Of a stretch of 64,000 bases of DNA, positions 1-64,000 are shown one piece after another. Each line of letters opens with the position of its first letter. The stretch's first letter is position 1. A program made the position numbers and the translations under genes. Under the pieces are notes generated by a model. The model saw only the letters and a list, made by a program, of their open reading frames with translations, was not told where the DNA came from and did not search any database. The stretch is from contig JAPYRX010000003.1 of NCBI GenBank assembly GCA_029936815.1, forward strand, positions 57,172 through 121,171, read 5' to 3'. The DNA comes from Dehalococcoidia bacterium. Its GTDB lineage: Bacteria > Chloroflexota > Dehalococcoidia > Lucifugimonadales > GCA-002694895.

Positions 1-2
1 TG

Positions 3-287
3 TCTTTTAAAATTGATACGAGCTTAACATCAAAAAGTAAATTAAATGATTATTTGGGCAATTTTGAATTTAGACAAGGAATATCTAAAACGTATATAGA
101 AAATGGTAAATTATGTATAAATGCGCCTAGCCGACTAGAAGCAACTCCTGAAAAATTAATTCTAGAGCCTGTGAGTAAAGATAGTTTTATGAATTTATAC
201 GATGGGAATTCGATTTCATTTGTTAGAAATAACAAGAATGAAATATCACATTTTTTGAACGGTGGATACCAGTATACTAAGATTTAA
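3..287 (+). CDS. C-terminal fragment of a protein cut by the window edge, resembling the C-terminal domain of serine hydrolases (DUF3471-like)
   Basis: Frame is open from base 3 (SFKIDTSLTSKSKLNDYLGNFEF...) upstream of the listed TTG; 'DYLGNFEF...LEPVSKDSFM...ISFVRN' pattern. Confidence 0.5.
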   Translation, partial: SFKIDTSLTSKSKLNDYLGNFEFRQGISKTYIENGKLCINAPSRLEATPEKLILEPVSKDSFMNLYDGNSISFVRNNKNEISHFLNGGYQYTKI

Positions 288-754
288 TTGTTGAGCATTT
301 TTTCAAAAAATAATTCTTTATTTGGAGCCCAATGAGCCAATTTGAAATAGCCACATTCATTGTATCCTAGGCTTTTATGAAATTTAATAGCTGATGTATT
401 TTCATTTTCTGTAGAACTTAATATTCTCTCTATTTTTTTCTCGTTTAGTTTGCTTTCAAGAAACTTCATGAGTGTTTTTCCTATTCCATTTCTGTGAAAA
501 GATTTCTTTATTCTAATAAGAGAAATAAATGGTATGTAGCCCCAAAGAAATTCGTACCATAAATACCCTACAACTACAGTTTTGATTTCGGCTATCAAGA
601 CGGTTTCGTTTATTAATGCTTTTTTAATTGCTTTTTGTGTTCTTGTTTCATAAATTTCGTCAGTAATAATCAAAAGAGATTGGTCAATATCTTTTATATT
701 ACTTAAATCAGATTTGAATCCTATTCTTATTTTTATTGATTTGTCTATAGGCAT
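284..754 (-). CDS. GNAT family N-acetyltransferase
   Basis: RIKKSFHRNGIGKTLMKFLE acetyl-CoA loop, ENTSAIKFHKSLGY. Confidence 0.85.
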   Translation of the reverse strand: MPIDKSIKIRIGFKSDLSNIKDIDQSLLIITDEIYETRTQKAIKKALINETVLIAEIKTVVVGYLWYEFLWGYIPFISLIRIKKSFHRNGIGKTLMKFLESKLNEKKIERILSSTENENTSAIKFHKSLGYNECGYFKLAHWAPNKELFFEKMLNN

Positions 755-756
755 AA

Positions 757-1977
757 TTAGCCGATTACTTCTCTGAAATATCTGAGATAATTTAATCCTA
801 ATATCTTTTTTAATTCTTCTTCATTAAATCCTTTTTCAGCTAATTTAACTGTTAAATTAGACCAATCTCCAAAATTTTTAAAATCTTTTATTCTGTATTC
901 ATCACTGAGTCTATGTTCTTCTCTAAATCCTGACCAATCGAAAATATCAGGATTTCTTCTTTGTTCCCCAATCGTTCCGGGCATAGATTCTGGGTATTCA
1001 ATCATTGAGCCAGTTTCAGGTCCGTTTCCACAAATATCACTTCCTATCCCTACATGATCAATTCCCATTATATTCACTAAATGTTCAACTTGTATTGCAA
1101 AATCATCTAATGTTCCCAAATGTCCATTTTCTTGCATAAATCCAGGGACTATAGTTACTCCGAAAAACCCACCAGCGTCTGCTACAGCTTTAGCTAAATC
1201 ATCATCTTTTGCCCGATCATGCTTAGCGATTGTATTACTATTTGAATGAGTTATGATTATTGGTTCTGAAGATATATCAAGTGCATCCCAACCTACCTGC
1301 TGACTACAATGACTTACATCTACTGCCATATTTAAAGAGTTTAATTTCTCAACCATTGATTTTCCGAAGTATGTTAGCCCAGATTTAGTAAGTTCAGTGC
1401 ACCCATCTCCAACAAAATTACTAAGATTATAAGTTAATTGTACGACTCTTAATCCTAAATGGTAAAACATATCAACTCTATCTAGATTTATACCAAAAGC
1501 AAGTGTGTCTTGAAAATCTAATATTAATCCTCGTTTACCTTCTTCATATGTTTCTTCTATATCCTTTGCAGTAAGTATAAGTTTAAGTTCACCATCTAAA
1601 GAATCGATTATACCTCTAGCTTGAGCTATTCCTTTTACCGAAGATTCGAATGCATCATCTACATCTTTTAAACCCACAGGCGGGCCGGCGTATGTTGCGC
1701 TACAAATGTTTACCCCCGCTTTATCCCATAAGTCTAGATATTCTTTTCTGGCATTACTATCTTTATGAATCTCCATAGCAGCCATACTCGCGAGGATTCC
1801 TGAAGCTTGATTTCTTTTATATCCTTTTTGCTCTAATTCATTTAATTTTATTTTCATATTATTATTAAATAAAAATCCGTAAGTTGCTGGTGGTTGCTGA
1901 GAATCAATAACTAGAGTTTTGTGATGCAGTTCTATTGCTTCTTCTTTTGATAAGACTTGTTTTCTATTCATATTCAT
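757..1977 (-). CDS. Membrane dipeptidase, peptidase family M19
   Basis: DVSHCSQQVGWDALD, IITHSNSNTIAKHDRAKDDD, GIDHVGIGSDICG. Confidence 0.85.
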   Translation of the reverse strand: MNMNRKQVLSKEEAIELHHKTLVIDSQQPPATYGFLFNNNMKIKLNELEQKGYKRNQASGILASMAAMEIHKDSNARKEYLDLWDKAGVNICSATYAGPPVGLKDVDDAFESSVKGIAQARGIIDSLDGELKLILTAKDIEETYEEGKRGLILDFQDTLAFGINLDRVDMFYHLGLRVVQLTYNLSNFVGDGCTELTKSGLTYFGKSMVEKLNSLNMAVDVSHCSQQVGWDALDISSEPIIITHSNSNTIAKHDRAKDDDLAKAVADAGGFFGVTIVPGFMQENGHLGTLDDFAIQVEHLVNIMGIDHVGIGSDICGNGPETGSMIEYPESMPGTIGEQRRNPDIFDWSGFREEHRLSDEYRIKDFKNFGDWSNLTVKLAEKGFNEEELKKILGLNYLRYFREVIG

Positions 1978-2062
1978 TACCTGATCCTTTATTATGTGTA
2001 GTATTTAAAACATTTAATTATTAATATATGTTTTAAAATAACATTGTCAATAAGGGAATTTA

Positions 2063-3817
2063 ATGACGATTGATACAAATAAAAATGAATACTTTGAAAA
2101 ATCAAAGATGTCTGTAGATATTAATGTTATTAATGAAATGAGAGATGGTGTCAAATTATATTCTGATATTTACTATCCAGCTTTAGAGGGTAAATATCCG
2201 GTTTTGCTATCTAGAATACCGTATGGCAAACATAAACCCAGATATCATTCTCTTTATATGGATCCTTTAAGAGCAACTCAACGAGGTTATATAGTCATTA
2301 TTCAAGATGTTAGAGGAAAACATAGATCTGAAGGTGAATTTAATCCTTTTCATAATGAATATGATGATGGATACGATACATTAGAATGGATTTCTCAACA
2401 AGATTGGTGTGATGGTAATATTGGTATGTTTGGAATATCTTATCATGGAGCTACTCAATGGTTAGCTGCAGCCACGCAACATCCATCGCTTAAAACAATA
2501 ATTCCAGGAGTTACATCAGATTCCTATTATGATAGTTGGACATATCTAGGCGGAGTTTTGCAATATTATTGGTTAACTCATTGGACAGTTGGAACTTTAG
2601 TCCTAGATGATATACAGAGAAGTAAATTTAATATTACTGAGAGAAATAAACTTTCTAAATGGAGTTTGGATAATAATGATGCAAATAAAATTAATAATCC
2701 GATTAAAAATTTTCCACCTTTTGATAAATTAGGAGGGTTTTATAATGATTGGATAAAAAATGACACATACAATGATTTTTGGAAAAAAATTAGTCCAAAA
2801 GAGTATTTTGACAAGATAAATATTCCTGTCTTAAATATGGGTGGTTGGTATGATGGTTTTTTAAGAGGGACTGTTAGATGTTTTGAAGGAATGGAAGAAA
2901 GTTCTGATAACTATATTTCGCAAAATCAAGGTTTAATTTTAGGCCCATGGACACATGAACCAATGCCGAAGCCACTTGCTGGATCTAAGCATTTTGGAAA
3001 CAAAGCTTCCGGAGAAGCTATAGATATTCAAGGAATGATGTTAGATTGGTATGATTGTTGGTTGAAAACTAATTTTAATAATTCTTCTAATCATAGAGTT
3101 AAGTATTATACTATGCTAGAAAATGAATGGAAAAATTCTTATGATTGGCCACCTGAAGATACTGAAAAAATTACCTACTTTCTACACAGTGATGGAAAAG
3201 CTGGTATAAAATCAAATGGTAAATTAAGTTTCATCAAACCTGATGATGAACTACCTGATGAATATGTTTATGATCCTTCCAATCCTGTAATCACTATGGG
3301 TGGAGCACATTTAGGAGGAAATCCAGGTAATTTTGATACAGGAGTACAAAATCAAGTTGATGTTGAAAGTAGAGATGATGTACTTGTGTATACTACTGCT
3401 ACTATAAATCAAAATTTAGAAATTTCAGGAAATGTTTTGATTAACTTGTTCGCAGAGTCATCAGCTGAAGTCACTGATTGGACTGCAAGGCTGTGCTATG
3501 TTGATGAAAATGATAAATCTTGGAATATTTGTGATGGAATAATACGTTCTAGCTTTGCTAAGGATCTCGAGCGTAAAAATTACATCGATCCAAATACTAT
3601 TTATAAATATATTATTGATCTAGGCCCAATAAGTATCAAATTAAAATCTAGTATGAAATTAAGAGTTCAAATTTCTTCAAGTAATTTCCCTGCTTATGAT
3701 GCAAGCACAAACCTCATAGCATCTAAATTATCTGATGGACAATATATTCTTGCAAATCAAATAATACACCATGATATTAATTATCCTTCAAGTTTGCAAT
3801 TTGATGGATTAATTTAA
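2063..3817 (+). CDS. CocE/NonD family hydrolase (X-Pro dipeptidyl-peptidase S15-like)
   Basis: RDGVKLYSDIYYP, GMFGISYHGATQWLAA, C-terminal jelly-roll region. Confidence 0.9.
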   Translation: MTIDTNKNEYFEKSKMSVDINVINEMRDGVKLYSDIYYPALEGKYPVLLSRIPYGKHKPRYHSLYMDPLRATQRGYIVIIQDVRGKHRSEGEFNPFHNEYDDGYDTLEWISQQDWCDGNIGMFGISYHGATQWLAAATQHPSLKTIIPGVTSDSYYDSWTYLGGVLQYYWLTHWTVGTLVLDDIQRSKFNITERNKLSKWSLDNNDANKINNPIKNFPPFDKLGGFYNDWIKNDTYNDFWKKISPKEYFDKINIPVLNMGGWYDGFLRGTVRCFEGMEESSDNYISQNQGLILGPWTHEPMPKPLAGSKHFGNKASGEAIDIQGMMLDWYDCWLKTNFNNSSNHRVKYYTMLENEWKNSYDWPPEDTEKITYFLHSDGKAGIKSNGKLSFIKPDDELPDEYVYDPSNPVITMGGAHLGGNPGNFDTGVQNQVDVESRDDVLVYTTATINQNLEISGNVLINLFAESSAEVTDWTARLCYVDENDKSWNICDGIIRSSFAKDLERKNYIDPNTIYKYIIDLGPISIKLKSSMKLRVQISSSNFPAYDASTNLIASKLSDGQYILANQIIHHDINYPSSLQFDGLI

Positions 3818-4231
3818 TATTTCTAAATTCATTTTTTCTTTCAAATTGTTTAGTGGACATATTTCATGTTTTTTAAAAAATTTATATCGATTTTTTGCTG
3901 TTAAATTATAAAATATATTAATTATAAAATTTGGAATTATATAAATTATTTTAAGAATTGCTTTAAGTCCAGTAAATGTGCTTACAATTTTTTTAATAGC
4001 TTTACTATTTGTATAAAAATAATTTTCATCTATAACAATTATTGTATCGGGCCTATTTTGTATATTAATGCTTTTTAATATTTCTATTCCTTTATTTGAT
4101 TCCATAGGGCAAATTGTAATTCTAGAATTATTTAAAATCTTGTTAAGTATTCTTATTCCAGTATTACAATTTGTACATAATCCATCAAATAATATTATTA
4201 TTTTGCCTTTATTTATATTAAATTTATTCAT
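3809..4231 (-). CDS. DCC-family thiol-disulfide oxidoreductase (DUF393)
   Basis: ILFDGLCTNCNTGIRILNK DxxCxxC motif; convergent overlap with the upstream hydrolase. Confidence 0.8.
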   Translation of the reverse strand: MNKFNINKGKIIILFDGLCTNCNTGIRILNKILNNSRITICPMESNKGIEILKSINIQNRPDTIIVIDENYFYTNSKAIKKIVSTFTGLKAILKIIYIIPNFIINIFYNLTAKNRYKFFKKHEICPLNNLKEKMNLEILN

Positions 4232-4267
4232 TATAATATCTATTTATATTTATTGTATGATTTGACT

Positions 4268-4289
4268 TATTAGAACAAATGTTCTAATA
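4268..4289. promoter_or_regulatory. Putative SOS (LexA) box GAAC-AAAT-GTTC upstream of ftsZ-like gene
   Basis: TATTAGAAC AAAT GTTCTAATA: perfect 9-bp arms, 4-nt centre; core 4273..4284, 38 bp upstream of the 4327 start. Confidence 0.7.
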
Positions 4290-4326
4290 TTGTATTTTCA
4301 TTAAAAAGCATAAAAGGAACAACTAA

Positions 4327-5409
4327 ATGTCAGATATCAAAGTAACAATTATTGGAGTAGGTGGGGCGGGTTGCAATACAATTAATAGGCTTAATCGTAA
4401 AAACTTTACAAAATATAATTTACTGGCTGTTAATACTGATACTCAAATGCTAGAAACCATTAATACTTCTGGAGTCTTTGCAATTGGGCCTATTACAACT
4501 AAGGGTTTTGGTAGCGGTGGAAATCCAAGAATTGGAAGAGCAGCAGCTAAAGAAAGTACAGATCAATTATCAAAAATATTAGAAGGTCAAGATCTGGTAA
4601 TACTTACAACAGGTCTAGGGGGAGGAACTGGCACGGGAGCCACTCCAGTAATAGCGTCCCTAGCAAGAAAATTAGGAGCTTTAGTAATAGTTGTAGCTAC
4701 ACAACCTTTTACATTTGAAGGTAAATTAAGAAAAGAATATTCTGATAAAGCTGTGAAATCAATATTAAGAGCTAGCGATAGTTTCATAGAAATAAATAAT
4801 GATGGATTACTTTCTATAAATTCAGATAACAAATCTTTAGATGAATCTTTTAAATATGCAGATAATGCATTGATTGATATAGTAGAAGAAATTACAAGTG
4901 TGATTGCTGATTCGGGATTGATTAACATTGATTTTGCAGATGTTAAAAATTTATTATCAAAATCAGGTAAAACTTTTATATCAAAATCTAAAATTGAAAA
5001 AAATCAAAAAATTGACGAGATTTATTCTGATTTGAAAAAAAACTTACTTATAAATTATGATTTTAAATCTTCGAGAAGAGTTTTATTATCAATAAAATCT
5101 AATCCTGATTTCTCACTTAACGAATTGAATACAATAGCGACAAAGATCTCTTCTTTTTTGTATGATCCTCAAAATATATTAATTGGAGTTAATAACACTT
5201 TCCACAAAAAAAACATTGTTGAAGCCACATTGATTGCTTCAGATTTGAAATTTTCTTTTTCTGACCAAATCGACCAAAATGATGACATGAAAACTTTTTC
5301 ATTTATTGACAATAATCAACCATCATATCATTCACAAAATGAATCTGCTAAAATGAGTCCGTTATTAAGTTTTAAAAAATTAATTCGCCTTCCTATTGGT
5401 TTCAATTAA
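4327..5409 (+). CDS. ftsZ: FtsZ-like tubulin-family GTPase with divergent C-terminal half
   Basis: VIGVGGAGCNTINRL, AVNTD, GLGGGTGTGATPVIA tubulin signature, PFTFEG, T7-like loop INIDFAD. Confidence 0.9.
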   Translation: MSDIKVTIIGVGGAGCNTINRLNRKNFTKYNLLAVNTDTQMLETINTSGVFAIGPITTKGFGSGGNPRIGRAAAKESTDQLSKILEGQDLVILTTGLGGGTGTGATPVIASLARKLGALVIVVATQPFTFEGKLRKEYSDKAVKSILRASDSFIEINNDGLLSINSDNKSLDESFKYADNALIDIVEEITSVIADSGLINIDFADVKNLLSKSGKTFISKSKIEKNQKIDEIYSDLKKNLLINYDFKSSRRVLLSIKSNPDFSLNELNTIATKISSFLYDPQNILIGVNNTFHKKNIVEATLIASDLKFSFSDQIDQNDDMKTFSFIDNNQPSYHSQNESAKMSPLLSFKKLIRLPIGFN

Positions 5410-5449
5410 TTCTTAAACTTTTTTACATTATTATTAACTTATTTTAAAG

Positions 5450-5785
5450 GTGAATATGAGTTATTTTAAAGATGTAAATTCAAGGAATTTTTTTGAATTA
5501 GCTCCAGGTGCTAATGCTCAAACTTTTTGGGGTGACAAAATGCTAATGTCAATTGTTACAATTGACCCTAATTCTATAGTTCCTAATCATACTCATCCTC
5601 ATGAACAAGCTGGAATATTACTTGACGGCTCCCTAAACATGACTATTGGCAATGAATCTAAATTACTTTTACCTGGCGATATATATATTATTCCAGGAGA
5701 AATTGAACATTACGCTAAATCATCCGATATAGGAGCTAAAGTCTTAGATATTTTCTCACCTGTCAGAGAGGAATTTAAATATTAA
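5450..5785 (+). CDS. Small cupin-domain protein
   Basis: VPNHTHPHEQAGILLDG...LLPGDIYIIPGEIEHYA. Confidence 0.85.
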   Translation: MNMSYFKDVNSRNFFELAPGANAQTFWGDKMLMSIVTIDPNSIVPNHTHPHEQAGILLDGSLNMTIGNESKLLLPGDIYIIPGEIEHYAKSSDIGAKVLDIFSPVREEFKY

Positions 5786-6616
5786 ATGACTATTAATGAC
5801 AATTCTTACATCACCATTGGCGATGTAAGCAATCCACCTTTACTTCTTATTCATGGATTGGCTAGTAATAAATATACTTGGAAAGTTATTCTACACTTCC
5901 TAAAAAAACATTATTATATTGTTTCTATAGATTTACCTGGACACGGCCAAAATTCTGAATCTTTCACCGATTTTTCATATATTAATATTGTTGATTATAT
6001 AGCAAATCTACAAATACATTTGAGCATAAATTTTGATTATATCGCAGGTCATTCTTACGGGGCGTCAATCGCAACATCAGTTTCTTTTGATTCCAGATTC
6101 AATATAAAAAAAATTGCTTTACTAGATGGAGGTATGATTCCTATGAAATTAATTCCTGAAATGAACCAAGATAACTATAAAACTCGATTATCACCTCCAG
6201 ATTTCACAAACAGAAAATTTGAAAGTATTTCAGATTTTATTGATAAAAATTTATCTTTAAAATCTAATACTTATAGTGAAGATATTAAATATGCAATACT
6301 TAGTAATTTTGACCACACTCAAAAACCTAAATTAGTTCCTTTTTTAAATCGTACTAATCATTTGAATATTGTTGATTACCTTTGGGACTATAATCCTGAA
6401 ATAATATTATCTCAAATTGATATCCCTGTTTTAGGATTAATGGCATGCAAATTTGATAGCATTGTCGATAGTAATTCATATAGATGTGAATACACTGATT
6501 ATTTACAATCTATCAATTCTCGTATCAGTATTAATTGGATTTTAAATACTCCTCATGATTTACAATTATATGCTCCTAAATTGGTATCAAGGAAGCTTGT
6601 TGATCATTTTTCTTAA
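5786..6616 (+). CDS. Alpha/beta hydrolase
   Basis: LLLIHGLASNKYTW, GHSYGAS nucleophile elbow, TPHDLQL. Confidence 0.85.
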   Translation: MTINDNSYITIGDVSNPPLLLIHGLASNKYTWKVILHFLKKHYYIVSIDLPGHGQNSESFTDFSYINIVDYIANLQIHLSINFDYIAGHSYGASIATSVSFDSRFNIKKIALLDGGMIPMKLIPEMNQDNYKTRLSPPDFTNRKFESISDFIDKNLSLKSNTYSEDIKYAILSNFDHTQKPKLVPFLNRTNHLNIVDYLWDYNPEIILSQIDIPVLGLMACKFDSIVDSNSYRCEYTDYLQSINSRISINWILNTPHDLQLYAPKLVSRKLVDHFS

Positions 6617-7506
6617 TTTAACAATTCGATTTCTTTATTGTATTCCATTGTTGTGATTTTTATTTTTGGATATTTTGTATTTACAGATTCAATAATAGGC
6701 TTCATATTATAAGCTTTTGTACTCGGAGGCATCCAATCATCATGATGACTAAAAATAATTTCTTTAGGTTTGATTAATTCTATTTCTTTATCTATAAAAT
6801 CTACTAGTGATCCTTGTATTGGTTCTCCATCTATATTTCCTCTTCCAGCCGAGGGCAAAATAGCCAAATCTGGCTTTATATCATTGATAATACCTCTCCA
6901 ATGACCAGGACTATCTTTCCATAATATTCTTCCTTTGAGCGTATCTATAACATATGCTAAAGCGCCCCCCTCTCCTCTCACTCCTTGATCTGTTTCTCTT
7001 CTATGTTTTTGTGTGTTAGATAACGGACTTTCGTCAGATCCTGACATTTTATTTAAAAACTCATCTACATTTTTCATTCTTTGTCTTATATCTAAATTTA
7101 AATCTCCCAAACATATATCATCTGACGAACCACTTTTTGCCCATATACATGAATGTTGACTAGGTAGTACTTTGATTCTTATATCTTTGGAGATTTGTAT
7201 ACTTTCACCGCCTGCAACTGGAATCAATTGTTTTTCATCTACCCCTTCTTCACTCATTATTCTTATTGTTTCATATGAACCGATAATTTCTGCACCTGTG
7301 TTTTTTCCTATTATATCTGCTCCCCACATATGATCAAAATGAGAATGTCCTATAAGTATATAGTCTGCTTTTTTCACGTCTTTTGATTTTAATCCAACAT
7401 CATCTGCCTCAGGAACTCTATCCATATAAGTATCTAAAAATATTGTGTATTGATCGATTTCTAATTTAAACGTTGATACTCCGTACCATGATAATGTTAT
7501 TTTCAT
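6613..7506 (-). CDS. MBL-fold metallohydrolase
   Basis: GHSHFDHMWGAD HxHxDH-like motif, IFSHHDDWMPP. Confidence 0.85.
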   Translation of the reverse strand: MKITLSWYGVSTFKLEIDQYTIFLDTYMDRVPEADDVGLKSKDVKKADYILIGHSHFDHMWGADIIGKNTGAEIIGSYETIRIMSEEGVDEKQLIPVAGGESIQISKDIRIKVLPSQHSCIWAKSGSSDDICLGDLNLDIRQRMKNVDEFLNKMSGSDESPLSNTQKHRRETDQGVRGEGGALAYVIDTLKGRILWKDSPGHWRGIINDIKPDLAILPSAGRGNIDGEPIQGSLVDFIDKEIELIKPKEIIFSHHDDWMPPSTKAYNMKPIIESVNTKYPKIKITTMEYNKEIELLN

Positions 7507-7560
7507 TTTAATCCCTTTTTCTGATAATATTATGATTAATTTAACTTTTTAGGATATTTT

Positions 7561-7713
7561 ATGTCTCAATATATAAATCAATTTGACTATAAACAAGAAG
7601 ATGATTTGCCTGATAGTAAAAAAATTATAGCATATGTAAAATCTATTAGATCGCTTTTAATTTATGTAATTATTTTATTGATTGTAAATGGAATCATTAA
7701 TTTAGTAGTTTAA
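7561..7713 (+). CDS. Short single-TM protein (50 aa), not in the ORF track
   Basis: MSQYINQFDYKQEDDLPDSKKIIAYVKSIRSLLIYVIILLIVNGIINLVV; fills the gap between flanking genes. Confidence 0.5.
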   Translation: MSQYINQFDYKQEDDLPDSKKIIAYVKSIRSLLIYVIILLIVNGIINLVV

Positions 7714-8316
7714 TTATTCTATTTTTCCAATTCTATTTAAATCTATATTTTTGATTGCAGGTATTAAATCTTTTCTTCTACGAGAAAGGTGAGTTGTGAG
7801 AACAATTAAAGACATAACTATACACCATATAGACAATGTTATAGATTTTTCAAAAATTAATGTTGCTAAATTTAAAATAAGTGCACCACAAACAATCCCC
7901 CATAAAGGACTTCTAAGGATTAGTGTTATTAATGCTATGGTTATTCCAGCTATAATCGAAGGTATAGTAATTATTATTAATGTTACCCCCGCAACTGTAG
8001 AAACTCCTTTCCCTCCTTTAAATCTTAAGTATATTGGATAGTTATGACCTATAACTGACAAGATTGTTCCAACATAAAGTCCGAAATCTGATATTTCTAT
8101 ATTTTTACCTGCTATAGCTATCAATCCTGCTTTAATTAAATCTATGATTAAAACAATCGCACCTGAGTATAGATTCTGAGATCTTAAAATATTGAGTGCT
8201 CCTGAATTTCCGCTCCCATAATTTCTGATATCTTTATTTTTTGTAATTTTAAAATAAAGATAAGCTGTAGGGATACTACCTGCAAGGTATGCGAAAATTA
8301 TATATATATAATCCAT
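7714..8316 (-). CDS. plsY: Glycerol-3-phosphate acyltransferase PlsY; likely start at 8316 rather than 8376
   Basis: YLAGSIPTAYL, GSGNSGALNILR, GHNYPIYLRFKGGKGVST. Confidence 0.9.
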   Translation of the reverse strand: MDYIYIIFAYLAGSIPTAYLYFKITKNKDIRNYGSGNSGALNILRSQNLYSGAIVLIIDLIKAGLIAIAGKNIEISDFGLYVGTILSVIGHNYPIYLRFKGGKGVSTVAGVTLIIITIPSIIAGITIALITLILRSPLWGIVCGALILNLATLIFEKSITLSIWCIVMSLIVLTTHLSRRRKDLIPAIKNIDLNRIGKIE

Positions 8317-8377
8317 TTTTATACATTGTTTCTCAAAGAAGTCATTATATATGATTTCTTGTTCTAAATTAAACATT

Positions 8378-8409
8378 GAATATTATAGAACATATGTTCT
8401 ATAATATTC
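8378..8409. promoter_or_regulatory. SOS (LexA) box in a 32-bp perfect palindrome between plsY and umuDC
   Basis: GAATATTATAGAACATATGTTCTATAATATTC; core GAACATATGTTC at 8388..8399. Confidence 0.85.
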
Positions 8410-8436
8410 CTATAGAAATTATAAAACACATGCATT

Positions 8437-8835
8437 ATGTACACTCCAATTCCATTTTTAAAATTGATAGCTTCTGCTGGGTTCCCATCTCCTGCAGAAG
8501 ATTTTTTGGAACCAAATTTAGATTTAAACAAATTTTTGATAAAAAACCCTCCTGCAACTTTTTGTATAAAAGTTAAAGGAGATTCAATGATTGGGACTAG
8601 AATTTATTCTGGTGACGTTTTAATTGTAGACAGATCTCTTTCTCCAGAGAATAACAATATTGTTCTTGCTACTTTAAATGGTAGTTTTATTGTTAAAAAA
8701 ATTATTATTACCCATAGCAAAATATATTTAATGTCTGATGATGGTGAACGATCTGAAAAAATTTATATAAACGATCAAACAGAATTTAATATATGGGGAG
8801 TAGTAACCTCTGTGATTAATAAATTGATAGAATGA
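8437..8835 (+). CDS. umuD: UmuD-like S24 family peptidase
   Basis: SAGFPSPAEDF cleavage region, KGDSMIGTRIYSGDVLIVDRS, NGSFIVKKI. Confidence 0.9.
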   Translation: MYTPIPFLKLIASAGFPSPAEDFLEPNLDLNKFLIKNPPATFCIKVKGDSMIGTRIYSGDVLIVDRSLSPENNNIVLATLNGSFIVKKIIITHSKIYLMSDDGERSEKIYINDQTEFNIWGVVTSVINKLIE

Positions 8836-10085
8836 TTGCTTTAGTTGATTGTAATAATTTTTATGCTTCATGTGAAAGGATTTTTCGCCCTGATTTAATT
8901 GCTAAACCTGTGATAGTTTTATCTAATAATGACGGATGCGTAATTGCGAGAAGTAACGAAGTTAAAGATATGGGAGTTTCTATGGGAACTCCATTGTTTA
9001 AAATCAATGATTTGGTAAGAAATTACGAAATAAATATATTTTCATCTAATTTTGCATTATATGGAGATATATCAAATAGAATAATGCGAATTTTAAAAAA
9101 TGATATTGCTAATGTTGAAATTTATTCGATTGATGAAGCCTTTCTTGATTTTTCTGATTTTAATAATCATGAAACAATAGCGCTTGATTTAGTGAATAAA
9201 ATTAATAAATGGACTGGGATTCCTACTTCAATTGGTATTGCTGAAACTAAGACATTAACTAAAATTGCTAATCTGTTTGCTAAACAATCTAAATCAAAAA
9301 ATATTTTTCACATTGACAATTCTAAAATTAAATTTTTCACACAAAAAACTAAAATCTCCGATGTATGGGGGATAGGTAATAAATATACAAAATTTTTAAA
9401 TAAAAACAAAATTTATACTGCATATGATTTAACTCAAAAAAATGATAAATGGATTTTGAATAATATATCTATAAATGGTTTGAAAACCATGTATGAACTT
9501 AAAGGCATTAAATGTTTTGAATTAGAATTACTTTCATCACCTAAAAAAAATATAAGAACATCTAGGACTTTTAGTAAAGAAACTAGTGACTATTATAAAT
9601 TACAAAGAATTATTAGTTCTTTTGCTTCTAAATCATCAGAAAAATTAAGAAGACAAAATAGTAAGACTTCATCTATTTCTGTATTTATTAAAACAAATCG
9701 ATTTAAAACTCGTAATAATAATTTCAAATTGATTAGTAAATCAAATTTTGAATATCCAACTGATGATAATTCTATTATCGTTAAAGAAGCTTTGAAAATT
9801 TTAAATAAAATTTTTATTCCAGGTAAACTCTATAAACAAGCTGGAGTTATTATTGGTGATTTTCAACTTTCAGACAAAGTCCAACCTGGATTGTTTGAAA
9901 ATATGTGCCAAAAAAACGTGAGAAGTAAGCTTATGCAAGCTTTTGATACTATCAATAATGTTTTTGGTTCTGAATCAATCAAATTAGGATCAGAAGAATT
10001 TCATAATAAATGGCGAACTAATAGAAACAAATTGTCTCCTTCTTATACTACAAAATGGAATGATATTTTAGATGTAAATATATAA
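8832..10085 (+). CDS. umuC: Y-family DNA polymerase UmuC
   Basis: MIALVDCNNFYASCERIF, VLSNNDGCVIARS, YSIDEAFLDF; overlaps umuD by 4 bp. Confidence 0.93.
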   Translation: MIALVDCNNFYASCERIFRPDLIAKPVIVLSNNDGCVIARSNEVKDMGVSMGTPLFKINDLVRNYEINIFSSNFALYGDISNRIMRILKNDIANVEIYSIDEAFLDFSDFNNHETIALDLVNKINKWTGIPTSIGIAETKTLTKIANLFAKQSKSKNIFHIDNSKIKFFTQKTKISDVWGIGNKYTKFLNKNKIYTAYDLTQKNDKWILNNISINGLKTMYELKGIKCFELELLSSPKKNIRTSRTFSKETSDYYKLQRIISSFASKSSEKLRRQNSKTSSISVFIKTNRFKTRNNNFKLISKSNFEYPTDDNSIIVKEALKILNKIFIPGKLYKQAGVIIGDFQLSDKVQPGLFENMCQKNVRSKLMQAFDTINNVFGSESIKLGSEEFHNKWRTNRNKLSPSYTTKWNDILDVNI

Positions 10086-10175
10086 TTTTATGGATCGGAA
10101 CAATCTCGAGTATATCCACAATTCAAATATTTAATCACCCTATATATCTGTATTTTATTTTGCTCTTCACTTTGG

Positions 10176-10403
10176 ATGCCATTATCTGTTTTGTATTTAA
10201 ATACAACTAACAAATTAATTTTAGTAATTGACTTGTTATGTTTGTATATTGTGGGATTAAGTTCACTTTTACTTACAAAATTTATCATTGATAATAAAAT
10301 CGAAAACTCTTTGATTTGGAAATTTTCAGTAATAGGTGGCTTACAATTTGTTTTTCACACACTAATAATTGATGCTATATATTGGGGTGTGAATTTTGTT
10401 TGA
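10176..10403 (+). CDS. Small hydrophobic membrane protein; N-terminus uncertain
   Basis: TM-like segments; frame is open back to 10086 without a clear start codon. Confidence 0.35.
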   Translation: MPLSVLYLNTTNKLILVIDLLCLYIVGLSSLLLTKFIIDNKIENSLIWKFSVIGGLQFVFHTLIIDAIYWGVNFV

Positions 10404-10407
10404 AAAA

Positions 10408-10692
10408 TTAATATATATCTATTTTAAAGCTAGGCATATTATCTACAAGAATAAAATCTAATGAAGCTTTTTCAACTGTTTCTGAAATATGAGCATCTAC
10501 AGACAAAAGTTCTGATCCTTCCTCGTTTTTGATTATTATGTCAGTATCAAATCTTTCTTGAATAACCATCCCAAAATCACCTTCTCCTTGCCAAAGAGGA
10601 AAAGTAACGATTTTTAATGTTTTGGTTGGATCTTTAAGTTTTTCAGATCTTATTTTGAGTAATTCTGATTTTGCTTTATTAGAAATTTTCAT
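10408..10692 (-). CDS. HesB/IscA-like small protein
   Basis: Overall pattern of HesB-like fold (MVIQERFDTDIIIKNE...ASLDFILVDNMPSFKI); lacks the canonical cysteines. Confidence 0.45.
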   Translation of the reverse strand: MKISNKAKSELLKIRSEKLKDPTKTLKIVTFPLWQGEGDFGMVIQERFDTDIIIKNEEGSELLSVDAHISETVEKASLDFILVDNMPSFKIDIY

Positions 10693-10771
10693 TTGTTTGT
10701 ATGGATGCTTAAAATAGAATATTATTATTATATATTTATAATTTATTTTTTGTAAGTTTAATGGAGAAATA

Positions 10772-10957
10772 ATGTCAATTTATACATGTAATGATTGTTC
10801 AATGGAAGTCAAAGGATTAACATGCGGAAAATGTGAAAGTGAATTAGTATTTGCTGAAATTGGAGAAAATTCTGTGGGAGTATCTCAATGTCCGATTTGT
10901 CACGGAAAAATCAAATCCCCAATGTGTTGTGGTAAAGATATGGCTTCTTCTTCCTAA
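10772..10957 (+). CDS. Small zinc-ribbon protein
   Basis: CNDC...CGKC, CPIC...CCGKDM. Confidence 0.6.
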   Translation: MSIYTCNDCSMEVKGLTCGKCESELVFAEIGENSVGVSQCPICHGKIKSPMCCGKDMASSS

Positions 10958-11031
10958 TTTTTAATAATTACAACTAGTTTTTTTGATGATAAAATACTTT
11001 GGTTCTTAATTCTTAATATGAGTGTTAAAGT

Positions 11032-11841
11032 ATGAATCATAAAACTCCAGATAAAATATTATTATTTTTTGCGCATCCAGATGATGAAACATCTTCATGT
11101 GGCGGACTTATATCCAAATATTCTCAATTAGGGACAAATATAACTGTGTGTACTGCTACCAATGGGAACAAAGGCGATTTAGGTACAGGTGATTTGGTTT
11201 TAAAAAGAGAAGAATTAGGTGATTTCCGAGAGAAAGAAGAATTAGAAGTGTTAAATTTTTTAGGCACTAGTGATGTAATACAACTTGGTTATGATGATCA
11301 AGGATTAGAATTACTTGATAACAATGTATTAGAAGAACAATTTTTAGATATTCTTAAACGTGTTAAGCCAAACATTGTAATTACTTTTGGTGAAAGAGGT
11401 TTTTCTGGACACACAGATCATATTCAAGTTCATTTAAATGCTAGAAAAGCATTTAATAAGTATTTAGATTTTTCATCTGATAATAATATCAAATTATATT
11501 ACACTGCTATGCCTAAATTTATAGCAGAAATAAGAGATATGGATTTAAGTGAAGATGAAAAATTACCTACTGTTGGAATTAAAATATCAGATATTTGGAC
11601 AAATAAAGTAAGCGCTCTTAGACTGTATAAAAGTCAGCAAGATGCCCAAGATGTAGCCAATATGTTTGAATCCATGTATGTTGGAAACAATTTTAATTTT
11701 GGAGATTCAAAAGCAAATTTTTCGTCTTTATTTGATTCATTTAAGAAATTTAATTATTCAAATGAGCCTACTGAATATTTTCATCAAGCTTATCCAAAGT
11801 TAAAAAATTATAAAAATATAAAACTATTGAATAATTTTTAA
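11032..11841 (+). CDS. PIG-L/LmbE family deacetylase
   Basis: LLFFAHPDDETSSCGG, GHTDHIQVH. Confidence 0.92.
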   Translation: MNHKTPDKILLFFAHPDDETSSCGGLISKYSQLGTNITVCTATNGNKGDLGTGDLVLKREELGDFREKEELEVLNFLGTSDVIQLGYDDQGLELLDNNVLEEQFLDILKRVKPNIVITFGERGFSGHTDHIQVHLNARKAFNKYLDFSSDNNIKLYYTAMPKFIAEIRDMDLSEDEKLPTVGIKISDIWTNKVSALRLYKSQQDAQDVANMFESMYVGNNFNFGDSKANFSSLFDSFKKFNYSNEPTEYFHQAYPKLKNYKNIKLLNNF

Positions 11842-12173
11842 TTTGTAAACGGATTATTACCTTCGAAAGTATCTCCATAGTATTGAAAAAACTCGATTTT
11901 ACTTTCCTCAACATATTGATATAACCCTTGGAATAAATCTTTTAAGCCATCTGGTGATTTGTTTTCTTCTCTATATGGGTTTTCTAGCTTTTCTTCTACC
12001 CAATCCATATAAATAGTATCTGCAGGACCAGGAGTTGTGGGGCCACTAATATATATCCATACAGGCGTTCTTTGACCTACGCCTTTATATTTAGCACTAA
12101 TTTGCTTGGCAGCTTCAGCTGCATCTCTTGTTTTACCTTTTTGAATTTTGAATGTTCGCCTTATAAGATACAT
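11838..12173 (-). CDS. Conserved hypothetical protein, possibly ferredoxin-like/NIPSNAP-type
   Basis: Intact ORF that fits the gap; weak resemblance only. Confidence 0.5.
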   Translation of the reverse strand: MYLIRRTFKIQKGKTRDAAEAAKQISAKYKGVGQRTPVWIYISGPTTPGPADTIYMDWVEEKLENPYREENKSPDGLKDLFQGLYQYVEESKIEFFQYYGDTFEGNNPFTN

Positions 12174-12211
12174 AGTGACTCCTTGATTTTTTAAATTTCT
12201 TTTTTCGTAAA

Positions 12212-13093
12212 TTATTTTATTCCTATTGTTGTAAGAATAATACCAATAAATATTAAAATACTTCCATAAAATCTGAGCTTATGTAATTTTTCACTCAAAT
12301 AAAAATAACCCATAAAAGAACTGATTATAATGCCTGAATTTCTCATAGGTGAAATATAACTTACTTCAACGAAAGTTAGAGCATAAAGAATTAAAAGATA
12401 AGATATTGAATCAGCTAATCCAACATAAGAAAATTCAATAAAATTTTTTTTAGTTAATATTGATGAATAAACATTTTCCTTTTTTATTAAAAGTAACAAA
12501 TTAAATAAAAACATAGTCAATATAGAGTACATATAAAAATATTGAATAGGATTTAAAGATTCTACGCCTAGTTTATCTACAAACGAATATGATGTGATTG
12601 TTAATCCGGTGAGTATTGAATAATTGACACCTTTGTTTTTGAAAATGAGCAACTTACCTGAAATATTATTTTTTATTTCTTTGAAATTTTTTAAATTCAA
12701 CATTAGTAACCCTGCCAAATTAATAATTATTCCTATTAATGAAATTTTACTTATAATTTCTTGAATTAAAGTTGTTCCGAGAATAGGAGTAAGTAAGTTT
12801 CCCAATCCTCTTGATAGAGGATATACTTTCGAAAAATCTTCGTTTTCATACATGAATATTAAAAAATAAAAATATAAGAAATGTATAATTGCTGAAGCAA
12901 TTATATATATCCATGCACTTGAAGAAATAGGCTCATAGAAAAAAATACACAAAGGAAGTAAGTAAATCGTATTTAATATTCTCGTCCCTGCAAATAATTG
13001 GTTACGATTATCTGTTATTTTATACCTTGAATTCCATATCACGTGAATGAATCCTGATATTATTACAATTATAAATGCTGTTAAATTGTTCAT
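12212..13093 (-). CDS. EamA/DMT-family transporter
   Basis: About ten hydrophobic segments; VEVSYISPMRNSGIIISSFMGYFYLSEKL repeat signature. Confidence 0.8.
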   Translation of the reverse strand: MNNLTAFIIVIISGFIHVIWNSRYKITDNRNQLFAGTRILNTIYLLPLCIFFYEPISSSAWIYIIASAIIHFLYFYFLIFMYENEDFSKVYPLSRGLGNLLTPILGTTLIQEIISKISLIGIIINLAGLLMLNLKNFKEIKNNISGKLLIFKNKGVNYSILTGLTITSYSFVDKLGVESLNPIQYFYMYSILTMFLFNLLLLIKKENVYSSILTKKNFIEFSYVGLADSISYLLILYALTFVEVSYISPMRNSGIIISSFMGYFYLSEKLHKLRFYGSILIFIGIILTTIGIK

Positions 13094-13181
13094 AAGAAGA
13101 TTATATATTCATATTTCATGATTTATGTTTATAAAATGATACAATATAACTATATATTATGTTTGTTTGGAATAAATTTAT

Positions 13182-14480
13182 ATGAATAATCGTATGTCAT
13201 TGTTTGACTCTAATGTTCCTCCATTATCTGAACGTTTACGACCTAAAAAGATAGAAGATTATATTGGGCAATCTCATTTGGTAGATGAACATAAAATTCT
13301 TAATTCTTTTATCAACGGAGCAAAATTATTTTCTGTAATTTTATGGGGACCTCCTGGATCTGGTAAAACTACTCTCGCAAGAATCTTGATACTTAAATCT
13401 GGGTATGAATTTTTTCAACTGTCTGCAATATCTAGTGGAGTAAAAGATTTGAGAGATATAATTGAAAAATCTAAATTGAATAGAAGTATGGGGAAACAAT
13501 CTGTTTTATTTATAGATGAGATTCATAGATTTAATAAATCACAACAAGATTCTTTGTTACATGCTGTGGAAAATGGAACTTTAACCTTAATTGGAGCTAC
13601 TACAGAAAACCCATCTTTTGAAGTTATCCCTCCTTTAATTTCGAGGACAAGAATTCTTAAATTAAATTCGTTAGAAAATTCTGACATGAATAAAATCATT
13701 GATAATGCATTTGAAAATGATTTGATTTTGACTCAAAAAAAAATCATAATTTCATTAGAAGCCAAGACGTTTTTGATCAAACAATCTGGAGGTGATGCAA
13801 GAAAATTGTTAAATACTATTGATATTGCTTTGACCCTAATTGGAGAAAAAAAAGAAATATCGATAGATATAATTTCAGAATCATTACAGAATAAATATTT
13901 GCTTTATGATAAAAAAGGTGACTATCATTATGATACTGTCAGCGCATTTATAAAATCCATGAGAGGCAGTGATCCTGATGCTTCTGTTTATTGGCTAACT
14001 ATTATGATTGAAGGAGGCGAAAAACTAGAATTTATAGCTAGAAGGATCATAATATTTGCTTCAGAAGATATTGGAAATGCAGATCCTAAAGCATTAGATT
14101 TAGCCGTTTCAGGATTTAATGCAATTCATATTATTGGTTATCCGGAAGCGTCAATAATATTAGCTCATTTAACAACCTATATGGCTTCTGCTCCTAAATC
14201 TAATGCATCCTATATTGCATTAAAGAATGCAAAAGAACTGATAAGTAATTCGGAAATGCCTGTTGTTCCTCTTCATTTAAGAAATGCACCTACTGAATTA
14301 ATGAAAGAACAAGGTCATTCTATTAATTATAAATATCCACATGATTTTGAAAATAATTTTGTAAATGAAAATTATTTTCCTTTAAATATGTTGAACAAAT
14401 TATATAATCCTACCAATAATGGATATGAAAAACATATTAGAGAACGATTGAAATTTTTATGGAGAGAGAGAAATGAATAA
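13182..14480 (+). CDS. rarA: Replication-associated recombination protein A (RarA/MgsA AAA+ ATPase)
   Basis: LSERLRPKKIEDYIGQSHLV, LWGPPGSGKTTLARI, LFIDEIHRFNKSQQDSLLHAVENG. Confidence 0.95.
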   Translation: MNNRMSLFDSNVPPLSERLRPKKIEDYIGQSHLVDEHKILNSFINGAKLFSVILWGPPGSGKTTLARILILKSGYEFFQLSAISSGVKDLRDIIEKSKLNRSMGKQSVLFIDEIHRFNKSQQDSLLHAVENGTLTLIGATTENPSFEVIPPLISRTRILKLNSLENSDMNKIIDNAFENDLILTQKKIIISLEAKTFLIKQSGGDARKLLNTIDIALTLIGEKKEISIDIISESLQNKYLLYDKKGDYHYDTVSAFIKSMRGSDPDASVYWLTIMIEGGEKLEFIARRIIIFASEDIGNADPKALDLAVSGFNAIHIIGYPEASIILAHLTTYMASAPKSNASYIALKNAKELISNSEMPVVPLHLRNAPTELMKEQGHSINYKYPHDFENNFVNENYFPLNMLNKLYNPTNNGYEKHIRERLKFLWRERNE

Positions 14481-15228
14481 TTTTGATAATACTTTAAATT
14501 TAAAGATTTTAACTTTTGATATTTTTGGTACTTTATTAAATTTGAAAGATAGTTTAATTCCATATTTGGAAAATAACTTACAAAAATCTAATAAAAATAC
14601 AAACTTCGAAATTGTATGGGATGCGTGGAGAGATCGTCAAAGAATTGAACAATATCAGGATAATATACTTATGCTAGGACATAGTGGATATATGAAAACC
14701 TGTGAAAGAGCGTTACTATATACTCTTGATAAACATAAAATTATTTATAATAACGAGCAAATTGAAAATATTATGAGTGGCTGGTATTTTTTAAAACCTT
14801 TCGATGATGTTATTGAAAATTTACCTTTGTTACAGAAAAAATTCAAATTAGTTATTTTATCTAATGGTGAACAAAATTTCTTAGAACACTTAGCAAAAAA
14901 TCAACTTAAATTTGAATTTGATCATATAATATCCGTTGAATTAGCCGGCCAATTTAAACCAAGCCCTGCAGTATATAGAAAGGCATCTCAAATATTAAAT
15001 GAAAATCCATTGAATATTTCAATGGTTGCTTCTCATTCTTTTGATGTTATTGGAGCAAAAGCATGTGGTTTTAAATCTTCTTATATAGATCGTTACGATC
15101 TTCCTTTAGAACATTTGAATTATAAGATTGACATTCATGTTGAAGATTTCATTCAATTTACCGATTTTATTCTATATGGAAAAATACCAAATATTACTAA
15201 CAATAATAAGAAAATAAATATAGAATAA
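14473..15228 (+). CDS. HAD-family hydrolase (haloacid dehalogenase type II-like)
   Basis: TFDIFGTLLNL, LSNGEQNFLEHL, KPSPAVYRKA, HSFDVIGAKACGF. Confidence 0.85.
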   Translation: MNNFDNTLNLKILTFDIFGTLLNLKDSLIPYLENNLQKSNKNTNFEIVWDAWRDRQRIEQYQDNILMLGHSGYMKTCERALLYTLDKHKIIYNNEQIENIMSGWYFLKPFDDVIENLPLLQKKFKLVILSNGEQNFLEHLAKNQLKFEFDHIISVELAGQFKPSPAVYRKASQILNENPLNISMVASHSFDVIGAKACGFKSSYIDRYDLPLEHLNYKIDIHVEDFIQFTDFILYGKIPNITNNNKKINIE

Positions 15229-15263
15229 CTCATTATAAGTTTATCAAATAAAGTAGAGAAATT

Positions 15264-16328
15264 ATGAATGTATTAGTAATTGGTGGAACTAGATATATGG
15301 GAAGAATTCTTGTTCAAAACTTGTTAAATGAAGGGCACGAGGTATCTGTTTTATCCAGAGGTAATGAAAAACCAATTTGGTGGACTGAAATAAACCATAT
15401 TAAAGCTGACAGAAATAATATAGATGAATTATCTAAGGCACTAGAAAAATATTCGTTTGATTGGGTATTTGATTTTCAAGCATTTAGAAAAGAACACGTT
15501 GAATCATTTGAACAAATTACGCATGGTAGAGTTGGGAAATACTTATTTGTAAGCACTGGGTCAGTATATAGTAAATGGGATTATGGATCATCAGATGATG
15601 CCTTACTAGATTTTGAATTAAATATTCCATTTAAAGAAACCCAAGTAAATTGGGAAACTTTAAGTTATGAATACGACCCTAAAGAACTAGAGTATGGAGC
15701 AAGAAAACGGCATTGTGAAAAATGGATAATTGAAAATTTTAAAACTCCATATACTATAGTTAGAATTCCTGCAATCATGGGAGAAGATGATCCTACTGGT
15801 AGAATTTGGTGGTGGGTACAAAGAATAAATGATGGTAAAGGAATTGTAGTGCCTGAAAATGTAAATAATCCATTCAGGACTTTATATTCAGAAGATGCAG
15901 CAAAAGCTTTTTATGATGCAATGAAATCTGATAAAACTATCAATCAAATATATCATGTTGCAACTCATGAAATATTTACTCCTAATAGTTGGATAAGATT
16001 ATTGTCAGATGTTTTAAATACTGACCCAAACTTATATTTTGTACCATCTTCAATAACTGATAAATACCTTAATAGTGATGATGATAAATATTCTCCTCCA
16101 TTATTGAGAAATTATCCATATATTGCTGATTTGAATAAATCAGATAATGATTTTAATTTCACTACAACTAGCCCTGAAATTTGGTTGAATAAAGTAGTTG
16201 AATATTATTTAAATATCAAAAATATAGAAAATTCTAAAGGTTATGGCAATAGAGAAATCGAACTTGAAATCGGGTTGAATTGGAGGAAAAACATCCAATC
16301 TTTAGAATCGAATTTTCAAAATAATTAA
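15264..16328 (+). CDS. NAD-dependent epimerase/dehydratase family protein
   Basis: VLVIGGTRYMGRILVQNLL, FVSTGSVY. Confidence 0.85.
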   Translation: MNVLVIGGTRYMGRILVQNLLNEGHEVSVLSRGNEKPIWWTEINHIKADRNNIDELSKALEKYSFDWVFDFQAFRKEHVESFEQITHGRVGKYLFVSTGSVYSKWDYGSSDDALLDFELNIPFKETQVNWETLSYEYDPKELEYGARKRHCEKWIIENFKTPYTIVRIPAIMGEDDPTGRIWWWVQRINDGKGIVVPENVNNPFRTLYSEDAAKAFYDAMKSDKTINQIYHVATHEIFTPNSWIRLLSDVLNTDPNLYFVPSSITDKYLNSDDDKYSPPLLRNYPYIADLNKSDNDFNFTTTSPEIWLNKVVEYYLNIKNIENSKGYGNREIELEIGLNWRKNIQSLESNFQNN

Positions 16329-16345
16329 TTGTTATTTTTTTAAAA

Positions 16346-17173
16346 TTAGTAAGGTATTCCGGCAAGTAATATAGCAGAGTACATACATTTCCAAGCTTCA
16401 ATATAGTCTTTTGACTCATATGATATAGTTTGCCTTGATATTCTTTTAATTCCTGGCATCATTGAAACTACGTCTGCCATTAAATCGCTCGAGAATTCTA
16501 TTCCCATTTTTACTGTTCCACTGTATTTAATAGGTTTAAATTCTTTGTGCTTTAAAACTGCTTCGTGAGAATCTTTTTTAATTAAATTGAAGGCATCATT
16601 TCCGGATAAATTTTTTGCTGAAAATTTATTTATAGTTTCTTTAACTGACGATCCAATTATATTTGGAACCAAATTTTTAGCATCATTCACTATGTCATTA
16701 TCTCCTGCAATCATTCCTATAGGAACATTATAATAACCTGCTATTCCTGCATTTATTTCAAATTCTGATGATGGCTTGTCATTTATAAAAAAATGTTGTA
16801 CCACACTGGAGCCTCTGATTGTATGGCTTAATATTCCTTTTTCTCCTGGCCTTGAATGATAACCAATACACATTGATATATCAGGGGAGTTTTCGACGCC
16901 TTGCATCATACCCAAAGGTTTTGGAGATCCACTAATTAATTCTGCTCTTTGATCCAACATATATGGCAAAAGATTTCTCATAGAACCATGACTGTCGTTT
17001 ACAACAACTATATTCGCTCCTGCATCAAAACTTCCTTCTATAGCTGCATTTGCTTCAAGAGTCATTGCTTTTCTCATCATTTCATAATCATGCCCTTTTT
17101 GGTTAGCTTGATCTGAATGAACTACTCCTGCTATCCCTTCCATGTCAATTGATATATGTACTGATACACTCAT
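16346..17173 (-). CDS. M55-family D-aminopeptidase (DppA-like)
   Basis: ISIDMEGIAGVVHSDQ, VVNDSHGSMRNL, GYHSRPGEKGILSHT. Confidence 0.9.
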   Translation of the reverse strand: MSVSVHISIDMEGIAGVVHSDQANQKGHDYEMMRKAMTLEANAAIEGSFDAGANIVVVNDSHGSMRNLLPYMLDQRAELISGSPKPLGMMQGVENSPDISMCIGYHSRPGEKGILSHTIRGSSVVQHFFINDKPSSEFEINAGIAGYYNVPIGMIAGDNDIVNDAKNLVPNIIGSSVKETINKFSAKNLSGNDAFNLIKKDSHEAVLKHKEFKPIKYSGTVKMGIEFSSDLMADVVSMMPGIKRISRQTISYESKDYIEAWKCMYSAILLAGIPY

Positions 17174-17184
17174 ATAATCCCTCT

Positions 17185-18639
17185 TTATTTTTTAAATGAA
17201 TAATAATTTATTTCTTTTTTTTGTTTTCTTGATACTCCTTCTTCTATCGCTTGTGATGCAATGTTTTTTGACACCTCTTCAACTACATTTTTGTCAAAAA
17301 CACTAGGTATTATGAAATCAGGATTAAGTAAGTTTTTTGGGATGACTGATGCTATTGCTTTCGCGGCAGAAATTTTCATCCCATCACTTATGGTTTTTGC
17401 TCTGACATCGAGTAATCCTTTGAAAATCCCTGGGAAAGCCAAAGAATTGTTAACCTGATTTGGATAATCAGATCTGCCTGTAGCCATAATAGTGATATTA
17501 GCTGGTATTAATTCAGGCATAATCTCTGGATCAGGATTTGCTAAGGCAAAAACTATACTGTTCTTTTTCATTTTTAATAACATTTGAGGTGAAACTATAT
17601 TTGGACCAGCTAACCCTATAAAACAATCAGCATTTTTCAGCGCTTTTTGTAAGTCACCTTTAATATTTTCAGGATTTGTCTTTGAAGCAAAATTGGATTT
17701 ATATATATTATCCTTATAGTCTCTGTCTTTTGTGATTATTCCTGTTGAATCAACGCCAATTATGTTTTTCACACCATAATCCAACAAAATATTTCCACAA
17801 GCGATTCCTGCTGCACCGACACCAGCAATTACAACTTTTATATCCTTGGGTTTTTTCTTTACAATTTTGAGAGAATTTATTAATGCAGCCAGTACTACAA
17901 TTGCAGTTCCATGTTGATCATCATGGAAAACAGGTATATCTAATTCTTGTTTTAATCTTTGTTCAATATAAAAACATCTTGGAGAACTAATGTCTTCAAG
18001 ATTGATTCCGCCAAAGCCTGGTGATATAGCTTTAACTATATCTATGATTTCATCAGAATCTTTTGTGTTTAAACATATTGGCCATGCGTCAACATTAGCA
18101 AAGTTTTTCAATATCATCGCTTTCCCTTCCATAACAGGTAAAGCTGCCTCTGGGCCGATGTCACCCAATCCTAGAACTGCCGTACCATCAGTTACAACAG
18201 CAATTGTGTGGCTTTTTCCTGTTAAGGACCATACAGATTCAGGAGTTTGGTTAATATGAGAAGAAATTCTTCCTACACCCGGAGTATATGCTTTTGACAT
18301 TTCATCTCTAGTACTTATTTCAAAAGAACTTTTGACTTCAATTTTACCTCCTAAGTGCAAAAGAAATGTTTGGTCGGATACATTTTGAATATCTAGATGT
18401 TCTATTTTTTTAAGTTTATTAATTATTATTTCGGCATGCTCATTGCCTGAAGTATTAATGGTTAGATCTCTTACAATATTTACATCTGATATTGAAACTA
18501 CATCAATAGCAGACATATCTCCTTTGTTTTTACTTATTGTATGTAGAATGTTTGCTAGCATCCCTGGTAAGTTAGGGTACTTTGCTCTAATGGTAATACT
18601 ATTGGCAACCCCTGGTTTGATATTTTTTTCGCTCATCAT
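17185..18639 (-). CDS. NAD(P)-dependent malic enzyme with N-terminal ACT domain
   Basis: DEMSKAYTPGVGRISSHI, DGTAVLGLGDIGPEAALPVMEGKA, FHDDQHGTAIVVLAAL. Confidence 0.93.
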   Translation of the reverse strand: MMSEKNIKPGVANSITIRAKYPNLPGMLANILHTISKNKGDMSAIDVVSISDVNIVRDLTINTSGNEHAEIIINKLKKIEHLDIQNVSDQTFLLHLGGKIEVKSSFEISTRDEMSKAYTPGVGRISSHINQTPESVWSLTGKSHTIAVVTDGTAVLGLGDIGPEAALPVMEGKAMILKNFANVDAWPICLNTKDSDEIIDIVKAISPGFGGINLEDISSPRCFYIEQRLKQELDIPVFHDDQHGTAIVVLAALINSLKIVKKKPKDIKVVIAGVGAAGIACGNILLDYGVKNIIGVDSTGIITKDRDYKDNIYKSNFASKTNPENIKGDLQKALKNADCFIGLAGPNIVSPQMLLKMKKNSIVFALANPDPEIMPELIPANITIMATGRSDYPNQVNNSLAFPGIFKGLLDVRAKTISDGMKISAAKAIASVIPKNLLNPDFIIPSVFDKNVVEEVSKNIASQAIEEGVSRKQKKEINYYSFKK

Positions 18640-19404
18640 CTATATCCTAATATTTCTTGCAATTATAATTTCAAGTTGATTAATAGAATCAGTATTTGAT
18701 ATTTTATGGTTCAGATTCTTTGATATATATATGAAATCATCTTTTTCTATATTTTGATGTGAATCTAAGCTTTCATTTGAAATAAACAATCCTTTCCCTT
18801 TAACCACAAAAATTGCTGATTCATAATTTGCATGATTATGAGCTGAAGTTGTTTTACTAGGTTCAATTATTAATTTGGTCATAGAAATATTTGTTGTGTC
18901 AGCGTTAGTGCTTGTTACCCCATCTGTTTTTTTAGTTGAAGAATTAGATTTGTTTTCAGTAATTAGATTAATGATAGAGCAATCCACAGGATTTTTGATT
19001 TTATTTAATTCCTTTTCGTTTGGTATCTCTTTAACTATTTCAGTAGGTTGATTTCTAGAAACAATTAATATTAGAGGCTCATCGTTTTTAGTGTTTACAG
19101 GTTTGTGTGGCGCATTCGGAGGAACATATATGAAATCTCCTTCATTGATATTATTATGATTATCAAGTTTTTCTCCTGCAATAAAAATCCCATTACCAGC
19201 CAATACATATATAGCGCTTTCACAATTAACATGAAAATGAGCTGAAGATGATTTACCTGGGGGTATTGTAGCAATAGCTAAATGAATATTTTGAGAATTT
19301 GTTGTTTCTTTAGATATACCAGCAATTCTAGTCATATCTCCTGATGATATCTCAATATATCTTTCTTTAGGTTTTATTATTGATTTGTGATGATTATTTT
19401 TCAT
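18640..19404 (-). CDS. Two-domain cupin (bicupin)
   Basis: Two copies of HxH...ESAIYVLAGNG/ESAIFVVKGKG with GDFIYVPPNAPH/DDFIYISKNLNH. Confidence 0.85.
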   Translation of the reverse strand: MKNNHHKSIIKPKERYIEISSGDMTRIAGISKETTNSQNIHLAIATIPPGKSSSAHFHVNCESAIYVLAGNGIFIAGEKLDNHNNINEGDFIYVPPNAPHKPVNTKNDEPLILIVSRNQPTEIVKEIPNEKELNKIKNPVDCSIINLITENKSNSSTKKTDGVTSTNADTTNISMTKLIIEPSKTTSAHNHANYESAIFVVKGKGLFISNESLDSHQNIEKDDFIYISKNLNHKISNTDSINQLEIIIARNIRI

Positions 19405-19468
19405 AAATAAATCTCCTTAGCAATATTACCAAAAGATTAATATATTTCATATAAATAATCGTAGAAAA

Positions 19469-20857
19469 TCAGTTTTGATTTTTGGAATTTAATGTGAGTA
19501 GTAATGTTATAAAAGATAAAATTACTGGTAGAACAAAAGATTTACTTATTGCAGATATGTACCCATTCGAATCAAAATTTTGATTTAGTTTGTCATCAGA
19601 AAATTCGGGTAAATAAAGAAGTACAAATGCTGTAGATAAAGATATCCCAATTATGTTACCAGATGTTCTAATTAAAGTTAGTAAAGCATTAACAGATCCA
19701 TATTCGTTTTGCTTTATTGAAGAGAAAATATAACTTGTATTTGCGGATCCAAAAACCCCCATGCCTAACCCTTGAAATGCATACGCGAACATTACAAATT
19801 CTTTGTTTAATGTTCCTGCAAACAAATATATTGAAACTGAAACCAATAAACTTGCAGCACCTAATACTCTAGGATAATAACTTCCAAATTTGTCTGACAA
19901 TCTACCAGCAATCGGGCCTGAAAATGCCATCATGATTGGGCCAGGCAATATAAATATCCCTGTTTTAGAAGAAGATAATCCATATCCATTTATAAGTAAA
20001 AAAGGTGATAAATAATATATTGGAGAATTTGAAATAAATGAAGTAAACCTTGCCAAATTTCCAATTTTAAAAGTATTATTTTTAAATAAATCTAAGCTTA
20101 TTAAAGGATTCATTGATTTACTATTTTTTTCGTAAAATATAAAAAGAAATAGAAAAATCACTGATAATGGTAGCCCAATTAATATCCAATAGTAATTCCA
20201 TCCTGAAGATGTGAACATTGAAATACTTATTATTAAGCTAGATATTGTTAGAGTTGAAAATACTGTTCCTCTTAGATCAAAGTCAAATTTATTTTTCAGA
20301 ATATTTTTTTCAATATTTATAAATGAACCAAAAATAATGGCAACAATTGTTACTAAAGTAACAAAATTAAAAATTCCTCTCCATCCATACGTATCAATTA
20401 TATACCCACCAATTATAGGGCTAGTTATAGATCCTATTCCAATTATTGACATAAATATTCCCAAAGCTTTACCCCTATCTTTTATATCAAATAATTGAAT
20501 AATCATTGCCATTCCATTTGATTGTATTGCAGCAGATCCTACTCCTTGTATTGATTTGAAAAGTATAAGAATTAAAATTAATTCTGACTTACCAGTTATG
20601 AATACTGCTCCGCAAAAAATTATTAATCCTATTAAATATATTTTTTTTCTACCATAAATATCTGATATTTTTGCGGATGGTAATAATAACGAACTTGTAA
20701 CAAGAACAAAAGTAATAGGAATCCATTGAACCATAGATAAAGAAATATTCATGTCATTACTAATAGTAGGCAAAGCTATGTTTAACATGGTGTTATCAAC
20801 AACTTCAGCGTATTGACCGAGTCCTATACCAATTAGGGATAAAAGAAAATTAAGCAT
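19469..20857 (-). CDS. MFS transporter, DHA2-like drug efflux family
   Basis: VVDNTMLNIALPTISNDMNISLSMVQWIPITFVL, KISDIYGRKKIY. Confidence 0.9.
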   Translation of the reverse strand: MLNFLLSLIGIGLGQYAEVVDNTMLNIALPTISNDMNISLSMVQWIPITFVLVTSSLLLPSAKISDIYGRKKIYLIGLIIFCGAVFITGKSELILILILFKSIQGVGSAAIQSNGMAMIIQLFDIKDRGKALGIFMSIIGIGSITSPIIGGYIIDTYGWRGIFNFVTLVTIVAIIFGSFINIEKNILKNKFDFDLRGTVFSTLTISSLIISISMFTSSGWNYYWILIGLPLSVIFLFLFIFYEKNSKSMNPLISLDLFKNNTFKIGNLARFTSFISNSPIYYLSPFLLINGYGLSSSKTGIFILPGPIMMAFSGPIAGRLSDKFGSYYPRVLGAASLLVSVSIYLFAGTLNKEFVMFAYAFQGLGMGVFGSANTSYIFSSIKQNEYGSVNALLTLIRTSGNIIGISLSTAFVLLYLPEFSDDKLNQNFDSNGYISAISKSFVLPVILSFITLLLTLNSKNQN

Positions 20858-21560
20858 CTATTATTTCGGGGTCTATTACTTCTTCATTTAATTTGTTTTT
20901 ATCAAGATTAATTAAATAACCTTTGGACCCTTGTTTTGGTGTAACTAACTTAATTAATTTTTCATTTATATAGTGCGCTGCTACATAATCATCAAGAGCT
21001 ATCCCTTGTGGAAGTATTTTTTTCTTTATTAAGTTTTCATATGTTGGCCTTCTGTGAATTTCTCCATCAAAATGAGGACATGCACTGCCTTTTAAAAATT
21101 TTAATCCTTGCATTAATTCTTTTAGTGGTCCGAAAGAATCTGTTACACTATTTTCATACCAACAAATCATTCCTGCGCTTGCTCCGGTTAAAATTATCCC
21201 TTTCTGCCAAGCTTTTTGTAAAATCTTGTCTATACCGTGGATCTGCCAAATTGAAAGCATATTAGATGTGTTTCCTCCAGATACTTCTATAATATCTTGC
21301 TCAAGTAAAAACTTCTCAATATCTCGTTCATCTCTATGGAACAAAGGTAAATGGCTTGGGATTGAAATATTAGTATTAAATGCTCTGTAAAATCTTTCAA
21401 TCGCAAATGCAGAATCTCCAACAGCTGTTGGAATGAAAGCTATTTTAGGTTTCTTTTTACCTGATGCTTTAATTTTGTAATTATCTAAAGCTCTATTAAG
21501 TTTATCAGTTCCAATACCACCACCGCCTAGAGCAATTATTTGTCTTTCTATTTTTTTCAT
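20850..21560 (-). CDS. Peptidase E-like (S51 family)
   Basis: VSGGNTSNML, ILTGASAGMICWYE, LPQGIALDDYVAAHY. Confidence 0.85.
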   Translation of the reverse strand: MKKIERQIIALGGGGIGTDKLNRALDNYKIKASGKKKPKIAFIPTAVGDSAFAIERFYRAFNTNISIPSHLPLFHRDERDIEKFLLEQDIIEVSGGNTSNMLSIWQIHGIDKILQKAWQKGIILTGASAGMICWYENSVTDSFGPLKELMQGLKFLKGSACPHFDGEIHRRPTYENLIKKKILPQGIALDDYVAAHYINEKLIKLVTPKQGSKGYLINLDKNKLNEEVIDPEIIDA

Positions 21561-21569
21561 ATTTTATTG

Positions 21570-21761
21570 TTACCTCTTAGGTTCTCTTGTCCAAAAATCA
21601 CAATTAGGATTTTCACATACTAACCATTTGAAAAGTTTCACATCTTCCGAATTTAAATTAGTTATATCTTTTATTTGATCGAAATTAGTTTCAATTAAAT
21701 AACTATTATTTTCAGAAGAACAAACAGGACATTTAGTTGATTCGTCTATATTTTTATCCAT
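21570..21761 (-). CDS. Small zinc-ribbon-like protein
   Basis: CPVC...CENPNC. Confidence 0.45.
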   Translation of the reverse strand: MDKNIDESTKCPVCSSENNSYLIETNFDQIKDITNLNSEDVKLFKWLVCENPNCDFWTREPKR

Positions 21762-21844
21762 AATTTTTTAAACTAACAGAACAAAGATAATAAATCAATT
21801 TATTGCTTGTATTTAAATATGATTTAAATACAATATAAAATATA

Positions 21845-21930
21845 TTAATGGGGAGCTTCTGCTGAGAGGATGAGATGTCATCGACCCTAAAACTGATCTG
21901 GATAATGCCAGCGTAGGGCCTCTCATTAAT
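21845..21930 (+). promoter_or_regulatory. TPP (thiamin pyrophosphate, THI-box) riboswitch
   Basis: GGGGAGC...GCTGAGAGG...GACCCT...ACTGATCTGGATAATGCCAGCGTAGGG, with outer TTAATG/CATTAA pairing. Confidence 0.95.
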
Positions 21931-21950
21931 TTTTAACAAGAGAGGATTTT

Positions 21951-23402
21951 ATGGGATTTTTTTCATATTTTATCATTGTTTTTGTTTCGGTTTTTTTCTT
22001 TTTTATTGTTTACAAAAACTTTAAAAATACAAATTATTCATTTGAAAGCTATATTGTTGACAGAAATAATATAAATTCTATTACTTCTATTAGTACACTT
22101 ACTTCTTCTATGCTAGGGGCTTGGATTTTATTTAGCCCGGCAGAAGCTGGCACATGGTCCGGAATTAATGGTGTTTTAGGTTATTCTATAGGTCAATCGT
22201 TACCATTTGTTGCGTTTGCAATAATAGGCACAAAAATTAGAACTTTAATGCCCAATGGTCATTCTGTTACAGAATATGTTAAATTTAGATATGGAAATTT
22301 TGCCAATATAATAGTCGGATTTATATCTGTTTTTTATATGATGGTTTTTTTATGTGCTGAACTTACAGGGATTGCATCAGCATCTAACCTGATAGGAAAT
22401 ATCCCGAGTTGGTTTACAGCTTTAATAATAGGATTAAGTGTTGCTACCTATGTTTCTTTTGCAGGAATAAAAGCTTCGATTTTCACTGATAAATATCAAT
22501 TCAGATTTATTTTTCCTCTTATATTAATTTGCGTTTTAACAATGCTTTTTGATATTGAATTAACTAATTCATTTAATAGAATTGGAAATAATTTATTGTC
22601 TTTTTCAAATTCTATTGGAACTAAATTCGGATTAACATTAATGATTGCTATTCTGTCAGCGAATATGTTTCATCAAGGTTTGTGGCAAAGAATTTATAGT
22701 GTAAAGAATACTAAATCGTTAACAACTTCATTTTCTATAACTGCGTTAATTGTAATCCCTGTAGTATTTATATTTGGATTTATAGGAATAATTGCAGTGG
22801 GTTCTGATACTGCTAATAACCCTTCAATTGCATTGTTTGATACAATTTTAAAACATTCTTCTCAATGGTTAATTATTTTATTTTTACTTTTGGCTGTTAT
22901 GTTAGTTAGTAGTAGTTTGGATACATTGTTTAATTCTATTTCAAGTATTGTAGGAACAGATTTGCTAAATATATATCCTTCTAGTAAGAATTTTGTAAGC
23001 AATGCTATGAGATTTACTCCATTTATTTGCCTGATTCCTGCTGTGTTTGTATCATCTCAAGAATTTAGCGTATTATATTTGTTTTTAATAGCTGACATGG
23101 TTTGTTCAGCTATTTTATTTCCTGTGTTTTTTGGCCTTTACACTAATAAATTTAACGGAAACGATGCTGTTATTTCTATGATTGTGGGATTAATTGTTGG
23201 TACATTACTTTTTGCAAAGCCAGACATGTCACCAATTTTGCCTTTCATTCCATATTCTGGTGATTTGTTTGCTTCTTTCTATATGGCATTTATTTCTTCA
23301 ACATTTGTTTCTACATTATTATATTTAAAAAATCGCACGATGGCTAAAAAAGAATTCGAATATTCCTCTTTAAATAAGAATATTACTTCCTTCAAGATTT
23401 AA
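21951..23402 (+). CDS. Sodium:solute symporter (SSS), predicted ThiV-like thiamin/precursor transporter
   Basis: SSS-type protein with about 13 TM (SSMLGAWILFSPAEAGTWSG, LLVSSSLDTLFNSISSI); directly downstream of a TPP riboswitch. Confidence 0.85.
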   Translation: MGFFSYFIIVFVSVFFFFIVYKNFKNTNYSFESYIVDRNNINSITSISTLTSSMLGAWILFSPAEAGTWSGINGVLGYSIGQSLPFVAFAIIGTKIRTLMPNGHSVTEYVKFRYGNFANIIVGFISVFYMMVFLCAELTGIASASNLIGNIPSWFTALIIGLSVATYVSFAGIKASIFTDKYQFRFIFPLILICVLTMLFDIELTNSFNRIGNNLLSFSNSIGTKFGLTLMIAILSANMFHQGLWQRIYSVKNTKSLTTSFSITALIVIPVVFIFGFIGIIAVGSDTANNPSIALFDTILKHSSQWLIILFLLLAVMLVSSSLDTLFNSISSIVGTDLLNIYPSSKNFVSNAMRFTPFICLIPAVFVSSQEFSVLYLFLIADMVCSAILFPVFFGLYTNKFNGNDAVISMIVGLIVGTLLFAKPDMSPILPFIPYSGDLFASFYMAFISSTFVSTLLYLKNRTMAKKEFEYSSLNKNITSFKI

Positions 23403-23445
23403 ATTACTTTATTATTATGAATTAAACCTAGGCATGTGATTAATT

Positions 23446-24474
23446 ATGGAAAGACCGATTAAAAAAAATATAGGAACTGATTTTCTTGATCTAGACACAC
23501 CTAGTTTGATTTTGGATTTAGATGCCTTTAAATATAACCTTGATATTATCAATTTCAAGTTGAATTCTGTCAATTTAAGCGTCAGAATTGATGTCAATTC
23601 TCATTTGACAAAAGATATATTAAATCTCCAATTAAATGGATTTTCAAATGCGGTAGGTATTTCATCATCTAATGTTAATCAGGCATCAATTTTTTCTCAT
23701 TTAGCAGATGATATTATAGTGGACGCCGCACTTTTATCTACAGAGAAAATAAATTCTCTTATAAGTATTAATGCTCAAAATTCGTACAATTCATTACTTC
23801 AATTACAAAACATTAATCATGAAAATCTGTGTGGAATTTATTTGAAAATTAACGCTGAAAATTTAAGTGAATTTGATAATACTATATTTGAATATACTAG
23901 TGAAAACAATCTTAAAATATCTGGAATTATTTTTGAATATTCAAATTTTAACTCATTAAAAAATGATACTGTTGCAAACTTTTCAGCCCTTTTCCCTGAT
24001 GTTTTGAAGATAACAAACAACTTTGTAGCTTCTGGAAAAATCAAAATAAATGATTATGCAAGCTTAGATTCAAAATTTACTGAAATTATTATTAATAAAT
24101 TGCCACTAATAGATGTAGAAATTTTAGAATTCAATCCTGAATTAAATGAATCTGTAAAGATTCTATCATCGATACTTAGTATTCCCGATGACGATAGAAT
24201 AATATTAGACACAGGTAATAAAGCGATGAATATAGACTATGGATTCCCTTTGGTTAAAAATATTAACTCAGCTGTAGTTAAAGGTCTGAGTGCTGAACAT
24301 ACAAGTATCTTAATTAATAAAGACGAACTAAAAGAATATAATATTCAAGATAAAATCGAACTTATTCCTTCCGATATTTCTTCTGTTGTGAATCAATTTG
24401 ATTTTATATCAGTAATAAAGAATAAAAAACTGGTGTCAGTTTTTAATATTTCAGCAAGAGGAGTTTACAAATGA
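23446..24474 (+). CDS. Degenerate D-threonine aldolase/alanine racemase-N family paralog, likely non-catalytic
   Basis: LDTPSLILDLDAFKYNLD and SAEHTSILIN...ISARG family ends; RxHxK region replaced by RIDVNSHLTK. Confidence 0.7.
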   Translation: MERPIKKNIGTDFLDLDTPSLILDLDAFKYNLDIINFKLNSVNLSVRIDVNSHLTKDILNLQLNGFSNAVGISSSNVNQASIFSHLADDIIVDAALLSTEKINSLISINAQNSYNSLLQLQNINHENLCGIYLKINAENLSEFDNTIFEYTSENNLKISGIIFEYSNFNSLKNDTVANFSALFPDVLKITNNFVASGKIKINDYASLDSKFTEIIINKLPLIDVEILEFNPELNESVKILSSILSIPDDDRIILDTGNKAMNIDYGFPLVKNINSAVVKGLSAEHTSILINKDELKEYNIQDKIELIPSDISSVVNQFDFISVIKNKKLVSVFNISARGVYK

Positions 24475-25556
24475 ATTTAGTAGGTCAAAATATATATAAA
24501 TTAGAAACTCCTGAATTAATAATTGATTTAGATGTTGTAGATGCAAATTTTAATACTGTCTCTAATGCGTATAAAGATTCACATTTGAAAATGCGGACAC
24601 ACACTAAAAATTTAAAAAGTCCATTTTTAGCAAGACAACAAGTTAACGCAGGCGGTAGTAACGGTGGTGTATGTACTGCTAAAGTTTCTGAAGCAGAAAT
24701 CATGGTTGAAAGTGGATTTGACAATATATTAATAGCCAATCAAGTTGTTTCTAATGACAAAATCGAAAGATTATGTAGCTTAGCTAAAATTGCTGACATG
24801 AAAGTTGGAATAGATAATGTAGACAATTTACAAAATTTATCTAAATTCGCTTATAAGCATAATGTGATTTTAGGAGTATTAGTTGAGATTAATACTTCTA
24901 TGTTTAGATGTGGTGTTAGATCTTCTAAGGATGCAGTTGAATTAGCGAAATTAGCTAATAAGCTCCCTAATATAGAATTTAAAGGTGTAATGAGTCATCA
25001 AAGTATTTCTGGATCTCCTACTGAACAAGAACGATGGGAAATTGGTAAAAGTTATATTGATATTTTGCTAGACGCAAAAAAAACAATTGAAGAAGCTGGT
25101 ATTGATATAAAAATTGTATCCACGGGTGAAACATTTACTTTTGATATAGTTTTAGAGTATCCGGAAATCACAGAAGTCCAAGGAGGAACATATGCTCTTA
25201 TGGATGTTAATTACCCATATATGCCATTTGATATTGCAGCAAGAGTTATGTCGTCAGTGATTGATATAAATATTTCACTAGACTTGATTACTCTTGATTC
25301 AGGTAGTAAATGTATAGCTGCTCCTAATTTTGCTAAACCAATATTGGAAGGACAAGACGCAGAACTTATAGATATGAGATTAGATTACTCTGTGTATAAA
25401 GTATCTGATGTAAATAAATATGAATTAGGTCAGAAATTATTTTTACTTACAACTCATCAGGATGGATTGATTAACAGATGGGATAAATTTGTTGGTTACA
25501 GAAAAGATGAAGTGCAGGGTGTATGGGATATTTTAGGCAGAGGTTGTCACCATTAA
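24471..25556 (+). CDS. D-threonine aldolase-like PLP enzyme (alanine racemase N-terminal domain)
   Basis: LETPELIIDLDVVDAN, MRTHTKNLKSP, VLVEINTSMFRCGV. Confidence 0.85.
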   Translation: MNLVGQNIYKLETPELIIDLDVVDANFNTVSNAYKDSHLKMRTHTKNLKSPFLARQQVNAGGSNGGVCTAKVSEAEIMVESGFDNILIANQVVSNDKIERLCSLAKIADMKVGIDNVDNLQNLSKFAYKHNVILGVLVEINTSMFRCGVRSSKDAVELAKLANKLPNIEFKGVMSHQSISGSPTEQERWEIGKSYIDILLDAKKTIEEAGIDIKIVSTGETFTFDIVLEYPEITEVQGGTYALMDVNYPYMPFDIAARVMSSVIDINISLDLITLDSGSKCIAAPNFAKPILEGQDAELIDMRLDYSVYKVSDVNKYELGQKLFLLTTHQDGLINRWDKFVGYRKDEVQGVWDILGRGCHH

Positions 25557-25561
25557 TATTT

Positions 25562-26434
25562 TTATTTACTTCTCTTTCTAATTCTACTTGCTCCGTATAT
25601 AACTCCGGCTATTAAGATCCATACTGGAGTAAAAACAAACAAGAATACAATAATTCTAATAAGTAACTGCCCAAAGCTTGAAAGAGCTTTTATTGCATCT
25701 AGTGCAATATCTCTTGTATTCCATGAAGGATCATTAATAGAGATAGGGTTAGGAATTTCTTCTAGGTAAATTTCTATCAGTGAAGTTACAACTGAATTTT
25801 GGATTAAATTAAACCTACTTTTTAGGCTGTCAATTTCTGATCGTAGTCTAGATAGCTCTTTTTCTACTTCTACTATTTCTGAGACTGAATTAGTTCTATC
25901 TAATAATTTCACTAGTCTTTGTTCTGATGATTCTAAGCTTTCTATTTTAGCTTTTACATCTATATATTGTTCAGTGATATCTTGTGTATAAATACTTTGT
26001 CTAATTGTTTCGTCAGCATGATTTATAAGGTTATTTAAGAAATTATCTAACGAATCTGAGGGTACTCTTACAGAAATTCTTGCCCATTTATTATCATAAT
26101 CAGTATTTGGAGTATATGATGTAGAGTTAACTATATATCCTTCATGATTTTTTACTGAATCATGTATATAAGTAATAGTTATATTAAGAGATTTAACTAC
26201 TAAATCAATTTGAGCATTTTTAGAGACTTTCCTTTCAGTTATATTTTTTACAGATTCATTAAATTCTGATTGGCTTATTTCTTGGGCTATTAAAGATTTT
26301 GGTGAGGATATTTCCATCGAAGAAATAGATGCATCACGAGGTTCAGGATAATAATTGTCTTCATCATCGCCACAAGACATAATAGATATTATCAAAATAG
26401 TTATAAATATGAATTTTGGTATTAATTTATACAT
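25562..26434 (-). CDS. DUF4349-type lipoprotein
   Basis: Lipobox IISIMSC, ISVRVPSDSLDNFLNNL, coiled coil, C-terminal TM. Confidence 0.8.
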   Translation of the reverse strand: MYKLIPKFIFITILIISIMSCGDDEDNYYPEPRDASISSMEISSPKSLIAQEISQSEFNESVKNITERKVSKNAQIDLVVKSLNITITYIHDSVKNHEGYIVNSTSYTPNTDYDNKWARISVRVPSDSLDNFLNNLINHADETIRQSIYTQDITEQYIDVKAKIESLESSEQRLVKLLDRTNSVSEIVEVEKELSRLRSEIDSLKSRFNLIQNSVVTSLIEIYLEEIPNPISINDPSWNTRDIALDAIKALSSFGQLLIRIIVFLFVFTPVWILIAGVIYGASRIRKRSK

Positions 26435-26683
26435 ATCAAAATTATCACACGATAAATTAATATATAAAATAGATTATCAAGTCAGTTTGTAAATATTTTT
26501 CAAATATTTACAGTATTCACTTATTTAAGGATATGAACATACTATATGTCGTAAGTATTATCATACGAATTATAAAAAGTAGTATATTCTCTGAAAAAAA
26601 CAATAAATTATTGTTGCCATTTTTTTATTAATATATTATTTTTTTTATAAATTATACGTCATCAGTCATTTTAGGAGGTTGGT

Positions 26684-27448
26684 ATGGCAGATAAAATTAA
26701 AAAAGGAGATTGGTCGGCGCAGACAACAGGTATATTGCTTATTGTTGGACCAATTCTAACTATTTTATTTAATAGTTTGAATCCTATTAATGCTGCAAAT
26801 GCTTTTAGTTTTTCATTTAGCCCAGATAAAATAGATGGTGTTATTTCGGCTTTATCTGGTAATGAGAGTAATAGCCAAATTTTCGGATTACTTCTTACTA
26901 TAAGCTTATTACTCCTTCCATTAGCAATTGGGGGAATATCTAGAATTTGCCAAGATGATCCTGGTAGAAAATGGGCAGCATTTGGATTTGTATTGACTAT
27001 CATTGCTGTTGCTATATGGGCAGTAGCTAATGGTATAGGACTTTCACTAGCTCAAGCAGTATCAGATATGGGCGGTCTTATGAGTGCAACTATTCAAGCA
27101 CAAGCAGCAGGCAATGCACAAGCAGCAGGAGAAGCTGCTGCAGGAGCACAAGCACTTGGTTTATCCGCAGGAATTATGAATGGGATAGTACTAGGAGCAC
27201 ATCAAATGGCAACAACCATATTTATGATCGGCACATTGAGTACAGGAATTGGGATGACTATGAGTAGTGCTTTTAATACAAATATATCTAGATTGATTGC
27301 CTTAGGAGGATTAGTAGGACTTATATTAGTTCTTATTTATCCTGTTAGCTCAGATCCGGGATTTGGAATTGTAGGAATAATGTTTTTAGTTATTTCTATC
27401 AAATTTGTTGCTGCAGGTGTTACCATTTTGCGAGCATCAAGAAAATAA
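26684..27448 (+). CDS. Integral membrane protein of unknown function with Ala/Gln-rich loop
   Basis: Several TM segments; AQAAGNAQAAGEAAAGAQALG; SD TAGGAGG 9 nt upstream of ATG. Confidence 0.7.
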   Translation: MADKIKKGDWSAQTTGILLIVGPILTILFNSLNPINAANAFSFSFSPDKIDGVISALSGNESNSQIFGLLLTISLLLLPLAIGGISRICQDDPGRKWAAFGFVLTIIAVAIWAVANGIGLSLAQAVSDMGGLMSATIQAQAAGNAQAAGEAAAGAQALGLSAGIMNGIVLGAHQMATTIFMIGTLSTGIGMTMSSAFNTNISRLIALGGLVGLILVLIYPVSSDPGFGIVGIMFLVISIKFVAAGVTILRASRK

Positions 27449-27456
27449 AAAATATA

Positions 27457-27496
27457 TTAAAGCAAGTAACAAAATTTATTTTGTTACTTGCTTTAA
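27457..27496. terminator. Strong hairpin (19-bp perfect stem), probable bidirectional terminator
   Basis: TTAAAGCAAGTAACAAAAT-TT-ATTTTGTTACTTGCTTTAA; T-rich tract follows on the minus strand. Confidence 0.65.
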
Positions 27497-27505
27497 AGGT
27501 ATGCA

Positions 27506-27877
27506 ATGTATTATTTACAAAAAAATAGTAATTTAAATAATAATGATGAAAATGTACATTCAGGTAATGGCTTAATATCAAGAAGATCTATATTTAGAAA
27601 TCTTTCTAATTTAGATGTTGATATAGAAGAATAGGTTTTAAAACCCGGAGTCTCCGAGGGTGAATACAAACACGGAAATGAAAGACCTTTAGAAGAAATA
27701 TATTATATTCTTGAAGGATTTGCGAAAGTAATTATTGCTGACGAAAAACTGATATTATATAAAGATGACGCTATAATGATTCCACCTAATATTTCTCATT
27801 CCATAGAAAATAAAAGTGATGAAACTCTTAGATTTTTGATTATATGGGGATTTTCAAATCAGATTTCAAATTTGTGA
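27506..27877 (+). pseudogene. Cupin-domain gene interrupted by one in-frame TAG (27632..27634)
   Basis: MYYLQKNSNL...LDVDIEE*VLKPGVSEGEYKHGNERPLEEIYYILEGFAKVII...DDAIMIPPNISHSIENKSDETLRFLIIWGF. Confidence 0.75.
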
Positions 27878-29007
27878 ATATTAGAAATCAGACTAGCTAA
27901 TATAGCAATTTTTTCATGGAATTTATCAATTTCAATATACTCATGTTCTGCATGAGCTCCATCGCCAACACCACCTAATCCATCTAAAACAGGTGTTCCA
28001 GTTGAAGCTGCAAAATTCCCGTCAGACCCTCCTCCAACAGGAAATCCTGTTTCTTTAAATGTAACATCCATGTTACTAACATTATCTTTTGCCCATTGAT
28101 ACAATTTTACTATTTTTTCAGTTCTTTCCATTGGAGGTCTATTCATACCACCTGTGATTTCCAAAGTACTTCCACCCACAACAGATTCTAATGATTTTAT
28201 TTTATTATCTAAATCTATAGCATCTTTGTTAGTGACAACTCTTAAGTCTATTAGAGCTTCTGCATTAGCTGGTACTTGGTTACGGACAACACCTCCTTCC
28301 GCTCTTCCTATATTTACAGTCGTACCTGTTTTAGAATTATTGAATGAATTTAATTTCAATATTTGATGAGCAAGCTCAACATTGGCACTTATTCCATTTT
28401 CGGGCTCACTCCCTGCGTGTGCGGCTTTTCCGTCAATTGATAAATGATACATCCCGACTCCTTTTCTAGCGGTTTTTATCATCCCCTTGAAACTAGATTC
28501 AAGACAAAAAGTAACATGACTTTTTAAAGCTTCTTCCTTTATTAAATCCATAGAATGCTCACTACCTAATTCTTCATCAGAATTGAATAATATTTTGATT
28601 TTATTTTGAGGTTTTATTCCTAATTCATTTAGTATTCGGATAGCTTCCAATGTAATTGATATCCCTACTTTCATATCAAAAATTCCTGGCCCTTTTGCTA
28701 TATTTCCTTCAACTGTAAAGGGTCTTTGTTGAAGAGTACCTATTGGCCAAACTGTATCCATATGACATAAAATTAAAGTTGTTTTATCACCGGAATAAAA
28801 TTCGGAAGTTAAATTATTTCCAAAAGATTCTTGTTTATGAAAAGTATTTGAACCTCCCAATGATTCACATATTTTTGATAAGTAATCACTTAATTTGTCT
28901 ACAGATTCTTTAGATCCAGAGAAAGATTCAAAATTTACAATGTTTTCTAAAAGCTTTAAACTTTGACTTTTTTCATTAAGAGCTTTTTCATATATTTTAC
29001 TATTCAT
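27859..29007 (-). CDS. M20-family metallopeptidase (glutamate carboxypeptidase-like)
   Basis: LILCHMDTVWPIGTL, GPGIFDMKVGI, FNSDEELGSEHS, GGSDGNFAA. Confidence 0.9.
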   Translation of the reverse strand: MNSKIYEKALNEKSQSLKLLENIVNFESFSGSKESVDKLSDYLSKICESLGGSNTFHKQESFGNNLTSEFYSGDKTTLILCHMDTVWPIGTLQQRPFTVEGNIAKGPGIFDMKVGISITLEAIRILNELGIKPQNKIKILFNSDEELGSEHSMDLIKEEALKSHVTFCLESSFKGMIKTARKGVGMYHLSIDGKAAHAGSEPENGISANVELAHQILKLNSFNNSKTGTTVNIGRAEGGVVRNQVPANAEALIDLRVVTNKDAIDLDNKIKSLESVVGGSTLEITGGMNRPPMERTEKIVKLYQWAKDNVSNMDVTFKETGFPVGGGSDGNFAASTGTPVLDGLGGVGDGAHAEHEYIEIDKFHEKIAILASLISNIHKFEI

Positions 29008-29076
29008 TCTTATTACCTTTAATTAGTTCATGGTATATTCTACATGTGATTATTTATAACATAGATATGGTGATAT

Positions 29077-29853
29077 ATGCTAGATATATATAAAAAAATA
29101 TTTTTAGAATTAGAAAATGAATGGGGATATGTGATTTTTCCTAATGATATTAAAGATGAAATCCCTTTAATATTACATTTTCATGGCAATGGTGGATATG
29201 TAAAAAATGGAAAATCAGACTGGTTAGATGAACCTAGAAAGCAAAAGTTTTTTAAACCTATTTTAGATTCAGGCTTTGCTATTGCAGGATGCCATGCTAC
29301 GGGTGATCATTGGGGTAGGGAATCAGCGTTAGAGAAAAATTATGAATTTTTTGATTTGTTGAAAAATATTGATAACTTAAATATTAATAACATAACTACA
29401 TGGGGATGTGGTTTGGGAGCATCTGCTGCATGGTTAACAAGTATTGGGAAATTAAATCCTTATGTTAATAATTTCATATCACAACAGGGAGTTTTGAATT
29501 TTGAAAGTATAATAAGAAGAGAGAAATTCAAAACACAACTTATAGAAGCTCATTCGCATAATACAAATTTGGATGTTGAAGATGCTTTGAAATTATTTGA
29601 TGTTATAAACCCTATAACGATTACAAAAAATGCAGCTAAAATTAGAAAAATACAATTTCCTAGAGCTTTATTTATCCATGGTGATTCGGATGAAAATGTT
29701 AATTATTTTGAAAACCCTGCAACTTTACACAAAATATTAACCGATACAAACACTTATTCAAAATTGAACCCACTTGAAGGAGTAGGTCATGCTACGTACG
29801 AACATGGAGATGATTTAGGAGCTCTAATTGTTGAATTTTTAAAAAAGGGTTGA
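29077..29853 (+). CDS. Alpha/beta-hydrolase-fold protein with atypical nucleophile elbow
   Basis: LILHFHGNGGYV, TWGCGLGASAAW, FIHGDSDENVNYF, GVGHATYEHG. Confidence 0.7.
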   Translation: MLDIYKKIFLELENEWGYVIFPNDIKDEIPLILHFHGNGGYVKNGKSDWLDEPRKQKFFKPILDSGFAIAGCHATGDHWGRESALEKNYEFFDLLKNIDNLNINNITTWGCGLGASAAWLTSIGKLNPYVNNFISQQGVLNFESIIRREKFKTQLIEAHSHNTNLDVEDALKLFDVINPITITKNAAKIRKIQFPRALFIHGDSDENVNYFENPATLHKILTDTNTYSKLNPLEGVGHATYEHGDDLGALIVEFLKKG

Positions 29854-29863
29854 TAGTAAAAAT

Positions 29864-30538
29864 TTACCAAGGTATAGTTTCACCTTTATAATTAACAAAA
29901 GAACCGGAATTATCCTTGGAAGCATGAGATATAACTTCAATTATTCCTTTTGCAGATTGTTCTACAGTAATATCAGCATTATCTCCTCCCATGTCTGTTT
30001 GAACCCAACCAGGGTGAACTAAAAGAATTATTGAATTTTGTCTTTTGAATTCCATATGTAAATTTCGACCAGCCATATTAACCGCTGCTTTACTTATTCT
30101 GTATGACAGGTCTCCTGACGTTGTTTTTAAAATCGAACCCATGCCGGATGTAATGATTGCAATTTTTGCATTTGCGAGAGAAGATTTTAAAGTTTTAAGT
30201 AATATTGTAGGTCCTATAGCATTTGTATTAATTGTATCTATCATCACAGTTTGTTTAGGTATTTCAATTAATCCTCTCTCTCCTCTTGCTCCAGCATTAT
30301 TTATTAGTATATCTATTTTTGAATTGGTTGTGATTTTTATTTCTTTACAGAAACTATCTATTGATTCTTCGTTAGATATATCTAACGGCAAAATGTTTTC
30401 CATTCCTATTTCTTCTTGTAAAGTCGTTGAGGATAATGGATTTCTAGACGTTCCAATGACGTTCCAATTTAAATTTTTATACTCTTTTGCTAATTCGAGC
30501 CCGATACCTCTATTGGCACCTGTTATTACTATATTCAT
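29864..30538 (-). CDS. SDR-family oxidoreductase
   Basis: VITGANRGIGLELA, INNAGARGERG, YRISKAAVNM, HPGWVQTDMGG. Confidence 0.9.
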   Translation of the reverse strand: MNIVITGANRGIGLELAKEYKNLNWNVIGTSRNPLSSTTLQEEIGMENILPLDISNEESIDSFCKEIKITTNSKIDILINNAGARGERGLIEIPKQTVMIDTINTNAIGPTILLKTLKSSLANAKIAIITSGMGSILKTTSGDLSYRISKAAVNMAGRNLHMEFKRQNSIILLVHPGWVQTDMGGDNADITVEQSAKGIIEVISHASKDNSGSFVNYKGETIPW

Positions 30539-30582
30539 AATTATTGTTATAATTTAATAATTAGTATTATATATAAATTTTA

Positions 30583-31017
30583 ATGAAAGATAAAAACACA
30601 ATATTATTTATTTGTACAGGAAATAGTTGCCGATCACAAATGGCTGAAGGGTTTATGAGAAAATATATTAAAAAAGATTTTCACATACTTAGTGCTGGAT
30701 TGAAACCTTCCAAAGTTAATCCTCTGGCAGTAAAAGTAATGAATGAAAATGGTATAGATATATCATTTCATAAATCTAATCATGTTAAAGAATATATTCA
30801 TATTAACCATGAATACGTAATTACAGTATGCGATAATGCTAAAGAAACTTGTCCGGGAGAATTAAAAGGAAATAATCATATTCATTGGAGCGTCCCTGAC
30901 CCTTACATTGATGATAAGAACAATGATGCTCATTTACCGAGGTATAGATCAGCAAGAGATTTATTAGAATTTAATATTAAAGATTTAGCTCAAAAAATTA
31001 ACCAAGGAGAACAATAA
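30583..31017 (+). CDS. arsC: Arsenate reductase ArsC (low-MW protein tyrosine phosphatase family)
   Basis: LFICTGNSCRSQMAEGF, VCDNAKETCP, DPYIDD. Confidence 0.88.
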   Translation: MKDKNTILFICTGNSCRSQMAEGFMRKYIKKDFHILSAGLKPSKVNPLAVKVMNENGIDISFHKSNHVKEYIHINHEYVITVCDNAKETCPGELKGNNHIHWSVPDPYIDDKNNDAHLPRYRSARDLLEFNIKDLAQKINQGEQ

Positions 31018-32009
31018 TGCCAGATTTACATGGAGATGAATTACATCCAAGTTATATAGGAATGCCTACATATCTAGGCTCCCCATTTGCAGTTGATGCC
31101 AAAGAACTAAAATCTATGAAACCTGATATAGCCATTTTAGGCGCGCCTGTTGATATGGGTGTTGGGAACAGACCTGGCGCTAGATTTGGACCTAGAGCAA
31201 TAAGACAAGCTGATTACTGGCCAAAACCTGGTAAAGCCGCAAATTTATATCATTTAAATCTTGAAGTTTTTCCTCTGAACGAATTGAATGTTGTTGATTT
31301 TGGAGATGCAAATTGCCCACCTATGTCTTTGGAAAAATCTCATGAAGCTGTTGAAAATAAAGTTACTGAAGCTTTAGATGCAGGAGCTATCCCAATTGTT
31401 TTAGGAGGAGATCATTCTATAACTTGGCCTAGCGCTACCGCTGTTGCCAAGAAGTATGGATACGGTAAAGTTGGAATGGTTCACTTTGATGCTCATGCAG
31501 ATACCAGAGATAGTTCTTATGGAGATGTGTTAATAGGGCATGGAAGTCCAATGAGAAGATTGATAGATAGTGGAGCAATTCCCGGGAAAAATTTTATTCA
31601 AATTGGATTAAGAGGCCCTTGGCCTGGACCAGTAGATTTAGAATGGATGAAAAAACAAGAAATCAGATGGCATTTAATGACTGAAATTGAAGAAAAAGGA
31701 TTTGACAAAGTTCTTGAGATGGCTGTAAGTGAAGCATTAGATGGGCCAGACCTATTATATGTATCTGTAGATGTAGACGTTATGGATCCAGCTTACGCCC
31801 CAGGAACAGGAACTCCTGAACCTGGAGGTATTTCTTCTTTGGAATTAATCCGAGCTATAAGAAAAATAGTATTGAACAAAGGAATGGTAGGAATGGATGT
31901 CGTTGAAGTTTCACCAATTTATGATCAACCCGGAGATATAACAGCACAGGCTGCACATAGATGTATATATGAGGCAATTAGTGCATTAGCGAAGAAAAAA
32001 AGTATGTAG
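31017..32009 (+). CDS. speB: Agmatinase/ureohydrolase
   Basis: GARFGPRAIR, GGDHSITWP, HFDAHADTRD, SVDVDVMDPAYAPGTGTPEPGG. Confidence 0.92.
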   Translation: MPDLHGDELHPSYIGMPTYLGSPFAVDAKELKSMKPDIAILGAPVDMGVGNRPGARFGPRAIRQADYWPKPGKAANLYHLNLEVFPLNELNVVDFGDANCPPMSLEKSHEAVENKVTEALDAGAIPIVLGGDHSITWPSATAVAKKYGYGKVGMVHFDAHADTRDSSYGDVLIGHGSPMRRLIDSGAIPGKNFIQIGLRGPWPGPVDLEWMKKQEIRWHLMTEIEEKGFDKVLEMAVSEALDGPDLLYVSVDVDVMDPAYAPGTGTPEPGGISSLELIRAIRKIVLNKGMVGMDVVEVSPIYDQPGDITAQAAHRCIYEAISALAKKKSM

Positions 32010-32011
32010 GG

Positions 32012-33253
32012 ATGAAATATGGTAAGCAAATAAATTCTATATTTAACACAATTGATGATGGCTACTTAATTGACTTGATTTGTGATTTTTCAAGTATTAA
32101 AAGTGTATGGGATCCGGAAAATGGATTCAATGAATTAAAAGCAGCTCAATGGTTTGAAAATCAAGCTGAGATTTTCGGATTGAAACATGATTTATATTTG
32201 GTTAATGAAATGAGACCAAATGTAATAATTGAATTACCTGGCTCCTTAAATAATAAAAATTCTAAAACCTTATTATTAGAAGGACATACAGATGTTGTTA
32301 CAGAAGGTGATACATCATTATGGTCATCTGACCCTTTTTCTCCAACCATTATTGATGACAGAATCATAGGCCGTGGTGTAAATGATATGAAATCCGGCTT
32401 GATGTGTGCTTTATATGCAATGTATTTGATTAAAGAATCAAATTTAAAACTAAATGGGAACCTATTATGTGCTGCATTATGTGATGAAGAAGGAGAAATG
32501 ATTGGAGTGAAAAATTTTATTAAAACCAAATATGCAAAAAATTTAACTTCTGTTATTGTTTGCGAACCTGAAGAGAACAGGATTTGTATTGAACAAAAAG
32601 GTGTAGCCTGGGTGAAAATAAAAGTAAAAGGCGAAATGTCTCATGGTGCTATGCCATATGCAGGTCAAAACTCTTCTTATCCGATGGCAAATATTCTTAT
32701 AGAATTAGAAAAACTAAACGACAAATATAAAGAATTTAATTCGAAATATTTAGGCACTCCATCAGTAACTCCAACAATAATACAATCTCCTTCTATTCAA
32801 AATGGTGTTCCGCAAAATAATGTTATGCCTGGAGATTCTGAAATGGTACTAGATGTACGATTAATACCTGAACTAAATGTAAGTGATTTTAAAAAATCAC
32901 TTGATCTTATTATTAAAGATGTAATTGACAAATTTAGTATAGAAATAAATTACGAATTTATAGATTCTAGACCTCCGGTAAAGGTAGATAAAAATACTGA
33001 TATAGTGCAAATAATGAAAAATGCATATGAATATGTTTCTGGTAAACCAGCTATTTTTGCCGGAGTTCCAGGCTCTACAGATGGGACTATAATATCTGAT
33101 AAATTAAAAATCCCAGTAGTTGTTTGTGGACCAGGATCTGTTACTGCCCCTCATCAAATTGATGAATATATAGATATCTTTGAAATTAAAGAAAGTATTA
33201 GAATTTATATAACTTCGATAATTAATTATTTAGGGATTTCAGATGATAATTAA
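32012..33253 (+). CDS. M20-family ArgE/DapE-type deacylase
   Basis: LLLEGHTDVV, IIGRGVNDMKSGL, LCDEEGEMIGV, GSTDGTI. Confidence 0.9.
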   Translation: MKYGKQINSIFNTIDDGYLIDLICDFSSIKSVWDPENGFNELKAAQWFENQAEIFGLKHDLYLVNEMRPNVIIELPGSLNNKNSKTLLLEGHTDVVTEGDTSLWSSDPFSPTIIDDRIIGRGVNDMKSGLMCALYAMYLIKESNLKLNGNLLCAALCDEEGEMIGVKNFIKTKYAKNLTSVIVCEPEENRICIEQKGVAWVKIKVKGEMSHGAMPYAGQNSSYPMANILIELEKLNDKYKEFNSKYLGTPSVTPTIIQSPSIQNGVPQNNVMPGDSEMVLDVRLIPELNVSDFKKSLDLIIKDVIDKFSIEINYEFIDSRPPVKVDKNTDIVQIMKNAYEYVSGKPAIFAGVPGSTDGTIISDKLKIPVVVCGPGSVTAPHQIDEYIDIFEIKESIRIYITSIINYLGISDDN

Positions 33254-33554
33254 GAAAATAAACATAATAATCATCATGATTTTTTTAACTCTTTCATGTT
33301 CATCTGGTGTGAATAATGATTCATATCCAGAACAAGAAACAAGTGAAATGTATAGTTTATGTTTGAAAACTTTTAGATATGGGTACTGTAAATGTTATGT
33401 GGATAATTGGAAGAAAAATATTTCATATGACAAATATTTAGTATTAAAACCTCAAATTGATTCAGGAAAAATAGATGACCCAGAAATAAATGAATTGTTA
33501 GAAAATCTCCATCAACAATGCGAACGATTACCTACATCAAAAGAAGGATTTTAA
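33243..33554 (+). CDS. Small putative lipoprotein
   Basis: Signal peptide with lipobox IFLTLSCSSG; overlaps upstream gene. Confidence 0.6.
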   Translation: MIIKKINIIIIMIFLTLSCSSGVNNDSYPEQETSEMYSLCLKTFRYGYCKCYVDNWKKNISYDKYLVLKPQIDSGKIDDPEINELLENLHQQCERLPTSKEGF

Positions 33555-33574
33555 TTTAAAATTATTACATTTCA

Positions 33575-34105
33575 ATGAACTTTTTAACTAATGAAGAAAT
33601 ACTTATTTTATTTATACGTACCATTGGTTCATTACCTGTTCTTGTCTTTCCTTTTTTAGGAAGTATATTTGCAATTTTAATTGATTTATCTGACCTTTTT
33701 ATGATGGATTTTCTCCAATTGGGAGGAGTGTCAGACTATCAGAAGTTAGATAAATTTGCTGATGTATTTTATATGACTTTATTCTTGATTGTATCTTTTC
33801 GTTGGAATTCATACGAGAAATTTATTTCTATTTATTTATTCTTATTTAGAATTATTGGATTAGTATTATTTTTTCTATTTAACGAAAGATTTATTTTAGT
33901 TTTATTTCCAAATGTTTTTGAATTTTGGTTTGTTCTAATCTCAGGACATAAATATTTCTTTAATTATATAATTTCACGAAAAACTATTATAAAATTATTA
34001 TTTATATCAATAATTTTTAAATTACCACATGAAATTTTTATTCATTATATAAAAACTTTGGATAAATATACTGTAACTGAATTTTTACAAATTTTTTTCA
34101 AGTGA
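33575..34105 (+). CDS. Integral membrane protein resembling CDP-alcohol phosphatidyltransferase (degenerate motif)
   Basis: DLSD...YQKLDKFAD resembles part of D-x2-DG-x2-AR-x8-G-x3-D-x3-D; several TM. Confidence 0.4.
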   Translation: MNFLTNEEILILFIRTIGSLPVLVFPFLGSIFAILIDLSDLFMMDFLQLGGVSDYQKLDKFADVFYMTLFLIVSFRWNSYEKFISIYLFLFRIIGLVLFFLFNERFILVLFPNVFEFWFVLISGHKYFFNYIISRKTIIKLLFISIIFKLPHEIFIHYIKTLDKYTVTEFLQIFFK

Positions 34106-34112
34106 GAATAAT

Positions 34113-34397
34113 ATGATACGAAACGCAACTTCCGAACTACTAATTGATAATAATGACGGTAGAATTATGAAATAGTTTTTCCTACCTAATCAATCCACTT
34201 GTGTTCATAAACATAATTACGACTATGTTGTAGTTCCTTGTAAATCAGGCCAATTAAAAATTGTTTCTAATAATGTAACTACTATTTCAGACATGGTTAT
34301 TCATGAACCTTATCACCGAAAAAAAGGCTTAATTCACGAAGTTATATACGAAGGATCATCATCGACGGAATTCATAGAAATTGAAATAAAATCTTAA
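34113..34397 (+). pseudogene. Cupin-like gene interrupted by one in-frame TAG (34173..34175)
   Basis: MIRNATSELLIDNNDGRIMK*FFLPNQSTCVHKHNYDYVVVPCKSGQLKIV...IHEPYHRKKGLIHEVIYEGSSSTEFIEIEIKS. Confidence 0.75.
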
Positions 34398-34467
34398 CTA
34401 CCTGTATTTATTTTTCTTAACCTATATAATGAATTCTAAGCTAAGAATTACTTTTATAGGTAGAATT

Positions 34468-35538
34468 ATGAGAGCACGAGATTTAATAACTTTTAACGGT
34501 ACCCCTGGAAAATTTAACTCTATTACTGATATTGATGATATTGAAGTAGGTCATTCTACTATTATTAAAGGTCATAATAAATTGATAGTTGGAGAAGGAC
34601 CAATCAGAACTGGAGTTACAATTATTTTTCCTCGAGGTAAAGCAAATTTTAACACTCCCGTTTTTGCGGCTTATGACGTTCTCAACGGTAATGGTGAAAT
34701 GACTGGGACAACCTGGGTTGAAGAATCTGGCTTTTTAGAAACTCCTATAGGAATAACTAACACACACAGTGTAGGAATTGTAAGAGATTCATTAATAAAA
34801 TGGATTACAAATTATTCAACTTCTTCAAATATTCCAAGATTTAGTTTGCCTGTGATTGCTGAAACCTATGATGGTGTACTTAATGATATTAATGGACACC
34901 ATATATCTGAAGAACATGTGTTGGAAGCTATAAATAACTCTAAACAATTCCCTGTTGAAGAGGGCAATATCGGAGGTGGAACTGGAATGATATGTCATCA
35001 ATTTAAAGGTGGAATTGGTACTTCATCGCGAACTGTAAATATTAATGGTAATTCTTATAGTGTTGGCACTTTGGTTCAAGCTAATTATGGAATACGTAAA
35101 CGATTAACTATTAATGGACTTAACATCGGAAATCAATTGTCGTACAACCTTCCCGAAATTCAAGATGATTATACACCTGGAAATGGCTCGATTATTGTTA
35201 TAGTCGCAACTAATGCTCCATTATTACCTAATCAACTTAAAAGATTGGCAAGAAGGCCAAGCTTGGGAATTGGTAATGTGGGAGGGATTGGATCCAATGG
35301 TTCTGGCGATATATTCCTTGCTTTTTCTACGGCTAATATAAATGCATTTAATAGAAAAGAAAATACTTCAATTGAAATGTTAAGCAATGACATGATTGAT
35401 CCTTTATTACAATCTGTTGTTGAAAGTACTGAAGAATCAATCATCAATGCATTATTCGCAGCCAAAACCATGATTGGAATTAATGATAATAAGGTTTATG
35501 AATTACCTTTAGGCAAATTAAAAACAATTTTAAATTAA
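34468..35538 (+). CDS. P1-family aminopeptidase/DmpA-like; start likely 34468 rather than 34429
   Basis: TDIDDIEVGHSTI, GEMTGTTWVEESGFLETPIGITNTHSVG, GGGTGMICHQFKGGIGTSSR. Confidence 0.92.
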   Translation: MRARDLITFNGTPGKFNSITDIDDIEVGHSTIIKGHNKLIVGEGPIRTGVTIIFPRGKANFNTPVFAAYDVLNGNGEMTGTTWVEESGFLETPIGITNTHSVGIVRDSLIKWITNYSTSSNIPRFSLPVIAETYDGVLNDINGHHISEEHVLEAINNSKQFPVEEGNIGGGTGMICHQFKGGIGTSSRTVNINGNSYSVGTLVQANYGIRKRLTINGLNIGNQLSYNLPEIQDDYTPGNGSIIVIVATNAPLLPNQLKRLARRPSLGIGNVGGIGSNGSGDIFLAFSTANINAFNRKENTSIEMLSNDMIDPLLQSVVESTEESIINALFAAKTMIGINDNKVYELPLGKLKTILN

Positions 35539-35539
35539 T

Positions 35540-36169
35540 TTATTTGATGTTTTTAATTAAATAAATACTTGGAATAGAAAGTATAGTAATAAACTCTTTT
35601 ATTAAGATGTTACTAAATATAATTGAAATCAATACATTTGATGGAACATCTCCATAAAAAGCTATTAAACAAAACAGTATACTATCTAGAATTAAAGCAA
35701 ATGTATTGCTAACTAAAATTCTTCCCCATAATAACTTTTCTTTAAATTTTCGTACCCAAAACGAATAAATTTCTGTGTCTAAAAATTCGGAAAATAATTC
35801 AGCTGTAATTGAAGCTGCTACTAATCTCCAAATCGGACTTAAAACTACAGAAAATTCTGCCTGCTTGCCAACTTCTAAATCTGAAGGTAATATTCCTATA
35901 ATAAAAAAGAAAAATGCCATAATCAAATTTAATAGAGCTGATTGAATAATTACCAATTGAGATGTTTTTTTATTTGTTAGCTTATGTATTAAATCTCTTA
36001 CCGTAAATGTAAATGGATATAAAAATGTACCTCCATCTATACTGAAAGATAATACCTTGATTATCTTCAGAGAGCCAATATCTGAAAATATTTGTAGAGC
36101 AAGATAACTGCTTATCAAAATTAATGTTAAATTTGTTGATTTACTATTTGTCGATTTACTCTTGATCAT
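35540..36169 (-). CDS. VUT/YhhQ family protein (putative queuosine precursor transporter)
   Basis: FTFTVRDLIHKLTNKK, WRLVAASITAELFSEFLDTEIYSFW. Confidence 0.8.
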   Translation of the reverse strand: MIKSKSTNSKSTNLTLILISSYLALQIFSDIGSLKIIKVLSFSIDGGTFLYPFTFTVRDLIHKLTNKKTSQLVIIQSALLNLIMAFFFFIIGILPSDLEVGKQAEFSVVLSPIWRLVAASITAELFSEFLDTEIYSFWVRKFKEKLLWGRILVSNTFALILDSILFCLIAFYGDVPSNVLISIIFSNILIKEFITILSIPSIYLIKNIK

Positions 36170-36254
36170 AATAATAATATTTTTTTCAATTTGATATATT
36201 GTATTCTAATTATTATTATATTTAAATTATTTAAAAGTAATATTCAAATTAACT

Positions 36255-37247
36255 ATGAAAGCTGTTGTATTAGAAAAACATGGAGATTTAAATTCTTTAT
36301 TGATTAAGAACATTCCTGATCCTATTTGCAAGGAAAATGAAGTTGTTGTTGAAATTAAAGCTTGCAGCATTAATCATCTTGATATATTTGTAAGAAAAGG
36401 AATGCCTGGGCATCCTATAAATCTTCCGATTATCCCAGGAGGTGATGCAAGCGGTAAAGTTATTGAAGTTGGTAGCAATATATCCACTGATTGGATAGGT
36501 GAAAAAGTATTAATTGATCCCAATATTAAATTACCTAGTGGAAGAATTGGAATTATGGGCGAGGACGCAGACGGAGTTCTTTGTGAAAAAATATCTGTTG
36601 ATCCTTCTAGGCTTATCAAATTACATGAGAATATGGATTATTACAAAGCTGCTTGCCTTCCAATCGCTTATGGCGCGGCATGGAGAATGTTAATAACAAA
36701 TGGCAGAATACAACCAGGTGAACAGATTTTAGTTTTGGGTGCTTCTGGAGGAGTTGGAAATGCATGCGTTCAAATTGCTCGAATGTTTGATTGTTTTGTA
36801 ATCGCAGGAACTAGTTCTGATGAAAAAGCACAGAAATTAATGGAATTAGGAGCTGATGTGGTTATAAATTATTCTACAGAACCTGATTTTCATAGAACTG
36901 TTAGATCCATGACAGGAGATGGCGTTGATGTTGCTGTAAATTATACCGGCGGGGATTCATGGATTAAAACTCTAAAATGTATGAAAACAAATGGAAGAAT
37001 ATTAACTTGTGGAGCTACAGCAGGTTTTGATCCTAAAACTGATATAAGGTTTATTTGGAGAAAAGAATTACAAATATTAGGTTCAAATAGTTGGACCAAA
37101 CATGATATAGAATCTTTGGTAATTGCAGTCAATGATGGAATTATAAATCCAATTATCCACGAAATCATTCCATTTCAAGATATTTCGAGAGCACATCAAA
37201 TTATAGAAAGTAGAAATTTTTTTGGTAAAATAGTAATTTCGTTTTAG
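36255..37247 (+). CDS. Zinc-binding alcohol dehydrogenase/quinone oxidoreductase (MDR)
   Basis: MKAVVLEKHGD, CSINHLDIFVRKG, VLGASGGVGNACVQIAR. Confidence 0.9.
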   Translation: MKAVVLEKHGDLNSLLIKNIPDPICKENEVVVEIKACSINHLDIFVRKGMPGHPINLPIIPGGDASGKVIEVGSNISTDWIGEKVLIDPNIKLPSGRIGIMGEDADGVLCEKISVDPSRLIKLHENMDYYKAACLPIAYGAAWRMLITNGRIQPGEQILVLGASGGVGNACVQIARMFDCFVIAGTSSDEKAQKLMELGADVVINYSTEPDFHRTVRSMTGDGVDVAVNYTGGDSWIKTLKCMKTNGRILTCGATAGFDPKTDIRFIWRKELQILGSNSWTKHDIESLVIAVNDGIINPIIHEIIPFQDISRAHQIIESRNFFGKIVISF

Positions 37248-37255
37248 GATTCGTA

Positions 37256-37708
37256 TTGTTTAAAATAGCTGACATTTTTACCGGAAGGTACACTTTAATT
37301 AGATACATTTCCAAACTTCATTTATTTATCCTTACAAACTTCAAAAATAAATATTTAAACGAATTAATAGGAATACCAGTTTTAATCTTAATTACGATTG
37401 GGCGAAAATCTAATAAAAAAAGATATGCTCCATTAGTATATTTTCAAATTGATGATTCTTTATTAATTGTTGCTTCAAATGGTGGCAATCCAAAAAATCC
37501 TAATTGGTATCAAAATTTAATTTCACAAGAAACAGTTCATATTAATATTAATGGTAAAGTAAATGAATGTAATTATTCAATAATTGAAAATAAATTGAGA
37601 GATTATTTTTGGACTGAAATATTGAAAATATATCCTAAATATAATGAATATCAAAATCTATCTGGCCGAACCATTCCTATTGTCAAATTAAAGCAAATTA
37701 TTGTCTGA
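37256..37708 (+). CDS. Deazaflavin (F420)-dependent nitroreductase family (Ddn-like)
   Basis: LILITIGRKSNKKRYAPLVYFQIDDSLLIVASNGGNPKNPNWYQNLI. Confidence 0.85.
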   Translation: MFKIADIFTGRYTLIRYISKLHLFILTNFKNKYLNELIGIPVLILITIGRKSNKKRYAPLVYFQIDDSLLIVASNGGNPKNPNWYQNLISQETVHININGKVNECNYSIIENKLRDYFWTEILKIYPKYNEYQNLSGRTIPIVKLKQIIV

Positions 37709-38866
37709 ATATATTAAATCCATTAATTCCTTTTTATAGTTATGATAACCAAATGGAATCAACTGTGAAAACATAGAAAATACAAAATTATTTTTTTGGT
37801 CTATCCACATTATTGTATTTGATGATCCTGCCCAACTAAGAATTTTTTCTGGAGATTTAAATGACATTAATTTAGGATTTTCAATAATTGAAAATCCTGC
37901 AGTAAAACCTATTCCTGGGCCAGCGTATGTGAAATCATAAAAATTTAATCCGTCAGATAAATAGCTTAAATCGGTACCTATTTGATTTGTTTTTATCATA
38001 TCTACAAGTTTTGTATTTAATATAGTCATGTTTGGATTAAGTATGAAATTACAAAACTTATGGTAATCCTCAGGAGTAGAAATTAATCCACCACCTCCAG
38101 ATTTGAATTTGTTCTCATATTTAATAATATTTGAATCTTTAATAATTTTAAAACCTGTGGGAATGGTTAATTTGAATGTAGGAAATAAATTATTTAAATC
38201 TTTTTTTGCAAAATGTGTGTTGTTCATTTCTAAAAGATCAAATAATTCTTCTTTAAAAATAATATTTAAAGGTTTGTTACATATTTTTTCTAAAAGTACT
38301 CCAAGTACATCTGATGACATTCCGTAATTCCACCTAGTACCCGGATGATACGCTAGAGGTAATGATGAAATATTATTTATGAACTCATCAGATGTCATAT
38401 TTGGATTTTGAATTCGAGCTAAAATTTCAACTTTTCTATATTCCTCATCAGCTTCAGTATTTCCTCTTAATATACTTTGATTCGATTTCCTGAATCCATA
38501 GGTTATTCCTGATGTATGTGTTAATAAATGATGGAAAGTTATATCTTTATTACTGTTTTCAAGATCACCATTTTTTAAAACTTTTTGATTCGAAAAATTA
38601 GATATGAAATTTTGTATGGGTTCATTTACATCTATATTAAATTTATTAAGAATTATTAATGCAACTAAAGATGTAATCGGTTTTGTTAATGATTGTATTT
38701 TATATAAATTATTATCATTATATTCATTTGAATTTTTTTCTTTCATTTCTGAAAAAATCATATTATTATTTTGAGATATATTGATTTTAGCAAAAGGTAA
38801 TTTGTTGTTTCGTATTGAGTCTTCGAGCCATTTGATTAAATTGGAATGTGTATGAGTAGAGATCAT
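37688..38866 (-). CDS. Serine hydrolase, beta-lactamase class C family
   Basis: IQSLTKPITSL (SxxK), HLLTHTSGITYG, WNYGMSSDVLG. Confidence 0.9.
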   Translation of the reverse strand: MISTHTHSNLIKWLEDSIRNNKLPFAKINISQNNNMIFSEMKEKNSNEYNDNNLYKIQSLTKPITSLVALIILNKFNIDVNEPIQNFISNFSNQKVLKNGDLENSNKDITFHHLLTHTSGITYGFRKSNQSILRGNTEADEEYRKVEILARIQNPNMTSDEFINNISSLPLAYHPGTRWNYGMSSDVLGVLLEKICNKPLNIIFKEELFDLLEMNNTHFAKKDLNNLFPTFKLTIPTGFKIIKDSNIIKYENKFKSGGGGLISTPEDYHKFCNFILNPNMTILNTKLVDMIKTNQIGTDLSYLSDGLNFYDFTYAGPGIGFTAGFSIIENPKLMSFKSPEKILSWAGSSNTIMWIDQKNNFVFSMFSQLIPFGYHNYKKELMDLIYSDNNLL

Positions 38867-38875
38867 TGATTTTGT

Positions 38876-40066
38876 TTATACAGTTTTTGCTGATTTAGAA
38901 TATTTTTTAATAAAAGTATTTGCAATTAATGAGCAAGATAAACCAAGCATTAATATTGAAAGATATAGTTTGAAATCGCTGTTAGTAAATATTAATTGTG
39001 TAAAAAACAATAATATTAAACTTATAATTATTTTTTTACTAAAATTACCCTTAGTGATTATTGCGATTTGTATTAATGCAAATCCAGAGGTTAATAAAAA
39101 TTCTATAGATTGAGTATCATTGATAGGAAAACTTACGAATTTATTTGTAGCAAACGCAAATATTCCTCCCATACTGCCAATTAGCAATGACATTTGATTT
39201 GCTTGAGATGAAAGAATAATTGCTATTGCCTCTATCGGTTTATTTTTTAATGCAAATAATCCGGCGATTAGTATCTCTGGACTCTCTGAAGCTAATGGAG
39301 CTAGCCATTGTATTAGATAATATTCATCAATCCCTAACTTTTCTCCAATATGAATTAATGATTCTACAAAAGGATGTGAAACCATGAATATTGAAAGTGC
39401 TGAAAATGCGATTAAGATTATATTAATCAATATCCTAGTGGGTTTATTTAATTCAGTTAAATATTTACTTACTCCAACAAATTCAGATTCATAAGATTCT
39501 TTTTTTGAAGAAATATATAGATAAAACATATAACAAACTATCAATATGGCAGATATAAATAATGATTGGAATGATAATATCGAATTCAAAACCATAGATG
39601 CTAATCCTATAGATATGATAATAATCTCAAGGTTATTATCTTTCAGTACATTTGTTAATTTTTGTTTTTTATATATATTAATTAACATTATCAACGGCCA
39701 CCCTAATCCTGACAACAACCTATTTGCGCCAGTTACATTGGCCGATACATAACCAACTCTATCGGTATAAATAAAATTATTGTTTTTAAATGATGTACCT
39801 GCTGTATATGCTAATATCGATTCAATTGAATATTCAGGTAATACTGCAATTAAAGCTATAAGTGCAATTACAAATGATCCGGATATATCCTTTTCACTTG
39901 ATTCTGCACTCCATGAAATTAGAATTGCTGCTCCAAATATTGCTATCCCATATATCATTGGGAGCACTGTAATAGGAATGTTAGACTCATAAAAAGTCGT
40001 TACAATTCCGAAACTAGCAAGACAAATATTTATTAGAATAATAGAAATGGGTTTATACTGTAACAT
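38876..40066 (-). CDS. Sodium/calcium exchanger (CaCA) family membrane protein
   Basis: Two alpha-repeat-like segments: ALIAVLPEYSIESIL and LAPLASESPEILIAGLFA. Confidence 0.75.
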   Translation of the reverse strand: MLQYKPISIILINICLASFGIVTTFYESNIPITVLPMIYGIAIFGAAILISWSAESSEKDISGSFVIALIALIAVLPEYSIESILAYTAGTSFKNNNFIYTDRVGYVSANVTGANRLLSGLGWPLIMLINIYKKQKLTNVLKDNNLEIIIISIGLASMVLNSILSFQSLFISAILIVCYMFYLYISSKKESYESEFVGVSKYLTELNKPTRILINIILIAFSALSIFMVSHPFVESLIHIGEKLGIDEYYLIQWLAPLASESPEILIAGLFALKNKPIEAIAIILSSQANQMSLLIGSMGGIFAFATNKFVSFPINDTQSIEFLLTSGFALIQIAIITKGNFSKKIIISLILLFFTQLIFTNSDFKLYLSILMLGLSCSLIANTFIKKYSKSAKTV

Positions 40067-40139
40067 GATAAGTTTTATATTTATAAATTCTAAAATTATC
40101 TTACATTATAAATAATATAAAAAAATATATATTTTAATT

Positions 40140-41522
40140 ATGAAAAAAATATTAATAGTAGGCATGGATGGCTTACAAATGAGCCAAATAGATCAAATTA
40201 ACATGCCAAACTTATACAAATTTAAAAACCAATCATTTAGTTTTGAAAATCATCACTCATCTTTTCCAACTGTGACAAGGACTAATGTTTCTACAATTGT
40301 CACAGGAGTAAACCCAGGAACACATGGAATAATAGGTAATAATATGATTTTCAGGGATTACAAACCAAATCTTGTTTTGCCTGTAATGTATAAAGAGATG
40401 AAAGAAATTTATGAATCAGGTAATAAAATTTTGTTGACTCCAACTCTTTCTGATATTTCCATAGATAATGACATGAAATTAATGATACTTAATTCTGGCA
40501 CTAGTGGTAATGCGATTATTCAGAACACGAGAATATTCACAGATGAAAACATGACTTTCCATCGAGAAATACCACATAAATCTAATATTTTTAATAATTG
40601 GCCAGAGCAACAAATTCCTGATTTGGATTCTAATAATTATATGGTTTCAATTTTGAAAAAACTTGAACCATCAAATATTCCGGATATAAGTATTATTTGG
40701 TTTGATGAACCAGATAAAAGCCAGCACAATTTTGGAATAGATTCTAAAGAAAGTACCTCGGCACTTAATTATATAGACAAATTGTTTTCAAAAATTTTAG
40801 ACTTTCTTTCATCATATGACTACGATCCATATATATTTTTAATTTCTGATCATGGATATTCAAAAATTAAAAGTACTATTGATATTACTAAAGAATTAAG
40901 TGAAGATTTTCCTGGATACTTGTTTGCTGAAAACGGAGGTTCTTTTTTGGTTTACACTAAAGAGGATCAAGATTTTGATCCTACAATATTAAATGAAATT
41001 ATTTCAAAACCATGGACAGGCCCAATAATTGCAGGTAATAACAAAGTTAATTATAAAGGGATTCATAATTATGATTTATTTTTCAAATCAGGCATCAGAA
41101 ATCCTGAATTGTTTGTGTCTATGAATTGGAATAAATTAATTGGATCTCAAAATATTAAAGGAGAATTGTTTTCTACAAATTTGATTGATGGAAATGGGAA
41201 TCACGGATCTATAAGTCCGCAAGAAATTAACAATTCTTTAATTATAGGAGGCCCTGGAATAAATAAAGGAGCCAAAACACAAATTCCATCTGGCAATACA
41301 GATATCTTGCCAACTATTTTAAAATTTTTAGACTTGGATATTCCAAATTATATCGAAGGTAGGATATTATCCGAAAGTTTCACAGAAAATTTTGATGATA
41401 AGTATGATATTTTAAATCTTCCCTTGAGTTCAAAAACTCCTGATGGAGAATACATGCAGGAGATTCAATTATCATTGTACAATAATTACAAATATTTAGA
41501 TTATGGTTATGTTGAAAAATAA
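40140..41522 (+). CDS. Alkaline phosphatase/type I phosphodiesterase superfamily protein
   Basis: VGMDGLQMSQID, SSFPTVTRTNVSTIVTGVNPGTHGI, LISDHGYSKI, GNHGSISPQE. Confidence 0.88.
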   Translation: MKKILIVGMDGLQMSQIDQINMPNLYKFKNQSFSFENHHSSFPTVTRTNVSTIVTGVNPGTHGIIGNNMIFRDYKPNLVLPVMYKEMKEIYESGNKILLTPTLSDISIDNDMKLMILNSGTSGNAIIQNTRIFTDENMTFHREIPHKSNIFNNWPEQQIPDLDSNNYMVSILKKLEPSNIPDISIIWFDEPDKSQHNFGIDSKESTSALNYIDKLFSKILDFLSSYDYDPYIFLISDHGYSKIKSTIDITKELSEDFPGYLFAENGGSFLVYTKEDQDFDPTILNEIISKPWTGPIIAGNNKVNYKGIHNYDLFFKSGIRNPELFVSMNWNKLIGSQNIKGELFSTNLIDGNGNHGSISPQEINNSLIIGGPGINKGAKTQIPSGNTDILPTILKFLDLDIPNYIEGRILSESFTENFDDKYDILNLPLSSKTPDGEYMQEIQLSLYNNYKYLDYGYVEK

Positions 41523-42402
41523 ATATGGATTGAATTCCAATGTTAGAAAATTAAAAAATGTTATATTAAAGCACCCTAAAGATGCATTTAAATCTCAAAT
41601 AAATATTGATGAACAATGGCAAAAATTAAACTTTATTGATAAACCAGATTATAAAATTGTATTAAAACAATATGATCAATTACTAAATATATTAACTGAC
41701 AATAATGTAAATTTGAATTTTTTACCTTCTGACAAGGAAACATTTTTGGATTCGATCTATACTCATGATCCTATGTTCATGACTCCCGATGGAGCAATAA
41801 TTGGAAACATGGGTAAAAATTTACGAAAAAAAGAACCTGAAATGATGGAAAAATATTTAATTTGTAATGATATTCCAATTTTAGGTAAAATAAAAAATGA
41901 AGGTACAATGGAGGGTGGTGATGTGATATGGATAAACAAATCAACTGTTGCAGCAGGATTGACATATAGAACAAATATGGAAGGTATAAAGCAATTAGAA
42001 AATATCCTTTCAGAAATCAATGTCACACTAATTAAAGTTGATTTACCTCACTGGGATGGGCCAACTGATGTATTGCACCTAATGTCCTTAATAAGCCCTT
42101 TAAAAGACAGATTATTTTTAATTTATGAAAAATTAATTCCAATATCATTTTTAAATTTTTTAAGATCAATTGATATAAATTTTATACATATAGAAGAATC
42201 AGAATATGAGACATTAGCATGTAATATTCTTCCTCTATCCGAAGACAAATGTTTAATAGTAAAAGGAAATCCTCAAACTAGATCTGTAATAGACAAAGCA
42301 GGGATAGAAACTATAGAAATAGATGCTAGTGATATATGTTACAAAGGATCAGGAGGGCCAACATGCATTACTCGCCCTATATATAGAGATCTAATTATTT
42401 AA
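41503..42402 (+). CDS. DDAH/arginine deiminase superfamily protein
   Basis: IYTHDPMFMTPDGAIIGNM, GTMEGGDVIWI, DVLHLMS, GSGGPTCITRP. Confidence 0.88.
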   Translation: MVMLKNKYGLNSNVRKLKNVILKHPKDAFKSQINIDEQWQKLNFIDKPDYKIVLKQYDQLLNILTDNNVNLNFLPSDKETFLDSIYTHDPMFMTPDGAIIGNMGKNLRKKEPEMMEKYLICNDIPILGKIKNEGTMEGGDVIWINKSTVAAGLTYRTNMEGIKQLENILSEINVTLIKVDLPHWDGPTDVLHLMSLISPLKDRLFLIYEKLIPISFLNFLRSIDINFIHIEESEYETLACNILPLSEDKCLIVKGNPQTRSVIDKAGIETIEIDASDICYKGSGGPTCITRPIYRDLII

Positions 42403-43804
42403 TTATTGGATCAATAGGGGTTACAAGTGCATTCGAGTTATAATCTTCAAACGATTTACTAAAAGATAACAAATCATACTCATTGTTACATTCAGTTACT
42501 AATTGAATTCCAATTGGAAGTCCATCATCTGTAAAACTACAAGGTAAAGATACACAAGGTGAGGATGTTAAAGTTATTGAGTGAGTATAATATAACCAAG
42601 TTATATAATCATCAAATTTCACACCTTCTACTTCATCTAAGTATCTTATTTCAACGTCAAATGGAGGGACCATTACCGTAGGGCAAACAAACATATCATA
42701 TTTGTTAAAAAATTCTGCAGTATCGTTGAATAGCTTTGCTCTAATCAACTCTGCGTTTGCTATTTCTTCCCCAGTTAATTTAAGGCCGGTTTCTATATTC
42801 CATATTATTTCAGGCTTAAGGTTTTTTCTATTAGTTTTCAATCGCTCAGCTTGTGCAGCAAATTTTAAAGATCTTAGTACTCTTATCAAATAATGTGCAT
42901 TACTAAAATCAATACAATCTTCAACGAGTTCAGAGCCCATTGATTCAAATACCTTAAGTCCTTTTTCAAAACTTTCCCTGACTCTAGGGTCTAATGGCTC
43001 TCCTCCTAAATCAAAAGAATAAGCTATTTTTTTTGGTATTTTAGATTCTTTGACAGCATTCATATAATTAGGTGTTGATTTTTGACTGAAAGGATCAAAC
43101 TCATAGTATCCAGACATTGCATTTAACATCAAAGCAGTATCTTCAACGTTTCTTGCCATTGGTCCCGATACTGATAATGAATCAAATGGAGAGTTTCCTG
43201 GTCCCGTTGGTACAGTCCCTGGAGATGGGCGAAATCCTACAACGGAACAAAAACTTCCAGGTATTCTTAAACTTCCTCCAGTATCACTTCCTGATGCTAA
43301 CCAAACTTCTCCACTTACTAAAGACGAAGCTGCTCCTCCAGAAGATCCTCCAACAGTTTTCTTTGTGTTCCAAGGACTTAACGAAGGTCCAAAAACTTCA
43401 TTGAAAGTATTTGCACCGGCTCCAAATTCAGGAGTGTTTGATTTTCCCACAACAATCCCACCATTTCTTTCTAATCTTTCTACTAAAAAATCTGATTTTT
43501 GAGGTATATGATCTTTAAATATTGGTGATCCCCAAGTTGTTCTAACACCTTCGACTGGGACAAGATCTTTTATTGAAAGAGGAATGCCACCTAAATAATT
43601 ACTATCATTAGAAGTATTATTGTTTTCGATATTTTTTGCATGCTTTATTGCTCTTTCGTAGCAAATTGTTGGCATAGCATTAATTGTTGGATCTACTTCT
43701 TTTATTCTATCGATACTTATTTCAACAAGTTCTGATGGTTTAACTTCTTTGCTTAGAAGTTTGTTTCTAATTTCAGTAGCTGACATTTTTATTAATTCAT
43801 TCAT
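42395..43804 (-). CDS. Amidase (amidase signature family)
   Basis: GGIPLSIKDLVPVEG, GGSSGGAASSLVSGEVWLASGSDTGGSLRIP. Confidence 0.93.
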   Translation of the reverse strand: MNELIKMSATEIRNKLLSKEVKPSELVEISIDRIKEVDPTINAMPTICYERAIKHAKNIENNNTSNDSNYLGGIPLSIKDLVPVEGVRTTWGSPIFKDHIPQKSDFLVERLERNGGIVVGKSNTPEFGAGANTFNEVFGPSLSPWNTKKTVGGSSGGAASSLVSGEVWLASGSDTGGSLRIPGSFCSVVGFRPSPGTVPTGPGNSPFDSLSVSGPMARNVEDTALMLNAMSGYYEFDPFSQKSTPNYMNAVKESKIPKKIAYSFDLGGEPLDPRVRESFEKGLKVFESMGSELVEDCIDFSNAHYLIRVLRSLKFAAQAERLKTNRKNLKPEIIWNIETGLKLTGEEIANAELIRAKLFNDTAEFFNKYDMFVCPTVMVPPFDVEIRYLDEVEGVKFDDYITWLYYTHSITLTSSPCVSLPCSFTDDGLPIGIQLVTECNNEYDLLSFSKSFEDYNSNALVTPIDPIIK

Positions 43805-43833
43805 TTTTCACCTCTTATATGATTCGTATATTA

Positions 43834-45030
43834 TTACATTATTTTCATTCTTTTACTATTAGTTGCAATTGGTTTAGAAATAGGAGATATTAATAAGATC
43901 AATATCCCAAAAATTAAAATAACTAATTGAATACTATATATTTCTGATAAATATCCTCCAAGCAATCCTGATAGAGCTGAAAATCCCCACGTTACAGTTT
44001 GCAATGAAATCACTTTACCTCTCATACTATCTGGCACAGAATTTTGAACTAGAGTTGTGACAGCATTTTCTGATGATGCTCCAAATGCAAACAAAATTGC
44101 AAATAGTAACATTCCAGTTAAATAATTTTCAGTAAATGAAAAAATAATTAAAGTAATTCCAATCCCTATCAAACTAAATGTTAAAAGTTTATTTATATTT
44201 ATATTATTAAAACTTGCAATAGAGAAACTAGCTATAGTTGCACCTAAGCTTCCTAAAGATAATAACACTCCAAATCCCATAGGCCCCAAATTAAATATAT
44301 CTTTTGCTATAACAGGGGAAAGTGTTTCCAAACCCCAAACAAGTATTGATACTGAAAGCATAGTTATCAGTAAATATTGAACTATATTTAATCTTAGAAT
44401 AAATTTGTATGATTGGAATATATTTAACTCTTGCTTACTTTTATAAATCATTCCTTTATTTCTCAAGGAAAGTATTAACATATTATGAATCGAATAGGCT
44501 ATGAATGCTAAATACAATGTGAATTCAATTGAAATTTTTTCTATCATTAATCCAGCTAAAGCTGGAGTGAATGCACCAACTAATGTCATGAATCCAAAGT
44601 CTACAGCATTTGCTGATAGTAGTAATTTTTGACCAACAAGTTCTTTGATGAATCCCATTCTACTTGGTATATATAAAGCTGCCATCATACCGTTAAAAAA
44701 CATTAGAATTATTAAGCTTATTTGTGTTAATTGATCAAGCTGGATAAGAATTCCAGTTAATAGTAAAATTATACTTTCACCGAATTTACTTACAAAAATC
44801 AACTTTGGTTTTGAAATTTTATCTGCTAAGACACCACCGAAAATAGATAACAAAGACATTGATAGTCCAGATGAAGTTGCTACAATTCCCACAAATAATG
44901 GAGAATCACTTATTTCATATGAAAGCCATCCAATAGTAGTAAGCCTCGCCATGAATGCTAATTCATTTATAGAACTTGCAGTTATAAACAATCTAAAATC
45001 TTTTTGTTTTAATAGATGAAATATTGGCAT
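43834..45030 (-). CDS. MFS transporter
   Basis: LSIFGGVLADKISKPK, GASSENAVTTLVQNSVPDSMRGKVISL. Confidence 0.88.
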   Translation of the reverse strand: MPIFHLLKQKDFRLFITASSINELAFMARLTTIGWLSYEISDSPLFVGIVATSSGLSMSLLSIFGGVLADKISKPKLIFVSKFGESIILLLTGILIQLDQLTQISLIILMFFNGMMAALYIPSRMGFIKELVGQKLLLSANAVDFGFMTLVGAFTPALAGLMIEKISIEFTLYLAFIAYSIHNMLILSLRNKGMIYKSKQELNIFQSYKFILRLNIVQYLLITMLSVSILVWGLETLSPVIAKDIFNLGPMGFGVLLSLGSLGATIASFSIASFNNININKLLTFSLIGIGITLIIFSFTENYLTGMLLFAILFAFGASSENAVTTLVQNSVPDSMRGKVISLQTVTWGFSALSGLLGGYLSEIYSIQLVILIFGILILLISPISKPIATNSKRMKIM

Positions 45031-45104
45031 TTTCAGTACAAATTTAGGTGTGTTGTTATATAATATATTAACTAATTTATCCGCATATCATTCTAACTCT
45101 ATTT

Positions 45105-46460
45105 ATGAAAAATCTTATACATAATTTTCTGTTAATTTGTAAAAATATTTTCAAAAGTTCTTTTTTCATATATTGGGTTATTGCTTGTAGTCTTGTTTTG
45201 ATTCTTATATACAATGTTGATTTTAAATATTTTTCAGAAGGAGGCCGAGAAGCGCCTTCTAAAGGCGAATTTGGTCACAAAGGTATTGTTGGTGAATTAG
45301 AAACCGAGATAAGAAGTGACAATAAATATGATGGGATTGAAGGACAAATATTTAGCTCTAATAAATCATCAAATAATAATATATATATATCTGAACTTGA
45401 TCGTGACGGATTAGTAGGGTACTCAAATTCTATAACAACTAGTAGAGAAGGATTCCCTGTAATTAGTTATCATCATTTAAATGCCGGAGATTTGAAATTA
45501 GCTTATTGCCAAGATATTGATTGCTCCAAAGCAAAAATACACTTATTAGATTGGGCAGGGGATTTTGGATATTATACCGATATTGCAAGTTCAAAGAGTG
45601 GGAAATTATATATAAGCTACATAGATAGAAAGAAAGGTGATTTAAGAATTATAAGATGTTTGGATTTTAAATGTGGAAGAGCTGAAATAAATGTTGTTGA
45701 TAGAGGAGAGGGTAAGGGCGGTTATGTTGGTGAATATAACTCTTTGGAGATCACTAAAGATGGGAGACCTGTAGTATCTTATTTCGATTCTAATAAAAAT
45801 GATCTTAAATTAGCAGTTTGTAATGATTCTGATTGTACAACATTTGTTGTTAAACCTATTATTTCCGAGGGTATGGTTGGAGAATATACTGATCTGATTT
45901 TAGACGTTACATCTGATTTACCTATTATTGCGTATCAAGATAGAACAAATCAAAAAGTAAAATTGATTAAGTGTGAAGATATTATTTGTGAGAAATATAT
46001 TAATTATGATATTGATGATGTTTCATCAGAAGGTGGAGATATTTCTATCTATCAAAATCTTGAAAATGATTTGTACATTAGTTATTACGATTTTAATAAT
46101 AATTTTTTAAAATTAGCAATTTGTAAAGACAGTGATTGTGAGAAAAATAAATTAATTATCAAACTTGTTGAAGCTCAAAATTTACCTGGAATATTTTATA
46201 GTTGGAATTCTATCGCCTCAAATAATATTGGTAACATTTTGATAACATTTTATGATATGACTTCTAGTTTTTTAGGGATTGTAAATTGTGATGACAAACT
46301 TTGCGAACAAAAAGAAATAATATATGTTGATAAGGTAGGCGATTTAGGTACTTATGCATCTATGACATCAGATGAAAATGGTAGAATTTATATATCTTAT
46401 TATGATTCCAAACAAGGCGCATTAAAAGTGGCTTCTTGTAAGAATAATAAGTGTAATTAA
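45105..46460 (+). CDS. Membrane-anchored repeat protein, predicted seven-bladed beta-propeller with CX4C in each blade
   Basis: N-terminal TM anchor; seven repeats of about 50-60 aa with CQDIDC, CLDFKC, CNDSDC, CEDIIC, CKDSDC, CDDKLC, CKNNKC. Confidence 0.7.
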   Translation: MKNLIHNFLLICKNIFKSSFFIYWVIACSLVLILIYNVDFKYFSEGGREAPSKGEFGHKGIVGELETEIRSDNKYDGIEGQIFSSNKSSNNNIYISELDRDGLVGYSNSITTSREGFPVISYHHLNAGDLKLAYCQDIDCSKAKIHLLDWAGDFGYYTDIASSKSGKLYISYIDRKKGDLRIIRCLDFKCGRAEINVVDRGEGKGGYVGEYNSLEITKDGRPVVSYFDSNKNDLKLAVCNDSDCTTFVVKPIISEGMVGEYTDLILDVTSDLPIIAYQDRTNQKVKLIKCEDIICEKYINYDIDDVSSEGGDISIYQNLENDLYISYYDFNNNFLKLAICKDSDCEKNKLIIKLVEAQNLPGIFYSWNSIASNNIGNILITFYDMTSSFLGIVNCDDKLCEQKEIIYVDKVGDLGTYASMTSDENGRIYISYYDSKQGALKVASCKNNKCN

Positions 46461-47365
46461 TTTAGATGTTTAGGACTTTCTATAAGTCCTTGTGTTTTAG
46501 CGAACTCTATATCATTACTAATGTTTTCGGATATGTTTTCTATCATTTTAGATAAAGCTAAATGTAATTGGCTTCCAATGGAATAATCAGCAGGGCACAT
46601 CACATCTGCTCTTTTAGATTCAACAACTAGTCTATAACATTCATCGAAAGCTTTTTTATCTTCGGGCTCATAAACCGCAAGGGCTTTACCACCATTTTGC
46701 ATTACTAATGAAAAGCAAGGAACATCAGTTGGCCCATCACCTATGTATATCATGTTTTTGAATGGAACTGGTCGTGATTCGTATGGCATAAAATCATTAA
46801 CTCTTAGACTGTCTACATTACTTAATAATCCTTTGTTAATTAAAAACAATTTTTGTGTTTTCGTGGTTGATGATATGGTTTCCTTAGGGAAATCAATATT
46901 CCCTTTTTCATTTTCATCAAATGTACACCCCCAAAGTTTTTTTAATTTAGGATACACTTGAGAGCCTTTTATCATTTCTTCAAATCCTGAGCTTATGATA
47001 TAAAAACATACATTTGGGTTGAGTTGATTATTGTTTTTGATTCTTGGTATCTTTTTTAAGTCATCCATTATATTTGGGAATCCTTTATGAAATGAAAGCT
47101 CAGATCCCATTATTAGAAGGTCTTTATTAGATAATTTGCTTATCTTATTGTTTCTTATATAATTTATCAAATTTTTTATATAAGCATGCTCATTATCATA
47201 TCCTAATAATTTTAATTTTTCTGTTTCTGACCAAAAATCCCCTTCATCAATATTGAATTTATCAAATATTATTGATTGCATATACTTAGGTGTTAAAGTT
47301 ATATCAAAATCAAATATAACAGCAATTTCAGTTTGTGGTAAAAATGTATTTGTGTTTTTATCCAA
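46457..47365 (-). CDS. HAD-superfamily phosphatase
   Basis: AVIFDFDITLTPKYM, IISSGFEEMIKG, MIYIGDGPTDVPCFSLV. Confidence 0.85.
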   Translation of the reverse strand: MDKNTNTFLPQTEIAVIFDFDITLTPKYMQSIIFDKFNIDEGDFWSETEKLKLLGYDNEHAYIKNLINYIRNNKISKLSNKDLLIMGSELSFHKGFPNIMDDLKKIPRIKNNNQLNPNVCFYIISSGFEEMIKGSQVYPKLKKLWGCTFDENEKGNIDFPKETISSTTKTQKLFLINKGLLSNVDSLRVNDFMPYESRPVPFKNMIYIGDGPTDVPCFSLVMQNGGKALAVYEPEDKKAFDECYRLVVESKRADVMCPADYSIGSQLHLALSKMIENISENISNDIEFAKTQGLIESPKHLN

Positions 47366-47472
47366 AAAAATCTCCGTTTAAATATTGTTTTAATTATATG
47401 GTTTTCAGAAATAAAATTCTATTTAATGTTCGAAATTTACTATTAATTATTAACTAACTAGTCTAATGTTCA

Positions 47473-48714
47473 ATGATGTTGAATTTTTTATCTAAAACAA
47501 TTAAACCACTTCATTTCAAAGGATACCGATACTTATGGTTTGGAATGGTAACTGTTGGGATCGGAATGATGATGCAAATGACTGCGCGTGGTTATTTAGC
47601 TTATGATTTGACAAATTCTGCATCTAAATTAACTTATGTTAATGTTGCTTTTGCATTTCCTATGCTTTCATTATCACTTTTCGGCGGAGCTATTTCTGAC
47701 AGATTAGACAAAAAAAGAATAATAGAAATAGGTCAGATAATCACAAGTTTTTTGGGCTTTATGATAGCTGGATCAATTTTTTTAGGAGCAATTGATTGGA
47801 CACATTTGTTAATGGTCTCATTTATTCAAGGCGGAATTTGGGCGTTTATGGTTCCAGCAAGGCATTCTTTTATTGCGGAACTTGTCCCAAACGAACATTT
47901 AAGTAAATCTATCGCGCTGAATTCTGCAGGATTTAATGTCTCAAATTTAATAGCCCCTTCTGTTGCAGGAATTATATATGGTTTAGCAGGACCAGGGGTG
48001 GTTTATGCCACTATAGGAACGCTTTCTGTTATCGGAGTTTTATTTACATTTTTAATTTCAAATGAAATGAGATTTACTAATCCAATTGATAAAAATCAGG
48101 AAGGGAAAGGAAAAAATAAAATTTTATCAGAAATCAAGATTGGCATAATTTATATGTATAAAGAAAAATTATTGCTCTCTATGCTCATAACATCTTTAAT
48201 ATATAGCTTGTTTGCTGAACCTTTCAGATTTTTATTACCAATATTTGTTAAAGATATTTACTTGAAAGGCCCTGAAGCAATGGGGGTTTTAACTTCGTTA
48301 ATGGGATTAGGATCAGTAATAGTTTCTGTATTTATTGCCGGAAATGATGCAAACAAAAGAGGGTATATATATATATTTGGAGGATTCTTAACTGCAATTT
48401 CTTTATTTGTTCTTTCATTAACTGACTCGTACTATCTTTCAATGGTATTCATGGTTTTTCTCGGTGGATCAGATTCTATAAGACGAACTTTGTCTATGAG
48501 TATAGTCATGGAAAAATCCAGGCCTGATTTAAGAGGTAGGATAATGAGTATATATATGCTTAATTGGGGACTTATTCCAATGGGAGCTCTTCCAGCTGGA
48601 ATACTAGCTGAAAGAATAGGTGCTCAAGATACTATTATGATTTTATCAATTATTCTTTTTATATTTAGTTTTATATTTTTAATGACACAAAAAAATATTA
48701 GAGCCGTTGAGTAG
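47473..48714 (+). CDS. MFS transporter
   Basis: SLFGGAISDRLDKKR, FMVPARHSFIAELVPNEHLSKSIALNS, RPDLRGRIMSIYMLNWG. Confidence 0.88.
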   Translation: MMLNFLSKTIKPLHFKGYRYLWFGMVTVGIGMMMQMTARGYLAYDLTNSASKLTYVNVAFAFPMLSLSLFGGAISDRLDKKRIIEIGQIITSFLGFMIAGSIFLGAIDWTHLLMVSFIQGGIWAFMVPARHSFIAELVPNEHLSKSIALNSAGFNVSNLIAPSVAGIIYGLAGPGVVYATIGTLSVIGVLFTFLISNEMRFTNPIDKNQEGKGKNKILSEIKIGIIYMYKEKLLLSMLITSLIYSLFAEPFRFLLPIFVKDIYLKGPEAMGVLTSLMGLGSVIVSVFIAGNDANKRGYIYIFGGFLTAISLFVLSLTDSYYLSMVFMVFLGGSDSIRRTLSMSIVMEKSRPDLRGRIMSIYMLNWGLIPMGALPAGILAERIGAQDTIMILSIILFIFSFIFLMTQKNIRAVE

Positions 48715-48722
48715 GATAGATT

Positions 48723-49046
48723 ATGGAAATAAATAATCTAATTAAATTATCACACGAAATCGCTATAGAAAAAGGATGGTGGGATAAAAATCGAGAAATA
48801 CCAGAACTAATCGCATTAGCACATAGTGAATTAAGCGAGGCTTTAGAAGAATACAGAGTAAATCATGATTTGACGTTAAGATTTGAAGATAGTAAACCTG
48901 AAGGATTTGTAGTTGAACTAGCAGATGTATTGATAAGAATATTCGATCTGTCTGGCAAATATAAATTAGATTTAAATGAAGCAATCAATGAAAAATTGAA
49001 ATATAACAAATCAAGAAAATACCGACATGGCGGTAAAAACGCTTAA
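48723..49046 (+). CDS. MazG-like NTP pyrophosphohydrolase superfamily protein
   Basis: IALAHSELSEALEEYRV...VVELADVLIRIFDLSGKY (ExxE...ExxD). Confidence 0.85.
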   Translation: MEINNLIKLSHEIAIEKGWWDKNREIPELIALAHSELSEALEEYRVNHDLTLRFEDSKPEGFVVELADVLIRIFDLSGKYKLDLNEAINEKLKYNKSRKYRHGGKNA

Positions 49047-49049
49047 TTT

Positions 49050-49264
49050 GGCCTATTAAGCAATAATAATGGCCTTTACTACTGCTGTAAATAAGCCGTT
49101 TTAATTGTTAATATTAAAACGGACCCACCATCGCCCAATAAATACACTCTCTTATATTCACTGCCCCTCGTATTATATATTCTACTTACATGACTAGTTT
49201 TTTACATGTTGACTTTGGCCGTTTTGTATGATTAAATAGGCCATATTATATGTAAATAAAGGCC
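49050..49264. promoter_or_regulatory. Phased GGCC-containing intergenic array upstream of HTH gene
   Basis: GGCC at 49050, 49071, 49217, 49239 and 49261; last three at exact 22-bp spacing; GCC at 49095. Confidence 0.55.
49096..49122. terminator. Hairpin CCGTTTTAAT-TGTTAAT-ATTAAAACGG, terminator or operator dyad
   Basis: 10-bp perfect inverted repeat 50 bp after the MazG-like stop. Confidence 0.45.
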
Positions 49265-49266
49265 AA

Positions 49267-50052
49267 ATGTACGATACTGATACGATCTTTAAAGCTTTGG
49301 ATTTAAGAAGCCAGGGATTTACTCAAAAAGAAATTGCATCAACTCTTGGTTGTGGTGAAAGATCTGTTAGAAGATGGCTTTCTGACACTAGCTTTACTCC
49401 TACTTATTTTACCGGAGATATAGATGAAGAATTGAATATTGATACCCTGAAAAATATTTTTTCTTCAGAATTAATTCCACAAATTATGTTTTATATATCC
49501 TTAGGTTATAAAAATAATTTGAAAATGAGTATTTCTTTTTTAAATGATATGGATAGTAATTTAAATTCTATTTCTAATATCTCTGAACCATGGTTAGCTG
49601 CAATTTCTGGGTTTGATTATTTAACAAAAATTACAGGTGTTAGTAAATTTGAAGATATAAACAATATTATAAGGAATGAAAAACCTTACGATTTATCCAA
49701 AAACAGAAAGAAATTCCGAAGACGAATAAATAGTATTGTTCCCGATTTGAGATATGAATTAATTGCCTTATTTGATATTTCAAATATCTCTAAAAATGAT
49801 TTTGAAATAAAAGGTGATGATAATAAAAATAATATTTCTGATCAGTTGTCAGATCATATCTATGTTTCAAATTTGAAAATTGCTGGCACTAATGAAGATA
49901 TAAACAAATTCATTAATAGTAAATACGGATTGTTACTTGAAATTGAATCCAGATTACCAGATCTTGATCGATCTTCCACAAAAATTTCTGTAAATAAACA
50001 AAAACAAATTCCACTGACTTTAATTTTATTAAAATTATTTTTAATTCCTTAA
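49267..50052 (+). CDS. HTH-domain protein with uncharacterised C-terminal region
   Basis: IFKALDLRSQGFTQKEIASTLGCGERSVRRWL. Confidence 0.75.
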   Translation: MYDTDTIFKALDLRSQGFTQKEIASTLGCGERSVRRWLSDTSFTPTYFTGDIDEELNIDTLKNIFSSELIPQIMFYISLGYKNNLKMSISFLNDMDSNLNSISNISEPWLAAISGFDYLTKITGVSKFEDINNIIRNEKPYDLSKNRKKFRRRINSIVPDLRYELIALFDISNISKNDFEIKGDDNKNNISDQLSDHIYVSNLKIAGTNEDINKFINSKYGLLLEIESRLPDLDRSSTKISVNKQKQIPLTLILLKLFLIP

Positions 50053-50061
50053 GGAGAAAAT

Positions 50062-50223
50062 ATGGATAAGAATGATAGAACAATGGAAAAATCATTACTT
50101 GGGTTTGTAGTTGATGAACCTAATAAGAACAATGATGTAGACCATGATAAAAATAACGAGCAATATTTGACAACATTATTGTTCGAATTATATCCTGAAT
50201 TAAATAATTCAAAGAAAAAATAA
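50062..50223 (+). CDS. Small acidic hypothetical protein (53 aa), not in the ORF track
   Basis: MDKNDRTMEKSLLGFVVDEPNKNNDVDHDKNNEQYLTTLLFELYPELNNSKKK; good SD AAGGAG; abuts crcB. Confidence 0.55.
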   Translation: MDKNDRTMEKSLLGFVVDEPNKNNDVDHDKNNEQYLTTLLFELYPELNNSKKK

Positions 50224-50224
50224 T

Positions 50225-50608
50225 ATGATTGTAGCTAATATGATATATGTTGGATTAGGTGGATTTATCGGAGCAAATTTAAGGTATGTTTTGAGTGTGA
50301 TTTTAAATAAGTATTATCATGAGATGTTTGGTACATTACTAGTAAATATAATCGGATCATTTTTGATAGCATTCTTTTACGGATATTTTATTGAGAAGAA
50401 TTTACTTTCCCCCGAATTGAAATATTTTTTTCCAATAGGATTGTTAGGATCATTCACTACATTTTCATCTTTCAGTTATACAACTATTATTTTGATTAAT
50501 GAAGGTAATTATACTAGAGCGTTAACAAATATTTTATTAAGTTTTGTATTATGCTTAACTTTTGCGTTCATTGGATTGATAATTAGTAAATTAATTTTTA
50601 AAATTTAA
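50225..50608 (+). CDS. crcB: CrcB/FluC fluoride channel family protein
   Basis: GLGGFIGANLRYVLS, FGTLLVNIIGSFLIAFFYG, PIGLLGSFTTFSSFSYTT. Confidence 0.92.
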   Translation: MIVANMIYVGLGGFIGANLRYVLSVILNKYYHEMFGTLLVNIIGSFLIAFFYGYFIEKNLLSPELKYFFPIGLLGSFTTFSSFSYTTIILINEGNYTRALTNILLSFVLCLTFAFIGLIISKLIFKI

Positions 50609-50694
50609 TCAAAATTTGACCTGTTAATTAATTTTATTATTGATAACACTATGTTAATTTTGATCTTATTCTAAATATATTTGTCAGGGAAATT

Positions 50695-51042
50695 ATGGCT
50701 TTATTAACGATTAAAGAAACTTCTGATGTTCTAGGAATGTCATTAAAATCAGTTGAAGATTTAATGAACAGCGATAAAAACGGAACTAAATTCAAATCTA
50801 AACTGATTGGTAAAAGACGATATATAGAAATCAAACCTTCTGCTTTAAATCTATACAAATCAGATACAAATCAAGATTATGATAATCTTTTAAAAGAAAA
50901 TGGAGATCTGAAAATTGATATTAAAAACAAAGAATTTCAAGTCGGTGAATTGATTTCAATTGTTAGGCAACAAACATTAGCTTTACCCAAACCCAAAAAA
51001 ACATTTTTGGAACGGATAGGATTTCGAAAAAAACAGGATTAA
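50695..51042 (+). CDS. HTH (excisionase/MerR-like) DNA-binding protein with coiled-coil tail
   Basis: LTIKETSDVLGMSLKSVEDLM...GKRRYIEIKPSAL. Confidence 0.6.
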   Translation: MALLTIKETSDVLGMSLKSVEDLMNSDKNGTKFKSKLIGKRRYIEIKPSALNLYKSDTNQDYDNLLKENGDLKIDIKNKEFQVGELISIVRQQTLALPKPKKTFLERIGFRKKQD

Positions 51043-52667
51043 GCAGTTAAATCTCCTAAAATATTTCCTTCCGAATCTATATCTAATTTCCTTGGAGACC
51101 GTGGTAATCCTGGCATTGTCATTATTGATCCTGCTACAGGATATATAAAACCGGCGCCAATAGAGGCTCTTATATCAGTTATTTCAAAAGTATAATTTTC
51201 AGGTAATCCTTTCAATCTTGGATTATGCGAAATTGAAAGAGGTGTTTTTGCCATGCATATCGGAAGATTTCCCCAACCATTTTCTTCAAATCTCTTAATT
51301 TTTTTCTTTGCAATTCCTGACCAAGCAACATCAGAAGCATTATAAATATTTATTGCTAATTTTGTTACCTTGTCATGTATATTGTCATTTAATTCATATA
51401 TATACTTAGCCTCTATTGGAGTTTTAGTGGCTTCAATTATTGCTTCAGCAAGCTCTATATTACCTTCTCCACCTTTTGAATAACTATCTGACTCCACAAC
51501 TGCTGCGGATTTAGTGTCTGCTAATAAGTCTTTCACTAAATTAATTTCCTCTTTAGAATCATCTGGGAAAATATTAAGAGCGACTACAGGCTTTATCCCA
51601 AACTTGTTAATGTTATTAACATGGTGAATCAAATTGGAAATTCCTTTTTCAATTGCATGACTGTTTTGATCATGCAAATTTTTAAACTTTACTCCACCAT
51701 GAGATTTTATAGCTCTAATTGTTCCTACTATGACTGCACCTTGTGGTTTTAGATCTGAAGTTCTCGATTTTATATGCATAAATTTTTCAAATCCTAAATC
51801 TGCTCCAAATCCAGCTTCTGACAAAACATAATCTGCTACCTGAGTTGCAAATGTATCACCTATAACTGAACTACATCCGTGTGCTATATTTCCAAATGGT
51901 CCAGTATGAATCATAGCTGGATTACCTTCTGTTGTTTGTACTATATTTGGCATCAATGCATATCTTAATACTGATAATAATGATCCAATGAAATCAAAAT
52001 CCTTTACGTATATTGGGTTATTAGAATCATCATATCCTATTACTATATTTTCTAATCTATTTCTTAAATCATCTAAATTCTTTGATAGAGCCATAATTGC
52101 CATGATTTCAGATGCTGTAACTATATCAAACCCTGTTTCTCTCAACGGAGCATTACTATCACCACCTAATCCTACTACAATATTTCTTAGGCTTCTATCT
52201 AATACATCAGTGACTCTATTCCAAGTTATTCCTGTAGAACTCATTCCTTCAATTTGATTTCGTTGAATAGCGTTTTCCACTAAAGATGCAAGTAAATTAT
52301 GAGCTGATCCTATAGCATGTGCATCACCAGTAAAGTGGATATTTATTTCGTCTTCTGGTATAACTTTTGACTTTCCTCCACCAGTCCCTCCACCTTTTAT
52401 GCCAAACACAGGTCCTAATGAAGGCTCTCGGAGACTAGTAATAGCGAGTTTTCCCAATTTGTTTATTCCTTGAGTTAATCCAATAGCTGTTGTTGTTTTC
52501 CCTTCACCTGCTTTAGTAGGTGTCATTCCAGTTACTACAATTAATTTTCCATTACCAGGTTTTTCTTTTATAAATTTAAAAGGTATTTTTGCTTTATAAT
52601 TTCCTACTTGTATAATTTCTTTTTCATCAAGGCCTAGCTTTTTGGATATATTAGATATATGATTCAT
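51039..52667 (-). CDS. fhs: Formate--tetrahydrofolate ligase
   Basis: VTGMTPTKAGEGKTTTAIGL, SLREPSLGPVFGIKGGGTGGGKS, DINIHFTGD-like, VATVRALK-like VGTIRAIKSHGG. Confidence 0.96.
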   Translation of the reverse strand: MNHISNISKKLGLDEKEIIQVGNYKAKIPFKFIKEKPGNGKLIVVTGMTPTKAGEGKTTTAIGLTQGINKLGKLAITSLREPSLGPVFGIKGGGTGGGKSKVIPEDEINIHFTGDAHAIGSAHNLLASLVENAIQRNQIEGMSSTGITWNRVTDVLDRSLRNIVVGLGGDSNAPLRETGFDIVTASEIMAIMALSKNLDDLRNRLENIVIGYDDSNNPIYVKDFDFIGSLLSVLRYALMPNIVQTTEGNPAMIHTGPFGNIAHGCSSVIGDTFATQVADYVLSEAGFGADLGFEKFMHIKSRTSDLKPQGAVIVGTIRAIKSHGGVKFKNLHDQNSHAIEKGISNLIHHVNNINKFGIKPVVALNIFPDDSKEEINLVKDLLADTKSAAVVESDSYSKGGEGNIELAEAIIEATKTPIEAKYIYELNDNIHDKVTKLAINIYNASDVAWSGIAKKKIKRFEENGWGNLPICMAKTPLSISHNPRLKGLPENYTFEITDIRASIGAGFIYPVAGSIMTMPGLPRSPRKLDIDSEGNILGDLTA

Positions 52668-52754
52668 GATAATATTTCGAATTTTTTAATAGATTATATA
52701 TTATATCAGTTCAATAAAATTATAAATCGTAATTTTAAAAATAGGATCAAATTA

Positions 52755-54161
52755 ATGAAAGTTTTATCATCAGATAAAAAGAAATCAATCAGAGGTTGGT
52801 ATATTTATGATTGGGCTCATTCTGCCCATTCCACAAGTGTAATGGTTGCAATTGCTCCTGTTTATTTCGTGTCATTATATGAAAATGTTTTCGGTACTTC
52901 AGGCCGTATATTTAATGGTTTTGCATTTACTGCAGATAATGTATGGAGTATTGCCATATCGTTATCAATAATGGCTATTGCTTTTTTAAATCCAATACTA
53001 GCTGTCATAGCTGACAAAACTCCTACAAAACTTTCTTTCTTAAAAGCTTTTACTGTATTTGGATGTATTCCAACTTTACTTATGTTTTTCACACCATATT
53101 TTGGAAGTGGATGGTTATTCCTGTTAATAATGATTGTTATATCAGTTATGGGATTTTCAGGCGCTTGGACTTTTGCAAATAGTTTTTTACCTCACTTGGC
53201 GCCAAAAAAATATTTAGATGAGATAAGTAGTAAAGGATATGCTTATGGATATATTGGTGGCGGATTACTATTAGCTATTCATTTAGCTATTATTACTATC
53301 ACAGATTCTTCTGAGTTTTCTATACAACTATCTCTTGCTTCTGTGGGATTGTGGTGGGCTGGTTTTTCTTTGATAACTTTTTCAAATTTGAAGGAACCTA
53401 AAATAAACTCCGATAAATTAATTAACATAGACTCAAAAATTATTATTCAAGCTATCAATCAGATAAAAACAACATTGTCTGATATTGGTAGATATAAAGT
53501 ATTATTTATATATTTGATAGTATATTTATTTTTTAATGATGGTATCCAAACGGTCTTGAGTATTGCAGGCGTTTATGGCGCAGCAACTTTGGGAGTTGAT
53601 TTGATTTTTAATATGGCAACTATATTAATAGTGCAATTTATTGCAGCTCCAGGTGCTTTATTATTTAATAGATTGGCAAATATTTATAGTCCCAAAAATT
53701 CTTTGATGATTTCTTTGATAGGATGGATATTTATTGTTATATTAGCTATAGGTTTTGCTCCCTTAGAAGACACTGGAGAATACGCTATAAAATCCGGACT
53801 ATTTTCTTGGTGGCCAATTTTTATTAGAGATTACTTATGGAGACCTTTAGGATTAGGAGTTAATTATCAATGGTTAATATTAGGTTGCTTAGTAGGTGTG
53901 GTTATGGGTGGTAGTCAAGCAATAGCAAGAAGCATTTTTGCTGTGATGACACCTGTAAAACAAAGTGCTGAATTCTTTTCATTCTTAGGATTTATGTCTC
54001 GTGGAGCTTCTGTTTTCGGACCATTATTATATGCCTTGGTAGCAGGATACTTTGGAGCTAGAACAGGAATCTTCAGTGTGTTGTTATTTTTAATTGCAGG
54101 AACAATTGGTATGCAATTACTTGTTGACGTTAAAAAAGGCGAAAAACAAGTAAATAATTAA
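52755..54161 (+). CDS. UMF1/Atg22-like MFS transporter; start likely 52755
   Basis: RGWYIYDWAHSAHSTSVMVAIAPVYF, GVVMGGSQAIARSIFAVMTPVKQSAEFFSFLGF. Confidence 0.9.
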   Translation: MKVLSSDKKKSIRGWYIYDWAHSAHSTSVMVAIAPVYFVSLYENVFGTSGRIFNGFAFTADNVWSIAISLSIMAIAFLNPILAVIADKTPTKLSFLKAFTVFGCIPTLLMFFTPYFGSGWLFLLIMIVISVMGFSGAWTFANSFLPHLAPKKYLDEISSKGYAYGYIGGGLLLAIHLAIITITDSSEFSIQLSLASVGLWWAGFSLITFSNLKEPKINSDKLINIDSKIIIQAINQIKTTLSDIGRYKVLFIYLIVYLFFNDGIQTVLSIAGVYGAATLGVDLIFNMATILIVQFIAAPGALLFNRLANIYSPKNSLMISLIGWIFIVILAIGFAPLEDTGEYAIKSGLFSWWPIFIRDYLWRPLGLGVNYQWLILGCLVGVVMGGSQAIARSIFAVMTPVKQSAEFFSFLGFMSRGASVFGPLLYALVAGYFGARTGIFSVLLFLIAGTIGMQLLVDVKKGEKQVNN

Positions 54162-54196
54162 GTTTAAGAAATTTGTGATTTCTCTAATATTTGTTA

Positions 54197-55483
54197 TTAT
54201 TTACTTATCTTTTTTCCTTTTCCGATTTCTTCACCGCCGATTAGCCCTTCTTCGGTTTGATTATGTATATAATCATCTACTTCATCTGGCGAATCAGTAG
54301 TCACTACAGATACTCCGATTTTTTTTAGCATAGCTACTTCTTCAGCGTTTTCGATTCCCCAAACTCCTACAAACAATCCTTTTTCTTTAGCATACTTTAC
54401 TGAATGTTCAGAAGCTAATTTTGCATGAGGAAATATACCCTGTATGCCGAGTTTACTTGCTATATCAATGTCAGTGTCAGTCAATTCTGTTACTAACCAT
54501 CCGTGCCTGACGACAGGAAGAAGTTCGATCGAACGAAGTACTTGTGCTAAATGAAATGAGATTATTGTTAATCCAGGGACTTGAGATAATGGGTTACCTG
54601 CAACCTTTTCCCAACCTTCATTTTCTATTAATGCAGAAACTTGTTTAGTTAATGATGATTGATCAGATTTGAGTTCTAACACCAAATGTATTTTATTTGC
54701 ATATTTTTTAAGCATTTCAGATAAAGTTGGAATTTTTTCGTCTTTATATTTTTTGTCAAACCAATTCCCAAAATCGTAAGATTTTATTTCATTTAATTTC
54801 AAGTCACTAACTTTACCTTTCCCATTTGAAGTTCTATCAATTTTGTCATCATGAATTATGACAGGTATATTATCAGCTGTAAGTTGTACATCTGTTTCTA
54901 TAAAATTAAAATTGCTTTCTATTGCCAAATCAAATGCTGAAAAAGTATTTTCAGGTGCCTTTGAAGAATATCCTCTGTGAGCTACTGCACCAAATTCGTC
55001 TGTTATTATATTTTGTGATTTTGAAGCTTTTATATCAGTAGTAAATCCATTAAATCTTAATTCAACTTCTTTAATAAATTTGGAATTGCCAGGCACATAA
55101 TTTAATGGGACAACACCGTGTTCTATGGTATCTAACATTAATGTTGTATAACCAAGTGTTTTTCCGAATATTCCAAGTTTTGATTCCGCTTGAGTTATTT
55201 TAGTTAACGGTATGTCGTATTTCTGAGACCCTAATAATGATCCTTGTATAATTTCTATTTGATTAGTAGTTAGAGTGTATTTTGTTCTATAAGTAGATAT
55301 TATTCTTGGAACAACAACAATTGCTGCGAAAATTATTAAAGGACTTTCTAATATGGCTATATCACCACTTATAAGAGGATATACTATTATTACAATTATC
55401 CACGGGACTAAAAACCATAACCATCCCCAATAAGATGGTTTTACAGATATTTCTTCATTATTTATTTTATTTTGCGATTCCAT
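54197..55483 (-). CDS. Bacterial PH-like (bPH2) domain with two TM fused to glycerophosphodiester phosphodiesterase
   Basis: N-term YTLTTNQIEIIQGSLLGSQKYDIPLTKITQ; C-term AVAHRGYSSKAPENTFSAFDLAI, ETDVQLTADNIPVIIHD. Confidence 0.9.
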   Translation of the reverse strand: MESQNKINNEEISVKPSYWGWLWFLVPWIIVIIVYPLISGDIAILESPLIIFAAIVVVPRIISTYRTKYTLTTNQIEIIQGSLLGSQKYDIPLTKITQAESKLGIFGKTLGYTTLMLDTIEHGVVPLNYVPGNSKFIKEVELRFNGFTTDIKASKSQNIITDEFGAVAHRGYSSKAPENTFSAFDLAIESNFNFIETDVQLTADNIPVIIHDDKIDRTSNGKGKVSDLKLNEIKSYDFGNWFDKKYKDEKIPTLSEMLKKYANKIHLVLELKSDQSSLTKQVSALIENEGWEKVAGNPLSQVPGLTIISFHLAQVLRSIELLPVVRHGWLVTELTDTDIDIASKLGIQGIFPHAKLASEHSVKYAKEKGLFVGVWGIENAEEVAMLKKIGVSVVTTDSPDEVDDYIHNQTEEGLIGGEEIGKGKKISK

Positions 55484-55501
55484 TTTATTCCATTTCTTTA
55501 A

Positions 55502-56548
55502 TTATGATTTTATTAAATCTGGGGAGTAAGTAAATAAATTAGGTAGTCCACCACTATGAATAAATATCAGATTATTTTCATCTGAATATTTATTGTCTTT
55601 TATATACTTTATCATCCCATCCATGCACTTAGCAGTATATATTGGGTCTAAAAATATTGATTCGGTTTTCGCTAATAATTTAAGAGAATTTATTGACGAT
55701 TGAGTTGGTTCTCGATAATTGCACCCTGAATAGTCGAAATCATAATTAACATCTGATTTATCCAATGTTAAATCTAGTTTCAAAAATTCAGATAATTTTT
55801 TAGAGATACTAATATTATTATTTATATATGAATTTAAGTTTTTGATATTTGAATTACACATAGAATCAGGCGAAATAGAATTTATTTCCCAATTTAATTT
55901 ACAAAATTTATTAACCATAGCCATTCCTAACACAGAATTTCCATCAATTAAAAATATTTTTGTTTTCTTAGATTCCAAATTAGTAAGTTGATAATATAAC
56001 TCTATTGCGCCAGAGATATATCCAATAATTGATGAATATTGAACAAAGCATTCTTCTTTTGATATGTAAGGCTTAAGCCCTTTTTTTAAATAATTATTTT
56101 TAAGTTTGGTTGTATATGTTGAAATTTCATTGTCATCGATACTATTCAGTTTGTGAATATCCACATTCATTAGTTTTTTTAAAAAATAATTTCCTTTATT
56201 GTTTTTTTTATCAAGATCTTTATTTGTTATAATCACATATTTTATCCCAGCTTTAATGGAAGCAGCAGCATTGAATCTGGAATTTTCCGAATCTTCATTT
56301 TCATTATCAATGAAGACATCGCATTTTTTATCTAAAATATCTCCAATTCGAAACTCCAACCCCCTTACACCATCTCCACCGAATGCTAATCCACTTAAAT
56401 CATCTCTTTTGATATAAAGATTTTTAACACCTAAAGATTTGTTAAAATTTTTTGTTTTATATAATGGAGTAGGGTAATTTCCTAATTGGAATTTTGGAAA
56501 TTTGTCAATTTTTGATTTTAATATTTCGATTTGTTTTTGTTTTGTCAT
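55502..56548 (-). CDS. PLP fold-type II protein related to D-cysteine desulfhydrase/ACC deaminase, catalytic lysine apparently lost
   Basis: YPTPLYKTKNFNKSLGVKNLYIKRDDLSGLAFGGDGVRGLEF; family motif GGNKxRKLEF altered. Confidence 0.75.
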   Translation of the reverse strand: MTKQKQIEILKSKIDKFPKFQLGNYPTPLYKTKNFNKSLGVKNLYIKRDDLSGLAFGGDGVRGLEFRIGDILDKKCDVFIDNENEDSENSRFNAAASIKAGIKYVIITNKDLDKKNNKGNYFLKKLMNVDIHKLNSIDDNEISTYTTKLKNNYLKKGLKPYISKEECFVQYSSIIGYISGAIELYYQLTNLESKKTKIFLIDGNSVLGMAMVNKFCKLNWEINSISPDSMCNSNIKNLNSYINNNISISKKLSEFLKLDLTLDKSDVNYDFDYSGCNYREPTQSSINSLKLLAKTESIFLDPIYTAKCMDGMIKYIKDNKYSDENNLIFIHSGGLPNLFTYSPDLIKS

Positions 56549-57684
56549 TTATGCCACCATAGTTGTGGTTGTTTTCTTTTACCAAAAAATTTATCAAAAT
56601 AAATTAATATCTTCCTTAATGGTGTATTTGCTATTTTTATACCAATTTTATGTGTTAATTTATCAAAGTCTTTATTATATGGACACACTCTTATACATAT
56701 ACTACAATCACTGCTTTGAGAGGCCCAAAACTTAAAACATTTTTCTGCATTAACAGACCATTTTTTAATTCCCTTGATGTTAGAAACATTAATTTGCTTA
56801 ATACTTGGATCTTCAAAAGAAATTGCTCTTGGGGGACATTCATTTGCGCATCTTTGGCATATAGAGCAATAATTTTTAACTCCAAATGATATCGGTTTGT
56901 CATGTTCAAGTGGCAAATCTGTAAATATTTTTGAGATTCTAACTCGAGGCCCAAATTCCTTGGTGATTAAAAGTCCATTCCTTGCGTATTCCCCTAATCC
57001 AGCTTCGATAGCCAGTGGGATTGATAATGCAGTATCATTTTGACTTGCGACAGCTTTATACCCCAAGTTAATAATATATTGAGAGAGTGACAGAGCTGAA
57101 GACAGATCATTTGAATATCCCAATCCTGTTGCAGTACCACTTAGAGCAGATGGAGCTGTATCAATTAATTCTTTGTCCATCTGATTTGCAATAATTATTA
57201 CATTTTTTAATGATGAATCAATAGTGTTCTCAGATGTTCTGTTTTCTGATCGATTATACTTATAGGAATAAATCCATTTAGGATTGAATTTTGTTATTCC
57301 GATTAAATCTGCTCCTAATTTTTTACCGACAATTTTTAATTCTTTTGTTAATTCTGTAGTTGATTTAATTTTGTATTTTGTGAAAGTTCCTTGTTTTTGC
57401 ACTGAAAAAGTATTTGTGAAACCTTCTGATCTGCCTTCATTACGTTTTGAATCTGAGAAATAATCTGACATAAACCATCCAGCATTTCTTAAAGCATAAT
57501 CTTTGTGATTAAATCCTTCTGGCCTTTTATTATTTTCGGGAGGTTTTATGTAATCTTGATAAAATTTTATTGTCTGATTGTTTTTTACCGATTCATCCCA
57601 TAATGATCTGTTGAAAATATCATTTTTTTGATTGAATTGTTCAAATTTCTTTTTATCAATAATTTTTTCTTCGTTATATTCCAT
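56545..57684 (-). CDS. Reductive dehalogenase (RdhA)-like corrinoid/iron-sulfur protein without obvious Tat signal; start likely 57684
   Basis: GLGEYARNGLLITKEFGPRVRISKIFTDLPLEHDKPISFGVKNYCSICQRCANECPPRAIS; second cluster CFKFWASQSSDCSICIRVCP. Confidence 0.8.
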   Translation of the reverse strand: MEYNEEKIIDKKKFEQFNQKNDIFNRSLWDESVKNNQTIKFYQDYIKPPENNKRPEGFNHKDYALRNAGWFMSDYFSDSKRNEGRSEGFTNTFSVQKQGTFTKYKIKSTTELTKELKIVGKKLGADLIGITKFNPKWIYSYKYNRSENRTSENTIDSSLKNVIIIANQMDKELIDTAPSALSGTATGLGYSNDLSSALSLSQYIINLGYKAVASQNDTALSIPLAIEAGLGEYARNGLLITKEFGPRVRISKIFTDLPLEHDKPISFGVKNYCSICQRCANECPPRAISFEDPSIKQINVSNIKGIKKWSVNAEKCFKFWASQSSDCSICIRVCPYNKDFDKLTHKIGIKIANTPLRKILIYFDKFFGKRKQPQLWWHK

Positions 57685-57686
57685 AG

Positions 57687-58745
57687 CTACATAAATATTT
57701 TTATACAAATCAAACTACATGTTCCTACCATTGTTGCAACGACAATGCCAACTAAAAATGGTTTCAATCCTAAACTTTTAATAGATTTTATATCTGTAGT
57801 TAAACCTACTGATGCCATAGCAATGATTAACATAAATTTTGAGATTGAAGTTAATTGAGAAGTGATATCTTTCCAAGATTCTGTGTTTATAAATGTAGAA
57901 GATGTGAATAATATATCACCTGTAGTTCGTATCAAACTCATTAAAAAGAATCCAATAATAAACATAGGTATTAATTTAGAAATTTCTTTCAGATTAAAAA
58001 CTTGGGAATTATTATCTGTTGATTGTTTGTACATAATTGTCATAAATGGGATAACGAATATCATGCTTAAGTTTCTTACCAATTTGACTGTAATTGCACT
58101 TTTACCAACATTACTTGTACCAAATGTTTCATCGTAAATAAGTCCAGCTCCACTAACTTGGGCAGTTTCATGTATTGAAGTTCCCAAGAATAAACCAGTA
58201 GCTTTCTCTGAAAGCTCTAATATATTTGCTAGGAAAGGGTAAATAATCATAGCTAATATACCAAATATTGTAATGACAGTTATAGAATAAGCAATTTCTT
58301 CTTTTTTTGCATTAATACCAGGGGCGGTAGCAACTATTGCTGATGCGCCACATATACTGGTTCCTACGGCAATAAGAACTCCTAATTTACTAGGTAAAGA
58401 TAAAAATTTTGTCAATAAATAACCGGCTAAAAGTCCAGTTATTATACATGCAATAATAATTGGTAATCCACTCAATCCAATTGAGAAAATTTCAGAAATA
58501 CTTAACCTGATTCCCAGTATAACTATTCCAATTCTTAATATTTTTTTCACATTGAAATCTAATCCTGTAGAAAATACTTTGTTGACTCCAATAGTATTTT
58601 TTATAATAATTCCTATAATAATTCCTAGTAAAATAGAGCTAACTAAAGATTTGTAATCTATTAAATTATTTAGATATTTAGATGCATAATAAGAAAAAAC
58701 TGCTACTGCTATTCCTAAAAGAAGTCCGGGAATTATATTTTTCAT
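57687..58745 (-). CDS. YeiH family (UPF0324) putative sulfate exporter-like membrane protein
   Basis: LLGIIIGIIIKN, GIVILGIRLS, VGTSICGASAIVATAPGINAKKEEIAYSI, GTSIHETAQVSGAG. Confidence 0.88.
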   Translation of the reverse strand: MKNIIPGLLLGIAVAVFSYYASKYLNNLIDYKSLVSSILLGIIIGIIIKNTIGVNKVFSTGLDFNVKKILRIGIVILGIRLSISEIFSIGLSGLPIIIACIITGLLAGYLLTKFLSLPSKLGVLIAVGTSICGASAIVATAPGINAKKEEIAYSITVITIFGILAMIIYPFLANILELSEKATGLFLGTSIHETAQVSGAGLIYDETFGTSNVGKSAITVKLVRNLSMIFVIPFMTIMYKQSTDNNSQVFNLKEISKLIPMFIIGFFLMSLIRTTGDILFTSSTFINTESWKDITSQLTSISKFMLIIAMASVGLTTDIKSIKSLGLKPFLVGIVVATMVGTCSLICIKIFM

Positions 58746-58796
58746 TGATTGATTTGAAATAATTTTACTTTTTATATTAATACTTAATACTCCTAT

Positions 58797-59825
58797 TTAA
58801 CTATGTAAGAAATTGATTACATCGCCATCTTGGACTATATATTCTTTTCCATTACCCTTTACTTTGCCTTCTTTCTTACATTGGTTCCAAGATCCTAATT
58901 TTATAAATGTTTCATACTCTATTACTTCAGCTCTGATAAATCCTTTAGATATATCAGAATGAATTTTAGAAGAGGCTATTAGAGAATCATCTCCGGTTTG
59001 GATTTCCCAAGCTCTGATTTCTTGATCTCCTGCTGTTATAAATATAATTTTATCCATTGATTTGAAAAGCGATTGGATAACTTTATAATTTAAATTATTT
59101 TCAATATTTAAGCTTTCCCTGAACTCTGATGATTCTGATTCCGATAATTCACATAATTCTATTTCTAATTTGGAAGGATATATAAATTTATTTGCTATTT
59201 TATTTATTTCCTGATCATTCGATATTTCTATCATTTCAATGTCTGAATTCAGTAACACAAAAATTGGTTTAAGAGTTATTAAATTGTATCCAGTTAATTT
59301 TCTTATATCTCCTGCTTTAAATTCGAATGAATTTAAAGCATAACCACTATCTAAATGTTTTTTAAGATTATCAAGAAGCTCTAATTCAATTTTCACACCA
59401 TCCACTTCTTGTTTTGTTTTACCTTTTGTAGATTTTTGTCTTCTTTCAATCACATTTTCTATAATAATTGCATCTGATACAATTAATTCTGTTGTGATTT
59501 CATCAATATCTCTTGATATCTGAGCTGTGTTTTCTATATCGAAACACTTAATTACTAATAGTATTCCATATGATTTTTGGATTGATTCAATGCCTTTTAA
59601 TTCTGCACTTTTATTATTTAGAGTAAGAATATCTAATTCATTAAACGAAATTTCTGGGTAAGTTAATTTGTTATGCCCTAATAATTTCCCAATCTCTTCT
59701 AATCTTTCATCTTTTACTTTCAATGTGCAAATATCAGGTAAAGAATCTGTTTCCGAGATATTTAATAAAGATTTAAGAAAAGTTGACTTACCAGATTGAG
59801 GAAGTCCTAAAACTGAAATATTCAT
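58797..59825 (-). CDS. ychF: YchF-like Obg-family ATPase/GTPase
   Basis: VLGLPQSGKSTFLKSLL P-loop; C-term GDQEIRAWEIQTGDDSLIASSKIHSDISKGFIRAEVI...DGDVINF. Confidence 0.85.
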   Translation of the reverse strand: MNISVLGLPQSGKSTFLKSLLNISETDSLPDICTLKVKDERLEEIGKLLGHNKLTYPEISFNELDILTLNNKSAELKGIESIQKSYGILLVIKCFDIENTAQISRDIDEITTELIVSDAIIIENVIERRQKSTKGKTKQEVDGVKIELELLDNLKKHLDSGYALNSFEFKAGDIRKLTGYNLITLKPIFVLLNSDIEMIEISNDQEINKIANKFIYPSKLEIELCELSESESSEFRESLNIENNLNYKVIQSLFKSMDKIIFITAGDQEIRAWEIQTGDDSLIASSKIHSDISKGFIRAEVIEYETFIKLGSWNQCKKEGKVKGNGKEYIVQDGDVINFLHS

Positions 59826-59832
59826 ATAATTA

Positions 59833-61008
59833 TTATTTCAAAAGTTTGGCTATATTTTCGCCAACTATTTTATCTTCTCCTGTATTTAATGCCCATGGAA
59901 CCAATTTAATTATATTTTCCTCATGGTTTGATCCATTTCTTGTCCATATAGGAGTATCTAGAGATTTAAGTTTATCGACTAATTGTTCAGCTGAAATCCC
60001 AGTGATTTTCTCATCTATTTCTACTTTTACACCAAAAGGTTGGTTTCCAATTATATTGTCAATTATTTCTGCTTTTACTCCTGCAATATTTTGTAAAGGT
60101 GCAAGCATGACACTAGATTGTTGTTCTGCGAACGCTAATCTTTCTTCATGATTCATTGTAACCCATTCGTGAACAGCAACAGTTACACCTATTATTTCTT
60201 GCCGATCTACTTTCATTGGCCTGCCAATTCCTCTAATTCTTCTTCCTTCGTACCCGGTAAATGATTGGTTAGCAATTTTTTCAATCATTTCAGTTGATCC
60301 AAGAGCTAATCCAACAGATTGCGATGCTCCCATATATTTTGCGGCAACCACTTGTGCATCTGCACCCATACGTACATACTTGCCTAAAATATCTAAAGGA
60401 TAAATTTGTGCTGCAGCGTCAACTAGAACGTAAATATTATGCTTTTTTGCAATTTCTATTACTTTTTCTAAACTAAGAGGGTTAGTCATAATATTATTAC
60501 CGACCACAGTCCCTGGAGACATTTCATTAGCTACCCATACAACACCACATGTATTATCATTTATTGCATTTTCGAAATCTGACTCGGTGGCAGTACTCTC
60601 ATCTCCAAATTCCATTAGTTGAGCACCAGAAACTTCTACGCATCTATCGTACCAATATCTTTGGCATTTTTGGATTAATATTTCTCCTTTCATATTTGAA
60701 GTATTAGGAAGTTGTTCTATTAAGTTATCATCATTTCCTGCCATGAATGCAGCACCGGCTAGAGCTAAAGCTGCTCCAGCTCCAGATGTCACATAAGCAG
60801 AAGGAACATTACAATAGTCTGCAATTCTTTTTCCAACAACATCTTGTAGGTGCGGTAATGGTACATAAGCTGAATCAGCTTTATCCATAGCAGCTTTTAC
60901 TTTTTTGTTTGGGGTTGATCCACCAAGTAGAGTTACACTTCCTATTGCATTTATAATTGGGTTTGCACCCATTTCTTTATAAATTTCACCAAATATGTCA
61001 TCTGCCAT
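59833..61008 (-). CDS. SelA-like/aminotransferase class V-fold PLP enzyme
   Basis: NPIINAIGSVTLLGGSTPNKKVKAAM, VDAAAQIYPLDILGKYVRMGADAQVVAAKYMGASQSVGLALGS (Lys retained). Confidence 0.85.
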   Translation of the reverse strand: MADDIFGEIYKEMGANPIINAIGSVTLLGGSTPNKKVKAAMDKADSAYVPLPHLQDVVGKRIADYCNVPSAYVTSGAGAALALAGAAFMAGNDDNLIEQLPNTSNMKGEILIQKCQRYWYDRCVEVSGAQLMEFGDESTATESDFENAINDNTCGVVWVANEMSPGTVVGNNIMTNPLSLEKVIEIAKKHNIYVLVDAAAQIYPLDILGKYVRMGADAQVVAAKYMGASQSVGLALGSTEMIEKIANQSFTGYEGRRIRGIGRPMKVDRQEIIGVTVAVHEWVTMNHEERLAFAEQQSSVMLAPLQNIAGVKAEIIDNIIGNQPFGVKVEIDEKITGISAEQLVDKLKSLDTPIWTRNGSNHEENIIKLVPWALNTGEDKIVGENIAKLLK

Positions 61009-61031
61009 TGTATTATCCTATTTTATAAATA

Positions 61032-61071
61032 ATTTGATTAATAATTAATTGTTTATAATTATTAATCAAAT
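61032..61071. terminator. 16-bp perfect inverted repeat between metF and the SelA-like gene; terminator or operator
   Basis: ATTTGATTAATAATTA-N8-TAATTATTAATCAAAT. Confidence 0.4.
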
Positions 61072-61143
61072 CGAAGTAAAATTGAAGTCATTATTGTAAT
61101 CAATTATATCGATATAAACAAACATAAATTATTATCTTATATT

Positions 61144-62004
61144 TTAGTGTGAAATATTAAGATTATTTAAGACTTCTTTAACTGATCTTGTTTTGTTAAG
61201 CGAATAAAAATGAATTCCAGGAACATCATTTTCTAATAATGTATTTGTTTGCTCAGTTGCGAACTCAATACCAATTTTTATAGTTTCTTCATCATTGTCG
61301 ATAGATTTCTCAAGTTTTTGGTTTAATGATTCAGGTATTTTAGCTCCGCAAAGTTCTGTCAATCTACGAATTTGTTTTGTACTCCTGATTGGCATTATTG
61401 CTGGAATAATTGGTATCTCAATCCCCGATTTTATAGCTCTTTCTCTGTATCGAAAAAAATCATCATTATTAAAAAACAGTTGTGTGACTAAAAAATCTGT
61501 GCCTTTATCTTGTTTTAATTTAGTATGTTTCAAATCAATTTCAGAATTAATTGATTCAGGATGATCTTCAGGATAGCATGCTCCCGCTATACAAAAATCA
61601 TCAAATTGAGATTTTATAATTTCGATTAAATCTGTAGCATGTTTCAATTCTCCATTAAGCTCTGATTGATTTTCAGGCATATCTCCACGAAGAGCAATTA
61701 TATTTTCTATCCCTGAGTTTTTGAATTTACTTAATATTTCTATGATTTCTGATTTAGAATGGGCTAAACAAGTTAAATGAGACATTACTTCCGAATCATT
61801 ATTTTGTTTTGTATTTTTTGATATTTCCAGTGTTAATTTTCTTGTACTTCCTCCGGCGCCATAAGTAAAAGAAACAAAATCGGGATTATATTTAGATAGT
61901 TCTGCGATTGTTTTATGAAGGCTAGGCAAATTAATTTCATTCTTTGGAGGAAAAAATTCAAATGATAACGTTCTCTTTTTTTTTATAATATCAATAATTT
62001 TCAT
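61144..62004 (-). CDS. metF: Methylenetetrahydrofolate reductase
   Basis: RTLSFEFFPPKNE, FVSFTYGAGGSTR, IIALRGDMP, FLVTQLFFNNDDFFRY. Confidence 0.95.
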   Translation of the reverse strand: MKIIDIIKKKRTLSFEFFPPKNEINLPSLHKTIAELSKYNPDFVSFTYGAGGSTRKLTLEISKNTKQNNDSEVMSHLTCLAHSKSEIIEILSKFKNSGIENIIALRGDMPENQSELNGELKHATDLIEIIKSQFDDFCIAGACYPEDHPESINSEIDLKHTKLKQDKGTDFLVTQLFFNNDDFFRYRERAIKSGIEIPIIPAIMPIRSTKQIRRLTELCGAKIPESLNQKLEKSIDNDEETIKIGIEFATEQTNTLLENDVPGIHFYSLNKTRSVKEVLNNLNISH

Positions 62005-62034
62005 GATTTATTATTTTCGGGATTAATCAAATAA

Positions 62035-63516
62035 TTATATTTTAGGTTTTGAGTTTTGCCAGGGTTTCTCTAATTCTATAACTCTAGAAGCTTGGAGTAC
62101 TCCAACTTCATTTTCTTTTGCTCCAATAAGTTGTAATCCAACAGGCATATTATTTTTTGAGAATCCACTAGGAATACTTGCCCCTGGATGCCCCGTCCAA
62201 TTAAATAATGCTGTAAATTGTTTGCAAGCAAAATTCCAAGAGGAATAGTTTAAATTATTTTCAACATACTTATCTTCTTGAGTCATTTTCAAAATTTTTA
62301 ATTTTCCGTTTTCTACAATATGTTTTTCATTAATTTTATTCGCAGTAAATGCAATTGTAGGAGTTGCTATAAAATCATATTTTTTAAATATTGAAGATAT
62401 ATAGTCTCTTAATTCATATAATTTTGTTAGCGCTTGAATATATTGGTCTGAACTTATCTTTTTCCCACTTTCAATACTATTTCTTACATGAGGCATTAAT
62501 TTGGACGGATCTTCGTTATAAAAACTTTTATTATTCGAATAGTTAAGTGCAAGAGTTAAAATTGAATCTAATTCTTCATAATCATTGAGATTTATATCGA
62601 AATTAAGATCTTCTACAATTGCACCATGTTTTTCAAAAATCTTCATTGTATTTTTATTTATATCGACTACCTCAGGATCCACACTTCTACAATTTAAATT
62701 TGAGGACCATGCAATTTTTTTCCCTTTTATGCCGTTATCTATGTTTTTTAAAAAATCTGGAGCCGCAGTATTTATAGTTCCAGGTTCAGCTTCACTATGT
62801 GGTCCAGACATTGCTTGTAACAAAAGTGCACTATCTTTAACAAACCAACTCATTGGCCCCATGCAAGAATAATTAACTGGATGCCAACTCATTCTTCCAG
62901 AATGTCTTCTTGGAACGCGGCCTTGAGTTCCTTTTATTCCATAAATTCCAGAAAATGATGAAGGGATTCTAATAGATCCACCGCCATCTGACCCTTGTCC
63001 AAAAGGGTGAATTCCTGATGCTACTGCTGCTGCTGTCCCTCCGCTAGAACCTCCTGGAGTGTGATTTAAATTCCAAGGATTTCTACAATCATCTCCTAAT
63101 TTGTTTTCAGTGCTACCACTTGCTCCAAACTCAGGTACATTTGTTTTCCCAAGGATTATTCCATCTTCATATTTAATCCTTTCTACCCCTAATTGATCGG
63201 TATCTGATATATTATTCTCTAAAAATAAAGATCCTTTTGTAGTTCTATATCCTTTTACAGGTTCAAGATCTTTGATAGAAGTTGGCACTCCGCCGAGTAA
63301 TCCTATTTCTAAATTATTTTTGATTTTATCATCTACATTTTTTGCTGAGGATATTGCTAGTTCTTCAGTTATTGTTAGAAATGCATTAGTTTTATGATTC
63401 GTTTCTTTGATTTTGGCAAGTGCAAGTTTCGTTAATTCCAGAGAAGATATCTCTTTCTTTATAATTAACGATTTAAGTTCTATTGCAGATTTGTATAATA
63501 GATCAAATTTTCTCAT
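62035..63516 (-). CDS. Amidase (amidase signature family); start likely 63516
   Basis: GGVPTSIKDLEPVKGYRTTKGS, TPGGSSGGTAAAVASGIHPFGQGSDGGGSIRIP. Confidence 0.93.
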   Translation of the reverse strand: MRKFDLLYKSAIELKSLIIKKEISSLELTKLALAKIKETNHKTNAFLTITEELAISSAKNVDDKIKNNLEIGLLGGVPTSIKDLEPVKGYRTTKGSLFLENNISDTDQLGVERIKYEDGIILGKTNVPEFGASGSTENKLGDDCRNPWNLNHTPGGSSGGTAAAVASGIHPFGQGSDGGGSIRIPSSFSGIYGIKGTQGRVPRRHSGRMSWHPVNYSCMGPMSWFVKDSALLLQAMSGPHSEAEPGTINTAAPDFLKNIDNGIKGKKIAWSSNLNCRSVDPEVVDINKNTMKIFEKHGAIVEDLNFDINLNDYEELDSILTLALNYSNNKSFYNEDPSKLMPHVRNSIESGKKISSDQYIQALTKLYELRDYISSIFKKYDFIATPTIAFTANKINEKHIVENGKLKILKMTQEDKYVENNLNYSSWNFACKQFTALFNWTGHPGASIPSGFSKNNMPVGLQLIGAKENEVGVLQASRVIELEKPWQNSKPKI

Positions 63517-63523
63517 ATTTATA

Positions 63524-63988
63524 TTATATACTCCCTTCAAAATTTAATTGCTTCCAAGATTCATAAGCAATGATTGATACAGCATTTGATAAATTCAAAC
63601 TTCTACTGTTTTGAATCATTGGTAATTTAAATATATTATTTGTTGAAATAATATCAATAACACTTTTGTTTAAGCCTTTTGATTCAGGGCCAAACAATAT
63701 TGCATCATTTTTATTAAACTTAATATCTGTATACAATTTTTTGGTGTGAGCAGTAGTAGCTAATATTCTGTTTGGACGGATATCTTGGATAAATATTTCT
63801 AGTGTTTCGTGTACTTTTAACAGTACCAGATCGTGATAATCTAACCCAGCTCTAACTAAATTACGATTGTCTAAGTCGAACCCAAGTGGCTTTATCAGAT
63901 GTAGATAATAACCTGTGTTTGCACAAAGCCTTATGATATTGCCAGTGTTAGGGGGAATTTCTGGATTTACTAAAACTAAATGAATCAT
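63524..63988 (-). CDS. trmL: tRNA (cytidine(34)-2'-O)-methyltransferase, SpoU family
   Basis: VLVNPEIPPNTGNIIRLCANTGYYLHLIKPLGF, LFGPESKGL, IPM-type LPMIQNSRSLNLSNAVSIIAYE. Confidence 0.95.
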   Translation of the reverse strand: MIHLVLVNPEIPPNTGNIIRLCANTGYYLHLIKPLGFDLDNRNLVRAGLDYHDLVLLKVHETLEIFIQDIRPNRILATTAHTKKLYTDIKFNKNDAILFGPESKGLNKSVIDIISTNNIFKLPMIQNSRSLNLSNAVSIIAYESWKQLNFEGSI

Positions 63989-64000
63989 AAAATAATTTTA

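Follow-up and report, generated by a model that had tools for sequence, protein, structure and literature searches.

The known examples of SOS control of cell division rely on small inhibitors, directed against FtsZ or against the synthesis of the septal wall. Why, then, would the gene of an FtsZ homologue itself carry a LexA-type box in its promoter? The question is raised by one locus of the window analysed here, a stretch of 64,000 nucleotides from a 1.46-Mb assembly (G000, 89.7% complete) of a member of the Dehalococcoidia (Chloroflexota), whose closest named relatives are marine 'Chloroflexi bacterium' MAGs. In our view, held with moderate confidence, the locus is best read as part of an SOS checkpoint on division whose effector is an FtsZ paralogue induced by damage; LexA binding, induction, interference with the polymer and division delay are all inferred.

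The gene in question, hereafter ftsZ2, occupies positions 4327..5409 of the + strand and codes for a divergent FtsZ paralogue of 360 residues. Its product matches the Pfam families Tubulin (PF00091, 131 bits) and FtsZ_C (PF12327, 28.1 bits), which bears out the FtsZ-like GTPase gene announced at this locus by the first-pass annotation, and it scores below the NCBI equivalog cut-off for division FtsZ (TIGR00065, 278.1 vs 295.2 bits). It is one of two ftsZ genes in the genome. The second and canonical copy that the same annotation proposed to look for, ftsZ1, is present on another contig directly 3' of ftsA (C11:14560); its product ends in VDLPPFLRK and shares 32% identity with FtsZ2. The two proteins have the GTPase fold, the G-box, the T7 loop and the FtsZ_C domain in common. 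Unlike FtsZ1, FtsZ2 has no divisome-binding C-terminal peptide, is not encoded beside ftsA, has a LexA box in its promoter and evolves faster (between the same pairs of species, 82% identity vs 94% for FtsZ1). The location outside a dcw cluster that had been described also holds, as ftsZ2 adjoins neither ftsA nor other dcw genes. Its neighbours are a divergent DCC1-like gene (3809-4231, - strand), a cupin gene (5456..5785, + strand; Pfam Cupin_2) that lies 46 bp 3' of ftsZ2 and is possibly co-transcribed with it, and an alpha/beta hydrolase gene (5786..6616, + strand) that abuts the cupin gene.

Upstream of ftsZ2 stands the putative LexA/SOS box, a 22-bp palindrome with perfect arms of 9+9 bp, TATTAGAAC-AAAT-GTTCTAATA (4268..4289, core 4273-4284). 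Its sequence is exactly the one first described, as is its place upstream of the start codon; the distance to the ATG at 4327 is 37 bp, not 38 bp. The box forms the spacer of a sigma70-type promoter on the + strand (4262..4290), TTGACT (4262-4267)-17 bp-TAATAT (4285-4290), and a LexA box between -35 and -10 is the classical geometry of a LexA-repressed promoter. Exact GAAC-N4-GTTC cores number two in the window vs 0.35 expected, a count that 4 of 100 shuffles reach. The other one, at 8388-8399, precedes umuDC as had been claimed, at the centre of a 30-bp perfect palindrome, AATATTATAGAACATATGTTCTATAATATT (8379..8408). This operator is longer than a LexA dimer needs. The genes behind it, umuD (8437-8835, + strand; Peptidase_S24, model NF007621) and umuC (8832-10085, + strand; IMS/IMS_C/DUF4113, UmuC model), are the reference SOS genes of the window.

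Genome-wide, the 8-bp core is a weak signal and is not enriched in G000 (15 sites vs 10 for a reversed-pattern control). A single lexA of G000 (C23:56085-56708) passes the NCBI cut-off, and the promoter of this gene carries TAGAACATATGTGCTA, 11 bp before the ATG and one base off the ideal palindrome. This site is nearly identical to the ftsZ2 box, which speaks against the possibility, raised by the first-pass annotation, that the LexA of this genome recognises another motif. Across the order, lexA promoters contain sites of the type GAACATnnGT[ATG]C. The umuDC site comprises the 16-mer TAGAACATATGTTCTA, from which the ftsZ2 box of G000 departs at one central base and the lexA site at one or two. 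If at most one mismatch to TAGAACATATGTTCTA is allowed, G000 has just four sites: those of umuDC, ftsZ2 and lexA, and one in a promoter-like setting that precedes a conserved hairpin. A genome-wide search found none with exactly two mismatches. A fifth, weaker LexA-type site is intergenic and precedes a gene for a NurA-family nuclease.

As for these last two sites, the box before the NurA-family gene is kept in the genus and lies about 25-30 bp upstream of the gene at L006 (G000:C11:56291), L099, L100, L109 and L116; at L006 a second gene directly follows the nuclease gene. The hairpin-associated site (G000:C9:110035-110050, L275; also L273, L281 and L282) is found within a promoter, TTGACT-AGAACATATGTTCTATGATAAAG, that leads to the hairpin TTAGCAGGAAT...ATTCCTGCTAA and to no ORF of at least 60 aa. 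In four species, every position of the 15-bp stem is paired (100%) and 3 of the pairs covary; the hairpin had no Rfam match above cut-off. It is a candidate for an SOS-controlled small RNA.

Does the box belong to ftsZ2? Its position in a divergent intergenic region, 36 bp from the start of the DCC1-like gene, leaves room for the idea that it controls that gene, or that it is a chance palindrome or a terminator stem. TTGAC[AT] and the box are found at the same position before each ftsZ2 copy of the genus (five genomes), while the flanking intergenic DNA has diverged and the proteins are 69-82% identical for the more distant pairs; in the other four genomes the site is the perfect 16-mer. The gene upstream is DCC1-like, a membrane protein gene or gamma-glutamyltransferase-like depending on the species, and the cupin and alpha/beta hydrolase genes stay 3' of ftsZ2 across the genus. 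Since the upstream neighbour changes while the box and ftsZ2 remain together, the box belongs to ftsZ2. Moreover, the -35 and -10 elements lie on the + strand, and a position weight matrix (PWM) trained solely on lexA promoters gives the ftsZ2 box 19.7 bits (shuffle p=0.005). We are left with next to no belief in these alternatives: the variable neighbour rules out a box of the upstream gene, and genus-wide conservation, recurrence across the order and the PWM contrast described below rule out a chance palindrome. One genome of the genus, G002, has two ftsZ2 copies (C7:56736 and C20:70711) that are 97% identical, each with the box; they may be two strains binned together.

To place FtsZ2 among its relatives, we used 94 FtsZ of usable length from 59 genomes of the order plus the genus. 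These genomes are MAGs, 65-99% complete and gapped, and the order samples were drawn evenly and do not include all genomes. In the protein tree, all FtsZ with SOS-type promoters form one side of a branch with 100/100 support, together with L074, which carries the variant site TTGACTAGCACGCTCGTTCGTTCTA, and the 73 other FtsZ are opposite. The window genus remains long-branched; its best order-level matches outside the genus are members of the SOS clade with mixed GC content. A long-branch artefact was considered and rejected, as the clade persisted (99/100) in a repeat tree from which most of the long, AT-rich rows were dropped and to which 26 FtsZ from elsewhere in the class were added. The orthologous clade extends to roughly a dozen other families of the order; among the order genomes sampled, those with ftsZ2 are a minority. 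In family f84 (G208, G237), the box lies directly before ftsZ2, as in the window. More usually, the operator sits in front of a small KOW/SH3-like gene in an operon with ftsZ2, and in many families the promoter, TTGACA-GAACnnnnGTTCTGTTCTA or TTGACA-aGAACnnnnGTTCTGTTCTAnnnTGTTCTA, is followed by this gene of about 88 codons and then by ftsZ2. The downstream synteny is partly common to the families, with alpha/beta hydrolase genes, NUDIX/NAD-kinase-like genes, or both, identified by eye. 'GLAS...W' hydrolases related to that of the window are convergent to ftsZ2 in several other families. Thus, the lack of conservation upstream of orthologues that would have spoken against the first-pass annotation is not observed: the box precedes every genus copy and is met again upstream of the orthologous clade in other families.

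The symmetric LexA PWM, learned only from 27 lexA promoters, was also scanned over the upstream region of each ftsZ, to a distance of at most 700 bp. The median best score was 15.4 bits for the SOS clade (n=21) vs 3.4 bits for the other ftsZ (n=76; Mann-Whitney p=1.3e-11), and a shuffle p<=0.01 was reached by 16/21 vs 2/76 upstream regions (Fisher p=3.5e-12). Related sequences are not independent, so these p-values overstate the certainty; the contrast is large nevertheless. A LexA-like site, TGGTACATTTGTTCCA (16.0 bits), also precedes one ftsA-linked ftsZ (L079, in G073), at 254 bp from the FtsZ core; it may be due to chance or represent a second case.

The central AT of lexA boxes is missing from the operator in GC-rich families, where additional TGTTCTA half-sites are found around the -10 element. 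LexA control is hence best supported in the genus of the window and somewhat less secure elsewhere, and a further or different regulator is possible in those families. Could the operator be read by a dedicated regulator other than LexA altogether? Its extended form, GWACnnnnGTWCTGTTC, hardly occurs outside the operon promoter, which accounts for 9 of the 11 matches in 15 genomes, and its central bases are unlike those of lexA boxes. However, the genus site is the umuDC 16-mer and lies within one or two bases of the lexA site, the lexA promoters of some relatives likewise show doubled sites around -10, and the operon contains no regulator gene. We find such a regulator improbable. The LexA control of ftsZ2, for which there are no binding or expression data, is on the other hand very likely. 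The earlier proposal that an SOS box governs an FtsZ homologue is therefore supported by the match to the lexA site and by the conservation of the box, with LexA binding and induction by damage still inferred.

What might the protein do? The FtsZ G-box GGGTGTG (residues 98-104; 4618..4638, + strand) fits the pattern GGGTG[TS]G of all 21 SOS-FtsZ, and the T7 loop NIDFADV (residues 200-206; 4924..4944, + strand) fits N[IV]DF[AS]D, also present in 21/21 clade members. In FtsZ the T7 loop is the catalytic loop given to the next subunit, and its residues N200, D202 and D205 are invariant in an alignment of 26 SOS-FtsZ. The gene is under purifying selection, with dN/dS values of 0.05-0.17 (dS near saturation). 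The AF2 model of FtsZ2 shows a confident FtsZ core followed by a disordered region (residues 310-360, pLDDT <50). This predicted disordered tail (5254..5406, + strand; C-terminus KKLIRLPIGFN) has no canonical C-terminal peptide [DE]xPxFL[RK], and the corresponding motif is found in 0/21 SOS-FtsZ vs 56/73 other FtsZ. The C-terminal peptide of FtsZ docks FtsA, SepF or ZipA and so ties FtsZ to the divisome. SOS-FtsZ have conserved tails of their own, NGH...LL or, in the window genus, LPIGFN. Whether FtsZ2 is a damage-specific tubulin or a decoy, as the first-pass annotation suggested, its role is inferred; judging from sequence, we favour the idea that the combination of a lost C-terminal peptide and an intact GTPase makes FtsZ2 a polymer-competent interferer or replacement.

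Between these two, inhibition of division by FtsZ2, which is inferred from FtsZ homology and the lost peptide without any phenotype data, is slightly more probable than its absence. FtsZ2 could instead build a damage-specific replacement ring, its own polymer giving damaged cells a special way of dividing, budding or shedding membrane. The catalytic and T7 residues are all invariant under purifying selection and the conserved tail could bind another partner, as such a ring would have it; we nevertheless hold it to be unlikely, as the known SOS logic is to stop division and the operon was not found to contain a second divisome gene. A third proposal is that FtsZ2 filaments serve the DNA or the chromosome, in segregation or in the positioning of repair, like PhuZ and TubZ, and leave the Z-ring untouched. 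PhuZ and TubZ form filaments of the same FtsZ/tubulin superfamily, ftsZ2 appears co-regulated with umuDC and nurA, and there is a weak PHROG match to PhuZ (25 bits). By sequence, though, FtsZ2 is far closer to FtsZ (278 bits; E=5e-62 for FtsZ in the PDB vs E=7e-4 for TubZ), no TubR-like partner was seen near ftsZ2, and the gene is chromosomal, with conserved synteny and no phage context. We give little credence to this proposal. A phage or mobile origin of ftsZ2 was rejected as well: tblastn against phage records returned only FtsZ-like matches of 30-36% identity, mostly in unannotated or draft records resembling host DNA, and the synteny of the locus is partly shared between families.

To return to the checkpoint, we infer that it would operate as follows. 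LexA bound to the box between -35 and -10 would block the ftsZ2 promoter. Upon DNA damage, RecA on single-stranded DNA would trigger the self-cleavage of LexA, and FtsZ2 would be produced together with UmuDC, LexA, NurA and probably the product of the gene next to nurA. FtsZ2 is expected to bind GTP and to be able to assemble, given its intact G-box and T7 loop, but it is without the C-terminal peptide that anchors FtsZ1 to FtsA and other partners. As a protein presumed competent for assembly yet devoid of this peptide, it would most likely co-assemble or compete with FtsZ1 and thereby uncouple or cap the Z-ring, and division would be held until the damage is repaired.

The order to which the window belongs offers a context for such a mechanism. 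FtsW/RodA (PF01098) was not detected in 23/24 genomes of the order (G000 and 22/23 relatives), while the control search found it in 10/14 reference genomes. The sole match, in G003, lies at a contig end and may be a contamination. SAR202 bacteria have been described as devoid of peptidoglycan, ftsW and ftsI (PMC11994032), and the order is probably the SAR202 group. FtsW is the demonstrated target of YneA and the predicted or proposed one of other SOS inhibitors (PMC13396833). With FtsW/RodA undetected, FtsW-directed inhibitors would have no target in this order, which must act elsewhere, and FtsZ is the obvious layer. These presumably peptidoglycan-less marine bacteria probably tune division after DNA damage by means of a modified FtsZ rather than the known small inhibitors. 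In its most specific form, the proposal is that in marine Chloroflexota without a septal peptidoglycan polymerase the checkpoint effector is a LexA-repressed, tail-less FtsZ paralogue, usually accompanied by a LexA-controlled KOW/SH3-like mini-protein, and that the induced paralogue poisons or replaces the Z-ring; in this full form, we consider the chances to be even.

Known systems share some of these features. Like SulA of Escherichia coli, ftsZ2 would be repressed by LexA and its product is proposed to act at the FtsZ polymer after damage; SulA is not an FtsZ homologue, whereas the candidate effector here is a presumably polymer-competent FtsZ paralogue. YneA, SosA and SidA also provide a LexA-controlled division block, as proposed for FtsZ2, and the GAAC-N4-GTTC operator is as in Bacillus, but they are small membrane proteins for which FtsW is the shown (YneA) or proposed target (PMC13396833). 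Second FtsZ copies outside the dcw cluster have been reported for a few bacteria (PMC9871819). Like these and archaeal FtsZ2, ftsZ2 is a duplicated ftsZ with a separate role; it differs in forming a clade apart from the other FtsZ of the class, and LexA control is not reported for the others in the sources cited here. In the open-access literature, with subscription papers and preprints outside our scope, we found no description of a LexA- or SOS-controlled FtsZ paralogue. SOS division checkpoints are known; one run by an FtsZ paralogue would be new.

If true, a LexA-controlled FtsZ paralogue represents a different solution from small inhibitors, in which damage alters the composition of the division ring itself. 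A solution at the level of FtsZ is sensible in cells without the usual wall targets, since FtsW, the presumed target of several SOS inhibitors, is undetected in nearly all genomes searched here. Extra copies of FtsZ are common in Dehalococcoidia, and a role would thereby be offered for one class of them at least. The order contains a further well-supported clade of FtsZ paralogues (L129, L130, L139, L145, L162, L171 and others) with no SOS boxes and mostly without an adjacent ftsA. A naturally tail-less FtsZ and a new family of small proteins become available for study, and the hypothesis can be tested in cultured SAR202 strains, which exist (PMC10444878), if they have the operon.

As for the small KOW/SH3-like protein encoded in the same operon, it is likely the partner of FtsZ2 in many related families, a partnership that is inferred. 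It has no Pfam and no PHROG match, and no phage match was found. AF2 predicts a small beta-barrel (pLDDT 77, rising to about 90 in residues 31-80). The best matches open to interpretation are with KOW/SH3-like domains (SPT5); these are weak, with Foldseek E-values of 0.02-0.05, none below 0.001, and an hmmsearch E-value of 0.07. The gene is present in 57/247 order genomes and absent from the genus of the window. The pair is not obligatory, as each member occurs without the other: ftsZ2 lacks the KOW-like gene in two families, and the latter stands without an adjacent ftsZ2 in several families, behind the same conserved SOS-type promoter (L249-L260, L243, L246). This promoter makes the KOW-like gene an SOS-type gene in its own right, and in some lineages the response may be centred on it. 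The gene that follows it in families f4 and f89 is of the radical-SAM type and weakly resembles spore photoproduct lyase (L261-L263 and L265; G088, G245, G259 and G213). At L261 and L262, two GAACnnnnGTTC boxes stand in tandem before the KOW-like gene.
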